NCBI GenBank assembly: GCA_015488115.1
Contig: WFOK01000014.1
Span: 1 to 55,721 of the forward strand
Length of the DNA stretch: 55,721 nt
Reading direction: 5' to 3'
Source: Mariprofundaceae bacterium
GTDB lineage: Bacteria > Pseudomonadota > Zetaproteobacteria > Mariprofundales > Mariprofundaceae
The first letter of the stretch is position 1. Every line of letters starts with the position of its first letter. This document shows, in pieces, positions 1 through 55,721 of this stretch. The translations under genes and the position numbers were made by a program. The notes under the pieces are model-generated. The model was not told where the DNA came from, searched no databases, and saw only the letters and a list, made by a program, of their open reading frames with translations.

Positions 1-112
1 CCCATGTGCTGCCCAAATTCTCATCAGTCGATGCCCAAAACATAGGCAAACCCGGGCATGGTGAGTCGCGGGATTCTTGCTACACTTGCCCGGCGATTTG
101 GAGGTTTGGCCC

Positions 113-628
113 ATGCCTGTTGATTTTCAGCTTGCCCACTGGGGCATGATCTATGCTGCACTGCTCTATGTGCTCGGCAATGCCGTGTGGACTAATGAAC
201 TGGCCAGAAGGCGCATCTGGGCCGGCTGGATGATGTGGGGCCTGAGCGCCGTGATCGTGCTGCTCGCCGGCGCGGCCATCGAGGTTCGGCTGAGCGGGCA
301 TGGGTCGGTGCTTGCCCTGCTGACCGACGTCGATGGCGAGAAGCACTGGATCATCGTCACGCTGTTCGCGCTGCTGTCCGTGCCGGGCGCAGCCTGCGTG
401 ATGTTCCGGCAGAGCAAGGCCCTGACGCGCCTGGCCGTGGCCGCCATCGCGCTGCTGCTCTTCATTCCGATGGGGGCGCAGCTGCACGATCCCCACGATT
501 CGAGGCTCGCCCTGAGCCTGGGCATCACGCTGGCCGTCGTGGCCTTGGCATGGCTTGTGTCGACGCTGCTTGACGCCGAACCCGAACACAGGCGCAGGAC
601 CGTGCCTGTCGAGGAGGCGGACCGATGA
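113..628 (+). CDS. Predicted five-pass inner-membrane protein, function unknown
   Basis: I do not recognise a family. The product of 171 residues has about five hydrophobic segments (roughly residues 10-26, 36-57, 78-97, 105-124 and 132-153) and a charged, arginine-rich tail, so it is probably an inner-membrane protein. The ATG at 113 is preferred over an upstream in-frame TTG because a GGAGG ribosome-binding site (100-104) lies 8 bases before it. The stop overlaps the argB start (ATGA at 625-628), so the two genes are translationally coupled. A role linked to arginine synthesis is only a possibility from position. Confidence 0.7.
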
Positions 629-1524
629 AGCATGCCGATGCCATTGCCCGCACCCTGGTCGAGGCCCTGCCCTATCTGCAGCGATTCGCCGATCAGACCG
701 TGGTCATCAAGTACGGCGGGCATGCGATGGTGGATGATGAGCTGAAACGCAGCTTTGCCAAGGATGTCACACTGCTCAAGCAGGTTGGCATCCATCCGGT
801 CATTGTGCACGGCGGCGGGCCGCAGATCGGCCGACTGCTTGAAAGGGTCGGCAAGGAAAGCCGCTTCATCGAAGGCATGCGCGTGACCGACAAGGAAACG
901 ATGGACATTGTCGAAATGGTACTGGCCGGACTGGTCAACAAGGAAATCGTGGCCAACATCAACAGTGCCGGCGGCAAGGCCGTGGGGCTTTCGGGCAAGG
1001 ATGGCGGGCTGATCTGCGCGCGCAAGCTGGAAATCCGGCGCAACGCCCCCGAACTCGATGTGCCCGAGATCATCGATCTCGGGCATGTGGGCAGCGTGCA
1101 CCGCGTAAACACGGACGTTCTGGCCCTGCTGGAGAAGGACCGCTTCATTCCCGTGATCGCGCCTGTGGGTTACCATCGCGACGAGGCGCAGAGTTACAAC
1201 ATCAACGCCGATCTCGTGGCCTCCGCCGTGGCCCAGGCCATGGGCGCGGTCAAGCTCGTGTTGCTGACCGACGTGCCGGGCGTGCTTGATGCCCAGGGCA
1301 GGCTCGTATCCATGCTGGACAGCGGGCAGGCCCAGGCCATGATTCAGGAAAAGACCATCGCCGGGGGCATGATCCCGAAGGTCGAATGCTGCCTGGATGC
1401 CATCGGAAACGGCGTCAGCGAGGCGCACATCATCGACGGCCGCATTCCGCACGCCCTGCTGCTGGAGTTGTTCACGGACGAGGGCGTGGGCACCGTGTTC
1501 AAGGAAACCCTTGAGACCGGCTGA
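625..1524 (+). CDS. argB: Acetylglutamate kinase
   Basis: This cytoplasmic amino-acid kinase phosphorylates N-acetyl-L-glutamate, the second step of arginine biosynthesis. The 299-residue length is normal for ArgB. Visible hallmarks are the N-terminal lysine motif VIKYGGHAM, the glycine-rich loop VHGGGPQIG, the substrate-binding segment [18 protein letters not shown] and the C-terminal TIAGGMIPK nucleotide motif. It starts within the stop codon of the preceding membrane-protein gene. No other arginine gene is in the window, so the arginine genes appear scattered here. Confidence 0.97.
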
Positions 1525-1587
1525 ACAATCAAACGCTTGATAATCCCCCGCAGGACTTTCATGCTTGCCTGTATGAAGGGATGAGCC

Positions 1588-3303
1588 ATGTCCAACGATG
1601 ACGAGCTAGCCGAGACGAAGACGCGCAGCCGGAGCTCGGAAGAGAGCCTGGCCATGGATGCCCTGCGCTTCGCCTTCGGCGATCTGCGCGTCAGCCTGCT
1701 GGTTGGTCTGCTGCCGGCTTCCCTGGTGTTCATCGGCCTGTGGCCGTTCGTCGAGCATGAACGCATCGTGATATGGTTTGCCTATTTCCTGCTGATCAGC
1801 GCCTTTCGCTACCACGACCTCGTGAGCTTCCAGAAACAAGCCGAGCCCGATGTGACGGCCTGGCGGGCGCGCTTTGTGTTTGCCGCGGCCATGGGCGGCT
1901 CGGTATGGGGATTGTGCGGCACCTGGCTGATGCCCGAGGACTGGAACCTTCAGGTGCTGCTGCTGTTCTGCATCAGCGGCGTGGTCTTCTGGGCTGCGCG
2001 ATCCATGGCGTCCGTGGCCCCGGCCTTTGCCGCCTTCATGGGCATGGCGCTCTTGCCACCGGCCATCCTGTTCCTGCTCGAGGCCGACCGCGTTCACGCG
2101 GTTGCATCCCTGATGATCATGGGCTACTGCCTGGGGCTGACCATACTGAGCCTGAAGTTCTCCGAGGAGTTCCACACGATCCTGAAGCTCCGCACGGAGA
2201 ACGCAGAACTTGTCGAGTCCCTGCAATACGAGAACAAACAGCATCGATTCCATGCCCGGGCCGTGGACGAGGAAAACCGCATCCTTGAGCATATCCTGTG
2301 TGACACACCCAGGGATGTCGTGCTCGAGGAGCTGAACCGCACGATCGAGAAGCTTCTTCCTGGTTCAGCCAGCTCGATCCTGCTGCTCGATGAGGATAGC
2401 CGCCGGCTCCATGTCGCCTCCGCCCCCAGCCTGCCGCAGGCCTACAACGCGGCCGTCGAGGGTCTCGAAATCGGCCCGAATGCCGGTTCTTGCGGCACGG
2501 CCGCCTATCGCAATGCAACCGTCGTCGTCAGCGACATCGAAAGCGACCCCCTGTGGCGGAATTACAGCGAGCAGGTCATTCGTCAATTCGGGCTGCGGGC
2601 CTGCTGGTCCACGCCCATCCGTGGACGCGACGGGCAGGTGCTGGGCACCTTCGCGGTCTATTTCCGGGAAGTGCGCAAGCCGGATGCAGAGCAGCTCAAT
2701 GTGCTCAAGGCCCTGGCCAACGTGACAGGCATGGCCATCGAGCGCTGGGAGATGCAGAACGAACTCGAGTTTCTTGCCCATTACGACAAATTGACCGGCC
2801 TGCCAAACAGGGCCCTGCTCAAGGAACGGCTGGAATTCGCCGAGGCCATGTCCAAGCGGCGGCGCACCCCCTTCACGCTGCTGTTCATCGATCTCGACGG
2901 GTTCAAGAACATCAACGATGAACACGGCCATGAAGCCGGCGACCGGGTGCTGGAGGCCATCGGCGGGCGCCTGCTGCGCAATCTCCGTCGCATCGACACC
3001 GCTTGCCGTTTCGGCGGCGATGAATTCATTGTCCTGCTGGCGGATACGGACAATCCCGAAGACATCCGGCAGATCGCACTAAAGCTCATGCGTGAAATCA
3101 GAAAGCCGATCGAATTCCATGAACACCGTTTCAGGATCGGTGCCTCCATCGGCGTAGCACGCTTCCCGCGCGACAGCGACAATACCGAACAACTGATACG
3201 GCGCGCCGATGCAGCCATGTACGAGGCCAAGAAGGCTGGCTGCAACCGCATCGCCTTTCACGGCGAAAGCCTGCAGCCCGCCAGTCGATCCCTGCAGGAT
3301 TAG
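1588..3303 (+). CDS. Membrane-anchored GAF-GGDEF diguanylate cyclase
   Basis: The protein (571 residues) makes cyclic di-GMP from two GTP. The N-terminal ~200 residues hold several hydrophobic segments and form a membrane sensor module. A GAF domain follows (about residues 235-390), then a GGDEF domain that begins near YDKLTGLPNR. The active-site motif GGDEF is intact at residues 476-480. An RRID sequence lies exactly five residues before it, which is the RxxD product-inhibition (I) site. There is no EAL or HD-GYP domain, so it should be a feedback-inhibited synthase. The ligands of the membrane and GAF modules cannot be read from sequence. It stands alone and converges on crcB. Confidence 0.93.
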   Translation: MSNDDELAETKTRSRSSEESLAMDALRFAFGDLRVSLLVGLLPASLVFIGLWPFVEHERIVIWFAYFLLISAFRYHDLVSFQKQAEPDVTAWRARFVFAAAMGGSVWGLCGTWLMPEDWNLQVLLLFCISGVVFWAARSMASVAPAFAAFMGMALLPPAILFLLEADRVHAVASLMIMGYCLGLTILSLKFSEEFHTILKLRTENAELVESLQYENKQHRFHARAVDEENRILEHILCDTPRDVVLEELNRTIEKLLPGSASSILLLDEDSRRLHVASAPSLPQAYNAAVEGLEIGPNAGSCGTAAYRNATVVVSDIESDPLWRNYSEQVIRQFGLRACWSTPIRGRDGQVLGTFAVYFREVRKPDAEQLNVLKALANVTGMAIERWEMQNELEFLAHYDKLTGLPNRALLKERLEFAEAMSKRRRTPFTLLFIDLDGFKNINDEHGHEAGDRVLEAIGGRLLRNLRRIDTACRFGGDEFIVLLADTDNPEDIRQIALKLMREIRKPIEFHEHRFRIGASIGVARFPRDSDNTEQLIRRADAAMYEAKKAGCNRIAFHGESLQPASRSLQD

Positions 3304-3324
3304 GGGCAGTCGTCGAAATCCGGG

Positions 3325-3702
3325 CTAGAGCGTGCGGGCAAGCTGCACGCCAAGCCAGGTCAGACTCAGGCAGACGATGACCTGACCCAGCACATTGGCC
3401 AGGGCCAGGGCCAGCGCACCCTCCTGGATCAGGCGAACGGACTCCAGGGAATAGGTCGAGAATGTCGTGAAGGCGCCCAAAAAGCCCACGGTCAATGCCA
3501 GGCGCAGCCATTCCCCGGCGGCCGAGCGCTCGATGAGCCAGACGAACAGAAAACCCAATAGCAGACTCCCCAAGGCATTGACCGCGAATGTTCCCCATGG
3601 AAAGGCGCCGCCCGCCAAGCGCTGCACGGCCGCAGCCACGCTCCAGCGCATGACCGCGCCCAAGGCGCCTCCAGCGGCCACGGCTGCCATCTGGACAAGC
3701 AT
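3325..3702 (-). CDS. crcB: Fluoride ion channel CrcB/FluC
   Basis: A 125-residue protein with four hydrophobic helices that acts as a dimeric fluoride exporter in the inner membrane. The conserved family segment GFLGAFTTFSTYS is present, as is the N-terminal GGALGAVMRW motif. Its ATG overlaps the rarA stop (TGATG), so it is the last gene of the ftsK-lolA-porin-rarA-crcB chain. No fluoride riboswitch is expected or visible because the gene has no leader of its own. The TAG stop belongs to a TAGCCCGGATT sequence that also begins the dispersed repeat of this window. Confidence 0.95.
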   Translation of the reverse strand: MLVQMAAVAAGGALGAVMRWSVAAAVQRLAGGAFPWGTFAVNALGSLLLGFLFVWLIERSAAGEWLRLALTVGFLGAFTTFSTYSLESVRLIQEGALALALANVLGQVIVCLSLTWLGVQLARTL

Positions 3703-5009
3703 CAGCCCTGCCGCTCCCTTCGCCTGGCCTCAAGCCATTGCAGGCGCTCGTTCAAGGTCCGCTCCAGGCCACGGGATACGGGCCTGTACAGCGGCCCGGG
3801 TGGATCAAACCCCTCCGGAAAATGGCGCTGCACGACAACGGCGTCCCTGTCGTCATGGGCGTACTGATATCCGCGCCCATGGCCCAGTTCCTTCATCATG
3901 CGTGTCGGCGCATTGCGCAAGTGCATCGGCACGCCCAGATGCCCGGTCTGTCCAGCCAGCCTGCGGGCGCCCTTCTCGGCCATGTATACGGCATTGCTCT
4001 TGGGCGCCAGTGCCAGATAGATGGCCGCCTCGAACAGTCCCTGTTCACCCTCGGGCGAACCCAGAATCTCGTACATGCGATGAGCATCAAGGGCCAGGGC
4101 CAGGGCCTTGGGGTCGGCAAGGCCGATATCCTCCGTGGCCATGCGGATCAGCCTGCGCGCGATGTACAGGGGCTCCTCGCCCGCCTGCAGCATCCTGGCA
4201 AGCCAATAGCAGGCGGCATCGGCATCCGAATCGCGCACGCACTTGTGCAGGGCCGAGATCAGATCGTAATGCGCATCCCCGTCCCGGTCATAGCGGGCGG
4301 CGCGCTTCATCAGCCACGGCCTGACATCCTCCGCCGTCCAGACTCGCCCTGGTCCGGCCTCAAACAGGGCCTCCAGCTCGTTGAGCGCATAGCGCGCATC
4401 GCCATGCGCCATGTCCGCGAGCAGCCGCAAGGCCTCGTCATCGACGGAAAAGCCCGCATGCTCGCGCACGAGCGCATCGCATGCGCGACGCAGGATTGCA
4501 TGCACGGCATCGGCATCCAGTGGCTTGAGCACCACCAACCGGCAGCGGGACAGCAGGGCATCGTTCAGGGAGAAGGACGGGTTTTCCGTCGTTGCGCCGA
4601 CCAGCACGATGGTGCCATCCTCGATGTAAGGCAGCAGCACGTCTTGCTGGGCCTTGTTGAAACGATGGATCTCGTCGAGAAACAGCAGCCAGGTCCTGTT
4701 TTCCGCCTTGGCCCGGTCGATGATCTCCTGCACCTCACGTTTGCCGGCCACGACAGCTGAAAGCTGGGCAAAGGGAAGGCCCGCCGCCTTGGCCATCAGC
4801 ACGGCCAACGTGGTCTTCCCGACGCCCGGCGGCCCCCAGAAGATGCAGGACATCGCGCGACCATCCCGCAGCATGGCCGAAAACCATGAATGCTCACCGG
4901 TCAGATCCGGCTGGCCGATGACCTCTTCCAGGCTGGCCGGCCGCATGCGATGGGCCAGCGGGGCCTTCCATGCACCATCGGGCAACAGCGATGCCTGGCT
5001 TCCGGTCAA
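3702..5009 (-). CDS. rarA: Replication-associated recombination protein RarA (MgsA), AAA+ ATPase
   Basis: A 435-residue clamp-loader-like AAA+ protein that acts at stalled replication forks. It shows the Walker A motif GPPGVGKTT, the Walker B motif LFLDEIHRFNKAQQD and the arginine-finger region SRCRLVVL. The C-terminal MgsA part contains GEEPLYIARRLIRMATEDIGLADP. The start is a TTG, supported by a GAGGGG site 7 bases upstream. An ATG start would remove part of the conserved N-terminus. It lies 11 bases after the FadL-type gene and is coupled to crcB. Confidence 0.96.
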   Translation of the reverse strand: MTGSQASLLPDGAWKAPLAHRMRPASLEEVIGQPDLTGEHSWFSAMLRDGRAMSCIFWGPPGVGKTTLAVLMAKAAGLPFAQLSAVVAGKREVQEIIDRAKAENRTWLLFLDEIHRFNKAQQDVLLPYIEDGTIVLVGATTENPSFSLNDALLSRCRLVVLKPLDADAVHAILRRACDALVREHAGFSVDDEALRLLADMAHGDARYALNELEALFEAGPGRVWTAEDVRPWLMKRAARYDRDGDAHYDLISALHKCVRDSDADAACYWLARMLQAGEEPLYIARRLIRMATEDIGLADPKALALALDAHRMYEILGSPEGEQGLFEAAIYLALAPKSNAVYMAEKGARRLAGQTGHLGVPMHLRNAPTRMMKELGHGRGYQYAHDDRDAVVVQRHFPEGFDPPGPLYRPVSRGLERTLNERLQWLEARRRERQG

Positions 5010-5020
5010 GGAGCGGCCCC

Positions 5021-6139
5021 TCAGAAGGCCCTTGATGCGGTCAAGGCGATGGTCTGACGACGATCGCGATAGGTGCCGGCATAGACGCCGGCCGCCACGT
5101 TCCTGTCCGCATAAAAGGTGTAATCATAGGCCAGATCCAGGTGCATGCCGAAGGCATCGCCACCAACGCCGATGGCCAGGCGATGGCCGTCCTGGTCCGC
5201 CACGACCGGATCGAAGCCAAGGCTGCGGCTGGCGCCAGGATCGAAGGCGTAGCCGATACGGATCTGCGTGTTTTCCCGCAGGGTCCAGGTCAGGCCGAGC
5301 ATGGCGCCGAACGTGTCCCGCAGATTCAGCGGATGAGCCATGCGCACGACACCGCCGCTGACGACGCTCATGTCACGGAGGGCGGACCAGCGTGACCAAA
5401 CGGCATCGGCCTCCACGCGCCAGGCATCAGCCAGCAGATAACTGAGGCCGAACTGCACCTGCTCCGGAAGCCGGAGCCCCATGCTTGATACGCCGCTTTT
5501 CAGCTTGACCTTCGCGCCACTGCGGGCCATCAGGCCGAATGACCACTGCGGGGCGAATTTCCACAGCAGGGATGCATGCCCGCCAAACGTCGAAAAATCC
5601 CGGTCGTGGAAAACCGCGCCCGCCTCATGCAGGGACATGTTCGTGAAATAGGCATCTCCGCCGAGACTCACGGCCATCGTCGTGGACACGCGGTAGACCG
5701 CATCAATGCTCAGGCGGTCGATGAACAACGAGGTGCTGCCCGCCCTTGCGCCGAAGAAACGCCCCCAGTCGTTCTGCAGATGATATGCCGGCGCGTAGGC
5801 CAGTGTGGCGCCAAGGCGGCCGTCATGCGGCATCCAACCGGCCGTGAAGGCAAACAGGTTGGGCTCCGATCCACTGTTGGGCGCGATGCCCGCGGGCAAG
5901 CTGACGGACGAATCGCGATAATCGACCAGGTAACCGACCGAAAGCTGCAGACCGTCCTGCCAGGCCTGGCCAGCGGGATTGATCACGGCCGCCGCTGCAT
6001 CATCGGCCGTGGCCACGAAGGCATTGGCCACGCCCGTGGCCGAGGCCGCCAGTTCCTGTTGCATGAAGCCCGAGGCCTGGGCATAACACGGCATGCCGAT
6101 GATGCAGCTCAGGGTTGCAATCAGTCGCTTGAATTTCAT
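5021..6139 (-). CDS. FadL/TodX-family outer-membrane hydrophobic-substrate porin
   Basis: A 372-residue outer-membrane beta-barrel of the FadL family, which takes up long-chain fatty acids or other hydrophobic compounds. A signal peptide ends near CYAQA, and the mature N-terminus SGFMQQELAASATGVANAFV is typical of FadL hatch regions. It includes the usual DDAAAAVINPAG segment. The C-terminus ends in an aromatic residue (SRAF), as expected for a Bam substrate. Its ATG overlaps the lolA stop, so it sits inside the conserved ftsK-lolA-rarA-crcB order. The natural substrate is unknown. An autotroph may use it for exogenous lipids or for hydrophobic sulfur or organic compounds. Confidence 0.88.
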   Translation of the reverse strand: MKFKRLIATLSCIIGMPCYAQASGFMQQELAASATGVANAFVATADDAAAAVINPAGQAWQDGLQLSVGYLVDYRDSSVSLPAGIAPNSGSEPNLFAFTAGWMPHDGRLGATLAYAPAYHLQNDWGRFFGARAGSTSLFIDRLSIDAVYRVSTTMAVSLGGDAYFTNMSLHEAGAVFHDRDFSTFGGHASLLWKFAPQWSFGLMARSGAKVKLKSGVSSMGLRLPEQVQFGLSYLLADAWRVEADAVWSRWSALRDMSVVSGGVVRMAHPLNLRDTFGAMLGLTWTLRENTQIRIGYAFDPGASRSLGFDPVVADQDGHRLAIGVGGDAFGMHLDLAYDYTFYADRNVAAGVYAGTYRDRRQTIALTASRAF

Positions 6140-6777
6140 TGTGCCTTCTCCTCATGCTTGTTGTTTGCCCTTACATCCACGACATCCACGCCTTCGGGCA
6201 CGCTGAAGCGGAACCTTTGCAGCGGCGGCAGCTGCAGCGAGCAGCCGAAAAACTCGATTCTGTTACGGTGGCCCAGCGCATCCTTTGTCTCGACGGCAAG
6301 CAGGCGTTCCTCCGCATCGAATTCCAGCCAGACCGGCGGGGCCTTGCCCAGGCGCACCATATAACGATGTCCGAGCTTCGTGGCCTCATGGTCGATCAAT
6401 ACAAGATCGCGTTCATGCAGCCGTCCATCCAGCAAGGACATGACGACCGGATCCACGGCATCAAGTTCATCGAGGCGCTGGACCTGCATCAGGTCGGGCT
6501 CGTAGTGCCAGATGGCCCGGCCATCGGCCACATAGAGCTGGACATAGGGCTTGCGATATTCCCAGCGGAAACGCCCGGGCCGGCGAACGTCGATGCGACC
6601 CACATACCGCTGTCCCCCGCCCCCGGCGAACTGGATCTCCTGCTGGAAGGTGCATGAAAAGCCTCTGGAGGCGGAAAACGCATGCACGGCGTGCAGAAGC
6701 ATGTCCCTGGCCGTCATCCCCCAGGCCGGGGATGAGGCAAGCATCTGCACCAGCAGCAGCAGGCAAAGCCGCCTCAT
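6136..6777 (-). CDS. lolA: Outer-membrane lipoprotein carrier protein LolA
   Basis: This periplasmic chaperone takes lipoproteins from the LolCDE transporter to the outer membrane. The ATG at 6777 overlaps the ftsK stop (ATGA) and gives a 213-residue protein with a signal peptide (MRRLCLLLLVQMLASSPAWG). A longer reading frame extends upstream but is only a shadow of ftsK. Family features include SCTFQQEI near the mature N-terminus and the GRFRWEYRKPYVQLYVADG segment. LolC and LolD are encoded in this window at 40-42 kb. lolA is coupled on both sides, to ftsK and to the FadL-type porin. Confidence 0.93.
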   Translation of the reverse strand: MRRLCLLLLVQMLASSPAWGMTARDMLLHAVHAFSASRGFSCTFQQEIQFAGGGGQRYVGRIDVRRPGRFRWEYRKPYVQLYVADGRAIWHYEPDLMQVQRLDELDAVDPVVMSLLDGRLHERDLVLIDHEATKLGHRYMVRLGKAPPVWLEFDAEERLLAVETKDALGHRNRIEFFGCSLQLPPLQRFRFSVPEGVDVVDVRANNKHEEKAQ

Positions 6778-8954
6778 TCGATGACCCCGCCGCCATCCTT
6801 CTCGGAACGGGCAAGCACCTTGCGGATACCCCCAGATCCGGGCGCCGTGACCAGGCCATCGCGTTCCATCTGTTCGACGATCCTGCTGGCGCGATTGTAA
6901 CCGATGCGCAAGTAACGCTGGACCATGGAGACCGAGCACTGGCCCTTCTCGATGACCAGGGCCGCCGCCTCGTCGTATTTCTCGTCGCGCTCATCCGCAT
7001 CTTCCCCGCCTGCCCCGCTCTCGGAAGCCGGAGGCTCGAAGACCTCCTCGCGATACTCCGGCTCGCCCTGCTCCTTGAGATGCTCGACCAGCGCCAGCAC
7101 CTCGGCATCCGACACGAATGCCCCGTGCACGCGCATCAGCTCCCTGCCCCCATTGAGAAACAGGCTGTCGCCCTGGCCCAGCAGTTGCTCGGCCCCCATC
7201 TGATCCAGAATCGTGCGCGAATCGATCTTGGAAGACACCTGGAATGCGATGCGACTGGGCAGGTTCGCCTTGATCAGCCCCGTGATCACATCCACGCTGG
7301 GGCGCTGCGTCGCAAGAATGAGATGAATGCCGGCCGCTCTCGCTTTCTGCGCCAACCGGCAGATCGACTGCTCGACCTCCTTGCCCGCGACCATCATCAG
7401 GTCCGCCAGCTCATCAATCACGATGACGATGTATGGCAGGCGCTCGGCCTCCTCGGCATGCTGCACGGCCTTGTTGTACCCGGCGATGTTGCGCACCTTG
7501 GCCTCACTCATCAGGCGGTAGCGACGTTCCATTTCGTAGACGGCCCAGGCAAGCGCCTTGGCCGCCTTGTGGGGGTTGGTCACCACAGGCACGAGCAGAT
7601 GCGGAATGTCATCGTAAATCGACAGTTCCAGCATCTTCGGATCGACCAGAATAAGCCGCAGATCACTGGGGGCATGGGTCATCAGCATCGAGCAGATCAT
7701 CGCATTGATCGCAACCGACTTGCCCGATCCCGTTGTTCCGGCCACGAGCAGATGCGGCATCCTGGCCAGGTCGGCCACAACGGGATGTCCCGCGATATCG
7801 ACGCCCAGCCCGAGCGGCAGGACATGCTTTCCGCCTGAAAATTCCTCGCTGGCCAGCACTTCGTGAAGATGCACGGTTTCCCGCTGATCATTCGGGATCT
7901 CGATGCCGATCACGCTCTTGCCCGGAATGTTTCCAGCCACGCGCACGCTCACGGCAGCCATGGCCCGCGCCAGATCCTCCTGCAGGGCCACGATGCGACT
8001 GACCTTCGTGCCAGGCGCCGGCTCAAGCTCAAACTGTGTCACGACCGGACCGGGTTGAACGGCCACGACCCTGCCCTCGACGCGGTAGTCAAGCAACTTC
8101 TTCTCCAGCAGGCGCGCCATGGCCTGCAGCGCAGCCTCGTCATACTGCCGGCGCGGGGCCTTGCCCTGATCGAACAGGCGCAGGGATGGAAGCTTGAAGC
8201 CGCTGGCCGCTGGCTCTTTGAAGGCCAGTTCAGTCTGCTGCTGCATGCGTGCCTTGCTCGAAACCTTGACTTGGGCGGGGGAAGCAACGGCGACCTCGGG
8301 CTCGGTGCGCGTGCGGGGTTGCTTCTCGCGCTGCTTCTTGCGCTCCTCGCGGCCCTCAAGGCGCTCCTTGCGCCGGCTGGCCCGGGACCTGATCCGGTAC
8401 AACAGCGCGTCAAGCCCGGAAAACCCCATGGCAAACCAGCCACCCACGGACCTGATCAGTTGCAGCAGGGAAATCTGCGCAGCCGCCACGAAGCTGCTCA
8501 ACGCCAGCGTGACCAGAACGACATCGCGTCCCAGGCTGTGCATGCCATCGGCCAGAATGCCATTGATCGTTTCACCGATGACGCCGCCTGCGCCAGCCGG
8601 CAGCGAGCCCAGATCCGATGCATGGGCATCGAGCAGCCCACACAAGGCAAGCACGAACGGCAGCCAGAACAGCGACGTCCATGTGCCCCAGAGTGGCCGG
8701 TGCCCCCTCGCAATGCGTATGGACAGCACGACGATCAGCAGTGCAAGCAACCACGCGCTCCAGCCGAGCAACTGGTAGAGCATGTCGGAAACATAAGCGC
8801 CAACGATGCCGATCAGATTGGTCGGTTCCGCTGCCGTGGCATGATTGAACGATGGATCCATCGCGTTGAAACTGGCCAGGGCCAGCAACAGCACGGCGGC
8901 CAGACCGAACACCAGCAGCGCCACGGACTCGCGGACCAGTGAACGAATGTCCAC
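6774..8954 (-). CDS. ftsK: DNA translocase FtsK
   Basis: FtsK pumps chromosome ends through the division septum and activates XerCD at dif. The 726 residues comprise four N-terminal membrane helices (about residues 10-180), a short charged linker rich in Lys/Arg/Glu, and the RecA-like motor with Walker A GTTGSGKS near residue 405. A C-terminal gamma winged-helix domain follows (around QRYLRIGYNRASRIVEQM), which reads KOPS sites. The linker is short compared with E. coli. The start is GTG at 8954, placed directly after the RNase J stop (TAG-GTG) with a GGAGG site inside the end of that gene. Confidence 0.97.
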   Translation of the reverse strand: MDIRSLVRESVALLVFGLAAVLLLALASFNAMDPSFNHATAAEPTNLIGIVGAYVSDMLYQLLGWSAWLLALLIVVLSIRIARGHRPLWGTWTSLFWLPFVLALCGLLDAHASDLGSLPAGAGGVIGETINGILADGMHSLGRDVVLVTLALSSFVAAAQISLLQLIRSVGGWFAMGFSGLDALLYRIRSRASRRKERLEGREERKKQREKQPRTRTEPEVAVASPAQVKVSSKARMQQQTELAFKEPAASGFKLPSLRLFDQGKAPRRQYDEAALQAMARLLEKKLLDYRVEGRVVAVQPGPVVTQFELEPAPGTKVSRIVALQEDLARAMAAVSVRVAGNIPGKSVIGIEIPNDQRETVHLHEVLASEEFSGGKHVLPLGLGVDIAGHPVVADLARMPHLLVAGTTGSGKSVAINAMICSMLMTHAPSDLRLILVDPKMLELSIYDDIPHLLVPVVTNPHKAAKALAWAVYEMERRYRLMSEAKVRNIAGYNKAVQHAEEAERLPYIVIVIDELADLMMVAGKEVEQSICRLAQKARAAGIHLILATQRPSVDVITGLIKANLPSRIAFQVSSKIDSRTILDQMGAEQLLGQGDSLFLNGGRELMRVHGAFVSDAEVLALVEHLKEQGEPEYREEVFEPPASESGAGGEDADERDEKYDEAAALVIEKGQCSVSMVQRYLRIGYNRASRIVEQMERDGLVTAPGSGGIRKVLARSEKDGGGVIE

Positions 8955-10610
8955 CTACACCTCCACGACCACGGGCAACACCATCGGACGCCGACCGATC
9001 TTTCGCTTGCACCAGCGCCGAACGAACAGACGCACCTCTTCCTTGGCCGCATCGATGTCAGCCAGCGTTTCCTTGTCCATGCCCTCCAGTTCCAGTTGCA
9101 GATCACGGGACATCTCGGCCAGCAGCTCCTCGCTGACATCCGAACTCAAGACGCCGCGCGCAACAAGCTGCGGCTGCCCGAGCAGCTTGCCATCGTACTG
9201 CGTGATCAGCACGGTCGCCGAGATCATGCCATCCTCGGCCAGAATGCGCCGGTCACGCAGCACGAGATCGTCGATCTCGTCGCGGCTGGCCCCATCGACA
9301 AACACGGCCCCTGCATGGAAGCTCTCGCCCAGCCGGATGCCCTCGCCGTCAATCTCGACGCTCTGACCGTTTTCGGCGATGACCGAATGCTCGAACGGAA
9401 TGCCGCTGGCCACGGCCAGATCGCGGTGCTCGATGAGATAACGGTATTCGCCATGCACGGGATAAAAATAGCGCGGCCGGACAAGTTGCATCATCATCTT
9501 GAGTTCGTGGGCATGCGCATGGCCCGAAACGTGCAGGGGTGCCTTGCCCGCATGCAGGATGCGGGCACCGCGCCGATAGATATGGTTGTAAAGGTTGGAA
9601 ATGGTGCGTTCGTTGCCCGGTATGTTGCTCGATGAGAAGATGACCAGATCCCCTTCCTGCAGATGAAGGCCCGGGAAGCGATCCTGGGCCAGGCGCGCCA
9701 GCGCGGCCCGGCTTTCACCCTGAGAGCCGGTGGCGATGATCAACAGCTCATGGGCGGGAAAATCCTTCGCCTGTTTGATGGGAACCAGGGCACCATCGGG
9801 AATGCGCAACCGATTGAGCTGGCGCGTGATCTCGATGTTGCGCTCCAGGCTACGTCCGGCCACTGATACCCTGCGCCCGCACTCGATGGCCGCATCGATG
9901 ATCTGCTGGATGCGGAACATGTTCGAGGCAAACGTCGTGACCACAACCCTGCCGCGACAACCCGCGATGGCCTGTCTCAATGCCGGACCGACGATACGTT
10001 CCGACGGACCGCTGCCCGGTCGCGTGGCGTTTGTGGAATCGGAGACCAGCAGCACAACGCCTTCATCCCCAATCTGGGCAAAGCGATGGATGGGTGTCGG
10101 GCGGTTGTCGATCGGCGCGGGATCAAACCGGAAGTCACCGGTATGCACGACAATGCCGAGCGGCGTGCGAATGGCCAGCGAACAGGCATCCATGATCGAG
10201 TGTGTCACGGGCACGGCCTCGACCTGGAACGGACCGACTTCGATGCAGGCACCTTCCTCCGCATAGGGGCGCAAATCGGCCTTGAAGCCCTGCTCGCCGA
10301 GCTTGCCCTCAACGAGCGCGAGCGTGACCGGGGTGCCATAGATGGGCAGCTTCAGTTCCGGCCACAGGTATGGCAGTCCGCCGATGTGATCTTCATGCCC
10401 ATGCGTGAGAAGAATCGCATGCAGTGTCAGATCCATCTCGCGGAGCGCAGAGATGTCCGGCACCACGACATCGACGCCGTGTTGCCCGGGCTCGGGGAAG
10501 CCCATGCCACAGTCGACCATGACCGCATCCCTGCCCCAGGCATAGATCATCATGTTCTTGCCAAACTCGCCGACGCCGCCAAAGGGAAAGCAGCGCAACA
10601 CATCCTCCAT
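8955..10610 (-). CDS. rnj: Ribonuclease J (metallo-beta-lactamase/beta-CASP RNase)
   Basis: An endo- and 5'-3' exoribonuclease for mRNA decay and RNA processing. The metal-binding motif THGHEDHIGG lies near residue 70 and is followed by HTGDFRFD and SDSTNA. The late motifs HVSGHAHAHELK and YPVHGEYRYL are those of the RNase J branch rather than of metabolic beta-lactamase-fold enzymes. The ATG at 10610 gives 551 residues, the normal RNase J length. The upstream extension overlaps pyrE and is not conserved. It is the second gene of pyrE-rnj-ftsK-lolA. RNase J is uncommon in gammaproteobacteria, which usually depend on RNase E. Confidence 0.93.
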   Translation of the reverse strand: MEDVLRCFPFGGVGEFGKNMMIYAWGRDAVMVDCGMGFPEPGQHGVDVVVPDISALREMDLTLHAILLTHGHEDHIGGLPYLWPELKLPIYGTPVTLALVEGKLGEQGFKADLRPYAEEGACIEVGPFQVEAVPVTHSIMDACSLAIRTPLGIVVHTGDFRFDPAPIDNRPTPIHRFAQIGDEGVVLLVSDSTNATRPGSGPSERIVGPALRQAIAGCRGRVVVTTFASNMFRIQQIIDAAIECGRRVSVAGRSLERNIEITRQLNRLRIPDGALVPIKQAKDFPAHELLIIATGSQGESRAALARLAQDRFPGLHLQEGDLVIFSSSNIPGNERTISNLYNHIYRRGARILHAGKAPLHVSGHAHAHELKMMMQLVRPRYFYPVHGEYRYLIEHRDLAVASGIPFEHSVIAENGQSVEIDGEGIRLGESFHAGAVFVDGASRDEIDDLVLRDRRILAEDGMISATVLITQYDGKLLGQPQLVARGVLSSDVSEELLAEMSRDLQLELEGMDKETLADIDAAKEEVRLFVRRWCKRKIGRRPMVLPVVVEV

Positions 10611-10639
10611 ATCCGGCCCCGCGCCTTCTTCGGACCGGT

Positions 10640-11221
10640 TCACGCGTTGCCGCGGCTGCCCGGCTTGACGGCCGGCAATACGCCCTCGCGGCAAAGCGGA
10701 CACTCCTGCGGCGCATACGTTTCGACATGCAGGGCCAGCGCCGTGGCACAGGGCACGTCAAAGCGGCCCGGCTGGTCCGGCGCCCGGTCGACGACGGCCA
10801 GGATCTGCGTCGGGATGCCGCCATGCTCGCGGATCACATCCATGCACTCTCGCACGGAACCGCCCGTGGTGATCACATCCTCGACAACCAGCACGCGTGC
10901 GCCTTCGGGAATCGTAAAACCGCGGCGCAGCTGCATGAGGCCATCCTTGCGTTCCGTGAACATGAAGGGCTTGTTCAACTGGCGAGCCACCTCCTGCCCG
11001 ATCACCAGTCCACCGATTGCGGGCGAGACGACCAGATCGAAGGCATCGGGATCGATCCTGGCGATCAGCTCGGCTGCAAGCGCCTCGGCATGCCGGGGAT
11101 GCATGAGCACGAGCGCCGATTGCAAATAACGGGCGGAATGGCGTCCACTGGAAAGAATAAAATGTCCGTTGAGCAATGCACCGGCATCCTCATACATGGC
11201 AAGGATTTCGTTTTCCGTCAC
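10640..11221 (-). CDS. pyrE: Orotate phosphoribosyltransferase
   Basis: Transfers ribose-5-phosphate from PRPP to orotate in pyrimidine synthesis. The PRPP-binding motif VLVVEDVITTGGS is intact, as is the preceding segment ERKDGLMQLRRGF. I place the start at GTG 11221 because a GAGAGG site lies 9 bases upstream. This yields 193 residues beginning MTENEILAMYEDAGALL. The longer frame upstream runs into the divergent HAD gene. The C-terminus carries a CPLC pair, as in the thermophile/sulfur-bacterium type of PyrE. It heads the long minus-strand chain that continues into rnj and ftsK. Confidence 0.94.
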   Translation of the reverse strand: MTENEILAMYEDAGALLNGHFILSSGRHSARYLQSALVLMHPRHAEALAAELIARIDPDAFDLVVSPAIGGLVIGQEVARQLNKPFMFTERKDGLMQLRRGFTIPEGARVLVVEDVITTGGSVRECMDVIREHGGIPTQILAVVDRAPDQPGRFDVPCATALALHVETYAPQECPLCREGVLPAVKPGSRGNA

Positions 11222-11304
11222 GCGCTTGCACCTCTCTATCCAAGAATGCGCGCAGTGTAGCAGGTTCGTTGCGCTGACTGAACCAATAGGACTAGAATGT
11301 CCGC

Positions 11305-12078
11305 ATGGGGAAGCTGGCGATCCGGGCCGTCCTGCTTGACCTGGACGGCGTGCTTTACATCGGCCACCGTGCCATCGACGGCGCGCGTGACAGCGTGCTT
11401 CGCCTGCAGCAGGAGGGTTATGCCATCGCCGGTGTGACCAACACGACAACCATGCCGCGCAGGAGCGTCGCCGAAAAGCTGGCCACCATGGACATTCCCC
11501 TGGGTGAGGAACTGCTGTTCACACCGGCTTCCGCGGCATGTCGGCTCATCGGCAGGCACAGGGCCAAGCTTTATGTGCGCCCCGAGTTGCTCGAGGACTT
11601 CTCCGGGGTCCGGATGGATGCGGATCACCCCGAATTCGTGCTCATGGGTGACATTGGCGGCGAGGGCTATCCCCCGGAAGTCTTGCGCGAAATCTTCCTG
11701 CACATCATGGATGGCGCCCAATTGCTCGCCCTGCACAAGAATCGCTTCTGGCAAAGGCCTGATGGCTTGCATCTTGATCTGGGCTGCTTTGTCAGCGCCG
11801 TCGAATATGCGGCAAACACCGAGGCCACCGTGCTTGGCAAGCCCTCAAGGGACTTCTTTCTTGCGCTCTGCAACAAGCTGGGCGTCCACCCCGAAGCATG
11901 CCTCATGGTCGGAGACGACATCGAAAGCGATATCCTTGGCGCGCAGCAGGCCGGCATGAGGACGGCCCTGGTCAAGACGGGCAAGTACCGGGAGGAATTC
12001 GTTCGCAAACGCGGCATCCGGGCCGATCTCTTGCTTCCGAGCATTGCCGATTTGCCGGATGCCATGCATCTGCTCTAG
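11305..12078 (+). CDS. HAD-superfamily IIA hydrolase (LHPP/NagD-like phosphatase)
   Basis: A 257-residue phosphatase of the HAD IIA subclass, related to LHPP (phospholysine/phosphohistidine phosphatase) and NagD. Motif I is DLDGVLYIG (nucleophile Asp12 and general acid Asp14), motif II follows in GVTNTTT, the motif III lysine is in LGKPS, and motif IV is GDDIESDILGAQQAG. The substrate cannot be assigned. It is transcribed divergently from pyrE, with 83 bases between them. Its TAG stop is the first triplet of the dispersed repeat copy at 12076. Confidence 0.88.
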   Translation: MGKLAIRAVLLDLDGVLYIGHRAIDGARDSVLRLQQEGYAIAGVTNTTTMPRRSVAEKLATMDIPLGEELLFTPASAACRLIGRHRAKLYVRPELLEDFSGVRMDADHPEFVLMGDIGGEGYPPEVLREIFLHIMDGAQLLALHKNRFWQRPDGLHLDLGCFVSAVEYAANTEATVLGKPSRDFFLALCNKLGVHPEACLMVGDDIESDILGAQQAGMRTALVKTGKYREEFVRKRGIRADLLLPSIADLPDAMHLL

Positions 12079-12150
12079 CCCGGATTCTTCGTGACGACCA
12101 TGCGCCGGGATTTGACATGTCGAAACACAAAAAAGGTAGCATCGGCATGG
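12076..12150 (+). repeat. Dispersed intergenic repeat, copy A
   Basis: A 75-bp sequence that begins TAGCCCGGATT and ends GCATCGGCATGG. It matches 29935-30011 (opposite strand) with roughly ten differences and small gaps. Inside it are an imperfect hairpin (CCCGG paired with CCGGG about 20 bases on) and a second inverted pair (CCATGC/GCATGG), as in REP-like elements. It starts on the stop codon of the HAD gene and occupies half of the gap before the CinA-type gene. The rest of that gap (12151-12247) shows nothing I can interpret. Confidence 0.8.
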
Positions 12151-12247
12151 ACATGTTATTGAAGATGAACTCCCTGCATTTCGCGGTGCCATCCATCCGC
12201 GATCACATGAAACATCCGGGCCAGGGCAGGAGCCGGCCGGCGCGGAG

Positions 12248-13234
12248 CTAGACGCACTGAATGCCGCCCAAACGCTCCAGCAGCATGCTCAGGGCGTGAA
12301 CCGTCGTCGCCGCTTGAATGGATGCCCTGCCGCCCTCAAGGCAGCAGGACCGGCTGTCGATACTTCCATCCGGCAGCGCGATGGCCATCCAGACGGTCCC
12401 CACGGGCTTCTCCTCGCTGCCACCACCCGGGCCGGCCACGCCACTGACGGCCAGGCTGACACAGCCGGGCCGAAGCCCTCCCAGGGCCATGGCCTCCACG
12501 CATGGGCGACTGACCGCGCCCTGCTCCTCCAGGATGTCCCGACCGACGCCGAGCAGGGCTGTCTTGGCCTCGTTGGCGTAGGTGACCATGCCTCCCCACA
12601 AGACCCGTGAGGCTCCGGGCACGCGTGCAACCCGTCCGGCAACGCGCCCGGCCGTGCAGGATTCAGCCGTGACAAGACACAGTCCGGTGCGGTGAAGGGT
12701 CTGGACGACCATTTCCTCGGGCAAAAAGCCGCAATCGTTCAGCAGCAGCCCCCCCTCGCGCGTGCTCAGTCCCGGTTCGAGATCTCCCCGGCCGTCAGGG
12801 GTCCGATACACGTGCACAGGCCTTGGCTCCCGATCACCCGAGAAGAATGGCAGCCAGGCAAAGCGCTGGTAGGCGACATCCCCCGGAGGCATGAGCAGCG
12901 TTGGCCAGCGTTGCCGGTCACGCATGTAAAACCAGGCGCGGCGCGGCGGATTGTCCAGTTCGATGCACTCCCCGCCGACCACGCTTCGTGCACCGTCTTC
13001 GCCCATGCCAAGGCGGCGCCCGTGTTGCAGGACCACCCGACCGAATTCGCTTTCGTCCGCCAGCACCAGCATCCACCCCTTGGCCCCGATCCAGCCGTTG
13101 CCCCGCAAGCGATGAAACAGCACCTCGTCCGCCCCTGCCCCCCGCAACCAGGCCTTCAACCAGCCAAATGTCACTCCGGTGATGGCCAGCTCATCCCATG
13201 CGCGTTCATCGACGACAACGTGAGCCTGTCTCAT
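12248..13234 (-). CDS. CinA C-terminal (PncC) amidase domain fused to an unrecognised N-terminal domain
   Basis: The C-terminal half (about residues 175-325) is a CinA/PncC domain, which deamidates nicotinamide mononucleotide in NAD recycling. The signature AESCTAGRVAGRVARVPGAS and the later AVSGVAGPGGGSEEKPVGTV are clear. The N-terminal ~170 residues are not a normal CinA MoCF domain. They show only faint echoes of it, such as WPTLLMPPGD in place of the usual LPGPP loop. Stand-alone PncC proteins are about 165 residues, so this 328-residue form is a fusion or a strongly diverged CinA. Its ATG overlaps the pgpA stop (ATGA). Confidence 0.82.
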   Translation of the reverse strand: MRQAHVVVDERAWDELAITGVTFGWLKAWLRGAGADEVLFHRLRGNGWIGAKGWMLVLADESEFGRVVLQHGRRLGMGEDGARSVVGGECIELDNPPRRAWFYMRDRQRWPTLLMPPGDVAYQRFAWLPFFSGDREPRPVHVYRTPDGRGDLEPGLSTREGGLLLNDCGFLPEEMVVQTLHRTGLCLVTAESCTAGRVAGRVARVPGASRVLWGGMVTYANEAKTALLGVGRDILEEQGAVSRPCVEAMALGGLRPGCVSLAVSGVAGPGGGSEEKPVGTVWMAIALPDGSIDSRSCCLEGGRASIQAATTVHALSMLLERLGGIQCV

Positions 13235-13719
13235 TCCAATCCCCCCTGCCAGAACAAGGCTGCAAAGCCGAGCGCAGAACCGGCGATGATGCCGGCCATG
13301 AGATCATCGGCATGGATCGACCACCAGGGTCTGCCCCACCGCTCACAGGCCGAGACCGGCCAGGGCTTCATGATATCCAGTGCACGGAAGGCTAAGAATG
13401 CGGCCGGCCAGACCCAGACATGCACCCCCGAGAGCGGCAGCATGATCAACAGGCAGAGCCATTGTCCCAGCCATTCGTCAATGACGATCCAGCCGGGGTC
13501 CGCATCCGCAAGCCGGTCCAGCACCGGCGCACAGGCCAAGCATGCCAGTGGAAGCAGTATGATCCAGGCCAAAAGCAGAGCCTGATAACCCAGGACGTGG
13601 ATCAGCAGCCAGGCCGTCGCCAAAGCCGCCAGGCTGCCCCAGGTTCCGGGCATGCATGGCAGCCATCCGCTGCCGAAACCGGCGCAGAACCAGGGCAACA
13701 GACCACGGTCAGCCGCCAA
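13231..13719 (-). CDS. pgpA: Phosphatidylglycerophosphatase A
   Basis: Removes the phosphate from phosphatidylglycerophosphate to make phosphatidylglycerol in the inner membrane. Family motifs are GFGSGWLPCMPGTWGS, VIDEWLGQW and FRALDIMKPWPV, followed by HADDLMAGIIAG. The start is uncertain. Upstream residues are only a shadow of the conserved ThiL C-terminus, so I favour a TTG at 13719 with AAGGGG 11 bases upstream. Another TTG at 13728 is possible. It overlaps thiL and is coupled to the CinA-type gene. The thiL-pgpA-cinA order is common in proteobacteria. Confidence 0.88.
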   Translation of the reverse strand: MAADRGLLPWFCAGFGSGWLPCMPGTWGSLAALATAWLLIHVLGYQALLLAWIILLPLACLACAPVLDRLADADPGWIVIDEWLGQWLCLLIMLPLSGVHVWVWPAAFLAFRALDIMKPWPVSACERWGRPWWSIHADDLMAGIIAGSALGFAALFWQGGLE

Positions 13720-14647
13720 AATGATCAAAGCCCCTTGCTGCGGGATTGATGGGCCTGCCATCCAGCAAAAACTCGACGGCTGGGCGACCATCGTCCCTCA
13801 ATACCTCGCCGATCCGACAGGCCCCAACCTCGGAGCAGTCCAGTTCGGGCCGGGCCGCAAACAGCAAGGCATAATCCTCGCCTCCGCCTGCCGCCAGGTC
13901 CACGGCCACGTCACCTGCAAGCGACCGCAGGCGCGACCAATCGGGAAGACGGGAAAGCTCGATGCGCAAGCTGCAACGCGAGGCTGCAGCCAGGTGACCG
14001 GCATCAGCGGCCAGCCCATCGCTGACATCGATGCAGGCGCGCACGCCCATCGCGCGCAGCTGCGCACCCTCCCATAACAGCGGACGTACATGCGCAAAGG
14101 CATGCACATGCTCCTCCTCGCGCCTGCCGGCCTGCCAGTGTGCAAGACCCAGGGCCGCAAAACCCACACGACCGCAGAGCCATAGGCAGTCCCCGGGGCG
14201 CGTCCGGTCACGGCGCATGGCCGTGCCTGCCGGCAATCTTCCGGCCACGGTCACCGTGATCATGTTCATGGGCGCACAGACCGTATCCCCTCCGGCCAGG
14301 GCGAGCTTCTCCCGCTGCAGTGCCTGTCCGATACCGCGCCCCATGTCGTCCAAGGCCCCGGCATCCGGTGCCACGGCATTGACCCATGCAGCCTCGGCCC
14401 ATGCGCCCATGGCCGCAAGATCGGAAAGAGCAGCGCAGACAGCCCGCTCCGAGGCCAGATCGAGCGGAAAATCCTCAGGCCAGTGCACGCCCTGGACCGA
14501 GGTATCCGTGCTGACCACCCATTCCATGCCCTGCTCCATGCGATGCAGCGAGGCGTCATCGCCGAGCGGCAGGCTCAGCAACGGATGCTCCGTGGGGGCC
14601 CTGGTGGCGAAACAGCGCTCGATCAATTCAAACTCGCGTCCGGACAT
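13709..14647 (-). CDS. thiL: Thiamine-monophosphate kinase
   Basis: Phosphorylates thiamine monophosphate to the active cofactor TPP, the last step of thiamine synthesis. The 312-residue protein has the metal and substrate motif VSTDTSVQGVHWPEDFPL, GDDAS near the N-terminus, LALAGGDTV and the C-terminal GGGEDYALLF motif, all conserved in ThiL. The ATG at 14647 is divergent from the macro-domain gene. thiC lies elsewhere in this window (28-30 kb) and makes the pyrimidine precursor of the same pathway. Confidence 0.95.
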   Translation of the reverse strand: MSGREFELIERCFATRAPTEHPLLSLPLGDDASLHRMEQGMEWVVSTDTSVQGVHWPEDFPLDLASERAVCAALSDLAAMGAWAEAAWVNAVAPDAGALDDMGRGIGQALQREKLALAGGDTVCAPMNMITVTVAGRLPAGTAMRRDRTRPGDCLWLCGRVGFAALGLAHWQAGRREEEHVHAFAHVRPLLWEGAQLRAMGVRACIDVSDGLAADAGHLAAASRCSLRIELSRLPDWSRLRSLAGDVAVDLAAGGGEDYALLFAARPELDCSEVGACRIGEVLRDDGRPAVEFLLDGRPINPAARGFDHFGG

Positions 14648-14695
14648 GGTCGCTATCGTGCACTAGAATAAGGTATGAGACCAGAGGAGGCGAAC

Positions 14696-15190
14696 ATGCG
14701 TGTCATTCAGGGAGATATCACGGACATGAACACGGACGCCATCGTCAATGCGGCCAACAGCGGTCTGCTTGGCGGCGGCGGTGTTGACGGGGCCATCCAC
14801 AGACGGGCGGGCCCGGCTCTTGCCGAATATTGCAGGCCCCTTGCCCCCTGCCCGACCGGACAGGCCCGCATCACGCCCGGATTCGGGCTTGCCGTCCGAT
14901 GGATCATTCATACCGTGGGTCCTGTCTGGCGCGGAGGCAGACATGACGAGGCTGCGCTGCTTGCCGCATGCTATACGAACTGCCTGCATCTGTGCGCGCC
15001 CCACGGCATCCGCTCCATAGCCTTTCCCGCCATTTCCACGGGCGCCTACGGTTTCCCCAAAAGGCAGGCCGCCGAGATTGCCCTGCAGGCTTGCCGCTCC
15101 TTTCTCGCCCGTTTCGGGACGGAGCTCGAGGTCCTGTTTGTCTGTTTCGATCGCACCCAGCATGATATTTACGCCGCCCTGCTGGACTGA
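14696..15190 (+). CDS. Macro-domain protein, probable O-acetyl-ADP-ribose deacetylase
   Basis: A 164-residue single macro domain of the MacroD/YmdB type that hydrolyses O-acetyl-ADP-ribose or ADP-ribosyl esters. The N-terminal QGDITDMNTDAIVNAANSGL and the loop LLGGGGVDGAIHRRAG carry the catalytic and ligand-binding residues. The second loop AFPAISTGAYGFP is also intact. The start at 14696 is preferred over ATG 14675 because AGAGGAGG (14683-14690) is placed correctly for it. The gene is divergent from thiL. No ADP-ribosyltransferase partner is seen nearby. Confidence 0.93.
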   Translation: MRVIQGDITDMNTDAIVNAANSGLLGGGGVDGAIHRRAGPALAEYCRPLAPCPTGQARITPGFGLAVRWIIHTVGPVWRGGRHDEAALLAACYTNCLHLCAPHGIRSIAFPAISTGAYGFPKRQAAEIALQACRSFLARFGTELEVLFVCFDRTQHDIYAALLD

Positions 15191-15222
15191 TGCACGCACC
15201 TGTGCACGCCCGAGACAAGCTC

Positions 15223-15435
15223 CTAATCTGCGGGAAACAGGCTGTCCATGCCCATGGCCATCAGGATCGCGCCTGCAAGCAGGGCGCCGAGAAAGGCCGC
15301 AATCGCCCAGCCGGTCGAGCGCCAGTCCCGATCAAGCAAGGCATCCTTCAGCGTGAGCACGGCCCTGATGGCAACCAGGCACAGAAGCGCGCCCATGAAC
15401 AGCCAGAAGCCGGCGTGAACCTGGGCAAGGCTCAT
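15223..15435 (-). CDS. Small two-helix membrane protein, function unknown
   Basis: A 70-residue reading frame with two strongly hydrophobic segments (about residues 8-28 and 43-62) separated by a charged turn (LKDALLDRDWRS). The composition is that of a real small membrane protein rather than an antisense shadow. The ribosome-binding site is weak. It lies between the macro-domain gene and an outer-membrane barrel gene and downstream of the barrel's terminator. I recognise no family. Confidence 0.5.
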   Translation of the reverse strand: MSLAQVHAGFWLFMGALLCLVAIRAVLTLKDALLDRDWRSTGWAIAAFLGALLAGAILMAMGMDSLFPAD

Positions 15436-15468
15436 GCGCGCCTAGGCCCGCCTTGCGTCCAAACGCAA

Positions 15469-15490
15469 GCGGAGGCCACTAGGCCTCCGC
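15469..15490 (-). terminator. Rho-independent terminator of the outer-membrane barrel gene
   Basis: A perfect 9-bp inverted repeat (GCGGAGGCC / GGCCTCCGC) with a 4-base loop, 25 bases after the stop of the barrel gene. On the minus strand it is followed by the T-rich run TTGCGTTTG. It would separate that gene from the small membrane-protein gene. Confidence 0.7.
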
Positions 15491-15514
15491 TGCATGTGTA
15501 CCACTTCCGCTGGC

Positions 15515-16108
15515 TCAGAAGGATGTCGTAAGCGAGCCAACGGCACCCCAGATGCGCGCCTGATCGACATTCGTCAGGTTCACATCGGTCCAGTACTGAG
15601 CCCATTCGGCCCCGAGCGTCAGCTGATCATCAAGCCGCCATTCGACACCAGCGCCGTAGCTGAAGCCCGTCTTGGTCTTGCTGATGCTGGCCGCCGCCCC
15701 GAGAACCGCGGCAGTCGTCTTGAACTTGGCCGTCGTGCCGCCAAGCAGGCCGTAGAAGCGGAGATCGGGATTCACGGGAAGCTTCAGCTTGGCCAGATAG
15801 GAAAGGAAATAAGTGGACTGCAGCTTGATGTCAACCGGTATACCCGTTCCAAAGGTCGCGGGGGGATAGGTCGTCGTGCCCGTACCCGTGGCACCAATGC
15901 GCAGTTCAGCGGCGACATAATCATTGATGTCCACGCCCAGCTTGCCGTAACCGCCGAAGACCGTGTTCTTCTGGTTGAAGGCCGGACTCTCCTTCAACTC
16001 AACACCAAAGGCGCCCAGCCCGAATCCCACGTAGGGCTCGAAATCCTGTGCCTGAGCCGGTAGGGCCACCACCAGCCAAGCCGTCAAGGCAAAAAACAAA
16101 CGTTTCAT
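15515..16108 (-). CDS. Small outer-membrane beta-barrel protein
   Basis: A 197-residue protein with a signal peptide (cleavage likely after LPAQA) and alternating-residue beta strands such as EPYVGFGLGAFGVEL, YGKLGVDINDYVAAELRIG and FSYGAGVEWRLDDQLTLGAEW. It ends in LTTSF with a C-terminal aromatic. This fits an eight-stranded barrel of the OmpA-transmembrane or opacity-protein type. There is no OmpA peptidoglycan-binding domain. It is monocistronic, with GAGGAGG before the ATG, its own promoter at 16142-16170 and its own terminator. Confidence 0.82.
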   Translation of the reverse strand: MKRLFFALTAWLVVALPAQAQDFEPYVGFGLGAFGVELKESPAFNQKNTVFGGYGKLGVDINDYVAAELRIGATGTGTTTYPPATFGTGIPVDIKLQSTYFLSYLAKLKLPVNPDLRFYGLLGGTTAKFKTTAAVLGAAASISKTKTGFSYGAGVEWRLDDQLTLGAEWAQYWTDVNLTNVDQARIWGAVGSLTTSF

Positions 16109-16141
16109 CCCAACCTCCTCGTTCTCGAACGGAATGATTCA

Positions 16142-16170
16142 AGTCTAGACAGGGAAGGCCATGCAGGCAA
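16142..16170 (-). promoter_or_regulatory. Sigma-70-type promoter for the outer-membrane barrel gene
   Basis: On the minus strand TTGCCT (-35) and TAGACT (-10) are separated by exactly 17 bases. The -10 ends 33 bases before the ATG, which leaves a short leader containing a GAGGAGG site. Each hexamer matches the consensus at four of six positions. Confidence 0.45.
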
Positions 16171-16238
16171 GACAAAACACACAATGCCCTCATGGGATTG
16201 CATCTACGGCAAGCAACAGAAATAGCGACGAAAAACGC

Positions 16239-17183
16239 TCAGCCGCGCGAGGAAAGAAACGGCGTGGGATCAATGGCCTGGCCGTAACGGTGAACCTCGA
16301 AATGCAGATGCGGCCCCGTCGAGCGCCCGGAAGAACCAACCCTTCCGAGCATCGCCCCTTCCTCGACAATATCTCCCGGCCGCACCTTCAGTTCGGACAG
16401 ATGTCCATACCGCGTGACGAAGCCATGACCATGATCCACATCCACCATGTATCCGAAATCGACCATCTTGCCGGCAAACACCACGACGCCACGGGCTGCG
16501 GCCAGCACCGGGGCGCCAGCCGCATTGGCGATGTCCACGCCCTTGTGCGGCGCGGGCAGCCCGGTGAACGGGTCGGCGCGTATCCCGAATCGCGAGCTGA
16601 TCCAGCCGCCCCTGGTGGGCCAATGGTGGGGCCTGGCCTGCTCCCTGGTCTGCTTTTGCTCGAGCAGAAAGTCCACCACATTCAGATCGGCATCCAGCAC
16701 CTCAACGTCCCCCTCGATCCGGGCCAGCGTGCTCGTCAGATACTCTTGGCTGTACGGTTGCGAAAACGTCACGGGCATCGGGCCGCCGACGGAAGGAAGA
16801 TGGCCGAAATCGAATTCATGCGCATCAAGCTTGGCCGAAGCGACAAGCTGCCGGCCCAAGGCATCAAGCCGGGCAAGCCTGGCCTGCACCAGCCCCAGCC
16901 GGGAAGCCAGCAAGGCCACCTTTTGCTGCTCGATGTCCAGCGCATCATGGAGACGCCGGATCTCGCCGCGATCATGCTCCAGCTCATGCTGCAGCATGGA
17001 CCATTGCCGGTTGCGATCCACAGCCAGCCAGCTCTGATAGCCTCCCCAGCAGCCAAACGCAAGGGACGCACCCACCAGCGCAAGCAACGCGCGCCGCGAG
17101 AAAAAAACACCTGAACTCAGGGCAGCTTTGATCTTGAAACTCAAACACCTCATGAAGCTGCGCTTGCTAACTTCAACGAACAT
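16239..17183 (-). CDS. M23-family (LytM) peptidoglycan endopeptidase, membrane-anchored
   Basis: A periplasmic zinc endopeptidase that cuts peptide cross-links. An N-terminal membrane anchor (ALLALVGASLAFGCWGGY) is followed by a coiled-coil stretch (about 60 residues around ELEHDRGEIRRLHDAL) and the M23 domain. The catalytic set is complete: HKGVD, RYGHLSEL and PHLHFEV. I take the ATG at 17183, which lies in the centre of the palindrome ACGAACATGTTCGT. A second ATG at 17153 is possible. Neither has a strong ribosome-binding site. The gene is divergent from rnd. Confidence 0.88.
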   Translation of the reverse strand: MFVEVSKRSFMRCLSFKIKAALSSGVFFSRRALLALVGASLAFGCWGGYQSWLAVDRNRQWSMLQHELEHDRGEIRRLHDALDIEQQKVALLASRLGLVQARLARLDALGRQLVASAKLDAHEFDFGHLPSVGGPMPVTFSQPYSQEYLTSTLARIEGDVEVLDADLNVVDFLLEQKQTREQARPHHWPTRGGWISSRFGIRADPFTGLPAPHKGVDIANAAGAPVLAAARGVVVFAGKMVDFGYMVDVDHGHGFVTRYGHLSELKVRPGDIVEEGAMLGRVGSSGRSTGPHLHFEVHRYGQAIDPTPFLSSRG

Positions 17184-17189
17184 GTTCGT
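17176..17189. other. 14-bp perfect palindrome over the M23 peptidase start codon
   Basis: ACGAACATGTTCGT reads the same on both strands and centres on the proposed ATG. It could be an operator for a dimeric regulator that blocks initiation. The half-sites resemble GAAC/GTTC of some LexA boxes, but the 2-base spacing does not fit a known LexA consensus. The rest of the 170-base gap to rnd shows no clear promoter. Confidence 0.3.
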
Positions 17190-17353
17190 CAAGCCTCGAA
17201 ACCATCGAGAAAGATGACAGGGATGAGCAATATTTTGCTTCCTTATCAAAGACCTGGACATCAGACTTCATGTAGGACATCATCCATGGTGACACGCTGG
17301 CGCAGCCGGCAAACAAGGCTGCAAAGATGTTCATTCCCCGCTAGGTTTGCCCC

Positions 17354-18544
17354 ATGTCCCGCTATCAATTGATCGACGGAAGCCACAAGCTGCACGCAGC
17401 CGTTGAGGCCATGAGGCAGTCGGACGTGCTGTGCGTGGACACGGAATTTCACCGGGAACGCACCTATTTTCCCGAGTTTGCGCTGCTGCAGATCTATGGC
17501 GGTGGCCGCTGCTGGGTCATCGACCCGCTGGGCATTGCGGACCTTTCGCCTGTCTGGGACGTGCTTACGGACCCGGGTATCCTGAAGGTCTTTCATGCCG
17601 CAAGACAGGATATCGAAATCATCGTGCGGGCCTGTGGACGGCTCCCCCTGCCCCTGTTCGACACGCAAATCGCGGCGGCATTGCTCGGCCATGGGCAGCA
17701 GATCGGATTCGGCAATCTGGTGCAGCGCCTGGTCCGAAAAAACCTTTCCAAGCAGGAGTCCTTCAGCGACTGGTTGCAACGCCCCCTTGATCCGCGGCAG
17801 CTCGACTATGCCGCCGATGATGTCATCTGGCTGATGCCGTGTTTCCAGAAACTGCGTGATGAACTGAAGGCGCGCGGAAGACTGGCATGGCTTGAGGAAG
17901 AGCAGGCGCTCCTGTGCAATCCTGCAAGTTATGCGGAACAGGATGATCTGGTGTTCTGGCGCGTCAAGGGGTCCAACCGGCTCAAGGGAGCGCATCTGTC
18001 GGCCCTGCGAGAACTGGCCAAATGGCGGGAAGCCGAGGCGAGAAGGCGCAACATCCCCCGCCGGCGCATCCTGTCGGATGAGGCCCTGGTTGATATCGCG
18101 CGCCGCAAGGATCTCGATCCGCAGACACTGGGCCGAATCAGGGGGCTCAGCCCTTCCCTGTTGCAACATTCAGGCAAGGCGATCCTTCGGGCCTGGCGAC
18201 AGGGCATCCATTCACCCCCCGAACACTGGCCAGAAGCCCCTGCACGCAAGCCGCTCGCGCCAGGCACGGAGCTGCGCTGCGAAATGCTGGACACCCTCGT
18301 GCGGCTGAAGGCCGAAAGCGGATCCATCGCTCCATCCATTCTGGCTGACAAGGCCGAGTTGTCGGCCCTGGCCTCATGGGGACACCAATGCAAGAAAGAA
18401 CCTCCCTCCCTGGCATGCCTCAAGGGCTGGCGCTACGAGCTCGTCGGCCGGGATCTGCTGCGCCTGCTGCGCGGTGAGATCTGTCTATCCATCGATGCAC
18501 GCACGGGCCGACCGCGCATCAGCTCCACGGAGACGATGCGATGA
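17354..18544 (+). CDS. rnd: Ribonuclease D
   Basis: A 3'-5' exoribonuclease that trims tRNA and other stable RNA precursors. The DEDDy catalytic motifs are visible: CVDTEFHRERTY (Exo I), FHAARQDIEI (Exo II) and YAADDVIWL (Exo III). An HRDC domain follows (around ELAKWREAEARRRNIPRRRILSDEAL, split over residues 215-300). The 396 residues match the family length. Its stop overlaps the start of the next gene (ATGATG), giving a coupled set rnd, unknown gene, xthA. Confidence 0.95.
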   Translation: MSRYQLIDGSHKLHAAVEAMRQSDVLCVDTEFHRERTYFPEFALLQIYGGGRCWVIDPLGIADLSPVWDVLTDPGILKVFHAARQDIEIIVRACGRLPLPLFDTQIAAALLGHGQQIGFGNLVQRLVRKNLSKQESFSDWLQRPLDPRQLDYAADDVIWLMPCFQKLRDELKARGRLAWLEEEQALLCNPASYAEQDDLVFWRVKGSNRLKGAHLSALRELAKWREAEARRRNIPRRRILSDEALVDIARRKDLDPQTLGRIRGLSPSLLQHSGKAILRAWRQGIHSPPEHWPEAPARKPLAPGTELRCEMLDTLVRLKAESGSIAPSILADKAELSALASWGHQCKKEPPSLACLKGWRYELVGRDLLRLLRGEICLSIDARTGRPRISSTETMR

Positions 18545-19197
18545 TCGCCCATGCGGACGAGTTGCGGGGACTGTGCTATACGATTGATGCGCTCAGCGAT
18601 TCGGGCAAGCATGCCTGGCGTCTGCAGGAGGATGGCAGCTGGCGGAGCTGCCGGTATGGCGAGCCACTCAAGCAGGGCGACAAGCGCATCACCGATGTGG
18701 ATGAAGCCGAACAATGGGCGGGACAACGGCTGAAGAAAACCTCCGATGGGCAACTGAAGCCTGCGGGGCAGCCAGGCAAGTTCGACTTCTGGGTCCGCGG
18801 GATTTTCGCCCATGCCGTGCCCCATCGCTTCCATGCACCGAGCCTTCCGCAGAAGGATGATCTGATCAGGGTGGTCGCCTCGCTGACCCCTGGCATCCCC
18901 TGGCTTGTCTATCTCGATGCCGACGGTCGTTTCCGGGCGCTGGATTCGCGAAGCGAACCCATCATCGGCAATCTGGACATTGCCGTGCGCGGAGAAATCG
19001 CATCCAGCCCCGAATATGTCGGTCCGGATGCGGCCTGCAACGAGCAGAACATGAGCCAGCTCTATGCACAGTTTCTCGGCGGCTGGCTTGAACATCTGAA
19101 CACGGGGCGCATGGGGGTTTTCGTGCCGGATCCCGAGAAGACCAAGGATGCCGAAAGCTATATTGAGGCCCTGAACGCATGGCACCCCCGCTCATGA
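18541..19197 (+). CDS. Conserved-looking cytoplasmic protein of unknown function, coupled to rnd and xthA
   Basis: A 218-residue soluble protein with no signal peptide or membrane helix. I do not recognise a domain. It is rich in Trp, Asp and Glu and has motifs such as KFDFWVRGIFAHAVPHRF and GIPWLVYLDADGRFRALD. The start overlaps the rnd stop, and the stop overlaps the xthA start (ATGA at 19194). Gene coupling on both sides shows it is real. A nucleic-acid-related role is only inferred from its neighbours, an RNase and a DNA-repair nuclease. Confidence 0.75.
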   Translation: MIAHADELRGLCYTIDALSDSGKHAWRLQEDGSWRSCRYGEPLKQGDKRITDVDEAEQWAGQRLKKTSDGQLKPAGQPGKFDFWVRGIFAHAVPHRFHAPSLPQKDDLIRVVASLTPGIPWLVYLDADGRFRALDSRSEPIIGNLDIAVRGEIASSPEYVGPDAACNEQNMSQLYAQFLGGWLEHLNTGRMGVFVPDPEKTKDAESYIEALNAWHPRS

Positions 19198-19985
19198 AGA
19201 TCATCAACTGCAATGTCAACGGCATTCGCTCGGCAGCCGCCAAGGGCTTTTTTCAATGGTTCTCGCATCAGAACGCCGACATCCTTTGCCTGCAGGAAAT
19301 CAAGGCGCAGGCCCATCAGATCCCCGAAGAGGCCTGCCCTAGCGGATACCATGCCCATTTCTCGCATGCCGAAAAGGCCGGCTATGCCGGCGTGGCCCTG
19401 TATTGCCGCAAGAAGCCGCTGGCCGTTCACGAGGGCTTCTCATCCGTCGATCCGACACAGGACTGGCGTGATATCGATACGGAAGGGCGCTATCTTCAGG
19501 CCGATTTCGAAGGCGTTTCCATCATCAGCGTCTATTTTCCGTCGGGATCGAGCTCGCCGCAGCGTCAGGCCAGGAAGATGAGTTTTCTCGAGCGATTCCT
19601 GCCCTTCATCCAGCGATTGAGGGAGCAGAAACGTGAGCTGATCATCTGCGGCGACATGAACATCGCGCATCAGCGCATGGATCTGTGCAACTGGCGTAGC
19701 AACCGGAAGAACTCGGGCTTTCTTCCCGAGGAGCGGGCCTGGTTCTCAGGCTGGCTGGATGCAGGCTTTGTCGATATCTATCGGCGGCTTCACCCCAGGG
19801 ACATCGCCTATTCCTGGTGGTCCAACCGCGGCCAGGCCAGGGCCAAGAACGTCGGCTGGCGCATCGACTATCTGATATGCACACCGGGCATGGCCGAATG
19901 TGCAAGCATGGCCAGCATTCATGACCGCAAGGAGCGCTTTTCCGATCATGCCCCCTTGCTCGCTCAATGGGAGACGGATTTGTAG
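19194..19985 (+). CDS. xthA: Exodeoxyribonuclease III (AP endonuclease)
   Basis: A Mg-dependent 3'-5' exonuclease and apurinic-site endonuclease of base-excision repair. The 263-residue protein begins MKIINCNVNGIRSA and shows the conserved CLQEIKAQ, YFPSGSSS, GDMNIAHQRMDLCNW, the YSWWSNRGQARAKNVGWRIDYL segment and the catalytic SDHAPLLA. The ATG at 19194 overlaps the upstream stop. An in-frame ATG five codons earlier is less likely. The 3' end overlaps the convergent apaH by 22 bases, and its TAG stop lies in TAGCCCGGA. Confidence 0.96.
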   Translation: MKIINCNVNGIRSAAAKGFFQWFSHQNADILCLQEIKAQAHQIPEEACPSGYHAHFSHAEKAGYAGVALYCRKKPLAVHEGFSSVDPTQDWRDIDTEGRYLQADFEGVSIISVYFPSGSSSPQRQARKMSFLERFLPFIQRLREQKRELIICGDMNIAHQRMDLCNWRSNRKNSGFLPEERAWFSGWLDAGFVDIYRRLHPRDIAYSWWSNRGQARAKNVGWRIDYLICTPGMAECASMASIHDRKERFSDHAPLLAQWETDL

Positions 19986-20806
19986 CCCGGACATTCGACC
20001 CTCGCCGCCAGACGATATGCTCCGCCTGGCAGCAGCTCAGCCATGGTCAGCGATCCTCCCCATACGCAGCCCGAATCAAGCCCCAGCACATGCGGCTGAT
20101 CAAGCACAAGGCCTTGCGCGGCCCAATGCCCGAACACAAGCCCTCGCCCCGGCGCACGCCAAGCCAGATGCTCATGGGCATACCACGGGGCATCGCCCTC
20201 GCGCGTGCTCAGGCCACTGCGCACCTTCCAGTTGAAGCGGCCATCGGCGGTGCAATATCGCGCCCGCGTGAACACGGCCGCATCAAAGAGCGCCCGGCTC
20301 ATGCCATCCCCTTCGGGCTCGCATTCGGCCGGCTCCCCGTACGCCAGGGCCTCCGCAAACGGCCGCCATGACCCACCCCGCAGTTCTTGCTGCAGGGCTG
20401 TGGCACGCCGCATGGACTCGTCCAGCGTCCATGCGGGATGCAAACCGGCATGCACCATCGCCCACCCAAGGTCGGCATCGACATGCATGAACGGCCTGTG
20501 ACGCAGCCATTCCAGCCGCTCATGCGCATCAGGCGCACTCAACAGCCGGGCCAGGCCCTCATCCACCGGCGACTCGCCGCGCGCCGCCAGGCCCAGCAGC
20601 ATCAGGTCATGGTTGCCCAGTACGGCCGTGCAGGCCTCGCCAAGCTCTGCCAGCAGGCGCAGCACCTCGAGGGAGGCCGGGCCACGGTTGACGAGATCCC
20701 CCACGCACCACAGGCGATCCCTGACCGGATCGAAGCATACGCGTTCCAGGGCAAGCCCAAGCTCCCGGGCGCAGCCCTGGATGTCACCAACCGCATAGAT
20801 GCTCAC
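19964..20806 (-). CDS. apaH: Diadenosine tetraphosphatase (symmetrical) ApaH
   Basis: Hydrolyses Ap4A to two ADP, controls alarmone levels and can decap Np4-capped RNA. Metallophosphatase motifs are in order: YAVGDIQGC, WCVGDLVNRGP, VLGNHDLMLL, MVHAGLHPAW and FGHWAAQG. The 280-residue length is normal. Its ATG overlaps the rmuC stop. It ends the ten-gene minus-strand run that starts at thiC, and it converges on and overlaps xthA. Confidence 0.96.
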   Translation of the reverse strand: MSIYAVGDIQGCARELGLALERVCFDPVRDRLWCVGDLVNRGPASLEVLRLLAELGEACTAVLGNHDLMLLGLAARGESPVDEGLARLLSAPDAHERLEWLRHRPFMHVDADLGWAMVHAGLHPAWTLDESMRRATALQQELRGGSWRPFAEALAYGEPAECEPEGDGMSRALFDAAVFTRARYCTADGRFNWKVRSGLSTREGDAPWYAHEHLAWRAPGRGLVFGHWAAQGLVLDQPHVLGLDSGCVWGGSLTMAELLPGGAYRLAARVECPGYKSVSH

Positions 20807-22236
20807 GAATCATCCACCGCCTGCGATGACGGACGCTCCTGCTCCTTTGCCTCTTCCTGCTGCAGGGCATCCATGCCCGCTTCTTCCCTGACGCCAGCCG
20901 GCAGCCGCTTGCGCACCTTCACGCCCAGCTCAACAAAATGCTCGGCCTGCCTGATCACGTTTCCACGTCCGCTGACCAGCTTGTTGCGGGCGCTCTCATA
21001 GCTTTTCTGGGCCGTGGCCAGTTGGATGCCCAACTTCTCGAAATCTTCCACGAAGCCACGCAGCTTGTCATAAAGCGCACCGGCGCGTTCCGCGATCCGC
21101 CTTGCGTTTTCGTTCTGGCGCTCATGTCGCCACAGATACTCGACCGTCTTCAACGTGGCCAGCAGCGTGGTCGGCGTCACGACCACGATGTTCCGCTCAA
21201 AGGCCTTCGTGAACAGTGATGGATCATGCTGGAAGGCCACCATGAACGCCGCCTCGATGGGCATGAACAAAAACACGAAATCGGGGGCGTTCAGGCCGGT
21301 CAGGGCGGCATAGTCCTTGCAGCTGAGCTGCTCGATGTGCCGGGCCACAGCCTTGACATGACGCTCCAGCGCCGCGCGCCTGTCCGCTTCGTTCTCTGCC
21401 GCCACATAGGCATTGTAATCAACGAGCGAAACCTTGGCGTCAATGATCAGGTGCTTGTCATCAGGCAGTCGGATGATCACATCCGGCCGCTTCAGCCTGC
21501 CCTCGCGATCGCGATGGGCATCCTGGATCGTGTACTCGATGCCCTTGCGCAGGCCGGATTGCTCCAGCACGGTTTCCAGCACCAATTCCCCCCAATCACC
21601 CTGGAGCTTCTTGTCCCCCTTCAAGGCTCGGGTCAGGTTGCGCGCCTCCTCATTCATTTGCTGGTTGAGCTGCTGCAGATGCTCCAATTGCTGGCGCAAT
21701 GCGGCTTGGGCATCAACCTCATGGCGGTGGATTTCATCCATGCGCCTCCGGAACTCACCCAATTGTTGCCGGATCGGATCAAGGATCTGGTCCAGGCTTT
21801 TCCGGCTCGTTTCCGAAAAGCTGCGGGTCTTCTGCTCGAAGATGTCATGCGCCAGTTGCTTGAATTCAGCGGCCAGCGAAGCCCGGGCGCGTTCCAGTTC
21901 GTGCAACTGCTCCCTTGCAGCCTTGCGCTCGCTTTGCAGGGTGCCTTCCATCTCGGCCAGGCGCGCCTGCAGGCGCTCCTTTTCCCGACGAACAGCCTCG
22001 AGGCTTTCTGATGCGGCCTCCAGCAAGCGCTGCATCTCGGCCTTGCCGGCCAGGGCGGCCTCAAGCCGCGCATCCTTGTCCGCCAGCGAAACCCTGAGTT
22101 CGGTGACCTCCCTGGAGGCAGCATCCAGCCTTGCATTGAGCAGCTTCAATTGTCTGCGCTGATGCAGCCACAACCATGCAGCCCCAAGGCCAACAAACAG
22201 CAGCGGCAGGATCCAGGCGGCTGTCCAGGGACTCAA
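20803..22236 (-). CDS. rmuC: DNA recombination protein RmuC
   Basis: A predicted nuclease-fold protein that limits recombination at inverted repeats. One N-terminal membrane helix (about residues 4-24) is followed by a long coiled coil to residue ~180 and the conserved RmuC core, which includes QGDWGELVLETVLEQSGLRKGIEY, KRPDVIIRLPDDKHLIIDAKVSL and LMPIEAAF. The first codon is TTG. The exact start is uncertain by a few residues. It lies 36 bases after alaS and overlaps apaH. Confidence 0.94.
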   Translation of the reverse strand: MSPWTAAWILPLLFVGLGAAWLWLHQRRQLKLLNARLDAASREVTELRVSLADKDARLEAALAGKAEMQRLLEAASESLEAVRREKERLQARLAEMEGTLQSERKAAREQLHELERARASLAAEFKQLAHDIFEQKTRSFSETSRKSLDQILDPIRQQLGEFRRRMDEIHRHEVDAQAALRQQLEHLQQLNQQMNEEARNLTRALKGDKKLQGDWGELVLETVLEQSGLRKGIEYTIQDAHRDREGRLKRPDVIIRLPDDKHLIIDAKVSLVDYNAYVAAENEADRRAALERHVKAVARHIEQLSCKDYAALTGLNAPDFVFLFMPIEAAFMVAFQHDPSLFTKAFERNIVVVTPTTLLATLKTVEYLWRHERQNENARRIAERAGALYDKLRGFVEDFEKLGIQLATAQKSYESARNKLVSGRGNVIRQAEHFVELGVKVRKRLPAGVREEAGMDALQQEEAKEQERPSSQAVDDS

Positions 22237-22272
22237 GGGAGCGTGCCCCTCACATCCAGGACATGAAGAACC

Positions 22273-24900
22273 TCATTCGGCCGCTTCACTCTCGAGCACC
22301 TCGGGAACGGATGCCAGCGCCGCAGCAAGCCCCTCTGGCCTCGTGCCGCCGGCCATGGCCATCTCGGGCCTGCCGCCTCCCTTGCCGCCGCACATCTCCG
22401 CCAGCCTGCGCACGATCTTGCCGGCATGGAAGCGTCCGCTCAAATCCTTGGTGACCCCGGCGATGAGCTGCACCTTGTTTCCCTTTTTCTGCCCGAACAC
22501 GATGACGCCGGATTTCAGCTTGGCCTTGGCCTTGTCCATGAAGTCCCTCAGATCTGGCACATCCCGGACCTCTGCCGCCAGAATGCGCACCCCGTCAAGC
22601 TCGGTGACCTTCCGCAGCAGCCCATCGAGTTGAGTGCTGGCCTGCCTGGCCTTCTCGGCGGTCAACTCCTGTTCCAGTTCCCTGAGCCGCCGCTGCAGGG
22701 CCTGCAGCGCATCCAGGGCCTGATCCTTGCGCACCTTCATCCGGGATCCGATATCTTCGAGCATCCTTGCATCCCCGGCAAAGGACGCATAGGCCCTTTC
22801 ATGGGTCAGGGCCTCGATGCGTCGCACACCAGCCGCGATGCCGCTCTCGGAGATGATCCTGAACAAGCCGATATCGCCGGTTCTCGACACATGCGTGCCA
22901 CCGCACAATTCGATCGAGCATCCGGCCTCCACCACGCGAACCTCGTCGCCATATTTCTCGCCAAACAGCGCCATGGCACCACTCTGCAAGGCCTCTTCCT
23001 GGCTCATCAGCCTCGTCGTGACCTCATCATTCGACCAGATGGCCTGATTGACCCGCAGCTCGATGCGCCGCAACTCATCATCGTTCAAGCCCTGATGATG
23101 CGTGAAATCGAAACGCAGACGCTGCGGTTCAACCAATGAGCCGGACTGCTTCACATGCGCCCCCAGCACCTGACGCAGAACCGCATGCAGCAGATGCGTG
23201 GCCGTGTGATTGCGCCGGATGGCATCACGCCTTGCAGCATCGACACGGAGACTTGCCGTCTTGCCGGCGCTGATCGATCCCCTGTCCACATGACCGATGT
23301 GCACGATCAGATCGGGCAGAAGGCGCTTCGTGTCCTCCACGACGAACAGCCCCTCATCGCTTTCAATCCGGCCCGTATCCCCGACCTGGCCGCCGGCCTC
23401 GGCATAAAACGGCGTCTGATTGGCCACAAGCCAGCCCCGCTCCCCCTCTTCAAGCCCTTGCACCGGCTCTCCGTCCTTGAGCAGACCGATGATGGCCCCC
23501 TCGGCCTGCAGGGTCGCATATCCGAGAAACTCCGTGGCGCCGTGCTCCTCGCGCCATTCGAAGAGCGCCTTGGGCACGGTCACCTCCCCGGAGCCGCCCC
23601 AAGCGGCGCGGGCGCGTTCCCGCTGCTCCTTCATGGCTGCCTCAAAGCCCGCATGATCAAGCTGAATGTTCCTTCCCTTCAGGATGTCCGCGGTCAGATC
23701 CAACGGGAAACCGTAGGTGTCGTACAGCATGAACAGGGTCGATCCCGGGATCGTACCCCCGTCCCCTGCCTCTGAGGCGGCCTTCTCGACCAGTTTCAGG
23801 CCCTTGTCCAGGGTTCTGATGAAGCGTTCCTCCTCGATGCGGATGATTTGCTCGATATTGTGCTGGTTCTCCCTGAGCTCGGCATACTGATCTCCCATCT
23901 CCTGCACCAGTGCCGGAACCAGGCGGTAAATGAAGGCCTCCCTCATGCCGAGCAGTCGACCGTGGCGACAGGCGCGACGCAGAATGCGGCGCAACACGAA
24001 GCCCCGGCCTTCGTTGCTGGGCAGCACGCCATCGGCGATCAGAAACGAGACCGAACGCAGATGGTCGGCCAGCACACGCAGGGAGACATCATGTTCGGCA
24101 TCGCGGCCGAACGGAACATGCGTGATCTCCGAGGCAGCTTCGATGAGGTGCCGGAACAGGTCGATGGCGTAATTGTCATGCGTTCCCTGCATGACGGCCG
24201 CCATGCGTTCCAGACCCATGCCCGTATCGACCGAAGGCTTCGGCAGCGGATGCAGTTTGCCGCTTTCATCCCGATCATACTGCATGAAAACAAGATTCCA
24301 TATCTCGACAAAGCGATCCCCATCCTCGTCCGGCGACCCCGGTGGACCACCGGGCACGTGCTCGCCGTGATCATAGAAGATCTCGGAGCATGGTCCGCAT
24401 GGGCCCGTCTCGCCCATGCTCCAGAAATTGTCCTTGGCCCCGATACGGGCCATCCTGGACTCAGGAACGCCAATATCGTTCGTCCAGATCCGATAGGCCT
24501 CGTCATCCTCCTCGAACACGGTGATGAACAGCCGTTCGGGATCAAGGCCCATGTTCCGGGTCAGGAACTCCCAGGCATAGGCGATGGCCTCGGCCTTGAA
24601 ATAGTCGCCAAAACTGAAGTTGCCGAGCATCTCGAAAAACGTGTGATGACGCGCCGTATGCCCGACATTTTCCAGGTCGTTGTGCTTGCCCCCGGCTCGC
24701 ACGCACTTCTGACTGGAAGCAGCGCGCGTATAAGGCCGGGTCTCGTTCCCGAGAAAGACGTTCTTGAACTGGACCATGCCGGCATTGGTGAACATGAGCG
24801 TCGGATCCCCATGCGGAACCAGAGGGCTGGAAGGCACGATGGTATGGCCACGTTCGGCGAAATAATCCAGGAATCTCTGACGTATCTCCGAAGTCCTCAA
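22273..24900 (-). CDS. alaS: Alanyl-tRNA synthetase
   Basis: Charges tRNA-Ala and edits Ser/Gly mischarging. The catalytic core starts RTSEIRQRFLDYF, and class II motifs follow (TNAGMVQFKNVFLG). The editing site has the paired HTATHLLHAVL and CGGTHVSRTGDIG motifs, and a C-terminal oligomerisation/C-Ala domain follows. I choose TTG 24900 as start because it aligns with the usual MKTSEIRQRF beginning and has GGAGG 9 bases upstream. ATG 24918 would overlap recX and lacks such a site. This gives 875 residues. The recA-recX-alaS order is classic gammaproteobacterial. Confidence 0.97.
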   Translation of the reverse strand: MRTSEIRQRFLDYFAERGHTIVPSSPLVPHGDPTLMFTNAGMVQFKNVFLGNETRPYTRAASSQKCVRAGGKHNDLENVGHTARHHTFFEMLGNFSFGDYFKAEAIAYAWEFLTRNMGLDPERLFITVFEEDDEAYRIWTNDIGVPESRMARIGAKDNFWSMGETGPCGPCSEIFYDHGEHVPGGPPGSPDEDGDRFVEIWNLVFMQYDRDESGKLHPLPKPSVDTGMGLERMAAVMQGTHDNYAIDLFRHLIEAASEITHVPFGRDAEHDVSLRVLADHLRSVSFLIADGVLPSNEGRGFVLRRILRRACRHGRLLGMREAFIYRLVPALVQEMGDQYAELRENQHNIEQIIRIEEERFIRTLDKGLKLVEKAASEAGDGGTIPGSTLFMLYDTYGFPLDLTADILKGRNIQLDHAGFEAAMKEQRERARAAWGGSGEVTVPKALFEWREEHGATEFLGYATLQAEGAIIGLLKDGEPVQGLEEGERGWLVANQTPFYAEAGGQVGDTGRIESDEGLFVVEDTKRLLPDLIVHIGHVDRGSISAGKTASLRVDAARRDAIRRNHTATHLLHAVLRQVLGAHVKQSGSLVEPQRLRFDFTHHQGLNDDELRRIELRVNQAIWSNDEVTTRLMSQEEALQSGAMALFGEKYGDEVRVVEAGCSIELCGGTHVSRTGDIGLFRIISESGIAAGVRRIEALTHERAYASFAGDARMLEDIGSRMKVRKDQALDALQALQRRLRELEQELTAEKARQASTQLDGLLRKVTELDGVRILAAEVRDVPDLRDFMDKAKAKLKSGVIVFGQKKGNKVQLIAGVTKDLSGRFHAGKIVRRLAEMCGGKGGGRPEMAMAGGTRPEGLAAALASVPEVLESEAAE

Positions 24901-24901
24901 C

Positions 24902-25366
24902 TTAGCTGTCCTCCCCATGTTCTTTCAGCGCCTGCATGATCGAAGCCATGTCGTGCCCCTTGCCGCGAAGGAATCTGGCATGCCTTTGCCATATCTTCTC
25001 ATCAACATGACGCAATCCCTGTGGATCCCGTGTCGCAAGCAGCCGCCTGCAGACATCAAGCGAACTCTGCATGTCTTCCATGCGCTTGCGAACCCTTTCC
25101 AGCGCCCGGGCATCAACGCCCAGCGCCTCGGCCTTCCTGACTGCAAGCCAGAGCGCCTCCCCGCGTTGCTGACGCGCCCGCAGAAAGGACTCGGCAAACC
25201 GCTCATCGCTGATCAGGCCCTGTTCGGAAAGCTCGCATATGACGGCATCGGCCGTCTGCTCTGCTGCGCCGCGCTGAAGCAGCTTCGCGCGCAGCTGCGC
25301 CGCGCAATACTCGCGCCTGGCCAGCAGGCGCAGCACATACCGAAGCGCCGCCTTATGGTCCATCAT
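24902..25366 (-). CDS. recX: RecA regulatory protein RecX
   Basis: Binds RecA filaments and tunes their assembly. The 154-residue helical protein carries the RecX pattern of three-helix repeats, with the conserved YVLRLLARREYCAAQLRAKL start and the GLISDERFAESFLRAR segment. Two ATG codons in a row mark the start (25366 and 25363). It lies 11 bases after recA and one base before the proposed alaS start. Confidence 0.93.
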   Translation of the reverse strand: MMDHKAALRYVLRLLARREYCAAQLRAKLLQRGAAEQTADAVICELSEQGLISDERFAESFLRARQQRGEALWLAVRKAEALGVDARALERVRKRMEDMQSSLDVCRRLLATRDPQGLRHVDEKIWQRHARFLRGKGHDMASIMQALKEHGEDS

Positions 25367-25377
25367 GGACCTTGCGC

Positions 25378-26388
25378 CTATTCCGCCTCAGCCTGGTCAA
25401 GAGCCGGCAAGCCAAGCTCGCGGCGAAGCGCTGTCTCCACCTCGGACATCATCTCGGGATGTTCCTTGAGAAAGTTGATCGCATTGTCCCGGCCCTGGCC
25501 GATGCGTTCATTGCCCTTGGCATACCAGGCGCCGCTCTTGCTGATCAGCCCATGCTTGACGCCCAGGTCCAGAATCTCGCCGGCATGGGAGATGCCCTCA
25601 CCGTACATGATCGAGAATTCGGCCTGTTTGAACGGCGGAGCAACCTTGTTCTTGACCACCTTGACGCGCGTTTCGTTGCCCAGCACCTCATCGCCCTTCT
25701 TGATGGCCCCTGTGCGCCGCACATCCAGCCTGACGGAGGCATAAAACTTCAGTGCATTGCCTCCGGTCGTCGTTTCCGGATTACCGAACATGACGCCAAT
25801 CTTCATGCGAATCTGGTTGATGAAGATCACCATGGTTTTGGAGCGGGCAATGGATCCGGTCAGCTTGCGCAGGGCCTGGCTCATCAGCCTGGCCTGCAGG
25901 CCCATGTGGGAATCGCCCATGTCCCCGTCCAGCTCGGCGCGCGGCGTCAGCGCCGCGACCGAATCGACGACGATGACATCCAGGGCGCCGGAGCGCGTCA
26001 GCATGTCCACGATCTCCAGCGCCTGCTCGCCGGAGTCCGGTTGCGACACGATCAGCTCATTGACATCGACGCCGAGCTTCTCGGCATAAACCGGATCCAG
26101 GGCATGCTCGGCATCCACAAAGGCGGCCGTGCCCCCCCTGCGCTGGGCCTCGGCAACGGCATGCAGGGCAAGCGTGGTCTTGCCGGAGGACTCCGGGCCG
26201 TAAATCTCGATCACCCTGCCCCGGGGATATCCCCCGACGCCCAGCGCTGCATCCAGGGCCAGGCTACCCGTCGGAATGACATCAACGGCGACCTTGCTCT
26301 GGTCCCCGAGGCGCATGACGGCCCCTTTCCCAAACTGGCGTTCGATTTGGCTCATGGCCGTTTCAAGGGCCTTGGTTTTGTCGGACAT
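25378..26388 (-). CDS. recA: Recombinase A
   Basis: Central ATPase of homologous recombination and SOS co-protease. The Walker A motif GPESSGKTT, Walker [11 protein letters not shown] and loop regions L1 ([19 protein letters not shown]) and L2 (around [19 protein letters not shown]) are complete. The ATG at 26388 has AAGGAG 8 bases upstream inside the end of thpR. The preceding TTG is less likely. At 336 residues it is shorter than E. coli RecA and has a brief acidic tail. No LexA box is visible, and the gene seems to be transcribed from within a long operon. Confidence 0.98.
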
Positions 26389-26393
26389 CAACG

Positions 26394-26969
26394 CTACTCC
26401 TTCAGTCTAAACTCTTCGATACAACGATACTGAGCACCCTCCGGCCTCAGGACCGACTGGTACAAACGAACCGTGTCGGCCAGCCATGTCACATCCGGCA
26501 GAGGGGGAAAATCCTGCCACATCTCTGGCCTCAGGGGGGAGACCAAGCCACGGGCCCTGGCGAGCGTGACATGCCCCCGAAACGGATCCTCCTTTGCGCC
26601 ACGCTTGCGAAGCGTAGCATGGCCGGCAAGACGACAACAACGCGCAAGTTGGGCAAGACTTCCGGGCGGACGTGCATCCTCAACACCGGCCCAGATGACT
26701 CGGGGTCTGGCAAGAGACGGAAAAACGCCAGATCCCTTCAGGCGCAGCAGAAGCGGCTGAAACCCCGGCAGTCGCTCGGACAAGGCATCCGCAAGACGCT
26801 CGGCCTCGCCGCCCGTGATCTCGCCATAAAAGGCAAGCGTCAGATGCCAGTTCTCCCTGGGAACGAAGCGCCATTCGCTGGCATGCAGCTGGAGGCCAGC
26901 CTGCTGCCACCACAAGGCCAGCTCCTCACTGGCTTCCTCGCTCAGGTCGAGGGCGGCAAAAAGACGCAT
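26394..26969 (-). CDS. thpR: RNA 2',3'-cyclic phosphodiesterase ThpR (LigT family)
   Basis: A 2H phosphoesterase of 191 residues that opens 2',3'-cyclic phosphates on RNA and can ligate tRNA halves in vitro. Both HxTx catalytic tetrapeptides are present, HLTL (in [10 protein letters not shown]) and HVTL (in [10 protein letters not shown]). The start overlaps the tsaE stop (TGATG). It lies directly upstream of recA and shares its transcript. Confidence 0.93.
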
Positions 26970-27457
26970 CAGCCAGCCCAGCCCTTCCAGGCGCGCGATG
27001 CAGGCACACGCCCTTCAACAATACGGCATGAGGGCCGATCCTCCACAACCATCAGCCGCAGATACATTGCCGTCGTCGGCAGCAGATCCGGGGCGCGCTC
27101 GGCCCATTCGATCAGACAAATCCATGGGGCCTGGAAATATTCGCGCACGCCAATGATCTCAAGCTCTTCGGCTCCGTGCAGGCGATACCAGTCCATGTGC
27201 GCCACCCGACAATTCCGGGCCTCGTATTCCTGGATGATGGAAAAGGTCGGGCTTGGCATCACCTGCTGGCGGACACCAAGCGACCGCATCATCGCCCGCG
27301 CCAGCACGCTCTTACCGGCCCCCAGTTCGCCATGCAGGGCGACAACATCGGCGGGCCTGAGCATCGAAGAAAAACATGCAGCAAAGTCAACGGTCTGCTC
27401 CTCGGAGCCGAGAGAATACCTGAACTTCCTCCAGGCATCTTCAAGCATCAGAGACAT
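26969..27457 (-). CDS. tsaE: tRNA threonylcarbamoyladenosine biosynthesis ATPase TsaE
   Basis: Works with TsaB and TsaD to form t6A at position 37 of ANN-decoding tRNAs. The Walker A motif GELGAGKS, the SPTFSIIQEY switch, the HMDWYRL segment and the conserved IEWAER tail identify the family. At 162 residues it is normal in length. It lies 6 bases after the CBS-domain gene and is coupled to thpR. tsaB and tsaD are not in the window. Confidence 0.95.
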   Translation of the reverse strand: MSLMLEDAWRKFRYSLGSEEQTVDFAACFSSMLRPADVVALHGELGAGKSVLARAMMRSLGVRQQVMPSPTFSIIQEYEARNCRVAHMDWYRLHGAEELEIIGVREYFQAPWICLIEWAERAPDLLPTTAMYLRLMVVEDRPSCRIVEGRVPASRAWKGWAG

Positions 27458-27462
27458 CGTGC

Positions 27463-27924
27463 TCAGTGACGCGCCAGCGCCCGAATCACATCATGCTTGC
27501 TGATCAATCCGATCACCTGTCCGTTCTCCATGACAGGCAGATGATGCACGCCATGCTCGCTCATGATGGTCGCGATCTCGCCCAGGTCCGCATCCGCATC
27601 CACGGTCTTCACCTCGGGCTGCACGAGATCCTCTGCCTTCATGGCCTGCAGGCGCTCGAGTTCGCGCTCGAAGCGCGCCTCGCCAATCGGAATGACCATG
27701 TCAAAGATGGCCAGGGCCGTCGGCAAGTGAAGGTTTCTCTGCTGATCGATCAGATCCGTTTCGGTGATCACGCCGCGAAGGCGCTTGTCTTCATCGACAA
27801 CCAACAGCCCGGAAAGCCCCTCCTCGGCAAACCGGCGTGCGATCTCGCTCAATGGCGTATCCGGCTGGCAGAACGGCGGATTCTCATTCATGATGTCTCG
27901 CGCACGAATGGTGCCCAATGGCAT
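27463..27924 (-). CDS. CBS-domain pair protein
   Basis: A 153-residue protein made of two CBS motifs (about residues 8-65 and 98-150), which normally bind adenosyl ligands such as AMP, ATP or SAM. Typical segments are PLSEIARRFAEEGLSGLLVVDEDKRLRGVITETDL and ATIMSEHGVHHLPVMENGQVIGLISKHDVIRALA. No enzyme domain is attached, so it may regulate a partner. It lies between thiC and tsaE with a strong AAGGAGG site. A second, unrelated CBS pair is at 43.6 kb. Confidence 0.88.
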   Translation of the reverse strand: MPLGTIRARDIMNENPPFCQPDTPLSEIARRFAEEGLSGLLVVDEDKRLRGVITETDLIDQQRNLHLPTALAIFDMVIPIGEARFERELERLQAMKAEDLVQPEVKTVDADADLGEIATIMSEHGVHHLPVMENGQVIGLISKHDVIRALARH

Positions 27925-27977
27925 GTCAGCCTCCTTCTGGCCGCGCTCGTGCTGGAATCAACGGCCCAATCTTCCTG

Positions 27978-29882
<1,905 letters not shown>

Positions 29883-29934
29883 CTATATCCGAGCAACAGA
29901 CTCGGGTATAGACTCAAGCCCCTTGAAGCCGCGC

Positions 29935-30011
29935 CCATGCCGATGCATCCCCTTTTTGGGTTTCGACATATTCAAATCCCGGCGCATGGTCATCATGAAC
30001 AATCCGGGCTA
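29935..30011 (-). repeat. Dispersed intergenic repeat, copy B
   Basis: On the minus strand this 77-bp sequence starts TAGCCCGGATT at 30011 and ends GCATCGGCATGG. It aligns with 12076-12150 over its whole length with about ten differences. The central 20 bases (GACCATGCGCCGGGATTTGA) are identical. It fills the gap between divergent thiC and ygfZ. The remaining leader (29844-29934) holds a small hairpin CCGAG-7-CTCGG at 29889-29905. Confidence 0.8.
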
Positions 30012-30013
30012 GC

Positions 30014-30970
30014 ATGCATGGCATGCATTTGCCCGAACTTTCACCGACCACGGCCGAAAAGCTTATGACGTCTTATGTCATGGGCATACGTCGTGGATGG
30101 CGTGTGTTGAAGCTTGGGGGTCCGGATATGACATCCTTCCTGCAGGGGCAGATCACCCAGGATGTCCGTTTGCTCACACCCGACCGCGCCATCCATGCAT
30201 GCGTGCTGACCCCGCAGGGGAAGGCAGTCAGCGAGATCCATGTGCTCATGGCCGGGGAACGCGAATCGTTCATGCTGAGCCCGGCCTGCGCCGCGGAAGC
30301 CCTGGTCTCCCGCCTGCGCCAGTTCGCCCTCGGCCATCAGGTACGCATCGGCATACTGCCCGAATTCGCCATCTGTTCCATACAAGGTGCACATGCGGCC
30401 GAAGGGCTTGCCAGTTTCGGGCTTGAGCAGCCTGCCTCACAATGGTTGTCCACGACGTTTCATCCAGGACATGCACTGGCAGCCATGACCATGCAGACCG
30501 ATCCCCCCGCCTTCTGGATTGTCGGCCCGGAAGATGAGCTCAAGGCGCACATACCAGCCACACACTCGGTTGATGAGGAGGAGCTGGAGGCCATGCGCAT
30601 CATCCGCGGTCTGCCCGTGTTCGGCAAGGAATGGGATGCCTCGGTGCATCCCTTGAACGCGAACCTGATCGAACTGCAGGGCGTCTCGTTCGACAAGGGG
30701 TGTTATGTCGGACAGGAGGTGACAAGCCGCATGCACTGGCGCGGCGCCATTCGCAAGAAGCTCTACCGCGTCCGTCTTGCCGATGCACCCATGACCCTGC
30801 CTTGCCCCATTCACAGGGCGACTCAGGCTATCGGAGAGCTCCGTTCGGCCGCCAGGGACCACGAAGGAAACATCCACGGTATCGCCCTGCTGCCGATCGC
30901 CAGCGCCGAGCAGGAAGGGTTGGACATCAATGGTGTACCCCTGACCATCATCGGGCCATGCCATGCCTGA
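30014..30970 (+). CDS. ygfZ: Folate-binding tRNA-modifying/iron-sulfur maintenance protein YgfZ
   Basis: A GcvT-fold protein that helps assemble or repair certain Fe-S enzymes and affects MiaB-dependent tRNA modification. The diagnostic KGCYVGQE motif is present (in FDKGCYVGQEVTSRMHW), as is FLQGQITQDV near the N-terminus. The start is uncertain: ATG 30014, 30023 or a later in-frame ATG near 30065 would all keep the domain. No clear ribosome-binding site helps. The 3' end overlaps the DUF4936 gene by 8 bases. Confidence 0.92.
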   Translation: MHGMHLPELSPTTAEKLMTSYVMGIRRGWRVLKLGGPDMTSFLQGQITQDVRLLTPDRAIHACVLTPQGKAVSEIHVLMAGERESFMLSPACAAEALVSRLRQFALGHQVRIGILPEFAICSIQGAHAAEGLASFGLEQPASQWLSTTFHPGHALAAMTMQTDPPAFWIVGPEDELKAHIPATHSVDEEELEAMRIIRGLPVFGKEWDASVHPLNANLIELQGVSFDKGCYVGQEVTSRMHWRGAIRKKLYRVRLADAPMTLPCPIHRATQAIGELRSAARDHEGNIHGIALLPIASAEQEGLDINGVPLTIIGPCHA

Positions 30971-31265
30971 TGCCTTTGTCTGGTACCACGCCGACGCATG
31001 CAACGAAAAGGACATCCTGAAATGGCTTGAGCACCTGGCCGAAAGATTGACCCTCAACATCCGCCTCTACCGCCGCAGCAATGATGGACCAACGACCTAT
31101 ATGGAGGCTTATGAACATATCGGTGCCGAAACGCTTGCCGAGATTGAACGCCTCGCCGCCGGCCAAAATGTCTTTGCCGACATCCGGCGCCATGTCGAGA
31201 CCTTTGATCTGCTTGCACACACAAGCTGTGCACCCGGGAGAGCTTTGAAGCGAACAGATTCCTGA
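30963..31265 (+). CDS. DUF4936-family small protein
   Basis: A 100-residue cytoplasmic protein. The pattern FVWYHADACNE..., RLYRRSNDGPTTYMEAYEHI and the terminal RRHVETFDLL matches the DUF4936 family, which often accompanies ygfZ in beta- and gammaproteobacteria. Its function is unknown. It is coupled to ygfZ by an 8-base overlap and ends just before a strong terminator. Confidence 0.75.
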   Translation: MPDAFVWYHADACNEKDILKWLEHLAERLTLNIRLYRRSNDGPTTYMEAYEHIGAETLAEIERLAAGQNVFADIRRHVETFDLLAHTSCAPGRALKRTDS

Positions 31266-31282
31266 TCCGGCGGAACAACAGC

Positions 31283-31310
31283 AAAAAGGCCTGCTTGCGC
31301 AGGCCTTTTT
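31283..31310. terminator. Bidirectional rho-independent terminator
   Basis: A perfect 12-bp inverted repeat (AAAAAGGCCTGC / GCAGGCCTTTTT) with a TTGC loop. It has a T-tract on both strands, so it can end the ygfZ-DUF4936 transcript (+) and the tRNA-Arg/lipoprotein transcript (-). Confidence 0.92.
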
Positions 31311-31317
31311 GCTGAAG

Positions 31318-31394
31318 TGGCGCACCCGGAGCGATTCGAACGCCCGACCCTCAGATTCGTAGTCTGATGCTCTATCCAGCTGAGCTACGGGTGC
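31318..31394 (-). tRNA. tRNA-Arg (anticodon ACG)
   Basis: A 77-base cloverleaf with encoded CCA. The acceptor stem GCACCCG pairs with CGGGTGC, the anticodon loop is CTACGAA and the T loop is GTTCGAATC. ACG is read as ICG after deamination, so it serves CGU/CGC/CGA. It is followed by the terminator at 31283-31310. Confidence 0.97.
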
Positions 31395-31411
31395 CTTGCA
31401 TTGTCTGCCCC

Positions 31412-31906
31412 TCATGGGGCGTGGCGAAGCCTAATGGCTTTCAACCATATTTTCCATCCCGAATCATCCATGCCGAACAGCTCGGGAAATTTCGCATACA
31501 GCCATCCATGATAGATGACCTTGCCTCCGTGACGGATTTCGACGAAGGCGGCGGGATTATCCACATTTTCGTCATCGAGAAAAGCCCCCGATGCATCCAC
31601 GCGCAGACCTGATGCCAAGCCCAGCAGATGCACCTGGAACCCTTCCATCTCGGCCTGCCCACCCGTCTCAACCGTCATGGCCCTGACACGAGCCGTGGTC
31701 TTTTCAAGCCACAGGAGGGTTGCCTCTCCCTCCCGACGAGCAGCCCAGACCGGAACATTCCCCTGTTCGGCTTCAGCCCCATGCGGATCCTCGTCGGGCT
31801 CCAGTTGCAGCTGCCAATGAATCTGCTCCGGTCGCTGTTCCTCGCAACCGCTCAACCCCAAGCCAGCCACGAGAGCCAGCAGGCAGACATACAGACGAGT
31901 CCTCAC
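31412..31906 (-). CDS. DUF2155-like lipoprotein
   Basis: A 164-residue lipoprotein. The GTG at 31906 gives a lipoprotein signal peptide with lipobox LSGC. Upstream in-frame codons run into tRNA-Ser and are rejected. The C-terminal half (WLEKTTARVRAMTVETGG..., AAFVEIRHGGKVIYHGWLYAKFPEL) resembles DUF2155, a domain found mostly in alphaproteobacterial secreted proteins of unknown role. That assignment is by eye. It lies between tRNA-Ser and tRNA-Arg and is probably on the same transcript. Confidence 0.72.
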   Translation of the reverse strand: MRTRLYVCLLALVAGLGLSGCEEQRPEQIHWQLQLEPDEDPHGAEAEQGNVPVWAARREGEATLLWLEKTTARVRAMTVETGGQAEMEGFQVHLLGLASGLRVDASGAFLDDENVDNPAAFVEIRHGGKVIYHGWLYAKFPELFGMDDSGWKIWLKAIRLRHAP

Positions 31907-31933
31907 GGCCTGCTCAGGCTTGCCGAAGGGATA

Positions 31934-32023
31934 TGGCGGAGAGAGAGGGATTCGAACCCTCGACACGGTAACCCGTGTAACACCTTAGCAGGGTGCCGCT
32001 TTCGACCACTCAGCCATCTCTCC
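31934..32023 (-). tRNA. tRNA-Ser (anticodon GCT)
   Basis: A 90-base class II tRNA with a long variable arm and encoded CCA. The acceptor stem GGAGAGA pairs with TCTCTCC and the anticodon loop is CTGCTAA, so it reads AGU/AGC. It lies 33 bases downstream of tRNA-Ser(TGA) and 135 bases after serS. Confidence 0.96.
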
Positions 32024-32056
32024 GTTTGCCAGGCCCTGCCCAGGCAGGGCCAGAAC

Positions 32057-32144
32057 TGGCGGAAGGGGTGGGATTTGAACCCACGGATGGTTGCCCATCG
32101 CCGGTTTTCAAGACCGGTGCATTCAGCCGCTCTGCCACCCTTCC
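32057..32144 (-). tRNA. tRNA-Ser (anticodon TGA)
   Basis: An 88-base class II tRNA with encoded CCA. The acceptor stem GGAAGGG pairs with CCCTTCC, the anticodon loop is CTTGAAA and the variable arm is long. It reads UCN codons. It begins 14 bases after the serS stop, so it is probably cut from the serS transcript. Confidence 0.96.
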
Positions 32145-32158
32145 GTGCGCGGCAAAAT

Positions 32159-33442
32159 CTATTCATTTGCAATGCGCTGTAAACCACCCATGTAAGGAGC
32201 CAGGGCCTCCGGGATCTCAACGCTGCCATCCTCCCGCCATCCATTCTCAAGCAACGCCACAAGGCAGCGCCCAATGGCCACCCCGGAGCCATTGAGCGTA
32301 GCCACAGGCTGCGGCTTCCCCTTGCCTGAGCGATAGCGAATGCCGGCCCGCCGCCCCTGGAACTGACCGAATGATGAACAGGAAGAAATCTCGCGATAAC
32401 GCTGCTGGCTGGGAAGCCAAACCTCGAGATCATAGGTTTTCTGGGCCGAAAACCCCAGATCGCCCGCACACAGCTCAACGACCCGGTAAGGAAGGCCCAG
32501 CGCCTGCAGCACGGCCTCGGCATGGGCAGTCAAGGCCTCAAGATCCTCGAGTGCCCGCTCGGGCAGGGTCAGATGAACAAGCTCCACCTTGTCGAACTGA
32601 TGTTGCCGGATCATGCCGCGCACGTCCCTGCCCGCGCTGCCCGCCTCCCGTCTGAAACAGGGTGTGTAGGCGCAATGCCGGATGGGCAGCCGGGAGATCT
32701 CGAGGATGCTCTCCCGATAGAGGTTGGTCACCGGCACCTCTGCCGTGGGGATCAGGTAGGCATCCTCTCCCTCAAGCTTGTAGAGGTCATCGGCAAACTT
32801 CGGCAGTTGTCCCGTGCCTGTCATCGTCCGCTGGTTCACGATGGCCGGCACCCAGACCTCATCATAGCCATGTTGCTCAACATGCAGGTCAAGCATGAAC
32901 TGCATCAGGGCACGCTCCAGTCTGGCCGCGGCACCCCGCAACACGGTGAAGCGACTGCCCGCAATCCTGGCGCCGCTTTCGAAATCAAGGATCCCCAATT
33001 GCTCGCCAATCTCGTAATGGGGTGGCACGCGATCGCTGCGTGGTTGTCCCCAGCGCCGGATTTCAACGTTGTCCTCTTCACTCTCGCCATCAGGGACGGA
33101 ATCAAGCGGCGGATTTGGAATCTCAAGCAGGATTCGCTCGAATTCCTCCTCGGCCCTCTTGGCCTCGCCTTGGAGCATGCGCAGGCGATCAGCCAGTTCG
33201 CCCATGGCCTCGATCTCCCTGGAGGCGTCCTCGCCATGGCGCTTCTTCTGCCCGATCAGCTTCGAAACGCGGTTGCGCTCGGCCTGCAGGGCCTCCAGTT
33301 CGGTTTTCAGACGGCGCTGCTCGCGATCAAGCTCTGCCACGCGCGCCCAGGCGCTGTCCGGCCCGACCACATCGGCACCGCGCCTGGACAGGGCTGCCTC
33401 AAGCTCTGCAGCGTGCTTGCGGATGTCCTTCCGATCAATCAC
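32159..33442 (-). CDS. serS: Seryl-tRNA synthetase
   Basis: A class II synthetase that charges tRNA-Ser. The start is GTG 33442, overlapping the gyrA stop by 8 bases. It gives 427 residues beginning [15 protein letters not shown], the usual SerRS N-terminus. The long-arm coiled coil that grips the tRNA-Ser variable arm spans about residues 30-105. Motif 2 ([21 protein letters not shown]) and motif 3 ([18 protein letters not shown]) are intact. Two cognate tRNA-Ser genes follow directly. In Pseudomonas serS sits after crcB in the ftsK cluster, so it has moved here. Confidence 0.97.
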
Positions 33443-35906
33443 GCCCGGATTCCTCCAGGGCCTCCTCTCCTTCCTCGCCTTGACGCTCGACCACCCGAAC
33501 CGCGCCAACCACGCGCTCCCCGGGCCCGCACTCGATAAGCTTGACCCCTTGCGTGTTGCGACCGATGACTGAAACGCCATCCATGCGTATGCGCACCAAC
33601 CGCCCCGTGTTCGTAACCAGCATGGCCTGATCCTCATCGACAACCTGGAGCGCCGCCACCATGGCACCATTGCGTCCGCCGGTCTTCAACGTGAACACAC
33701 CCTGTCCCCCGCGCCTTTGCACATTGTATTCCTCAACCGAGGTACGTTTGCCAAAACCATTCTCGGACACAGCAAGCAAGGTGGCGCGATCAGCCACCAG
33801 GGTCATCGAGATGACCTGATCCCCCTCAGGCAGTCTCATGCCGCAGACGCCGCGTGTCGCGCGCCCCATCGGGCGCACATCCTGCTCGGAAAACCGGATG
33901 CACTTGCCGCCGCTGGAGGCAAGCATGATGTCCTGCTCTCCATTGGAGACCCTTGCTGAGATCAGTTCATCGCCCTCATCGAGCTTGATGGCGATGATGC
34001 CGGTTGAGCGGATATTGGCGTATTCCGACAGCCTCGTCTTCTTGATGACGCCATGCCTGGTGGCCATGACGATGAAGTGCGTGTCATCGAAATCCCGCAC
34101 TGCAAGCGTCGTGGTTATCCTCTCGCCTTTCTCGACCGGAAGAAGATTGACCAGCGCCTTGCCCCGCGCTGCCCTGCCTGCCTGCGGAATCTCGTAAACC
34201 TTCTTGCGAAACACGCGTCCCCGGTCCGTGAAGAACAGCAGATAATCGTGCGTCGAGGCGACTATCAACTGCACGACAAAATCGTTCTCCTTCGTGGTCA
34301 TCGCGGTCTTGCCCTTGCCGCCCCGACGCTGGGCCCTGTAGAGGGAGACGGCGTTGCGCTTGATATAGCCTTCATTGGAAATCGTGACCACCATGTCCTC
34401 TTCGGTGATCAGGTCCTCGACCGAGAGTTCCGCCGTTTCATCGACGATCTCGGTGCGCCGCTCGTCGGCATACTGGTCACGAATCGCAGCCAGTTCCTCG
34501 ACAATCACCTCCATGAGCAGACGGTCATCGGACAGGATGGCCTTCAGCCGGGCGATCGTCGCCTGCACTTCTTCATACTCGGCCTTGATCTTGTCCCGTT
34601 CCAGGCCGGTCAGCCTCTGCAGGCGCATGTCCAGAATGGCCTGGGCCTGCTTCTCGGACAGGCCGAAGCGATCCATCAACCCCTGCTTGGCCTCGGGCGG
34701 CGTCTGGCTGGCTCGGATGAGACGCACGATTTCATCGATATGGTCCAGCGCAATGAGCAGGCCCTCGAGAATGTGCGCCCGCGCCTCGGCCTTCTTCAGT
34801 TCGAACAGACAGCGACGCGTGACAACCTGACGCCGGTGATCGATGAAATGCAGCAGCAATTCGCGTACGCCACAGAGCTTCGGCTGGCCGTCAACAAGCG
34901 AGAGGTAGTTGCAGCCAAAATTGCATTGAAGCTGGGTATGCTTGTACAGGTTGTTCAGAATGACTTCGGGAATCTCGTTCTTCTTGAGCTCGATGACGAT
35001 GCGCATGCCCTCACGGTCGGACTCGTCGCGCAGATCGGCAATGCCCTCGATCTTCTTGTCGCGAACAAGCAGGGCGATGTTCTCGATCAATGTGGCCTTG
35101 TTCACCTGATAGGGCAACTCGGTGATCACCAGGCTTTCGCGCTTGGTTCGGGGATGAATCTCCACGATGGCCCTGGCGCGCATCGTGACCGAGCCGCGAC
35201 CGGTCAGAAAGGCATCCTGCATGCCCTTGCGTCCATAGATGAAGCCGCCCGTGGGAAAATCCGGGCCGGGCATGATCTGCATCAGCGTGTCATCGTCGAC
35301 ATCCGGTTCCTCGATCAGCCTGATGGCTGCATTGATGGTCTCGCCAAGGTTATGCGGGGGAATGTTCGTCGCCATGCCCACGGCGATGCCCTGGGAGCCG
35401 TTGACGAGCAGGTTCGGGAACTTGGCCGGCAACACCTTCGGCTCCTTCAAGGACTCATCGTAGTTGGGCATGAAATCCACGGTGTCCTTGTCAATGTCGG
35501 CCAGCAGTTCGGACGCAAGGCGGCTCATGCGCGCCTCGGTATAACGCATGGCCGCGGGCGAATCGCCATCCACCGAACCAAAATTGCCCTGTCCGTCCAC
35601 GAGCACATGGCGCATGCTCCAAGGTTGCGCCATGCGGACAAGCGCATCGTACACGGCCGTGTCGCCGTGCGGATGGTACTTACCGATAACATCGCCGACC
35701 ACGCGCGCGGACTTCTTGAAGGGCTTGTCATGCGTGCAACCAAGCTCATGCATGGCATAAAGGATGCGGCGGTGCACGGGTTTGAGGCCGTCTCGGGCAT
35801 CGGGAAGCGCCCGGCCGACAATGACGCTCATCGCGTAATCGAGGTAGGAGGTTTTCATCTCCTCCTCGATCAACACGGGAACGGCAGGATTGATCATTTC
35901 ATCCAT
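33435..35906 (-). CDS. gyrA: DNA gyrase subunit A
   Basis: The DNA-cleaving subunit of gyrase. The 823-residue protein numbers like E. coli GyrA through the N-terminal domain: catalytic Tyr122 (in AAMRYTEAR), and position 83 is Thr with Asp at 87. The GyrA box QRRGGKGK begins the C-terminal DNA-wrapping domain and separates it from ParC. Six beta-pinwheel blades follow. It lies 25 bases after tRNA-Arg(CCT) and is coupled to serS. Confidence 0.98.
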
Positions 35907-35931
35907 CTGACATGCATCCTTGGCAAAAATA

Positions 35932-36008
35932 TGGTGCCCTCGACAGGATTTGAACCTGTGGCCTACCGCTTAGGAGGCGGTCGCTCTATCCAGCTGAGCT
36001 ACGAGGGC
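35932..36008 (-). tRNA. tRNA-Arg (anticodon CCT)
   Basis: A 77-base cloverleaf with encoded CCA. The acceptor stem GCCCTCG pairs with CGAGGGC and the anticodon loop is CTCCTAA, so it reads AGG. It lies 25 bases before gyrA on the same strand with no terminator between. The 52-base gap to apt holds nothing I can identify. Confidence 0.97.
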
Positions 36009-36060
36009 ATTGCTTGGGCAGGGGATCATAGCGCGCTTGAAGCGGGTCGTCACCGGCAAG

Positions 36061-36594
36061 TTAATCCTCAAAATGCACGACGCTGTGAACAGGAACGTCG
36101 GCAAGCTTCTGCCGTCCATGCAGATCATCGAGTTCGATGAGAAACACGCATTCGCTCACCTCGGCGCCCAGCGCGCGCACAAGCTCGACAGCCGAGGCCG
36201 CGGTGCCTCCTGTGGCCAGCAGATCATCGACAATCGCAACCCGGTGACCGGGAGCAAGCGCATCGCGATGGATCTCCAGCATGTCCACGCCATATTCGAG
36301 TTCATATTCCACGGCATGGACAGCGGCCGGCAGCTTGCCTGGCTTGCGCACCGGCACGAAACCAAGGTCCATCTGCACGGCCAGCGCCGCTCCGAAGATG
36401 AAGCCGCGCGATTCAATGCCCACGATGGCATCCACATCCGAGCTCACAAAGCAGCCCATCTGGGATACGGCCGCGCCAAAGGCATCACCATTGGCCAGCA
36501 ATGGGGTCACGTCCCTGAAACGCACGCCGGGTTTTGGAAAGTCAGGAATTTCACGGATGTAATCAAGCAGATTGATCGCCGGTCTTGCAGTCAC
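36061..36594 (-). CDS. apt: Adenine phosphoribosyltransferase
   Basis: Salvages adenine to AMP with PRPP. The PRPP motif VAIVDDLLATGGTA and the N-terminal IPDFPKPGVRFRDVTPLL are typical. ESRGFIFGAALA and RKPGKLP complete the family pattern. The start is GTG 36594, which overlaps the rpoS stop (GTGA) and has GAGGAAA 7 bases upstream. The 177-residue length is normal. It is co-transcribed with rpoS. Confidence 0.96.
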   Translation of the reverse strand: MTARPAINLLDYIREIPDFPKPGVRFRDVTPLLANGDAFGAAVSQMGCFVSSDVDAIVGIESRGFIFGAALAVQMDLGFVPVRKPGKLPAAVHAVEYELEYGVDMLEIHRDALAPGHRVAIVDDLLATGGTAASAVELVRALGAEVSECVFLIELDDLHGRQKLADVPVHSVVHFED

Positions 36595-37436
36595 AATATT
36601 TCCTCCACGCCTACCCTCTCACGTTCGGCAATGGCCCGCAATTTTTTCAATGCAGCCATCTGTATCTGCCGGATACGCTCCCGCGTCACGCCCAGATGTT
36701 CGCCAATGGCTTCCAGGGTCCAAGGCTCGTGAACGTCATCGAGCCCGAAACGCAAGCGAACGACATCCCTTTCCTTTGGCGAAAGCTCGTCAAGCCACAT
36801 GCGGACCAATCGCCTTCTGCGCGCGTGCCCGAGCTCCTCTTCGGGCACCGTGCCCTGCTCATCTTCGACGACATCATAGAGCGTGAAGTCCCCATCGTCC
36901 TGCAGGGCATCATCGACACTGTCCGTGGGCAATGCCGCCGACAACAGCGTGCGCACGCGCGCCTGACTGAATCCGGAGGCCTCGGCCAGCTCACTTTCCG
37001 TGGGTTCACGGTGCAACTCGGCTCGCAGGCGGCCGGCATGATACATCAGGGAATTGAGTTCCTTGCCGACATGCACGGGAAGCCGGATGGTCCTGCCCTG
37101 ATTCATGACCGCCCGTTCCACAGCCTGCCGAACCCACCAGGTGGCATAGGTTGAAAAACGGCAGCCATGAGTATGATCAAACTTTTCCACGGCATGAATA
37201 AGCCCGAGATTGCCCTCCTCGATAAGATCAGCCAATTGAACGCCACGATACATGTAACGGCGCGCAATCTTGACCACGAGGCGCAGGTTCGCATTGATCA
37301 TCCTCTCACGCGCCTCCATGTCGCCGGCGGCAATCCGCTTGGACAATTCCACCTCTTCCTCCGGCGTCAGCAGCTCATGCTGCGAAACCTCGCGCATGTA
37401 AAGGGTGACCGGATCTGAACTAATCCGCCTGGACAT
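36591..37436 (-). CDS. rpoS: RNA polymerase sigma factor RpoS (group 2 sigma-70)
   Basis: The stationary-phase/general stress sigma factor. Region 1.2 (DPVTLYMREVSQHELLTPEEE), region 2 (NLRLVVKIARRYMYRG, DLIEEGNLGLIHAVEKFD, FSTYATWWVRQAVERA), region 3 and region 4 (LTRERIRQIQ-type helix: LGVTRERIRQIQMAALKKLR) are present. The start at 37436 has AGGGAAG 7 bases upstream. The 281 residues are fewer than the ~330 of E. coli because the acidic region 1.1 is absent. The identity is supported by the pcm-yqaA-nlpD-rpoS order. Part of its control may come from promoters inside nlpD, but none is certain. Confidence 0.93.
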   Translation of the reverse strand: MSRRISSDPVTLYMREVSQHELLTPEEEVELSKRIAAGDMEARERMINANLRLVVKIARRYMYRGVQLADLIEEGNLGLIHAVEKFDHTHGCRFSTYATWWVRQAVERAVMNQGRTIRLPVHVGKELNSLMYHAGRLRAELHREPTESELAEASGFSQARVRTLLSAALPTDSVDDALQDDGDFTLYDVVEDEQGTVPEEELGHARRRRLVRMWLDELSPKERDVVRLRFGLDDVHEPWTLEAIGEHLGVTRERIRQIQMAALKKLRAIAERERVGVEEIL

Positions 37437-37470
37437 CAATACTTCCCTGCATGAGCATGATGCCAATATC

Positions 37471-38193
37471 TCATCGCCTCGGCAAATACGCAAGCGGATC
37501 GACGGGCGTCGTGCCGCGACGCACCTCGAAATGAAGATGTGGGCCGCTGGCGCGACCGGTGTGACCGACCCGGGCGATGATACTCCCGCGCCTGACCTTC
37601 TGACCCTTGTACGCAAGAAGTCGCTGATTGTGGGCATAGGCCGTAAAGAAATTTCCGGCATGACGCAGGATAACCATCTTGCCATAACCGCTCAGCCGCT
37701 GATCGGCATAGACAACCACGCCATCGGCCGCCGCAACGACGGGAGCCCCCTCCCTTGCCGCAATGTCGATACCGTCATGCGTGCGGCTTCCCCGCTTGCC
37801 AAATCCGCTGGTGACCTTGCCCTTCACAGGCCATATGAAGCGCACACTGCCAAGGGATGCCTGCTGCCTGTTGACCGGCTTCGCACTTCGAATGTGCCTT
37901 GAGGAGCCATGGACACCGGGCAGCCTGCGGGGTGGTGGCGCGACCCCCCAGAGCACCAATTGCTGCCCCACATAGATCGTATACGGATAACGGATGTGAT
38001 TGCGCCGGGCAAGCGCATGATAATCCATGCCAAAGCGCTTGCCGATGCTGTAAAGCGTATCCCCCTGCCTGACCGTGTACACGGAAGCATGGGGCACGGC
38101 GCGCGGTTGGACATGTTCGGGCATCTCCGTGCGATGGCAGGATGCCGCCAATAAAAGCGCGAGCATCAGCCACGCCCTCAGCGCCAGAGCCAT
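37471..38193 (-). CDS. nlpD: NlpD-type LysM-M23 lipoprotein with complete LytM active site
   Basis: A 240-residue lipoprotein with lipobox LAASC, a LysM peptidoglycan-binding domain (YTVRQGDTLYSIGKRFGMDY...) and a LytM/M23 domain. In E. coli NlpD the LytM domain is degenerate and only activates AmiC. Here HDGID, AYAHN and PHLHFEV keep all zinc and catalytic histidines, so it may be an active endopeptidase. The start at 38193 overlaps the end of yqaA by 16 bases. The ribosome-binding site is weak. The position directly before rpoS supports the NlpD name. Confidence 0.88.
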   Translation of the reverse strand: MALALRAWLMLALLLAASCHRTEMPEHVQPRAVPHASVYTVRQGDTLYSIGKRFGMDYHALARRNHIRYPYTIYVGQQLVLWGVAPPPRRLPGVHGSSRHIRSAKPVNRQQASLGSVRFIWPVKGKVTSGFGKRGSRTHDGIDIAAREGAPVVAAADGVVVYADQRLSGYGKMVILRHAGNFFTAYAHNQRLLAYKGQKVRRGSIIARVGHTGRASGPHLHFEVRRGTTPVDPLAYLPRR

Positions 38194-38783
38194 AGCGCGA
38201 CAAAGCCCGAGACCACAAGAATGACGACAAGCAGCGTCATCCACTCAAAATGGCGCTCGACAAATCCCCTCATGCGTTCGCCGCCCCACCTGAGCAGCAT
38301 GCCCTCGAGGTAGAAGCGCGCCCCACGGGAAAGCAAGGCCGCCAGAATGAAGGCGGGGAAGAAGAGCCCGAAGGCCCCCGAGGCAAGGGTGATCACCTTG
38401 AACGGAATCGGGGAAAAGCCAGCAATCAGCACCAGGGCCACGCCCCAACGCGCGAAAAGCTCCTGGGTATGCCTGAATTGTTCCATGGCACCATAAAAAT
38501 CCAACAGGGGCTCGGCAACGCTCGTGAACAACAGCATGCCGACGAGATAGCCGACGACTGCCCCCACCACGGAGCCGGCCGTTGCCAGCGAAGCAAACCG
38601 GAGGGAGAGATCGGGTCGCCCCAATGCAAGCGCGATGAGTAGCACATCCGGCGGAATCGGGAACACGCACGCCTCAATAAGCGCAATGCCGAACAAGGCC
38701 CAACCTGCCTGTGGATGGTCTGCCCACGCAAGGGTCCAGTGATAGCTCCGCCTTAGCCAGCCAAGGACCGAATTCGAACGCAT
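38178..38783 (-). CDS. yqaA: YqaA-family membrane protein (SNARE-associated/DedA-like)
   Basis: A 201-residue inner-membrane protein of the DedA/VTT superfamily, YqaA branch. The characteristic IEACVFPIPPDVLLIALALGRP (residues ~33-54) and the GFSPIPFKVITLASGAF re-entrant motif are visible, along with a C-terminal helix. DedA-type proteins are linked to lipid-carrier recycling and membrane energetics. The ATG at 38783 lies 17 bases after the pcm stop. The upstream frame overlaps pcm and is not used. Confidence 0.9.
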   Translation of the reverse strand: MRSNSVLGWLRRSYHWTLAWADHPQAGWALFGIALIEACVFPIPPDVLLIALALGRPDLSLRFASLATAGSVVGAVVGYLVGMLLFTSVAEPLLDFYGAMEQFRHTQELFARWGVALVLIAGFSPIPFKVITLASGAFGLFFPAFILAALLSRGARFYLEGMLLRWGGERMRGFVERHFEWMTLLVVILVVSGFVALWLWR

Positions 38784-38799
38784 GCGGGACCCGGTGAAT

Positions 38800-39456
38800 T
38801 CAGCGATGACCGACTCCTTCCAGCAGCGGAACGAACGTGCAGTCATCAAGGTATTCCTCGTCGAAGGCGCCATCTGCGCGCTTTCGACGGCGAACCAGGC
38901 GATGAACGCCCGCTTTCCCCTCGGGCATGACGATGACACCGCCGATGCCCAATTGTTGCATCCATGCATGGGACGCAAATCCCCCTGCCGTGACGATGAT
39001 GGCGTCAAAGGGCGCATAGTCCGGCCATCCCAGCAATCCGTCCCCGCACTTGAGCATGACATTTGCGGCGCACCGCGCATGACGCAGATTACGTCGAGCC
39101 TTTTCATGCAGGCTCGGAATGCGTTCAATACTGTAGACCCGCCGGCAAAGATGTGAAAGCACGGCCGTCTGATAGCCACAGCCCGTTCCGATCTCAAGCA
39201 CCTTCTCATGTCCGCAGAGAGCAAGCAGCTGGGTCATGCGCGCCACCATGTAGGGCTGGGAAATGGTCTGCCCCTCCCCGATGGGCAGGGCTGAATCCTG
39301 ATAGGCCCTGCGTCTTAACGGCGAATCGACAAAAAGATGACGCGGTACCGTGGCCATGGCCTCGAGCACACGCGAATCGTCGATGCCGCGCGCCAGCAAC
39401 TGCTGTGCAATCATCCGGCGCCTGGCGCGCTCATAAAAATGGCCATCCTGGTGCAT
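38800..39456 (-). CDS. pcm: Protein-L-isoaspartate O-methyltransferase
   Basis: Methylates isoaspartyl residues in damaged proteins using SAM. The motifs are [23 protein letters not shown], the SAM loop [15 protein letters not shown] and FDAIIVTAG. The frame begins at ATG 39456, which lies inside the terminator hairpin of the upstream tRNA-Pro. An in-frame ATG at 39414 is the next choice but would shorten the conserved N-terminal helix. Neither has a good ribosome-binding site. It heads the pcm-yqaA-nlpD-rpoS-apt chain. surE is not adjacent. Confidence 0.94.
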
Positions 39457-39477
39457 CAGTGCACCGGGATGGCCATT
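39435..39477 (-). terminator. Rho-independent terminator of tRNA-Pro that contains the pcm start codon
   Basis: On the minus strand an 18-position stem (AATGGCCATCC and TGCACC arms with one mismatch) closes on a 4-base loop and runs directly into TTTTT. It ends the tRNA-Pro transcript 7 bases after its CCA. The ATG of pcm (39456-39454) lies at the loop side of the stem. Confidence 0.85.
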
Positions 39478-39483
39478 GAGAAA

Positions 39484-39564
<81 letters not shown>

Positions 39565-39605
39565 ATTCGCGAATGCTAGAAAAGCAAGGCCACAAAGTCT
39601 ATGGA

Positions 39606-39980
39606 TCAATCGCCCAGCTTGGCAAGCACGTCGGCAAGCTGCTGACGCAAACGAATCAGCCTCGTGCGGGCATCCGGCTGCTCCAGAAACTCATCCAGGC
39701 TGTTGCTCATCAGCACCTTGCGTGCACCACGAATGGTGAAATTGCGCTCGTAGAGAAGATGCTTGACCTGCATGATCGCTTCCACATCGCGCTTGCGATA
39801 ATAGCGGCGGTTGCCGCTCTTCTTCACCGGATTGATGCATGAGAATTCGCTCTCCCAGTAACGCAGGACATGCGGCTCCACGCCACAGATATCACTGACC
39901 TCACGAATGGAAAAGAACAGCTTGTCGGGAAGCTGCGGTAGCTGGAAGCCCTTTCGCGCGCCCGCGGATACCGAAGTCAT
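39606..39980 (-). CDS. MerR-family transcriptional regulator
   Basis: A 124-residue regulator with an N-terminal winged helix of the MerR type: FFSIREVSDICGVEPHVLRYWESEF, then RRYYRKRDVEAIMQVKHLLYER. It has a short C-terminal dimerisation helix and no metal-binding cysteines. This short MerR type sits directly downstream of ihfA in many gammaproteobacteria, as here (TGATG overlap). Its targets are unknown. A CATTCGCGAATG palindrome lies in the gap between it and tRNA-Pro. Confidence 0.92.
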   Translation of the reverse strand: MTSVSAGARKGFQLPQLPDKLFFSIREVSDICGVEPHVLRYWESEFSCINPVKKSGNRRYYRKRDVEAIMQVKHLLYERNFTIRGARKVLMSNSLDEFLEQPDARTRLIRLRQQLADVLAKLGD

Positions 39981-40267
39981 CAGGACTCATCCTCCTGATT
40001 CAATTTTGCCTTGAGCAAAGGACTGGCCTTGAACGTCACGACATAGCGAGGCGTAATCATGATCTCCTGGCCGGTCTTGGGGTTACGCCCACGGCGCTCA
40101 TTCTTGCGCCGAACCCTGAAATGACCAAATCCCGAAAGTTTCACATTCTCATGAGATGCCAATGAACCCCGTATGCATTCGAGGATGTCATCAACCAGTT
40201 CGGCCGATTCCCTTTTCGACAGCCCGACCCGTTCATGAACAAGGTTCGCGATTTCCATTTTCGTCAC
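39980..40267 (-). CDS. ihfA: Integration host factor subunit alpha
   Basis: A DNA-bending HU-fold protein that forms a heterodimer with IhfB. GLSKRESAELVDDILECI, VKLSGFGHF and the DNA-inserting arm GRNPKTGQEI identify it. The alignment with E. coli IhfA (NPKTGEDIPIT) supports the alpha subunit. The start is GTG 40267, with GAGGGG 8 bases upstream. It gives 95 residues. ihfB is not in the window, and pheT, its usual upstream neighbour, is absent. Confidence 0.93.
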   Translation of the reverse strand: MTKMEIANLVHERVGLSKRESAELVDDILECIRGSLASHENVKLSGFGHFRVRRKNERRGRNPKTGQEIMITPRYVVTFKASPLLKAKLNQEDES

Positions 40268-40281
40268 GACGACTACCCCTC

Positions 40282-40312
40282 GCAAAACAGCCGATACTCG
40301 GCTTTTTTTGCC
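40282..40312 (-). promoter_or_regulatory. Leader hairpin of ihfA (possible terminator/attenuator)
   Basis: An inverted repeat with inner stem AGCCGA/TCGGCT and outer stem GCAAAA/TTTTGC lies between the proposed ihfA promoter and its GAGGGG site. It has A/T tracts on both sides. It could terminate lolD read-through or modulate ihfA translation. Confidence 0.45.
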
Positions 40313-40317
40313 TGTTT

Positions 40318-40345
40318 AGATTAGCACAAGCCTAGGGCTTGTCAA
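40318..40345 (-). promoter_or_regulatory. Sigma-70-type promoter for ihfA
   Basis: On the minus strand TTGACA (perfect -35, plus-strand positions 40340-40345) and TAATCT (-10, 40318-40323) are 16 bases apart. The -35 lies within the last codons of lolD. Transcription would start about 40 bases before the ihfA GTG. Confidence 0.55.
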
Positions 40346-41018
40346 AAACTTCCGTAAGCTTCCCATGTTGAAGACGGAGCATTCTGTCACAACGGCGCGC
40401 AAGCCTCATGCTGTGCGTGACCATGACCACGGCCGCCCCCTCCCTGCCGCAGGCCTCCCGGAAAAGCGCAAACACTTCTTCTGCCGTGTTCTCATCAAGG
40501 TTGCCCGTCGGCTCATCGGCCAGAACAAGGCGTGGACTGACGGCCAGGGCGCGCGCCACGGCGACGCGCTGGGCCTCCCCTCCGGAGAGCCTGGCCGGCA
40601 CATGCCCCATGCGATGCTCAAGATGCAGTCGCTCCAGAAGCTCCACGGCCCGTCGCCGGGCCGATGCCCTGTCATCCCCGCGCACCAGAAGCGGCAGCAT
40701 GACGTTCTCCAGGGCATCCAGTTCCGGAATCAAATGGTGGGCCTGGTACACGAAGCCGATCTTGCGATTGCGCATCCATGCCTGACGGGCGGCAGACAAG
40801 GCGAAAAGGTTTTCGCCATCTAGTTCGACCAGCCCGGCATCCGCGGGCTCAAGGGTGCCGATGGTCTGCAGCATGGTGCTCTTGCCGCTGCCCGACTCGC
40901 CAACTATGGCAAGAAATTCACCTGCTTCCAGCGTGAAATTGACATCACGCAGCACTTCAAGCCGTCCCCCAGAGGGTGCATCGAAAGACTTGCTCAGGTG
41001 CAAAACATTCAGCATCAC
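40332..41018 (-). CDS. lolD: Lipoprotein-releasing ABC transporter ATPase LolD
   Basis: Supplies ATP for extraction of outer-membrane lipoproteins from the inner membrane. Walker A is GESGSGKST, the signature is LSGGEAQRVAVARAL and Walker B is LVLADEPTGNLDE. The LolD motif near YQAHHLIPELDALENVMLPLL is also present. The 228-residue length is normal. Its ATG overlaps the lolC stop (ATGA). It works with LolC next door and LolA at 6.1-6.8 kb. Confidence 0.96.
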   Translation of the reverse strand: MMLNVLHLSKSFDAPSGGRLEVLRDVNFTLEAGEFLAIVGESGSGKSTMLQTIGTLEPADAGLVELDGENLFALSAARQAWMRNRKIGFVYQAHHLIPELDALENVMLPLLVRGDDRASARRRAVELLERLHLEHRMGHVPARLSGGEAQRVAVARALAVSPRLVLADEPTGNLDENTAEEVFALFREACGREGAAVVMVTHSMRLARRCDRMLRLQHGKLTEVFDKP

Positions 41019-42259
41019 TCGTACCTCAGCGCATCAGCCGGCGGCACGTGGGCAGCCCGCCATGCCGGATAGAAGGTTGCGCCAAGGCCCATGACCAGAC
41101 TTGCAAGCACGACAATGACAACATATTCGGGCTCAATCACCGATGGCACATGATCGATGAAATAGACATCGCTGGAAAGAAAGCGAATGCCCGTCAATCG
41201 CTCGATGGCCAGCAACAGCACATCCAGCTTCCAGGCCAGCAGCAGGCCCAACAGTGCCCCGACCAGGGTGCCCATGCCGCTGAGAAGCCCACCCATGAGC
41301 ATGAAGATGCGCATAACCGAGGCGTGAGTCACGCCAATGGTCTTCAGCACCGCGATTTCCTTGCGGCGTTCCATGACCACCATGACCAGCGAGGAAACCA
41401 TGTTGAACACGGCCACCAGCACGATCAGGGACAGGATGATGCCCATGGCCAGCCGCTCGGTTTTCAACGCGCGGAAGAAGGACTGATGGCGATGCTGCCA
41501 GTCCATGACCCAACTGCCGGCAGGCAGGCGCTGCCGGATCAGCCCGGCGATTTCGGATGCCCGCTCGCGATCATGCACAAACACCTCGATCCCCGTGACC
41601 GCATCCCCGAGCCGGTTCAGGCGCTGGACGGCCTGCAGCGTGCTCATGACCCAGCCGACATCGTATTCATAGAAGCCGGAATCGAAAATGCCCACGACGG
41701 TGAACGCGCGCATGCGCGGCATCGAACCTCCGGGACCCACGCCGGAAACAGGTGTCATCAGTTGGATACGGTCATGGACGGAAACCCCCATCTTGCGCGC
41801 CAGATCCTTGCCGATGACGATCTCGAAGCCATTCCCTTCACCGGACAGAAAGCGGCCGTCAATGATGTGGGCCGCAAGATCCTCCTCCATGGACGGCTCG
41901 ACCCCCTTGAGCAAGGCGCCGCGCGCCAGGCCGCCATGCGTCAGCAGCACCTGGGTCTGCACATATGGAACCGCACGCGCCACACCGGGAACTTCTCGAA
42001 TCGCCTGCAGCCAGTTCCGCCATGGCCCGATGCGGTCGGCAGGCCCCTGCACGTCCACATGCGCCGAGAAGCCAAGAATCTTGTCCCGAATCTCGACGGC
42101 CGCGCCATTCATGACCGACAGGACAACGATCAGGGTCATGACGCCGATCGCAATCCCGACAGCCGAGCTCCAGCCGACAATGGACACGAACCGCTCATCG
42201 CGACGCGAACGAAGGTAGCGCCGGGCCAGCATGGTTTCATAGGGCCTGAAGAGAGGCAC
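41015..42259 (-). CDS. lolC: Lipoprotein-releasing ABC transporter permease LolC/LolE
   Basis: A four-helix permease with a large periplasmic MacB-like domain between helices 1 and 2. The opening RPYETMLARRYLRSRRDERFVSIVGWSSAVGIAIGV (split here over residues 5-40) is typical. The pattern MPRMRAFTVVGIFDSGFYEYD in the periplasmic part and the YVVIVVLASLVMGLGATFYPAWRAA end also match. Only one permease is present, so it may act as a LolF-type homodimer rather than a LolC/LolE pair. It lies 16 bases after the transporter gene. Confidence 0.94.
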   Translation of the reverse strand: MPLFRPYETMLARRYLRSRRDERFVSIVGWSSAVGIAIGVMTLIVVLSVMNGAAVEIRDKILGFSAHVDVQGPADRIGPWRNWLQAIREVPGVARAVPYVQTQVLLTHGGLARGALLKGVEPSMEEDLAAHIIDGRFLSGEGNGFEIVIGKDLARKMGVSVHDRIQLMTPVSGVGPGGSMPRMRAFTVVGIFDSGFYEYDVGWVMSTLQAVQRLNRLGDAVTGIEVFVHDRERASEIAGLIRQRLPAGSWVMDWQHRHQSFFRALKTERLAMGIILSLIVLVAVFNMVSSLVMVVMERRKEIAVLKTIGVTHASVMRIFMLMGGLLSGMGTLVGALLGLLLAWKLDVLLLAIERLTGIRFLSSDVYFIDHVPSVIEPEYVVIVVLASLVMGLGATFYPAWRAAHVPPADALRYE

Positions 42260-42275
42260 TCAGCCCCCCGCCCGC

Positions 42276-43616
42276 TCAGGAAAGATAACGCACATAAAGA
42301 TAGGCATGCGCCAGCGCGACCGACAACAGCATCAAGCCAAATGCATGCTTGGCGAAGGTCAGAAATGCGATCGGGTGGCCCGCGCGCTGCGCAAAGCCCG
42401 CAACGATGAGATTGGCCGAGGCGCCGATCAGCGAGCCGTTGCCCCCGAGGCATGCCCCCAGGGCCAGGGCCCACCACAAGGGCTGAATCTGCGCCTCGCC
42501 TCCGAAGCTTGGGGCCATGTTCTCGATCATGGGGATCATCGTCGCCACAAACGGGATGTTGTCGATGACGGCCGAGGCAATGGCCGAAATCCAGAGAATG
42601 GCCGCAGCCGTCGCATTGAAGTCCCCTCCGGTCAGGGCCAATGTCTTCTCGGCCAGCCAGGCGATGGCCCCCGTATGCTCGACGCCGGTCACGATGATGA
42701 ACAGCCCGACAAAGAAGAAGATCGTCGTCCATTCCACCTCGGACATGATGCCCTCATAGGCATGATCCTTTTCTTCCAGCGGACGGCCCCAAGTCTGGAG
42801 CAAGAGCAACAGAGCCGCGCCAAACATGGCAATCGTTGCAGGCTCCAAGTGAAAGTGATGGGCCAGGGTGAAACCGACGATCACCGCAAACAGCACGAAA
42901 AGGCTTTTCTTCAGCAGCACGGCATCCTTGATGGCATCGCGCTCATTGAAGGCCATGATCAGCCGGCGTTTCTCCTCGCTGGCCACCAGGTCGGCCCGGA
43001 ACATCCACCAGACAAGCAGCATGGTCAGCGCAAAGATCACCGGAATCACAGGTGCCAGATTGACAAGAAAGTCGTAAAAGCTCAGGTGAGCCTGCGAACC
43101 AATCATGATGTTGGGCGGATCGCCGATCAACGTGGCCGTGCCGCCGATGTTCGAGGCCAGAATCTCGGCAAACAGGTAGGGATAGGGGCGCACCCCCAGG
43201 GCATCCGTAATCAGCAAGGTCACCGGCGCGATGAGCAGCACCGTGGTCACATTGTCCAGAAAGGCTGAAAACAGCGCCGTCACCGAGGACAGCATGAAGA
43301 TGACGCCAATGGGATGTCCACGCACAAGCTTGGCCGACCAGATGGCCACATACTGGAAAACACCTGTCTTCTGACTGATGGCCACGATGATCATCATGCC
43401 GGTGAGCAGGCCGATCGTGTTGAAATCGATGCCTGCCACGGCCTGCTCCTGCGTGAGCACGCCCGAAAGAATCATCATGCCGGCGCCCAGGATCGACAGC
43501 ACGGCGCGATTGAACCTCTCGAGCATGACCACGGCATAGACAACAAGCAGCAGCGCCACGGCCACCCATAACGGGTCCAGACCGAAAATCACGGTATGGC
43601 CCGCCCCCTCATGCAT
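42276..43616 (-). CDS. ArsB/NhaD-family (ion transporter superfamily) membrane transporter
   Basis: A 446-residue protein with 10-12 membrane helices. The duplicated helical-hairpin motifs, FSAFLDNVTTVLL with GGTATLIGDPPNIMIG and ASAVIDNIPFVATMIPMI with GGNGSLIGASANLI, are those of the ArsB/NhaD/SLC13 ion transporters. The substrate could be Na+/H+, arsenite or a dicarboxylate. Sequence alone does not decide, but the 'P-protein' NhaD-like branch fits best. The ATG at 43616 overlaps the stop of the upstream CBS gene by 8 bases, and that CBS protein may gate it. Confidence 0.85.
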   Translation of the reverse strand: MHEGAGHTVIFGLDPLWVAVALLLVVYAVVMLERFNRAVLSILGAGMMILSGVLTQEQAVAGIDFNTIGLLTGMMIIVAISQKTGVFQYVAIWSAKLVRGHPIGVIFMLSSVTALFSAFLDNVTTVLLIAPVTLLITDALGVRPYPYLFAEILASNIGGTATLIGDPPNIMIGSQAHLSFYDFLVNLAPVIPVIFALTMLLVWWMFRADLVASEEKRRLIMAFNERDAIKDAVLLKKSLFVLFAVIVGFTLAHHFHLEPATIAMFGAALLLLLQTWGRPLEEKDHAYEGIMSEVEWTTIFFFVGLFIIVTGVEHTGAIAWLAEKTLALTGGDFNATAAAILWISAIASAVIDNIPFVATMIPMIENMAPSFGGEAQIQPLWWALALGACLGGNGSLIGASANLIVAGFAQRAGHPIAFLTFAKHAFGLMLLSVALAHAYLYVRYLS

Positions 43617-44079
43617 CGCGCGCCTCACCCCTGGCATCGCTGAGCACGCTCAAGATGTCCCCCGCCGCAATGATACCGAGCAGCCGGGCCTGCTGATCGG
43701 CGACAAGCGCAAACTCATGCTTGCCGTACTGGATCAGGGCCGTGGCCACCGAGAACAGGGAGTCCTCGGGGCGCACCATCAGCGGGTGCTCATCCATGAC
43801 CTCACGCACGGGCTTTCCGGCAATCTCATCGTAATGCGTGCTCAGCACGCCGATGTCTGGCGCATAGGAGGCCGAGGCAAGATCGCCGTCCACGATGTAT
43901 CTGGGCATGATCTTTTCCATGACCGTGAAGGTGGACAGCACGCCGACGATGCGATGATCGTCATCAAGCACGGGCAGCATGCGCAGATGCTCGACGCGCA
44001 TACGGGCCAGCACATCCCGCACGAGCTCATCGGCATGGGCCACATGCACCTGGGCGTTCATGAATTGTTCAGCGTGCAT
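43609..44079 (-). CDS. CBS-domain pair protein coupled to the transporter
   Basis: A 156-residue protein of two CBS motifs (about residues 8-60 and 92-150), with ELVRDVLARMRVEHLRMLPVLDDDHRIVGVLST and PLMVRPEDSLFSVATALIQYGKHEFALV. It has a GAGGAG site before the ATG. The 8-base overlap with the transporter gene suggests a stoichiometric partner that senses adenine nucleotides or ionic strength, as CBS domains do in other transporters. That role is inference. Confidence 0.85.
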   Translation of the reverse strand: MHAEQFMNAQVHVAHADELVRDVLARMRVEHLRMLPVLDDDHRIVGVLSTFTVMEKIMPRYIVDGDLASASYAPDIGVLSTHYDEIAGKPVREVMDEHPLMVRPEDSLFSVATALIQYGKHEFALVADQQARLLGIIAAGDILSVLSDARGEARDA

Positions 44080-44106
44080 GGTCTCTCCTCCCTCGACAGG
44101 CCAGAA

Positions 44107-45627
44107 CTAGGCCGTCGTTTCAGGCCTCATGTGTGGAAACAACAACACATCGCGAATGGAGTGCTGCCCGGTAAACATCATGACCAGGCGATCCACACCA
44201 ATGCCAACGCCGGCTGCGGGGGGCATGCCGTATTCCAGCGCGCGAATGAAATCCTCGTCGATCGGCGCCGCTTCCATGTCGCCGGCGGCCCTGGCCTGCT
44301 GCTGCTTCTCGAAGCGTTCGCGCTGATCATCCGGATCGTTGAGCTCCGAGAACCCATTGGCCATTTCCCGACCGGCAATGAACAACTCGAAGCGATCCGT
44401 CACCAGCGGGTCTTCCCGGTTCCGCCGGGCAAGCGGTGAAACATCCACGGGATAATGGGTCACAAACGTCGGCTGCTTGAGTTCTTCCTCACACAAATGC
44501 TCAAACAGGGCGGCCAGATAATGCCCCGCCTTCCAGGTGATCAAGGGCTTGAAATCCGGGATCTCCTGAAGACAGGCCGTCGCCAGCAACGCCTTGTCGT
44601 GTGCGTGGCCCTTAAGGTCCGGCCGCTTTGCAAACACGGCCTCATCAAGCCTGATGCGACGGAAAGGCCGATCAAGGCGCACGATAACACCTTCCCATTC
44701 AACCTGCTTCACGCCAAGGCCATCGGCGATCTCCCGAATCAGCTCCTCGGTTCGGTCCATGGCATCGTTCACATCCGCATAAGCCTGGTAGAACTCCACC
44801 ATCGTGAACTCCGGATTATGCGTGGCATCCAGACCTTCATTGCGGAAATTCCTGTTGATCTCAAAAACGCGTTCAAAGCCGCCGACGAGCAAGCGCTTCA
44901 GGTACAGCTCCGGTGCAATCCGCAGGTAAAGATCAACGTCCAGGGCATTGTGATGCGTGATGAACGGCCGGGCAGCCGCGCCCCCGGCCTGCAACTGAAG
45001 CATCGGGGTCTCAACCTCCATGAAGCCCTTCGCCTCAAGCGCCGAGCGCAGCAAGCGCACAATTTGCGAACGCGTGCGGAAGATGCGTCGCGAATCCTCG
45101 GAAACGATTAGATCGACATAACGCTGACGATAACGCAGCTCCTTGTCGCTGAGCCCATGCCATTTCTCGGGCAGGGGCCTTAAGCACTTCGTGATCATCT
45201 CGACATGGGTAACCCGCACCGAGAGTTCGCCCGTCCGCGTCCTGAACATTGTGCCACGCGCACCGATGATGTCGCCCAGATCCCATTTCTTCGTCGGATT
45301 GTAGATCTCGGCACCCAAGGCATCGCGATTGAGAAACAACTGGATGCGTCCGGACTCATCCTGGATGTGCATGAAGCTGGCCTTGCCCATAACGCGATGG
45401 GCCATGATGCGGCCGGCCACGGCCACCTCGATGTGCTCGGACTCCAAGGCCTCGGCATCCATGGATGCAAAGCGCTCGTGCAGACTGGCAGCCGAATGCG
45501 TACTGCGCCATGCATTGGGATAATCAAAGCCCTGCTCACGCATGCGAGCAAGCTTCTCCCTGCGAACGGCGATCTGCTCCGAAAGCGGCTTTGCTGCCGC
45601 TGGACGGCCCGTTTCCTTTCCGTTCAT
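44107..45627 (-). CDS. lysS: Lysyl-tRNA synthetase (class II)
   Basis: Charges tRNA-Lys. An OB-fold anticodon-binding domain (EVAVAGRIMAHRVMGKASFMHIQD) precedes the class II core with motif 2 (FRNEGLDATHNPEFTMVEFYQAY) and motif 3 (GVGIGVDRLVMMFTG). The 506-residue length is normal. It lies 15 bases after ndk and 27 bases before the CBS gene. The ribosome-binding site is weak. Confidence 0.97.
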   Translation of the reverse strand: MNGKETGRPAAAKPLSEQIAVRREKLARMREQGFDYPNAWRSTHSAASLHERFASMDAEALESEHIEVAVAGRIMAHRVMGKASFMHIQDESGRIQLFLNRDALGAEIYNPTKKWDLGDIIGARGTMFRTRTGELSVRVTHVEMITKCLRPLPEKWHGLSDKELRYRQRYVDLIVSEDSRRIFRTRSQIVRLLRSALEAKGFMEVETPMLQLQAGGAAARPFITHHNALDVDLYLRIAPELYLKRLLVGGFERVFEINRNFRNEGLDATHNPEFTMVEFYQAYADVNDAMDRTEELIREIADGLGVKQVEWEGVIVRLDRPFRRIRLDEAVFAKRPDLKGHAHDKALLATACLQEIPDFKPLITWKAGHYLAALFEHLCEEELKQPTFVTHYPVDVSPLARRNREDPLVTDRFELFIAGREMANGFSELNDPDDQRERFEKQQQARAAGDMEAAPIDEDFIRALEYGMPPAAGVGIGVDRLVMMFTGQHSIRDVLLFPHMRPETTA

Positions 45628-45642
45628 CTGGCCCGGAACCGA

Positions 45643-46071
45643 TCAGCGCCTGCTGTGAAGATCCAGATCACTGAAGAAAAAGGCGATCTCGGACTCTGCA
45701 TTTTCCGGCGAATCCGAGCCATGTACGGCATTGGCCTCAATCGAGTCGGCATGATCGGCGCGAATCGTGCCCGGTTCGGCCTGCTTGGGGTCGGTGGCAC
45801 CCATCAACTGCCGGTTAAGCGCAACCGCATTCTGCCCTTCAAGCACCATGGCCAGAATCGGGCCCGAACTCATGTAGGCGCACAGATCCTTGTAGAAGGG
45901 ACGATCCTTGTGAACGGCGTAGAAGCGACCAGCTTCCTCCGCAGAAAGGCGAAGCATGCGTGCGGCAATGACCGAAAGCCCGTTCTCCTCAAAACGACGG
46001 ATGATGTCTCCGATGACATTCTTTGCCACGGCATCGGGCTTGATGATAGAAAGTGTGTGTTGAATCGCCAT
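45643..46071 (-). CDS. ndk: Nucleoside diphosphate kinase
   Basis: Balances NTP pools by phosphotransfer through a histidine. The active site [12 protein letters not shown], the N-terminal LSIIKPDAV and the [16 protein letters not shown] segment are intact. At 142 residues it is of typical length. CAGGAG lies just upstream of the ATG. It starts the ndk-lysS-CBS-transporter-lolCD direction of genes. The 150-base divergent gap to the GGCT gene has no certain promoter. Confidence 0.97.
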
Positions 46072-46224
46072 GGTTCATGACTCCTGATATGTTTTCCAGC
46101 ATGGAGGGGGAAATCGATCACCTCCCCCGCAAGGGGCCAGCACTCTAGTCAACGCATGGCATGCCCGCAATAACACGTAGGGATGGCGCATATCGCCGCA
46201 TTCACGGAACCGGAGGCGTTCGAG

Positions 46225-46635
46225 GTGCATGATCTGCTCTTTGTCTATGGCTCTCTCAAATCGGACAGCCCGCACCCCATGGCCCGATGGCTCGAGCGGC
46301 ATGCCCGGCTGCTCGGCCCGGCACGCTTCCAGGGCAGGCTGATTCGTGTGTCATGGTATCCTGGAGCCCTGGATTCGGACCATGCAGGCGACAGCATCCA
46401 AGGCGAGCTCTGGCAGCTTCTGCGGCCAAAAACCGTGCTGCGCAGACTTGATCGCTATGAGGGATACGACCCCGCCCACCCAGGGCGATCAGAGTTCGTG
46501 CGCGTGCTGCGTCCCGTCTCGTTTGAAGGGAATGAACGGAGGGCATGGATCTATCTGTACGCCGGGAGAAAAGCCGCGCGTGCGCCGCGGGCCAACAGCG
46601 GCTTCATGCATCGAAGAGCAAAAGGCTTCTTTTAA
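46225..46635 (+). CDS. Gamma-glutamylcyclotransferase-fold (AIG2/GGCT) protein
   Basis: A 136-residue protein of the GGCT/AIG2 fold, some members of which act on gamma-glutamyl amines. The diagnostic LLFVYGSLKSD start and the LDRYEGYD catalytic-glutamate region are present, with AWIYLYAG near the end. The GTG at 46225 is preferred because GGAGG lies 8 bases upstream and the family usually starts close to LLFVYG. ATG 46183 would add 14 residues. The substrate is unknown. Confidence 0.85.
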   Translation: MHDLLFVYGSLKSDSPHPMARWLERHARLLGPARFQGRLIRVSWYPGALDSDHAGDSIQGELWQLLRPKTVLRRLDRYEGYDPAHPGRSEFVRVLRPVSFEGNERRAWIYLYAGRKAARAPRANSGFMHRRAKGFF

Positions 46636-46639
46636 ACCG

Positions 46640-47968
46640 ATGAAGGACTATACTTGCCCAAGAATGGGACTGCCTGCTGACTCTGAAGACCGATACGAGC
46701 TCAACGACGAGCTTCACCTCCACCCTTACGAGCCGCTTGAGACACCGACTCGGGTTCTCACCCTGGTCATGGTACGCTCTGATGAGGACCGGGCCGCGGA
46801 AGTTCTCCAGTTGAATGCCCTGAGTGAGGCCTTCGGCTGCAACATCGAAACCAGCGGCCTGACCTCACGACTGCATTGCGGCGCCTTTCTGCTCAAGGTG
46901 GAGAGCCATCAGGACTTCAGTCGCTACAAGTTCATCGCTCGCCCGGATCCGGAAACCATCGAGCGCCCATGTGCAGGCGACCCGCTTGCCAGCCCTCCGC
47001 TGAGTCTGCTGCCCGAGGGCTGGCTGGAGGCGCTGCCCGGTCACTTGCTCGTCGCACTCGACCTCGTCATCCTGCCCTATCCGGCAGACAGCAGTCATGC
47101 CTCCCTCATGCAGCGTTATGCCTGCTGTTTCGATGCGGACACCATCTGTGCATCACAGATTGGCCGAAGCAAGAGCCTGGTCATGACCGATTTCCGCATT
47201 GCTCCCAATCGCTTTTCGCGCATGCTGCTGTTCTCCCGCGCCGAAACTCCGGCGCAGATCGGCCGCCTTGCCTACAGGCTGATCGATATCGAGACCTATC
47301 GCATGCTGGCCATGAGGATCCTTTCACCGGCCCGCATGTTGCGCAAGCGGCTGCCAGCAGCCGACGCCCGACTCAAGGAACTGGCCAGCGCCATCTCCGA
47401 TGGCGGCAACCTGAACGATGAACAGCTCATGGAGGGGCTGACGGCGCTTGCGGCCGAGGTCGAGGCCATGGTTTCTGCGCATTACCGCCCGTTCACGCTT
47501 GCAAGCTCCCGTTTCGATCTTGTGCTACAGCGAATCGACGAGCTCTACGAACAGCCCATCGGCCCCCAATCCACGCTCGGCCGCTTCCTCCGACGGCGCC
47601 TGACCAAGGCGCGCTCCACTGGCGAAGCCGCCTTCGAATGGCTGGAGCAACTGGCCAATCGCATCGCTCAAGCCAGTCAGCTTCTGCGCACGCGCATCGA
47701 TGTGCACAACGAAAAACAGAACCGAAACATGCTGGCAGCGATGAATCGACGTTTCCAGCTCCAGCTCCGCCTGCAGCAGGCCGCGGAAATGATGACCGTG
47801 GCCATCTTCACCTACTATGGCACGAACGTGCTCGACTACATCTACCAAGAGGTGAGTCTGCAGCTTGGCACCGTTGCGGATTCCACCCAATTCAAGGCCA
47901 TGGCAGCCCCTGCACTTGCAGCTGCGGCCATCTGGTTCATCTACCGACTGCGCAAGAAGCGTGATTGA
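46640..47968 (+). CDS. DUF3422-family protein with C-terminal membrane helices
   Basis: A 442-residue protein matching the DUF3422 pattern: an N-terminal ELNDELHLHPYEPLETP segment, a mid-region typical of the family (SRMLLFSRAETPAQIGRLAYRLIDIETYRMLAM) and C-terminal hydrophobic segments (MMTVAIFTYYGTNVLDYIY and PALAAAAIWFIYRL). Such proteins are predicted membrane-bound and of unknown function. ATG 46640 or 46664 may be the start. Neither has a clear ribosome-binding site. It converges on cbbO with a 10-base gap. Confidence 0.85.
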   Translation: MKDYTCPRMGLPADSEDRYELNDELHLHPYEPLETPTRVLTLVMVRSDEDRAAEVLQLNALSEAFGCNIETSGLTSRLHCGAFLLKVESHQDFSRYKFIARPDPETIERPCAGDPLASPPLSLLPEGWLEALPGHLLVALDLVILPYPADSSHASLMQRYACCFDADTICASQIGRSKSLVMTDFRIAPNRFSRMLLFSRAETPAQIGRLAYRLIDIETYRMLAMRILSPARMLRKRLPAADARLKELASAISDGGNLNDEQLMEGLTALAAEVEAMVSAHYRPFTLASSRFDLVLQRIDELYEQPIGPQSTLGRFLRRRLTKARSTGEAAFEWLEQLANRIAQASQLLRTRIDVHNEKQNRNMLAAMNRRFQLQLRLQQAAEMMTVAIFTYYGTNVLDYIYQEVSLQLGTVADSTQFKAMAAPALAAAAIWFIYRLRKKRD

Positions 47969-47978
47969 ACCCGACTGA

Positions 47979-50228
47979 CTACTTGGTCAATCTCAGGAAC
48001 AGCTCGGGCAACTTCTCGGGCAAGCGCTCCACGTGATCAATCACCGTGTAATGGGAGCCGAAGATGTCGGACACGTATTCGTCCGCTTGCGGATCGAGGT
48101 TGATGCAGAACGTATAGATACCCTCAGCATCCAGCTCCTGGACCGCCTTGTGCGCATCGCGGATCAGATACTGCTCATCCTTCACATCCACGTCATGCGG
48201 TCGGCCGTCGGTCAACACGAGCAGCAGCTTCTTTTCCGCCTGCTGGCTGGCCAGCGCGCGCCCGGCATGCCGCATGGCCGCGCCCATGCGGGTCGAATAG
48301 GCCCCCTGCATCGCGGCAATCCGTGCCTTGACCGCATCGTTCCAGTCCTCGGACCATCCCTTGAGATGATAATAGCGAACCTCGTGGCGCGAGTTCGAAT
48401 GAAACCCGCCGATGGCCAGGGGGTCGCCCGTCTGCTGCACGGCCCAGCCGAGCAGACTGACGGCCTCACGGGACAGTTCGAGAATCGTCCGCTCTGCCCC
48501 GGCGGGCTTTTCATTCAAGGACACTGACAGATCGAGCAGCAATGAAACCGCAATCGACCGGCCATCGGTCCTGTGGCTCATATTGATGCGCATGTCCGGC
48601 TGCGAACCGGCGCGATAATCCACCAGGGAACGAATGGCCACGTCCAGATCCAGCTCGCTGCCTTCTTCCTGGAAACGAATACGCACCTTGTTCTGCGGCT
48701 TGAGCATGTCGATCAGCCTTTGCAGACGCTTCAGCAACGGCCCGTGTTTCGCAAGCAGCGCATCAATGCCTGATGCATCGCCGGATGGATGCAGATGCTC
48801 ATACAGGCAAACCCAGTCCGGGCGATAGTGGCCGGCCCTGGCATCCCACTCGTCGTAGTGGATGGGAGGAAGCGCAGGTTGCTCGTGCTCAAGCTCACTG
48901 CTGCTTGCAGCCTGCTCGTCTTCTTCATCCGGTTCGATGAAGATCCACATCAGCCGGTTGTCATCACGGAAAGGAACATCCGTATCATCCAGGAACAATG
49001 TCGTCGAAATGTCCGAGGGCTTGCGCGACTTCACATACCACTCGACGGCGAGCCTGGCGAAGGCCTGGGAGTCTCCCGCCTTGTCGAACAGCTCATGGAA
49101 ACGGGCAACAAACTCCAGCAGCACCGCATCCCGATAGCCATGATCTGGGTCCAGCACCGCCCGTGAAAACATCGCCAAACGATGATGGACATCACATGCA
49201 TCGGCGGGCGCCGCTTCCTCCTCGGGCCTGGGATGCAAGGCCAGATACAGCCCCCTCAGACCTGGCCACTCACGGCAGGCCAGCAGATCGACGCGGGCAT
49301 CCTCAAAGACCTCGATGGCAACACGCTGAAACGGGGAGTAATTGTCCGCGATCATCGGCCTGGTCCAGCGGCGATGCGCAGCCAGATGAGCCAACATGGC
49401 GCGGTAGATATCCATGCCCGCCACCCGCCCGGATGCGCACACCATGTCATCGAGCACATCCGGGAGATGCGCGGTGCCCTTGTCGAAAAAAGGCTTTCGG
49501 CTGCGGATCTCATCAAACCATCGCATGAATGGCGCCAGCCGCATGTCCTGGCGCCACATGGCGCGCAGATAGAGTCCGAGCGCCCGCTCCCGGTCAACAA
49601 GCAGGGTCCCATGGCGCTCCCGCGCCATGACCTGGTGCGCTTCGGGGGCCTGCAAGGCAAAATAGTTTGCCTGCCCCTCCGGGTCGTTCGCATAGCCGCG
49701 CAGACCAAATTCAACCCAGTTCGAAAGCCCGGCCAGCGAGAGATTCGCCAGCAGCGTAGGAACACTCTTCAGGAAGTCCTCAAAACAGGGGCTGGGATGG
49801 GTAGCCACGATGCCGTGCACCGAGGTCGTGCTCTCCTGCATCACGTGAAGAACCAGCTTCAGGTAGGCCTCGAACATTTCCATGCTTTCCAGCCGCCGGG
49901 CGGCGACGGCGGCCGTTTGCAGGAACGGCACCATCGCACGGCCGTTTGGCGTGCGCGAAATCGCATAGGCCGTCTTTTGCAGCAGATCGATGGCTTCCAC
50001 ACCAAGGATGGCCGCAACTTCCGGCGACTCCTCGAAAAAAACGAGCATCGGCTCGGCGCCTCGCCCGAGCGAGCCCAAGAACTTGCCCCCCTCCAGCCAG
50101 GCCCTAACCCCATCCTCGGGAAGCCGGGCTATGGCCGAGGCTGCGAGGTCGTCAAACACGGCCTGAACCTCGGGGAACGTCCTGCCAAGTTGTTTGCTTA
50201 GCTCAGCCGGCGTGATCCCTTCAGCCAC
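47979..50228 (-). CDS. cbbO: RuBisCO activase adaptor CbbO (von Willebrand factor A protein)
   Basis: CbbO binds the CbbQ ATPase ring and docks it on inhibited RuBisCO. The 749-residue protein has the all-helical CbbO N-terminal region and an acidic low-complexity link around residues 430-455. A C-terminal VWA domain carries an intact MIDAS DLSVS motif (about residue 566) and LTDGRPHDVD. The C-terminal INLDPQADEYVSDIFG...YTVID is typical. It lies 11 bases after cbbQ. With form II CbbM in the window this is the Q2/O2 type of system. Confidence 0.95.
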   Translation of the reverse strand: MAEGITPAELSKQLGRTFPEVQAVFDDLAASAIARLPEDGVRAWLEGGKFLGSLGRGAEPMLVFFEESPEVAAILGVEAIDLLQKTAYAISRTPNGRAMVPFLQTAAVAARRLESMEMFEAYLKLVLHVMQESTTSVHGIVATHPSPCFEDFLKSVPTLLANLSLAGLSNWVEFGLRGYANDPEGQANYFALQAPEAHQVMARERHGTLLVDRERALGLYLRAMWRQDMRLAPFMRWFDEIRSRKPFFDKGTAHLPDVLDDMVCASGRVAGMDIYRAMLAHLAAHRRWTRPMIADNYSPFQRVAIEVFEDARVDLLACREWPGLRGLYLALHPRPEEEAAPADACDVHHRLAMFSRAVLDPDHGYRDAVLLEFVARFHELFDKAGDSQAFARLAVEWYVKSRKPSDISTTLFLDDTDVPFRDDNRLMWIFIEPDEEDEQAASSSELEHEQPALPPIHYDEWDARAGHYRPDWVCLYEHLHPSGDASGIDALLAKHGPLLKRLQRLIDMLKPQNKVRIRFQEEGSELDLDVAIRSLVDYRAGSQPDMRINMSHRTDGRSIAVSLLLDLSVSLNEKPAGAERTILELSREAVSLLGWAVQQTGDPLAIGGFHSNSRHEVRYYHLKGWSEDWNDAVKARIAAMQGAYSTRMGAAMRHAGRALASQQAEKKLLLVLTDGRPHDVDVKDEQYLIRDAHKAVQELDAEGIYTFCINLDPQADEYVSDIFGSHYTVIDHVERLPEKLPELFLRLTK

Positions 50229-50239
50229 CGTGCTGCGCC

Positions 50240-51049
50240 TCAGGCCTCAAACGCGGCATCGATCGCATGATCCAGCGTATCACGGATATCGGCATCATCG
50301 GTGATCGGACGCACCAGGGCCATGCGGCAGGCTGCCCTGGGCGAAATGCCCTGACGAATCAGCGTGGCTGCATACACCAGCAGACGCGTGGAAATGCCCT
50401 CGTCCAGCCCATGCCCTTTCAGATTGCGGGCAGCGATACCGATCTTCACAAGCCTGGCGGCCACATCACGATCGACGCCCGTTTCGTTGGCCACGATCTC
50501 CGTTTCCACGTCCGGATCGGGATAGTCGAATTCAAAGGCCGCAAAGCGTTGCTTCGTGGACTGCTTCAGATCCTTCATCAGCGACTGGTAACCCGGGTTA
50601 TAGGAAATCACGAGTTGGAAGTCCGGATGCGCCTCGACAAGCTCACCCTTCTTGTCCAGTGGCAGGCTGCGACGATGGTCGGTGAGCGGATGGATCACGA
50701 CCGTCGTGTCCTGTCTTGCCTCGACAATCTCATCCAGATAGCAGATGGCGCCAATGCGCGCCGCCATGGTCAACGGCCCGTCCAACCAGCGCGTCCCCTC
50801 GGCATCCAGCAGGTAGCGACCGACAAGGTCGGAAGCCGTCATATCCTCATTGCAGGCCACGCTGATCAGGGGCTTGCCGAGCTTCCAGGCCATGTACTCG
50901 ATGAAGCGCGACTTGCCGCACCCCGTCGGCCCCTTGATCATCACCGGAAGCCTGGCTGCATAAGCGGCCTCATAGAGCTCCACTTCATCATGCTGCGGCT
51001 GATAAAAGGGCTTCTTCTTGACGAGGTATTGTTCGCGAATGTTGTCCAT
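50240..51049 (-). CDS. cbbQ: RuBisCO activase ATPase CbbQ (MoxR-type AAA+)
   Basis: A hexameric AAA+ ATPase that remodels inhibited RuBisCO with CbbO. Walker A is GPTGCGKS (residues 40-47), and Walker B is YLDEI in AICYLDEIVEARQDTTVVIHPL. The sensor and arginine-finger region SYNPGYQSLMKDLKQSTKQRF is typical of CbbQ/NorQ. The KKPFYQP start is also shared. The 269-residue length is normal. AAGGAG lies 7 bases before the ATG. The upstream 110 bases are AT-rich with a plausible TACAAT -10 box, so cbbQO probably has its own promoter. Confidence 0.95.
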   Translation of the reverse strand: MDNIREQYLVKKKPFYQPQHDEVELYEAAYAARLPVMIKGPTGCGKSRFIEYMAWKLGKPLISVACNEDMTASDLVGRYLLDAEGTRWLDGPLTMAARIGAICYLDEIVEARQDTTVVIHPLTDHRRSLPLDKKGELVEAHPDFQLVISYNPGYQSLMKDLKQSTKQRFAAFEFDYPDPDVETEIVANETGVDRDVAARLVKIGIAARNLKGHGLDEGISTRLLVYAATLIRQGISPRAACRMALVRPITDDADIRDTLDHAIDAAFEA

Positions 51050-51160
51050 GCGTGCTCCTTGCTGGAATCTCGTGGCCGCCAGTCTGCATGCCGACGAGCC
51101 GAGCCGAAAGTCAGCAGTCTTGATGTATTGTATAAGAATATCTGATGATAGCGAGCTTAA

Positions 51161-51727
51161 CTATATTTCCTTTAACACCATCTGGCCAATGATTGGATTG
51201 GCGAATGGAAAACGCGCCAATATTTGACGGGCCCGTCCCGAAAGACGCCGGGCGCCCCAACGGATGCGGCGCACTGCCTCGTTCTCGCCTTCACGAAGCA
51301 GATAGAACGGCAGATTGTGCGTGTAAAAGGACAAGGCATCCGCATCGCAAAGCAATGCAAGCTCGGCACTCTCACCCCCGGTCTCGTGATGAAGCACAAG
51401 ATGCGTCACTTCGCACACGACCGAAACGGGTGCGCCGGCCTCGCGCAGAAGCCTTGCCGCCACGCGTGCCGAGTTCGCCGCATGCGCGGCCTTGAAGTCA
51501 TCGAAATCCAAGAAATCCTCACGCCGAACGCGCTGATCATCCGGCAGCGCGCGATCCACATCGTGCGCAAGCGCGGCATAACGCACCGGCCAGTCCGCAT
51601 TCGGACTCAGACGCAGCAGCCAACGCTCGACATCGCGCGCATGCCCCGGATCCTCCGGCACCCGGGAGCAAGCCAGCATGCGCTCCAGCGCACGACGCGC
51701 ATGTACAAACCAGGACGGTGCATTCAT
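51161..51727 (-). CDS. HD-domain hydrolase in the inositol operon
   Basis: A 188-residue soluble protein with the HD metal-binding pattern: His29 (PGHARDVERW), His55-Asp56 (ALAHDVDRAL) and a late Asp128/Asp130 (LLCDADALSF), with HHETGG at 113-118. HD proteins hydrolyse phosphate esters. The ATG at 51727 overlaps the stop of the CDP-alcohol phosphotransferase gene (ATGA), so it is the fourth coupled gene of the operon. From context it may remove the phosphate from di-myo-inositol phosphate-phosphate or from phosphatidylinositol phosphate. That is inference. Nothing in the sequence names the substrate. Confidence 0.82.
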   Translation of the reverse strand: MNAPSWFVHARRALERMLACSRVPEDPGHARDVERWLLRLSPNADWPVRYAALAHDVDRALPDDQRVRREDFLDFDDFKAAHAANSARVAARLLREAGAPVSVVCEVTHLVLHHETGGESAELALLCDADALSFYTHNLPFYLLREGENEAVRRIRWGARRLSGRARQILARFPFANPIIGQMVLKEI

Positions 51728-52311
51728 GATCGGCCCACCCGCCATAGTCGGGCGCATACCACAAAGGTGGAAAACAGTGCCACCACACTCACGGCCATGT
51801 GCGGTAAACCCACCATGAGTCCGATACCGAGCACCAGGACCCGCTCCGGCCGTGTCATCCAATCGGCCGCCATCTCAAGTCCGAAACGTTCTCCCCAAGC
51901 CCGCAAATAGCTCGCCAGAAACGACAGCACCAGCGCCACGGACGAAATTTCCGCCCAAAGCCTGTCACCGTGTAGCGCGAAACCCATGCACAAGCCTGCC
52001 AGCAAGGCCCCCTCGCCCAGACGATCCATCACCGCATCCAGCACGGCTCCGAACCGGGACTCCCGGCCAAGCATGCGCGCCAACGGCCCGTCCAGCGCAT
52101 CAAGCGCCGAGCCGGCAAGAAACAGCGTGCCGGCTTCGACAAAGTCGCCCCGAACGGCCGGCCAGGCCGAGGATGCGGCCAGCAAGCCCCCTGTCGTGGT
52201 CAGTACATTCGGTGAAATACCTGCAGCCGCCAGCAGATGCACTAGGCCACTGCAAGCCCGTTCGGCTCGAAGGCGCAAGCGCAGCCGAAGCGGCGACCTG
52301 GTGTCCTTCAT
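51724..52311 (-). CDS. CDP-alcohol phosphotransferase, phosphatidylinositol-phosphate-synthase-like
   Basis: A 195-residue membrane enzyme with the complete catalytic motif D71xxDG75xxAR79x8G88xxxD92xxxD96 (in DALDGPLARMLGRESRFG and following). The family swaps CMP from a CDP-activated alcohol for another alcohol. The later segment YLRAWGERFGLEMAADWMTRPERVLVL resembles mycobacterial phosphatidylinositol-phosphate synthase more than phosphatidylglycerophosphate or phosphatidylserine synthases. It probably joins inositol phosphate to CDP-diacylglycerol. The start overlaps the upstream stop (ATGA at 52308-52311). The donor and acceptor are inferred, not shown. Confidence 0.82.
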   Translation of the reverse strand: MKDTRSPLRLRLRLRAERACSGLVHLLAAAGISPNVLTTTGGLLAASSAWPAVRGDFVEAGTLFLAGSALDALDGPLARMLGRESRFGAVLDAVMDRLGEGALLAGLCMGFALHGDRLWAEISSVALVLSFLASYLRAWGERFGLEMAADWMTRPERVLVLGIGLMVGLPHMAVSVVALFSTFVVCARLWRVGRS

Positions 52312-53639
52312 GTCGCACGTCCGCGCATGATCAGCGCAATGCGACGGGCGTTTTCGAAGTGCATGACGGCCGCCATGCCCCAAAGCAGGGGCAAAGCGGC
52401 ATCACACAGCGCCGCAACCATCATCGCGAACACCCGGACATCACGCCCGAGACGAAACCGTTGTGCCTTGCCCTGCCGCTGCATCCAGCCGTCGTATTTG
52501 TCAGCCGTGTAGCTGTTGATCAACGCACCGGAGAGTGCGGCCAAGCCGGCCAGCACCACGGACATCATGCCGTCTTGCCAGAACGCATGGGCCGTGAAGC
52601 CAGCAAGCAGCGCCGCATCAGCGTAGCGATCGAGCACGGCATCGAGCCAGCCACCAGTCTCGGATTCGTTCATCGTCAGCCGCGCGATCTCGCCATCGCA
52701 ACCGTCAAGAACGCTGGCCGCCTGTGCCAGCATCCCTCCCAGCGCCAGCGCCCACCAGCCGGGTGCCGCAAGCAGGCACGCCGCCAGAACCGACAGCGCA
52801 AAAGCGCCCCAGGTGACCTGCATCGGCGTCACGCCCTTCCTGATGAGCCGCAACGTGAGGCGCCGCGAGAGCGGCCTGTTCAACCAGCGAGCCACCGGCC
52901 CATCATGCCGCTTGCCGGAAACTTGCATCAACATCTCACGGGCTGCGCGACGCATTGCATTGACATCATCGATATCGGCCCAGAACGCATGGCGGGCATC
53001 AAGGGCATGCGCAAGCCCCCGTGAGGCCAGCCTGCGAACCGCATCCGTCACCGTGCCGTCAGCCTCGGCCAGTGCATCAAACAGTCCCTCCGTACAACAG
53101 AACGCACCCGTATCCCAGCCGTCGCAAGGTTCCAGCCCCTTGCCGATGTCGGCGATCAGGCCATCGTCGGCAAGCTTCACCCGCGTGACATCGACGGCAT
53201 CCACAAGCGGATTGTCCAGCCGGCGGTCAACGGCCAGCACCACACCGCCTGCAGGCGACTTGGCCCGGGCCAAGCGCTCAAGGAGGGCTGGATCAAACAC
53301 ATGATCACACATAACCATCAAAAAGCGACCATGCACATGCCCCTTGGCGGCCAGTGCTGAGGCGCCATTGCCGCGTTCCCAGTCAGAAGCCTCGACGATT
53401 TCAAGTTCAAGCCTTTCCTCCAGCCCGATGCGCCGGGCTGCTTCGGCCACACGCTCCCCCTCGAAGCCCACGACCACGACCACGCGCCGCATGCCCGCGC
53501 GAGCCAGCGTCCGGATCGTGCGGGCAAGCAAGGGCATGCCCAAAAAAGGAATCAGGGGCTTGGGCAGCCCCTGGTCCCGCATGCGCTCGCCGCGTCCGGC
53601 GGCAAGCACCAAGGCCTCACGCGCCCGCTGCGACGGCAT
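52308..53639 (-). CDS. Bifunctional inositol-1-phosphate cytidylyltransferase / di-myo-inositol-phosphate-phosphate synthase
   Basis: A fusion of 443 residues. The N-terminal ~230 residues are a sugar-nucleotidyltransferase fold (ALVLAAGRGERM, LPKPLIPFLGMPLL, MCDHVFDP) that would make CDP-inositol from CTP and L-myo-inositol-1-phosphate. The C-terminal membrane half has the CDP-alcohol phosphotransferase motif D312xxDG316xxAR320x8G329xxxD333xxxD337 and would join CDP-inositol to a second inositol phosphate. This domain order is that of the IPCT/DIPPS enzymes of hyperthermophiles such as Archaeoglobus and Aquifex. The ATG at 53639 has GAGGAG 10 bases upstream and overlaps the synthase gene by 23 bases. 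Confidence 0.87.
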   Translation of the reverse strand: MPSQRAREALVLAAGRGERMRDQGLPKPLIPFLGMPLLARTIRTLARAGMRRVVVVVGFEGERVAEAARRIGLEERLELEIVEASDWERGNGASALAAKGHVHGRFLMVMCDHVFDPALLERLARAKSPAGGVVLAVDRRLDNPLVDAVDVTRVKLADDGLIADIGKGLEPCDGWDTGAFCCTEGLFDALAEADGTVTDAVRRLASRGLAHALDARHAFWADIDDVNAMRRAAREMLMQVSGKRHDGPVARWLNRPLSRRLTLRLIRKGVTPMQVTWGAFALSVLAACLLAAPGWWALALGGMLAQAASVLDGCDGEIARLTMNESETGGWLDAVLDRYADAALLAGFTAHAFWQDGMMSVVLAGLAALSGALINSYTADKYDGWMQRQGKAQRFRLGRDVRVFAMMVAALCDAALPLLWGMAAVMHFENARRIALIMRGRAT

Positions 53640-54786
53640 CGCGCTCGAGCTCCTCATCATTTTCCGCACGGACAGCAGTCGGCCGCACTGGACGACCCTC
53701 GATGAAGGCCTCGGTCATCCGCCATGCTTCGTCATCCGGATGCTGCACGGGCGGATGCTTCATGAAGAAGGCGCTCGGCCCCTCGACGTAACCGGCTATT
53801 CCCCGGTCCATGGCCAACTTGCAACAGCGGATCGCATCCACGGATACGCCGGCCGAATTCGGGGAATCCTCGACGGAAAGCCTCATCTCCAGATGCATCG
53901 GCACGTCACCGAACAGACGGCCCTCCATGCGGATGAACGCGACCTTGTTGTCCTTCTGGAACGGGACATAGTCCGACGGGCCGACATGGATATCCTCCCA
54001 GGCCAGCCGGTCCGGCAACACGGCTTGCACGGCCTCGGTCTTGGACTCCTTCTTCGAGGCCAAGCGCGAGCGGTTGAGCATGTTCAAGAAATCCGTGTTG
54101 CCGCCGGTGTTGAGCTGGTAGGTCCGATCCACCGGCACACCGCGCTTCTTGAACAGATCGGCAAGCGTGCGATGCGTGATCGTCGCACCCACCTGTGCCT
54201 TGATGTCGTCACCGACGATGGGCAGTCCCGCCTCCTTGAAGCGAGCGGCCCAAGCAGGGTCAGAGGCGATAAACACCGGGATGCAGTTCACGAAGCCGCA
54301 TCCTGCCTTCAACGCAGCCTCGGCATACCAGCGTGCGGCCTCCTCGCTTCCCACGGGCAGATAGTTGACCACGATTTCTGCTCCTGAGGCCTTCAGCACC
54401 TCGACGACCTCCTCCTGGGTCGGCTCGGGCGCATCGGCCTTCACAAAGGTGAAGTCTTCAGGGTAGTCCTTCATGTGCTCGGAAAGCCCGTCCAGCACCT
54501 TGCCCATGCGCACGATAACGCCTGATTTGGGTAGATCCGGACAAAACACGGTTGTGCAATTGGGCTTTGCAAAAATGGCTTCATTGACATCCTTGCCCAC
54601 CTTGCGGGCATCAATGTCGAAGGCCGCAACAACCTCGAGATCGTGCGGGGCATAGCCGCCGATCTCCCAGTGCATCAGCCCCAGCGCCGCATCCCGCTTC
54701 TCGGGCCCGTAATAATGGATTCCCTGGACCAGGGAGCTGGCGCAGTTGCCCACACCAACAATGGCAAGCCGAACCTTCTTTCGCAT
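53617..54786 (-). CDS. ino1: Inositol-3-phosphate synthase (L-myo-inositol-1-phosphate synthase)
   Basis: Converts glucose-6-phosphate to 1D-myo-inositol-3-phosphate with NAD. The 389-residue length is the short archaeal/actinobacterial form. The NAD loop AIVGVGNCASSLVQG (residues 8-22), the NTGGNTDFLNMLNRSRL motif (226-242) and the catalytic lysine segment ASKKESKTEAVQAVLP are present. DYVPFQKDNKVAF also fits the family. The ATG at 54786 has AAGGAGG just upstream. It is the first gene of the inositol operon and lies downstream of cbbM behind a terminator. Confidence 0.95.
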   Translation of the reverse strand: MRKKVRLAIVGVGNCASSLVQGIHYYGPEKRDAALGLMHWEIGGYAPHDLEVVAAFDIDARKVGKDVNEAIFAKPNCTTVFCPDLPKSGVIVRMGKVLDGLSEHMKDYPEDFTFVKADAPEPTQEEVVEVLKASGAEIVVNYLPVGSEEAARWYAEAALKAGCGFVNCIPVFIASDPAWAARFKEAGLPIVGDDIKAQVGATITHRTLADLFKKRGVPVDRTYQLNTGGNTDFLNMLNRSRLASKKESKTEAVQAVLPDRLAWEDIHVGPSDYVPFQKDNKVAFIRMEGRLFGDVPMHLEMRLSVEDSPNSAGVSVDAIRCCKLAMDRGIAGYVEGPSAFFMKHPPVQHPDDEAWRMTEAFIEGRPVRPTAVRAENDEELERDAVAAGA

Positions 54787-54954
54787 GCATACCTCCTTGT
54801 TCCAAAGAATTCCCAAGGGCCATCACGCCATCCCGGCGCTGGCATGCAAAAGAACAGACGGGCCACGATGCCGGGCCACATCCCTTTCGGATTCGACCAT
54901 GCCATCGCAGCAAAAGGTTGGCGCGAACAGCCAACGGGTTTTCGGCTGATGCGC

Positions 54955-54983
54955 TTTATGGGGGTGACACATCCTGTTTTCAA
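54955..54983 (-). promoter_or_regulatory. Candidate sigma-70-type promoter of the inositol operon
   Basis: On the minus strand TTGAAA (-35, plus positions 54978-54983) and CATAAA (-10, 54955-54960) are 17 bases apart. They lie after the cbbM terminator. The leader would be about 160 bases and includes a GTTGGC-7-GCCAAC hairpin at 54917-54935. Hexamer matches are 5/6 and 4/6. Confidence 0.35.
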
Positions 54984-55010
54984 GCCCCTTGGGCTCACCG
55001 GCCAGCACAA

Positions 55011-55038
55011 AAAAGCCCCCGCGGTTGCGGGGGCTTTT
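55011..55038 (-). terminator. Rho-independent terminator of cbbM
   Basis: A perfect 12-bp stem (AAAAGCCCCCGC / GCGGGGGCTTTT) with a GGTT loop starts 27 bases after the cbbM stop. On the minus strand it runs into TTTTTT. It separates cbbM from the inositol operon. Confidence 0.92.
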
Positions 55039-55064
55039 CCTGTGCTCTGGATTAAGGCTGAGAA

Positions 55065-55721
55065 TCAGGCGTGCACGCCCAGCTTCTCGCGCCAGCCCGG
55101 GAAGAGCTTGTCGGCATCGTGCGGGAAGGACTCGAACGCACGCGCGAACTCCTTGTGTTCCTTCGCGAACTCGATCGGATCCGCACCTTCCTTCCAGCAC
55201 TGGTAGGCCTGATCCAGCGACTTGCCGCCGGCGGCCGGGCCGTCGATGTGGCCGAAGGAGCCACCGCCGCAGGTGTTGATGACGTTGCCATGGCCCAGGT
55301 TCTCGAAGAAACCGACCAGGCGCAGCGCGTTCATGCCGCCGGAGATGATCGGCGTCGTCGCCTTCATACCATGCCACTTCTGATAGAAGTACGGGCCCTG
55401 GCACTCGTCGCGCTCCAGCATGTAGGCCAGCACGCGCTCGTCCTTGTGACCCTCCATCTTGCCGTAGCCCATCGTGCCGGTATGGATGCCGGACGCGCCC
55501 TGCAGGCGGGCCAGCTTCATGTAGCACAGCGGGTCCATGCCCATCGGGCTCTTGTAGGAGGTCAACGAGCCATGCCCTGCCCGGTGGAAGTGCAGGAACG
55601 TGCTCGGGAAGTAGCGACGGGCCGTGGTCACGCCAGCCGGGCCGGCCACGAAGCCGTCCACGAGGAATGCGACGTGCTCCTCGTTGCCATACTTGGCGAA
55701 CTCGTTGAGGATGTACTCGCC
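55065..55721 (-). CDS. cbbM: Ribulose-bisphosphate carboxylase form II large subunit (3' part)
   Basis: The C-terminal 218 residues of CbbM; the gene continues beyond the right edge. Form II features are [12 protein letters not shown], the loop 6 lysine in [24 protein letters not shown] and [14 protein letters not shown]. The C-terminal [28 protein letters not shown] is typical. The enzyme fixes CO2 in the Calvin cycle and needs no small subunit. It is followed by a strong terminator, so the inositol genes are probably transcribed separately. Confidence 0.97.

Follow-up and report, generated by a model that had tools for sequence, protein, structure and literature searches.

Genomic Context of the Repeat

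The window, i.e., the whole stretch of 55,721 nucleotides analyzed here from contig WFOK01000014.1 of a Mariprofundaceae bacterium (genome G000), contains two copies of a dispersed repeat in opposite orientation, at 12076-12150 on the plus strand and at 29935-30011 on the minus strand. Both start with TAGCCCGGATT and finish with GCATCGGCATGG, and a whole-genome search with a query of 77 bases shows them to be 88% alike (E = 2e-20), in agreement with the first-pass annotation made from the letters of this DNA. The block of 76-77 bp, which that annotation had taken as the unit, is the left terminus of a larger element, and its initial TAG belongs to a target-site duplication outside the element. 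The features of the two loci are summarized in Table 1.

Table 1. Positions of the two element copies and of their neighboring genes in the window.
Feature	Position	Strand	Remark
HAD-family hydrolase gene	11305..12078	+	ends on the CTAG of copy 1
Left target-site duplication of copy 1, CTAG	12075..12078	+	TAG at 12076-12078 is the stop of the HAD-family gene
MITE copy 1	12079..12220	+	142 bp, two ends, internal deletion
Left terminal inverted repeat of copy 1, CCCGGATTCTTCGTG	12079..12093	+	
Right terminal inverted repeat of copy 1, CCCGGATGTTTCATG on the minus strand	12206..12220	-	
Right target-site duplication of copy 1	12221..12224	+	now CCAG, one change from CTAG
CinA-domain gene	12248..13234	-	convergent neighbor of copy 1
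thiC	27978..29843	-	divergent neighbor of copy 2
MITE copy 2	29931..30008	-	left end only, right end unrecognizable
Left target-site duplication of copy 2, CTAG	30009..30012	-	exists element-free in G003
GCV_T/CAF17-like (YgfZ-type) gene	30014..30970	+	divergent neighbor of copy 2

The HAD-family gene retains its own TAG at copy 1, where neither an intrinsic terminator nor a promoter was found. An Rfam search of the window at gathering scores returned no match but five tRNAs, which are all encoded on the minus strand in a stretch of about 8 kb (31321-39560).

Structure and Copy Number of the Element

When its own genome was searched with the 77-base query, 41 matches were obtained at E <= 10, of which thirty had values below 1e-9. 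A 246-base consensus matched 43 pieces at E <= 1e-5, and merging these left 32 distinct places in the 1.69-Mb assembly, so that the repeat greatly exceeds chance expectation and is not limited to two copies. Flanks were read for 30 copies, and both ends are present in 25, which are 88-251 bp long and mostly near 245 bp; the remainder of the 32 places beyond this two-ended set either lack one end or fall outside those 30. The element runs from CCCGGATTTTTCATG to CATGAAAAATCCGGG, has the terminal inverted repeats CCCGGATNNTTCATG, and is flanked by a 4-bp duplication of the form YTAR, mostly CTAG. The left and right flank words are identical in 16 of the 25 two-ended copies (CTAG in 14, CTAA in 1, and TTAG in 1), and positions outside the 4-bp words differ between copies. 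Several properties of a MITE are thereby present: a noncoding sequence of 50-500 bp with inverted ends (the copies read have no transposase), multiple dispersed copies, and a target duplication with element-free alleles.

Two further arrangements were observed in G000. One odd copy (L015, G000:C30:14585-14818) keeps the left part and the right end around a middle of unrelated DNA with a short open reading frame (ORF), and this 31-aa ORF has only its self-match in 41 genomes and no Pfam family. Two 88-bp copies (L026 and L027, G000:C70:17231-18516) stand in opposite orientation about 1.2 kb apart, and both sites are element-free in G003.

Element-Free Sites in a Sister Genome

G003 is a close sister of G000, with a HAD gene protein identity of 86% and an assembly that is 86% complete. 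At the site of copy 1 it reads CTGCTCTAG followed by a short unrelated spacer, with the same CTAG stop and no element, and at the site of copy 2 it reads CTAGCATGCATG, again with no element. The joined flanks of 14 further copies were searched in G003, and in 10 cases the alignment covered both flanks of the junction. A single YTAR stands at the junction in 8 of these 10 (CTAG in 3, CTAA in 2, TTAA in 2, and TTAG in 1) and is missing in 2 (L005 and L027). Among the other four, L011 aligned by its right flank only, with CTAA at the edge, L009 aligned as two separate pieces with additional sequence between them, L006 reached a contig end, and L014 was unmatched.

Symmetric ends, a target duplication, and empty sites are the marks of a cut-and-paste element. 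The first-pass annotation had instead likened the repeat to REP-type elements and had proposed a search for a REP-associated tyrosine transposase, i.e., a REP/BIME-type palindrome would be moved by a Y1 transposase (RAYT). The initial bases do resemble a Pseudomonas mendocina REP, listed as GTAGCCCGGATGCAATCCGGG in the available part of PMC2817692, and Y1_Tnp genes are present in 23 of the 31 genomes searched; however, PF01797 was unmatched in G000 (98.65% complete) and in G013, the genomes read richest in full copies, and TAGCCCGGAT was absent from 11 Y1_Tnp loci of other genomes. The likeness to the P. mendocina REP may have prompted the first-pass assignment. Furthermore, the same part of that source defines the REP head as GT(A/G)G (PMC2817692), and a REP would combine this head with a single GC-rich palindrome, whereas the present element is two-ended, with matched YTAR duplications on both sides and clean empty sites. 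For G000, the REP/RAYT reading is refuted, save for the case that the unassembled 1-2% contains a Y1 transposase, and overall we regard it as extremely improbable. What stands of the earlier description is a dispersed mobile repeat that has spread in its lineage, as indicated by the 32 places, the copy tree described below, and the element-free sister; its assignment to the REP type falls with the lack of a Y1 transposase and with the symmetric ends.

Distribution and Relatedness of the Copies

A consensus search of 21 genomes gave 43 pieces in G000, 13 in G001 of the same genus, and 2, of the right half, in G008 of the same family; G002 and G003, both of the same genus, were unmatched in this search. 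Full copies are present in two assemblies besides G000, namely G001 and G013, the latter belonging to another genus and lying outside the 21-genome search. A scan of the named genomes for the interior pattern returned 10 stretches, all in two Mariprofundaceae metagenome-assembled genomes (MAGs).

An alignment of 24 full or near-full copies was prepared (14 from G000, 2 from G001, and 8 from G013; shortened copies such as L008, L010, and L023 were omitted). The 14 full-length G000 copies group together with support of 100/97, with short inner branches and longer end branches, a shape such as one burst might leave, and these copies differ by 7% on average from their own consensus. The single group, together with the element-free sister, bears out the spread in this lineage that had been suggested at first. 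The identity between G000 and G013 is 87% in the right half (alignment columns 109-233) vs. 65% in the left interior (columns 19-80), as if left interiors had been exchanged among copies.

Candidate Mobilizer

In a search of 398 genomes, the same ends at the spacing of an insertion sequence (IS) were found once among the matches listed, in G125. This element comprises 1567 bp including its flanks, carries CTAA on both sides, and has a transposase gene split into two open pieces by a stop; its ends are CCCGGATATTTCATGA, with 15 of 16 end bases the same as in the MITE. The first transposase piece matched NF033539 (IS1380) at 2e-13, under the model cut-off, and the second matched PF13701, which we take to be the Pfam counterpart of IS1380, at 1e-118. 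Furthermore, an intact IS1380 in G015, of the same bacterial family, has the related ends CCTGAATTATTCAT and CTAG/CTAA flanks. The IS1380-type interior has no similarity to the G000 MITE, and this confinement of the likeness to the ends makes the element a type II MITE. As the same ends occur on an IS1380-family relic, an IS1380-family transposase is likely the mobilizer, judged by its terminal sequences. Similarity to the end of a known IS, which the first-pass annotation had named as evidence against its own reading, was thus obtained in the qualified form of this relic.

IS1380 was not found in any of the three genomes with full copies (G000, G001, and G013), and we therefore infer the partner from the ends alone; the family is probably stranded in G000 for the same reason, with its mobilizer lost or unassembled. 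A counterpoint to IS1380 is that the sole exact-end IS among the matches listed is interrupted and belongs to a distant genome. A search for the partner IS in plasmids gave one weak match, to an IS1380 gene of Acidovorax, with 12% of the query covered.

Other transposase groups were also considered. IS701 is associated with YTAR, and it was rejected as the mobilizer, its model NF033540 having no hit in G000 and no hit above the cut-off in 41 genomes. IS630 duplicates TA within CTAG; the TTAG/TTAG and CTAA/CTAA pairs indicate that all four bases are duplicated, and IS630 was therefore dropped. An L065-type DDE element in G033 is without the ends of this MITE and was set aside; G033 has at least nine near-identical copies of this kind of gene, a 494-aa DDE transposase that is weakly IS701-like, under the model cut-off (L065, L073, L077, and L080-L084, among others).

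Of the families known to duplicate YTAR, IS5 is so reported in the available text of PMC10359306, and carrier genomes without a detected IS1380 would suit movement of the MITE by a family such as this; nevertheless, the ends match the IS1380-type relic and resemble those of the intact IS1380 of the same bacterial family, and we consider such an origin improbable. IS1380 itself is mentioned in PMC4133298 and PMC3542288; PMC5896051 and PMC4853749 were also consulted.

Short elements of 48-178 bp with CCCGGATNNTTCATG ends, YTAR flanks, and unrelated interiors were observed in G033 (L061, L089, L121, and L122), G036 (L091/L117), G133 (L116), and G009 (L062/L119). Several MITE families seem therefore to share these ends. 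In G033, two ends also overlap into a bare palindrome.

Insertion at Stop Codons and Convergent Gene Ends

For the analysis of insertion sites, genes were called by our own simple codon-score caller. The stop codon of a neighboring gene is hit in 20 of the 25 two-ended copies, and in 7 of these the YTAR terminates both genes of a convergent pair. Among 115 control YTAR sites in 386 kb, all of them outside genes, the corresponding numbers are 39 and 2 (p = 3e-5 and 7e-5), and the difference holds at three score settings. When the control was restricted to CTAG (330 kb), 32 sites lay outside genes, with 11 single stops and 0 shared stops, vs. 17 stops and 7 shared stops among the 21 CTAG copies (p = 0.002 and 0.0008). 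The convergent context shows the stronger effect, being found in 15 of 25 copies vs. 15 of the 115 controls (p = 3e-6). Inside convergent contexts, the ratio of double to single stops does not differ significantly between copies and controls (7:8 vs. 2:10, p = 0.22), nor does that of stops to plain intergenic sites outside them (5:5 vs. 27:72, p = 0.15). The pattern can therefore be explained by survival at harmless places alone, and most of it is accounted for by the convergent context. In G003, all 5 readable shared-stop sites are also shared stops, which consequently were not created by the element.

The following course of events is proposed. An IS1380-family transposase, now absent from the assembly, would act in trans on the MITE ends, and the element would be cut out and joined to a YTAR tetranucleotide, of which the four bases would be copied. 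As YTAR is its own reverse complement and gives a TAR stop on both strands, insertion at a gene-ending YTAR would restore the stop of that gene, as well as the stop of any facing gene with a common YTAR; with a stop on each side, insertion would be harmless, and gene-ending YTAR sites, like convergent gene ends in general, would be the harmless places where copies survive. Alternatively, transposition may home to gene ends, with shared stops being favored either by the machinery or by the state of the DNA at the 3′ ends of convergent genes. By a scaled estimate, about 7 of 16 shared-stop YTAR sites are occupied in G000, the free count being derived from 2 sites in 386 kb. If true, homing would be a built-in safe harbor that makes insertion costless to the host; we consider it unlikely.

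The association with convergent genes would also fit a domesticated element under selection, serving as a bidirectional insulator or as a structured RNA between such genes. In folding, two of the full copies surpass nearly all of their shuffles (z -3.2 and -2.6). Conservation of the right half between genera is high, as noted above, and a hand-drawn structure is 90% paired, a value that none of its slid versions and none of 500 shuffles reached. However, covariation, which had been recommended as a check at the outset, is weak in the interior: two-sided changes occur in only 5 of 37 pairs of the hand-drawn structure, 4 of them in the inverted ends, and in 6 of 48 pairs of an automatic consensus structure. 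Furthermore, 19 of 200 shuffles fold as well as copy 1, copy 1 has no terminator-like match, many copies are shortened or broken, and G003 manages without the element. The covariation and folding data do not establish an RNA function, and selection of this kind is very unlikely.

We hold it highly probable that the repeat belongs to the non-autonomous DNA transposons, as a MITE of about 245 bp, with mobilization in trans of the IS1380 type as suggested by its ends, and with survival at harmless YTAR sites. Provisionally, it may be regarded as a new family of an already known kind. As in the first-pass annotation, it was not recognized as a described family: besides the lack of an Rfam match, no Mariprofundaceae MITE like it was described in the literature searched, which included few subscription journals and did not cover ISfinder, and the same literature gave no description of a habit of MITEs at convergent genes or stop codons. 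A MITE family linked by its ends to the IS1380 group would thereby be added to the Mariprofundaceae. More generally, a YTAR-duplicating transposon may persist in a compact genome because the copied bases rebuild the stop of each gene ending there, and two facing genes with one YTAR in common would both retain unaltered proteins; this applies as a prediction to other YTAR transposons, IS5 included.

Comparison with Known Systems

The P. mendocina REP shares the letters TAGCCCGGAT...ATCCGGG with the present MITE, which differs from REP/RAYT systems by its symmetric ends, target duplication, length of ~245 bp, and lack of a Y1 transposase in the genome. The piggyBac transposon has a 4-bp palindromic target, TTAA, which is a YTAR word (available part of PMC10813416); piggyBac is eukaryotic, whereas the MITE copies are mostly at CTAG. 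IS5 resembles the MITE in the 4-bp YTAR duplication by its description (PMC10359306, in part), and differs from it in that the MITE ends match the IS1380 relic. The likeness to IS1380 comprises the ends of the G125 and G015 elements and the YTAR flanks; by contrast, the MITE has no transposase gene and an unrelated interior, and a repeat of 5 bp is given for one IS1380 member in PMC3281130. The type II MITEs, e.g., Chunjie of Geobacter uraniireducens and QMITE1/2 of Coxiella, are similar in their length of 50-500 bp, inverted ends, direct repeats, tens of copies, many of them shortened, and IS similarity limited to the ends, according to the available text of a MITE review (PMC10969869), in which IS1380, stop codon, and convergent are not mentioned. 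The present MITE is unrelated to these in sequence as far as searched, and is distinguished from them by IS1380-type ends and a strong bias for convergent gene ends and shared stops.
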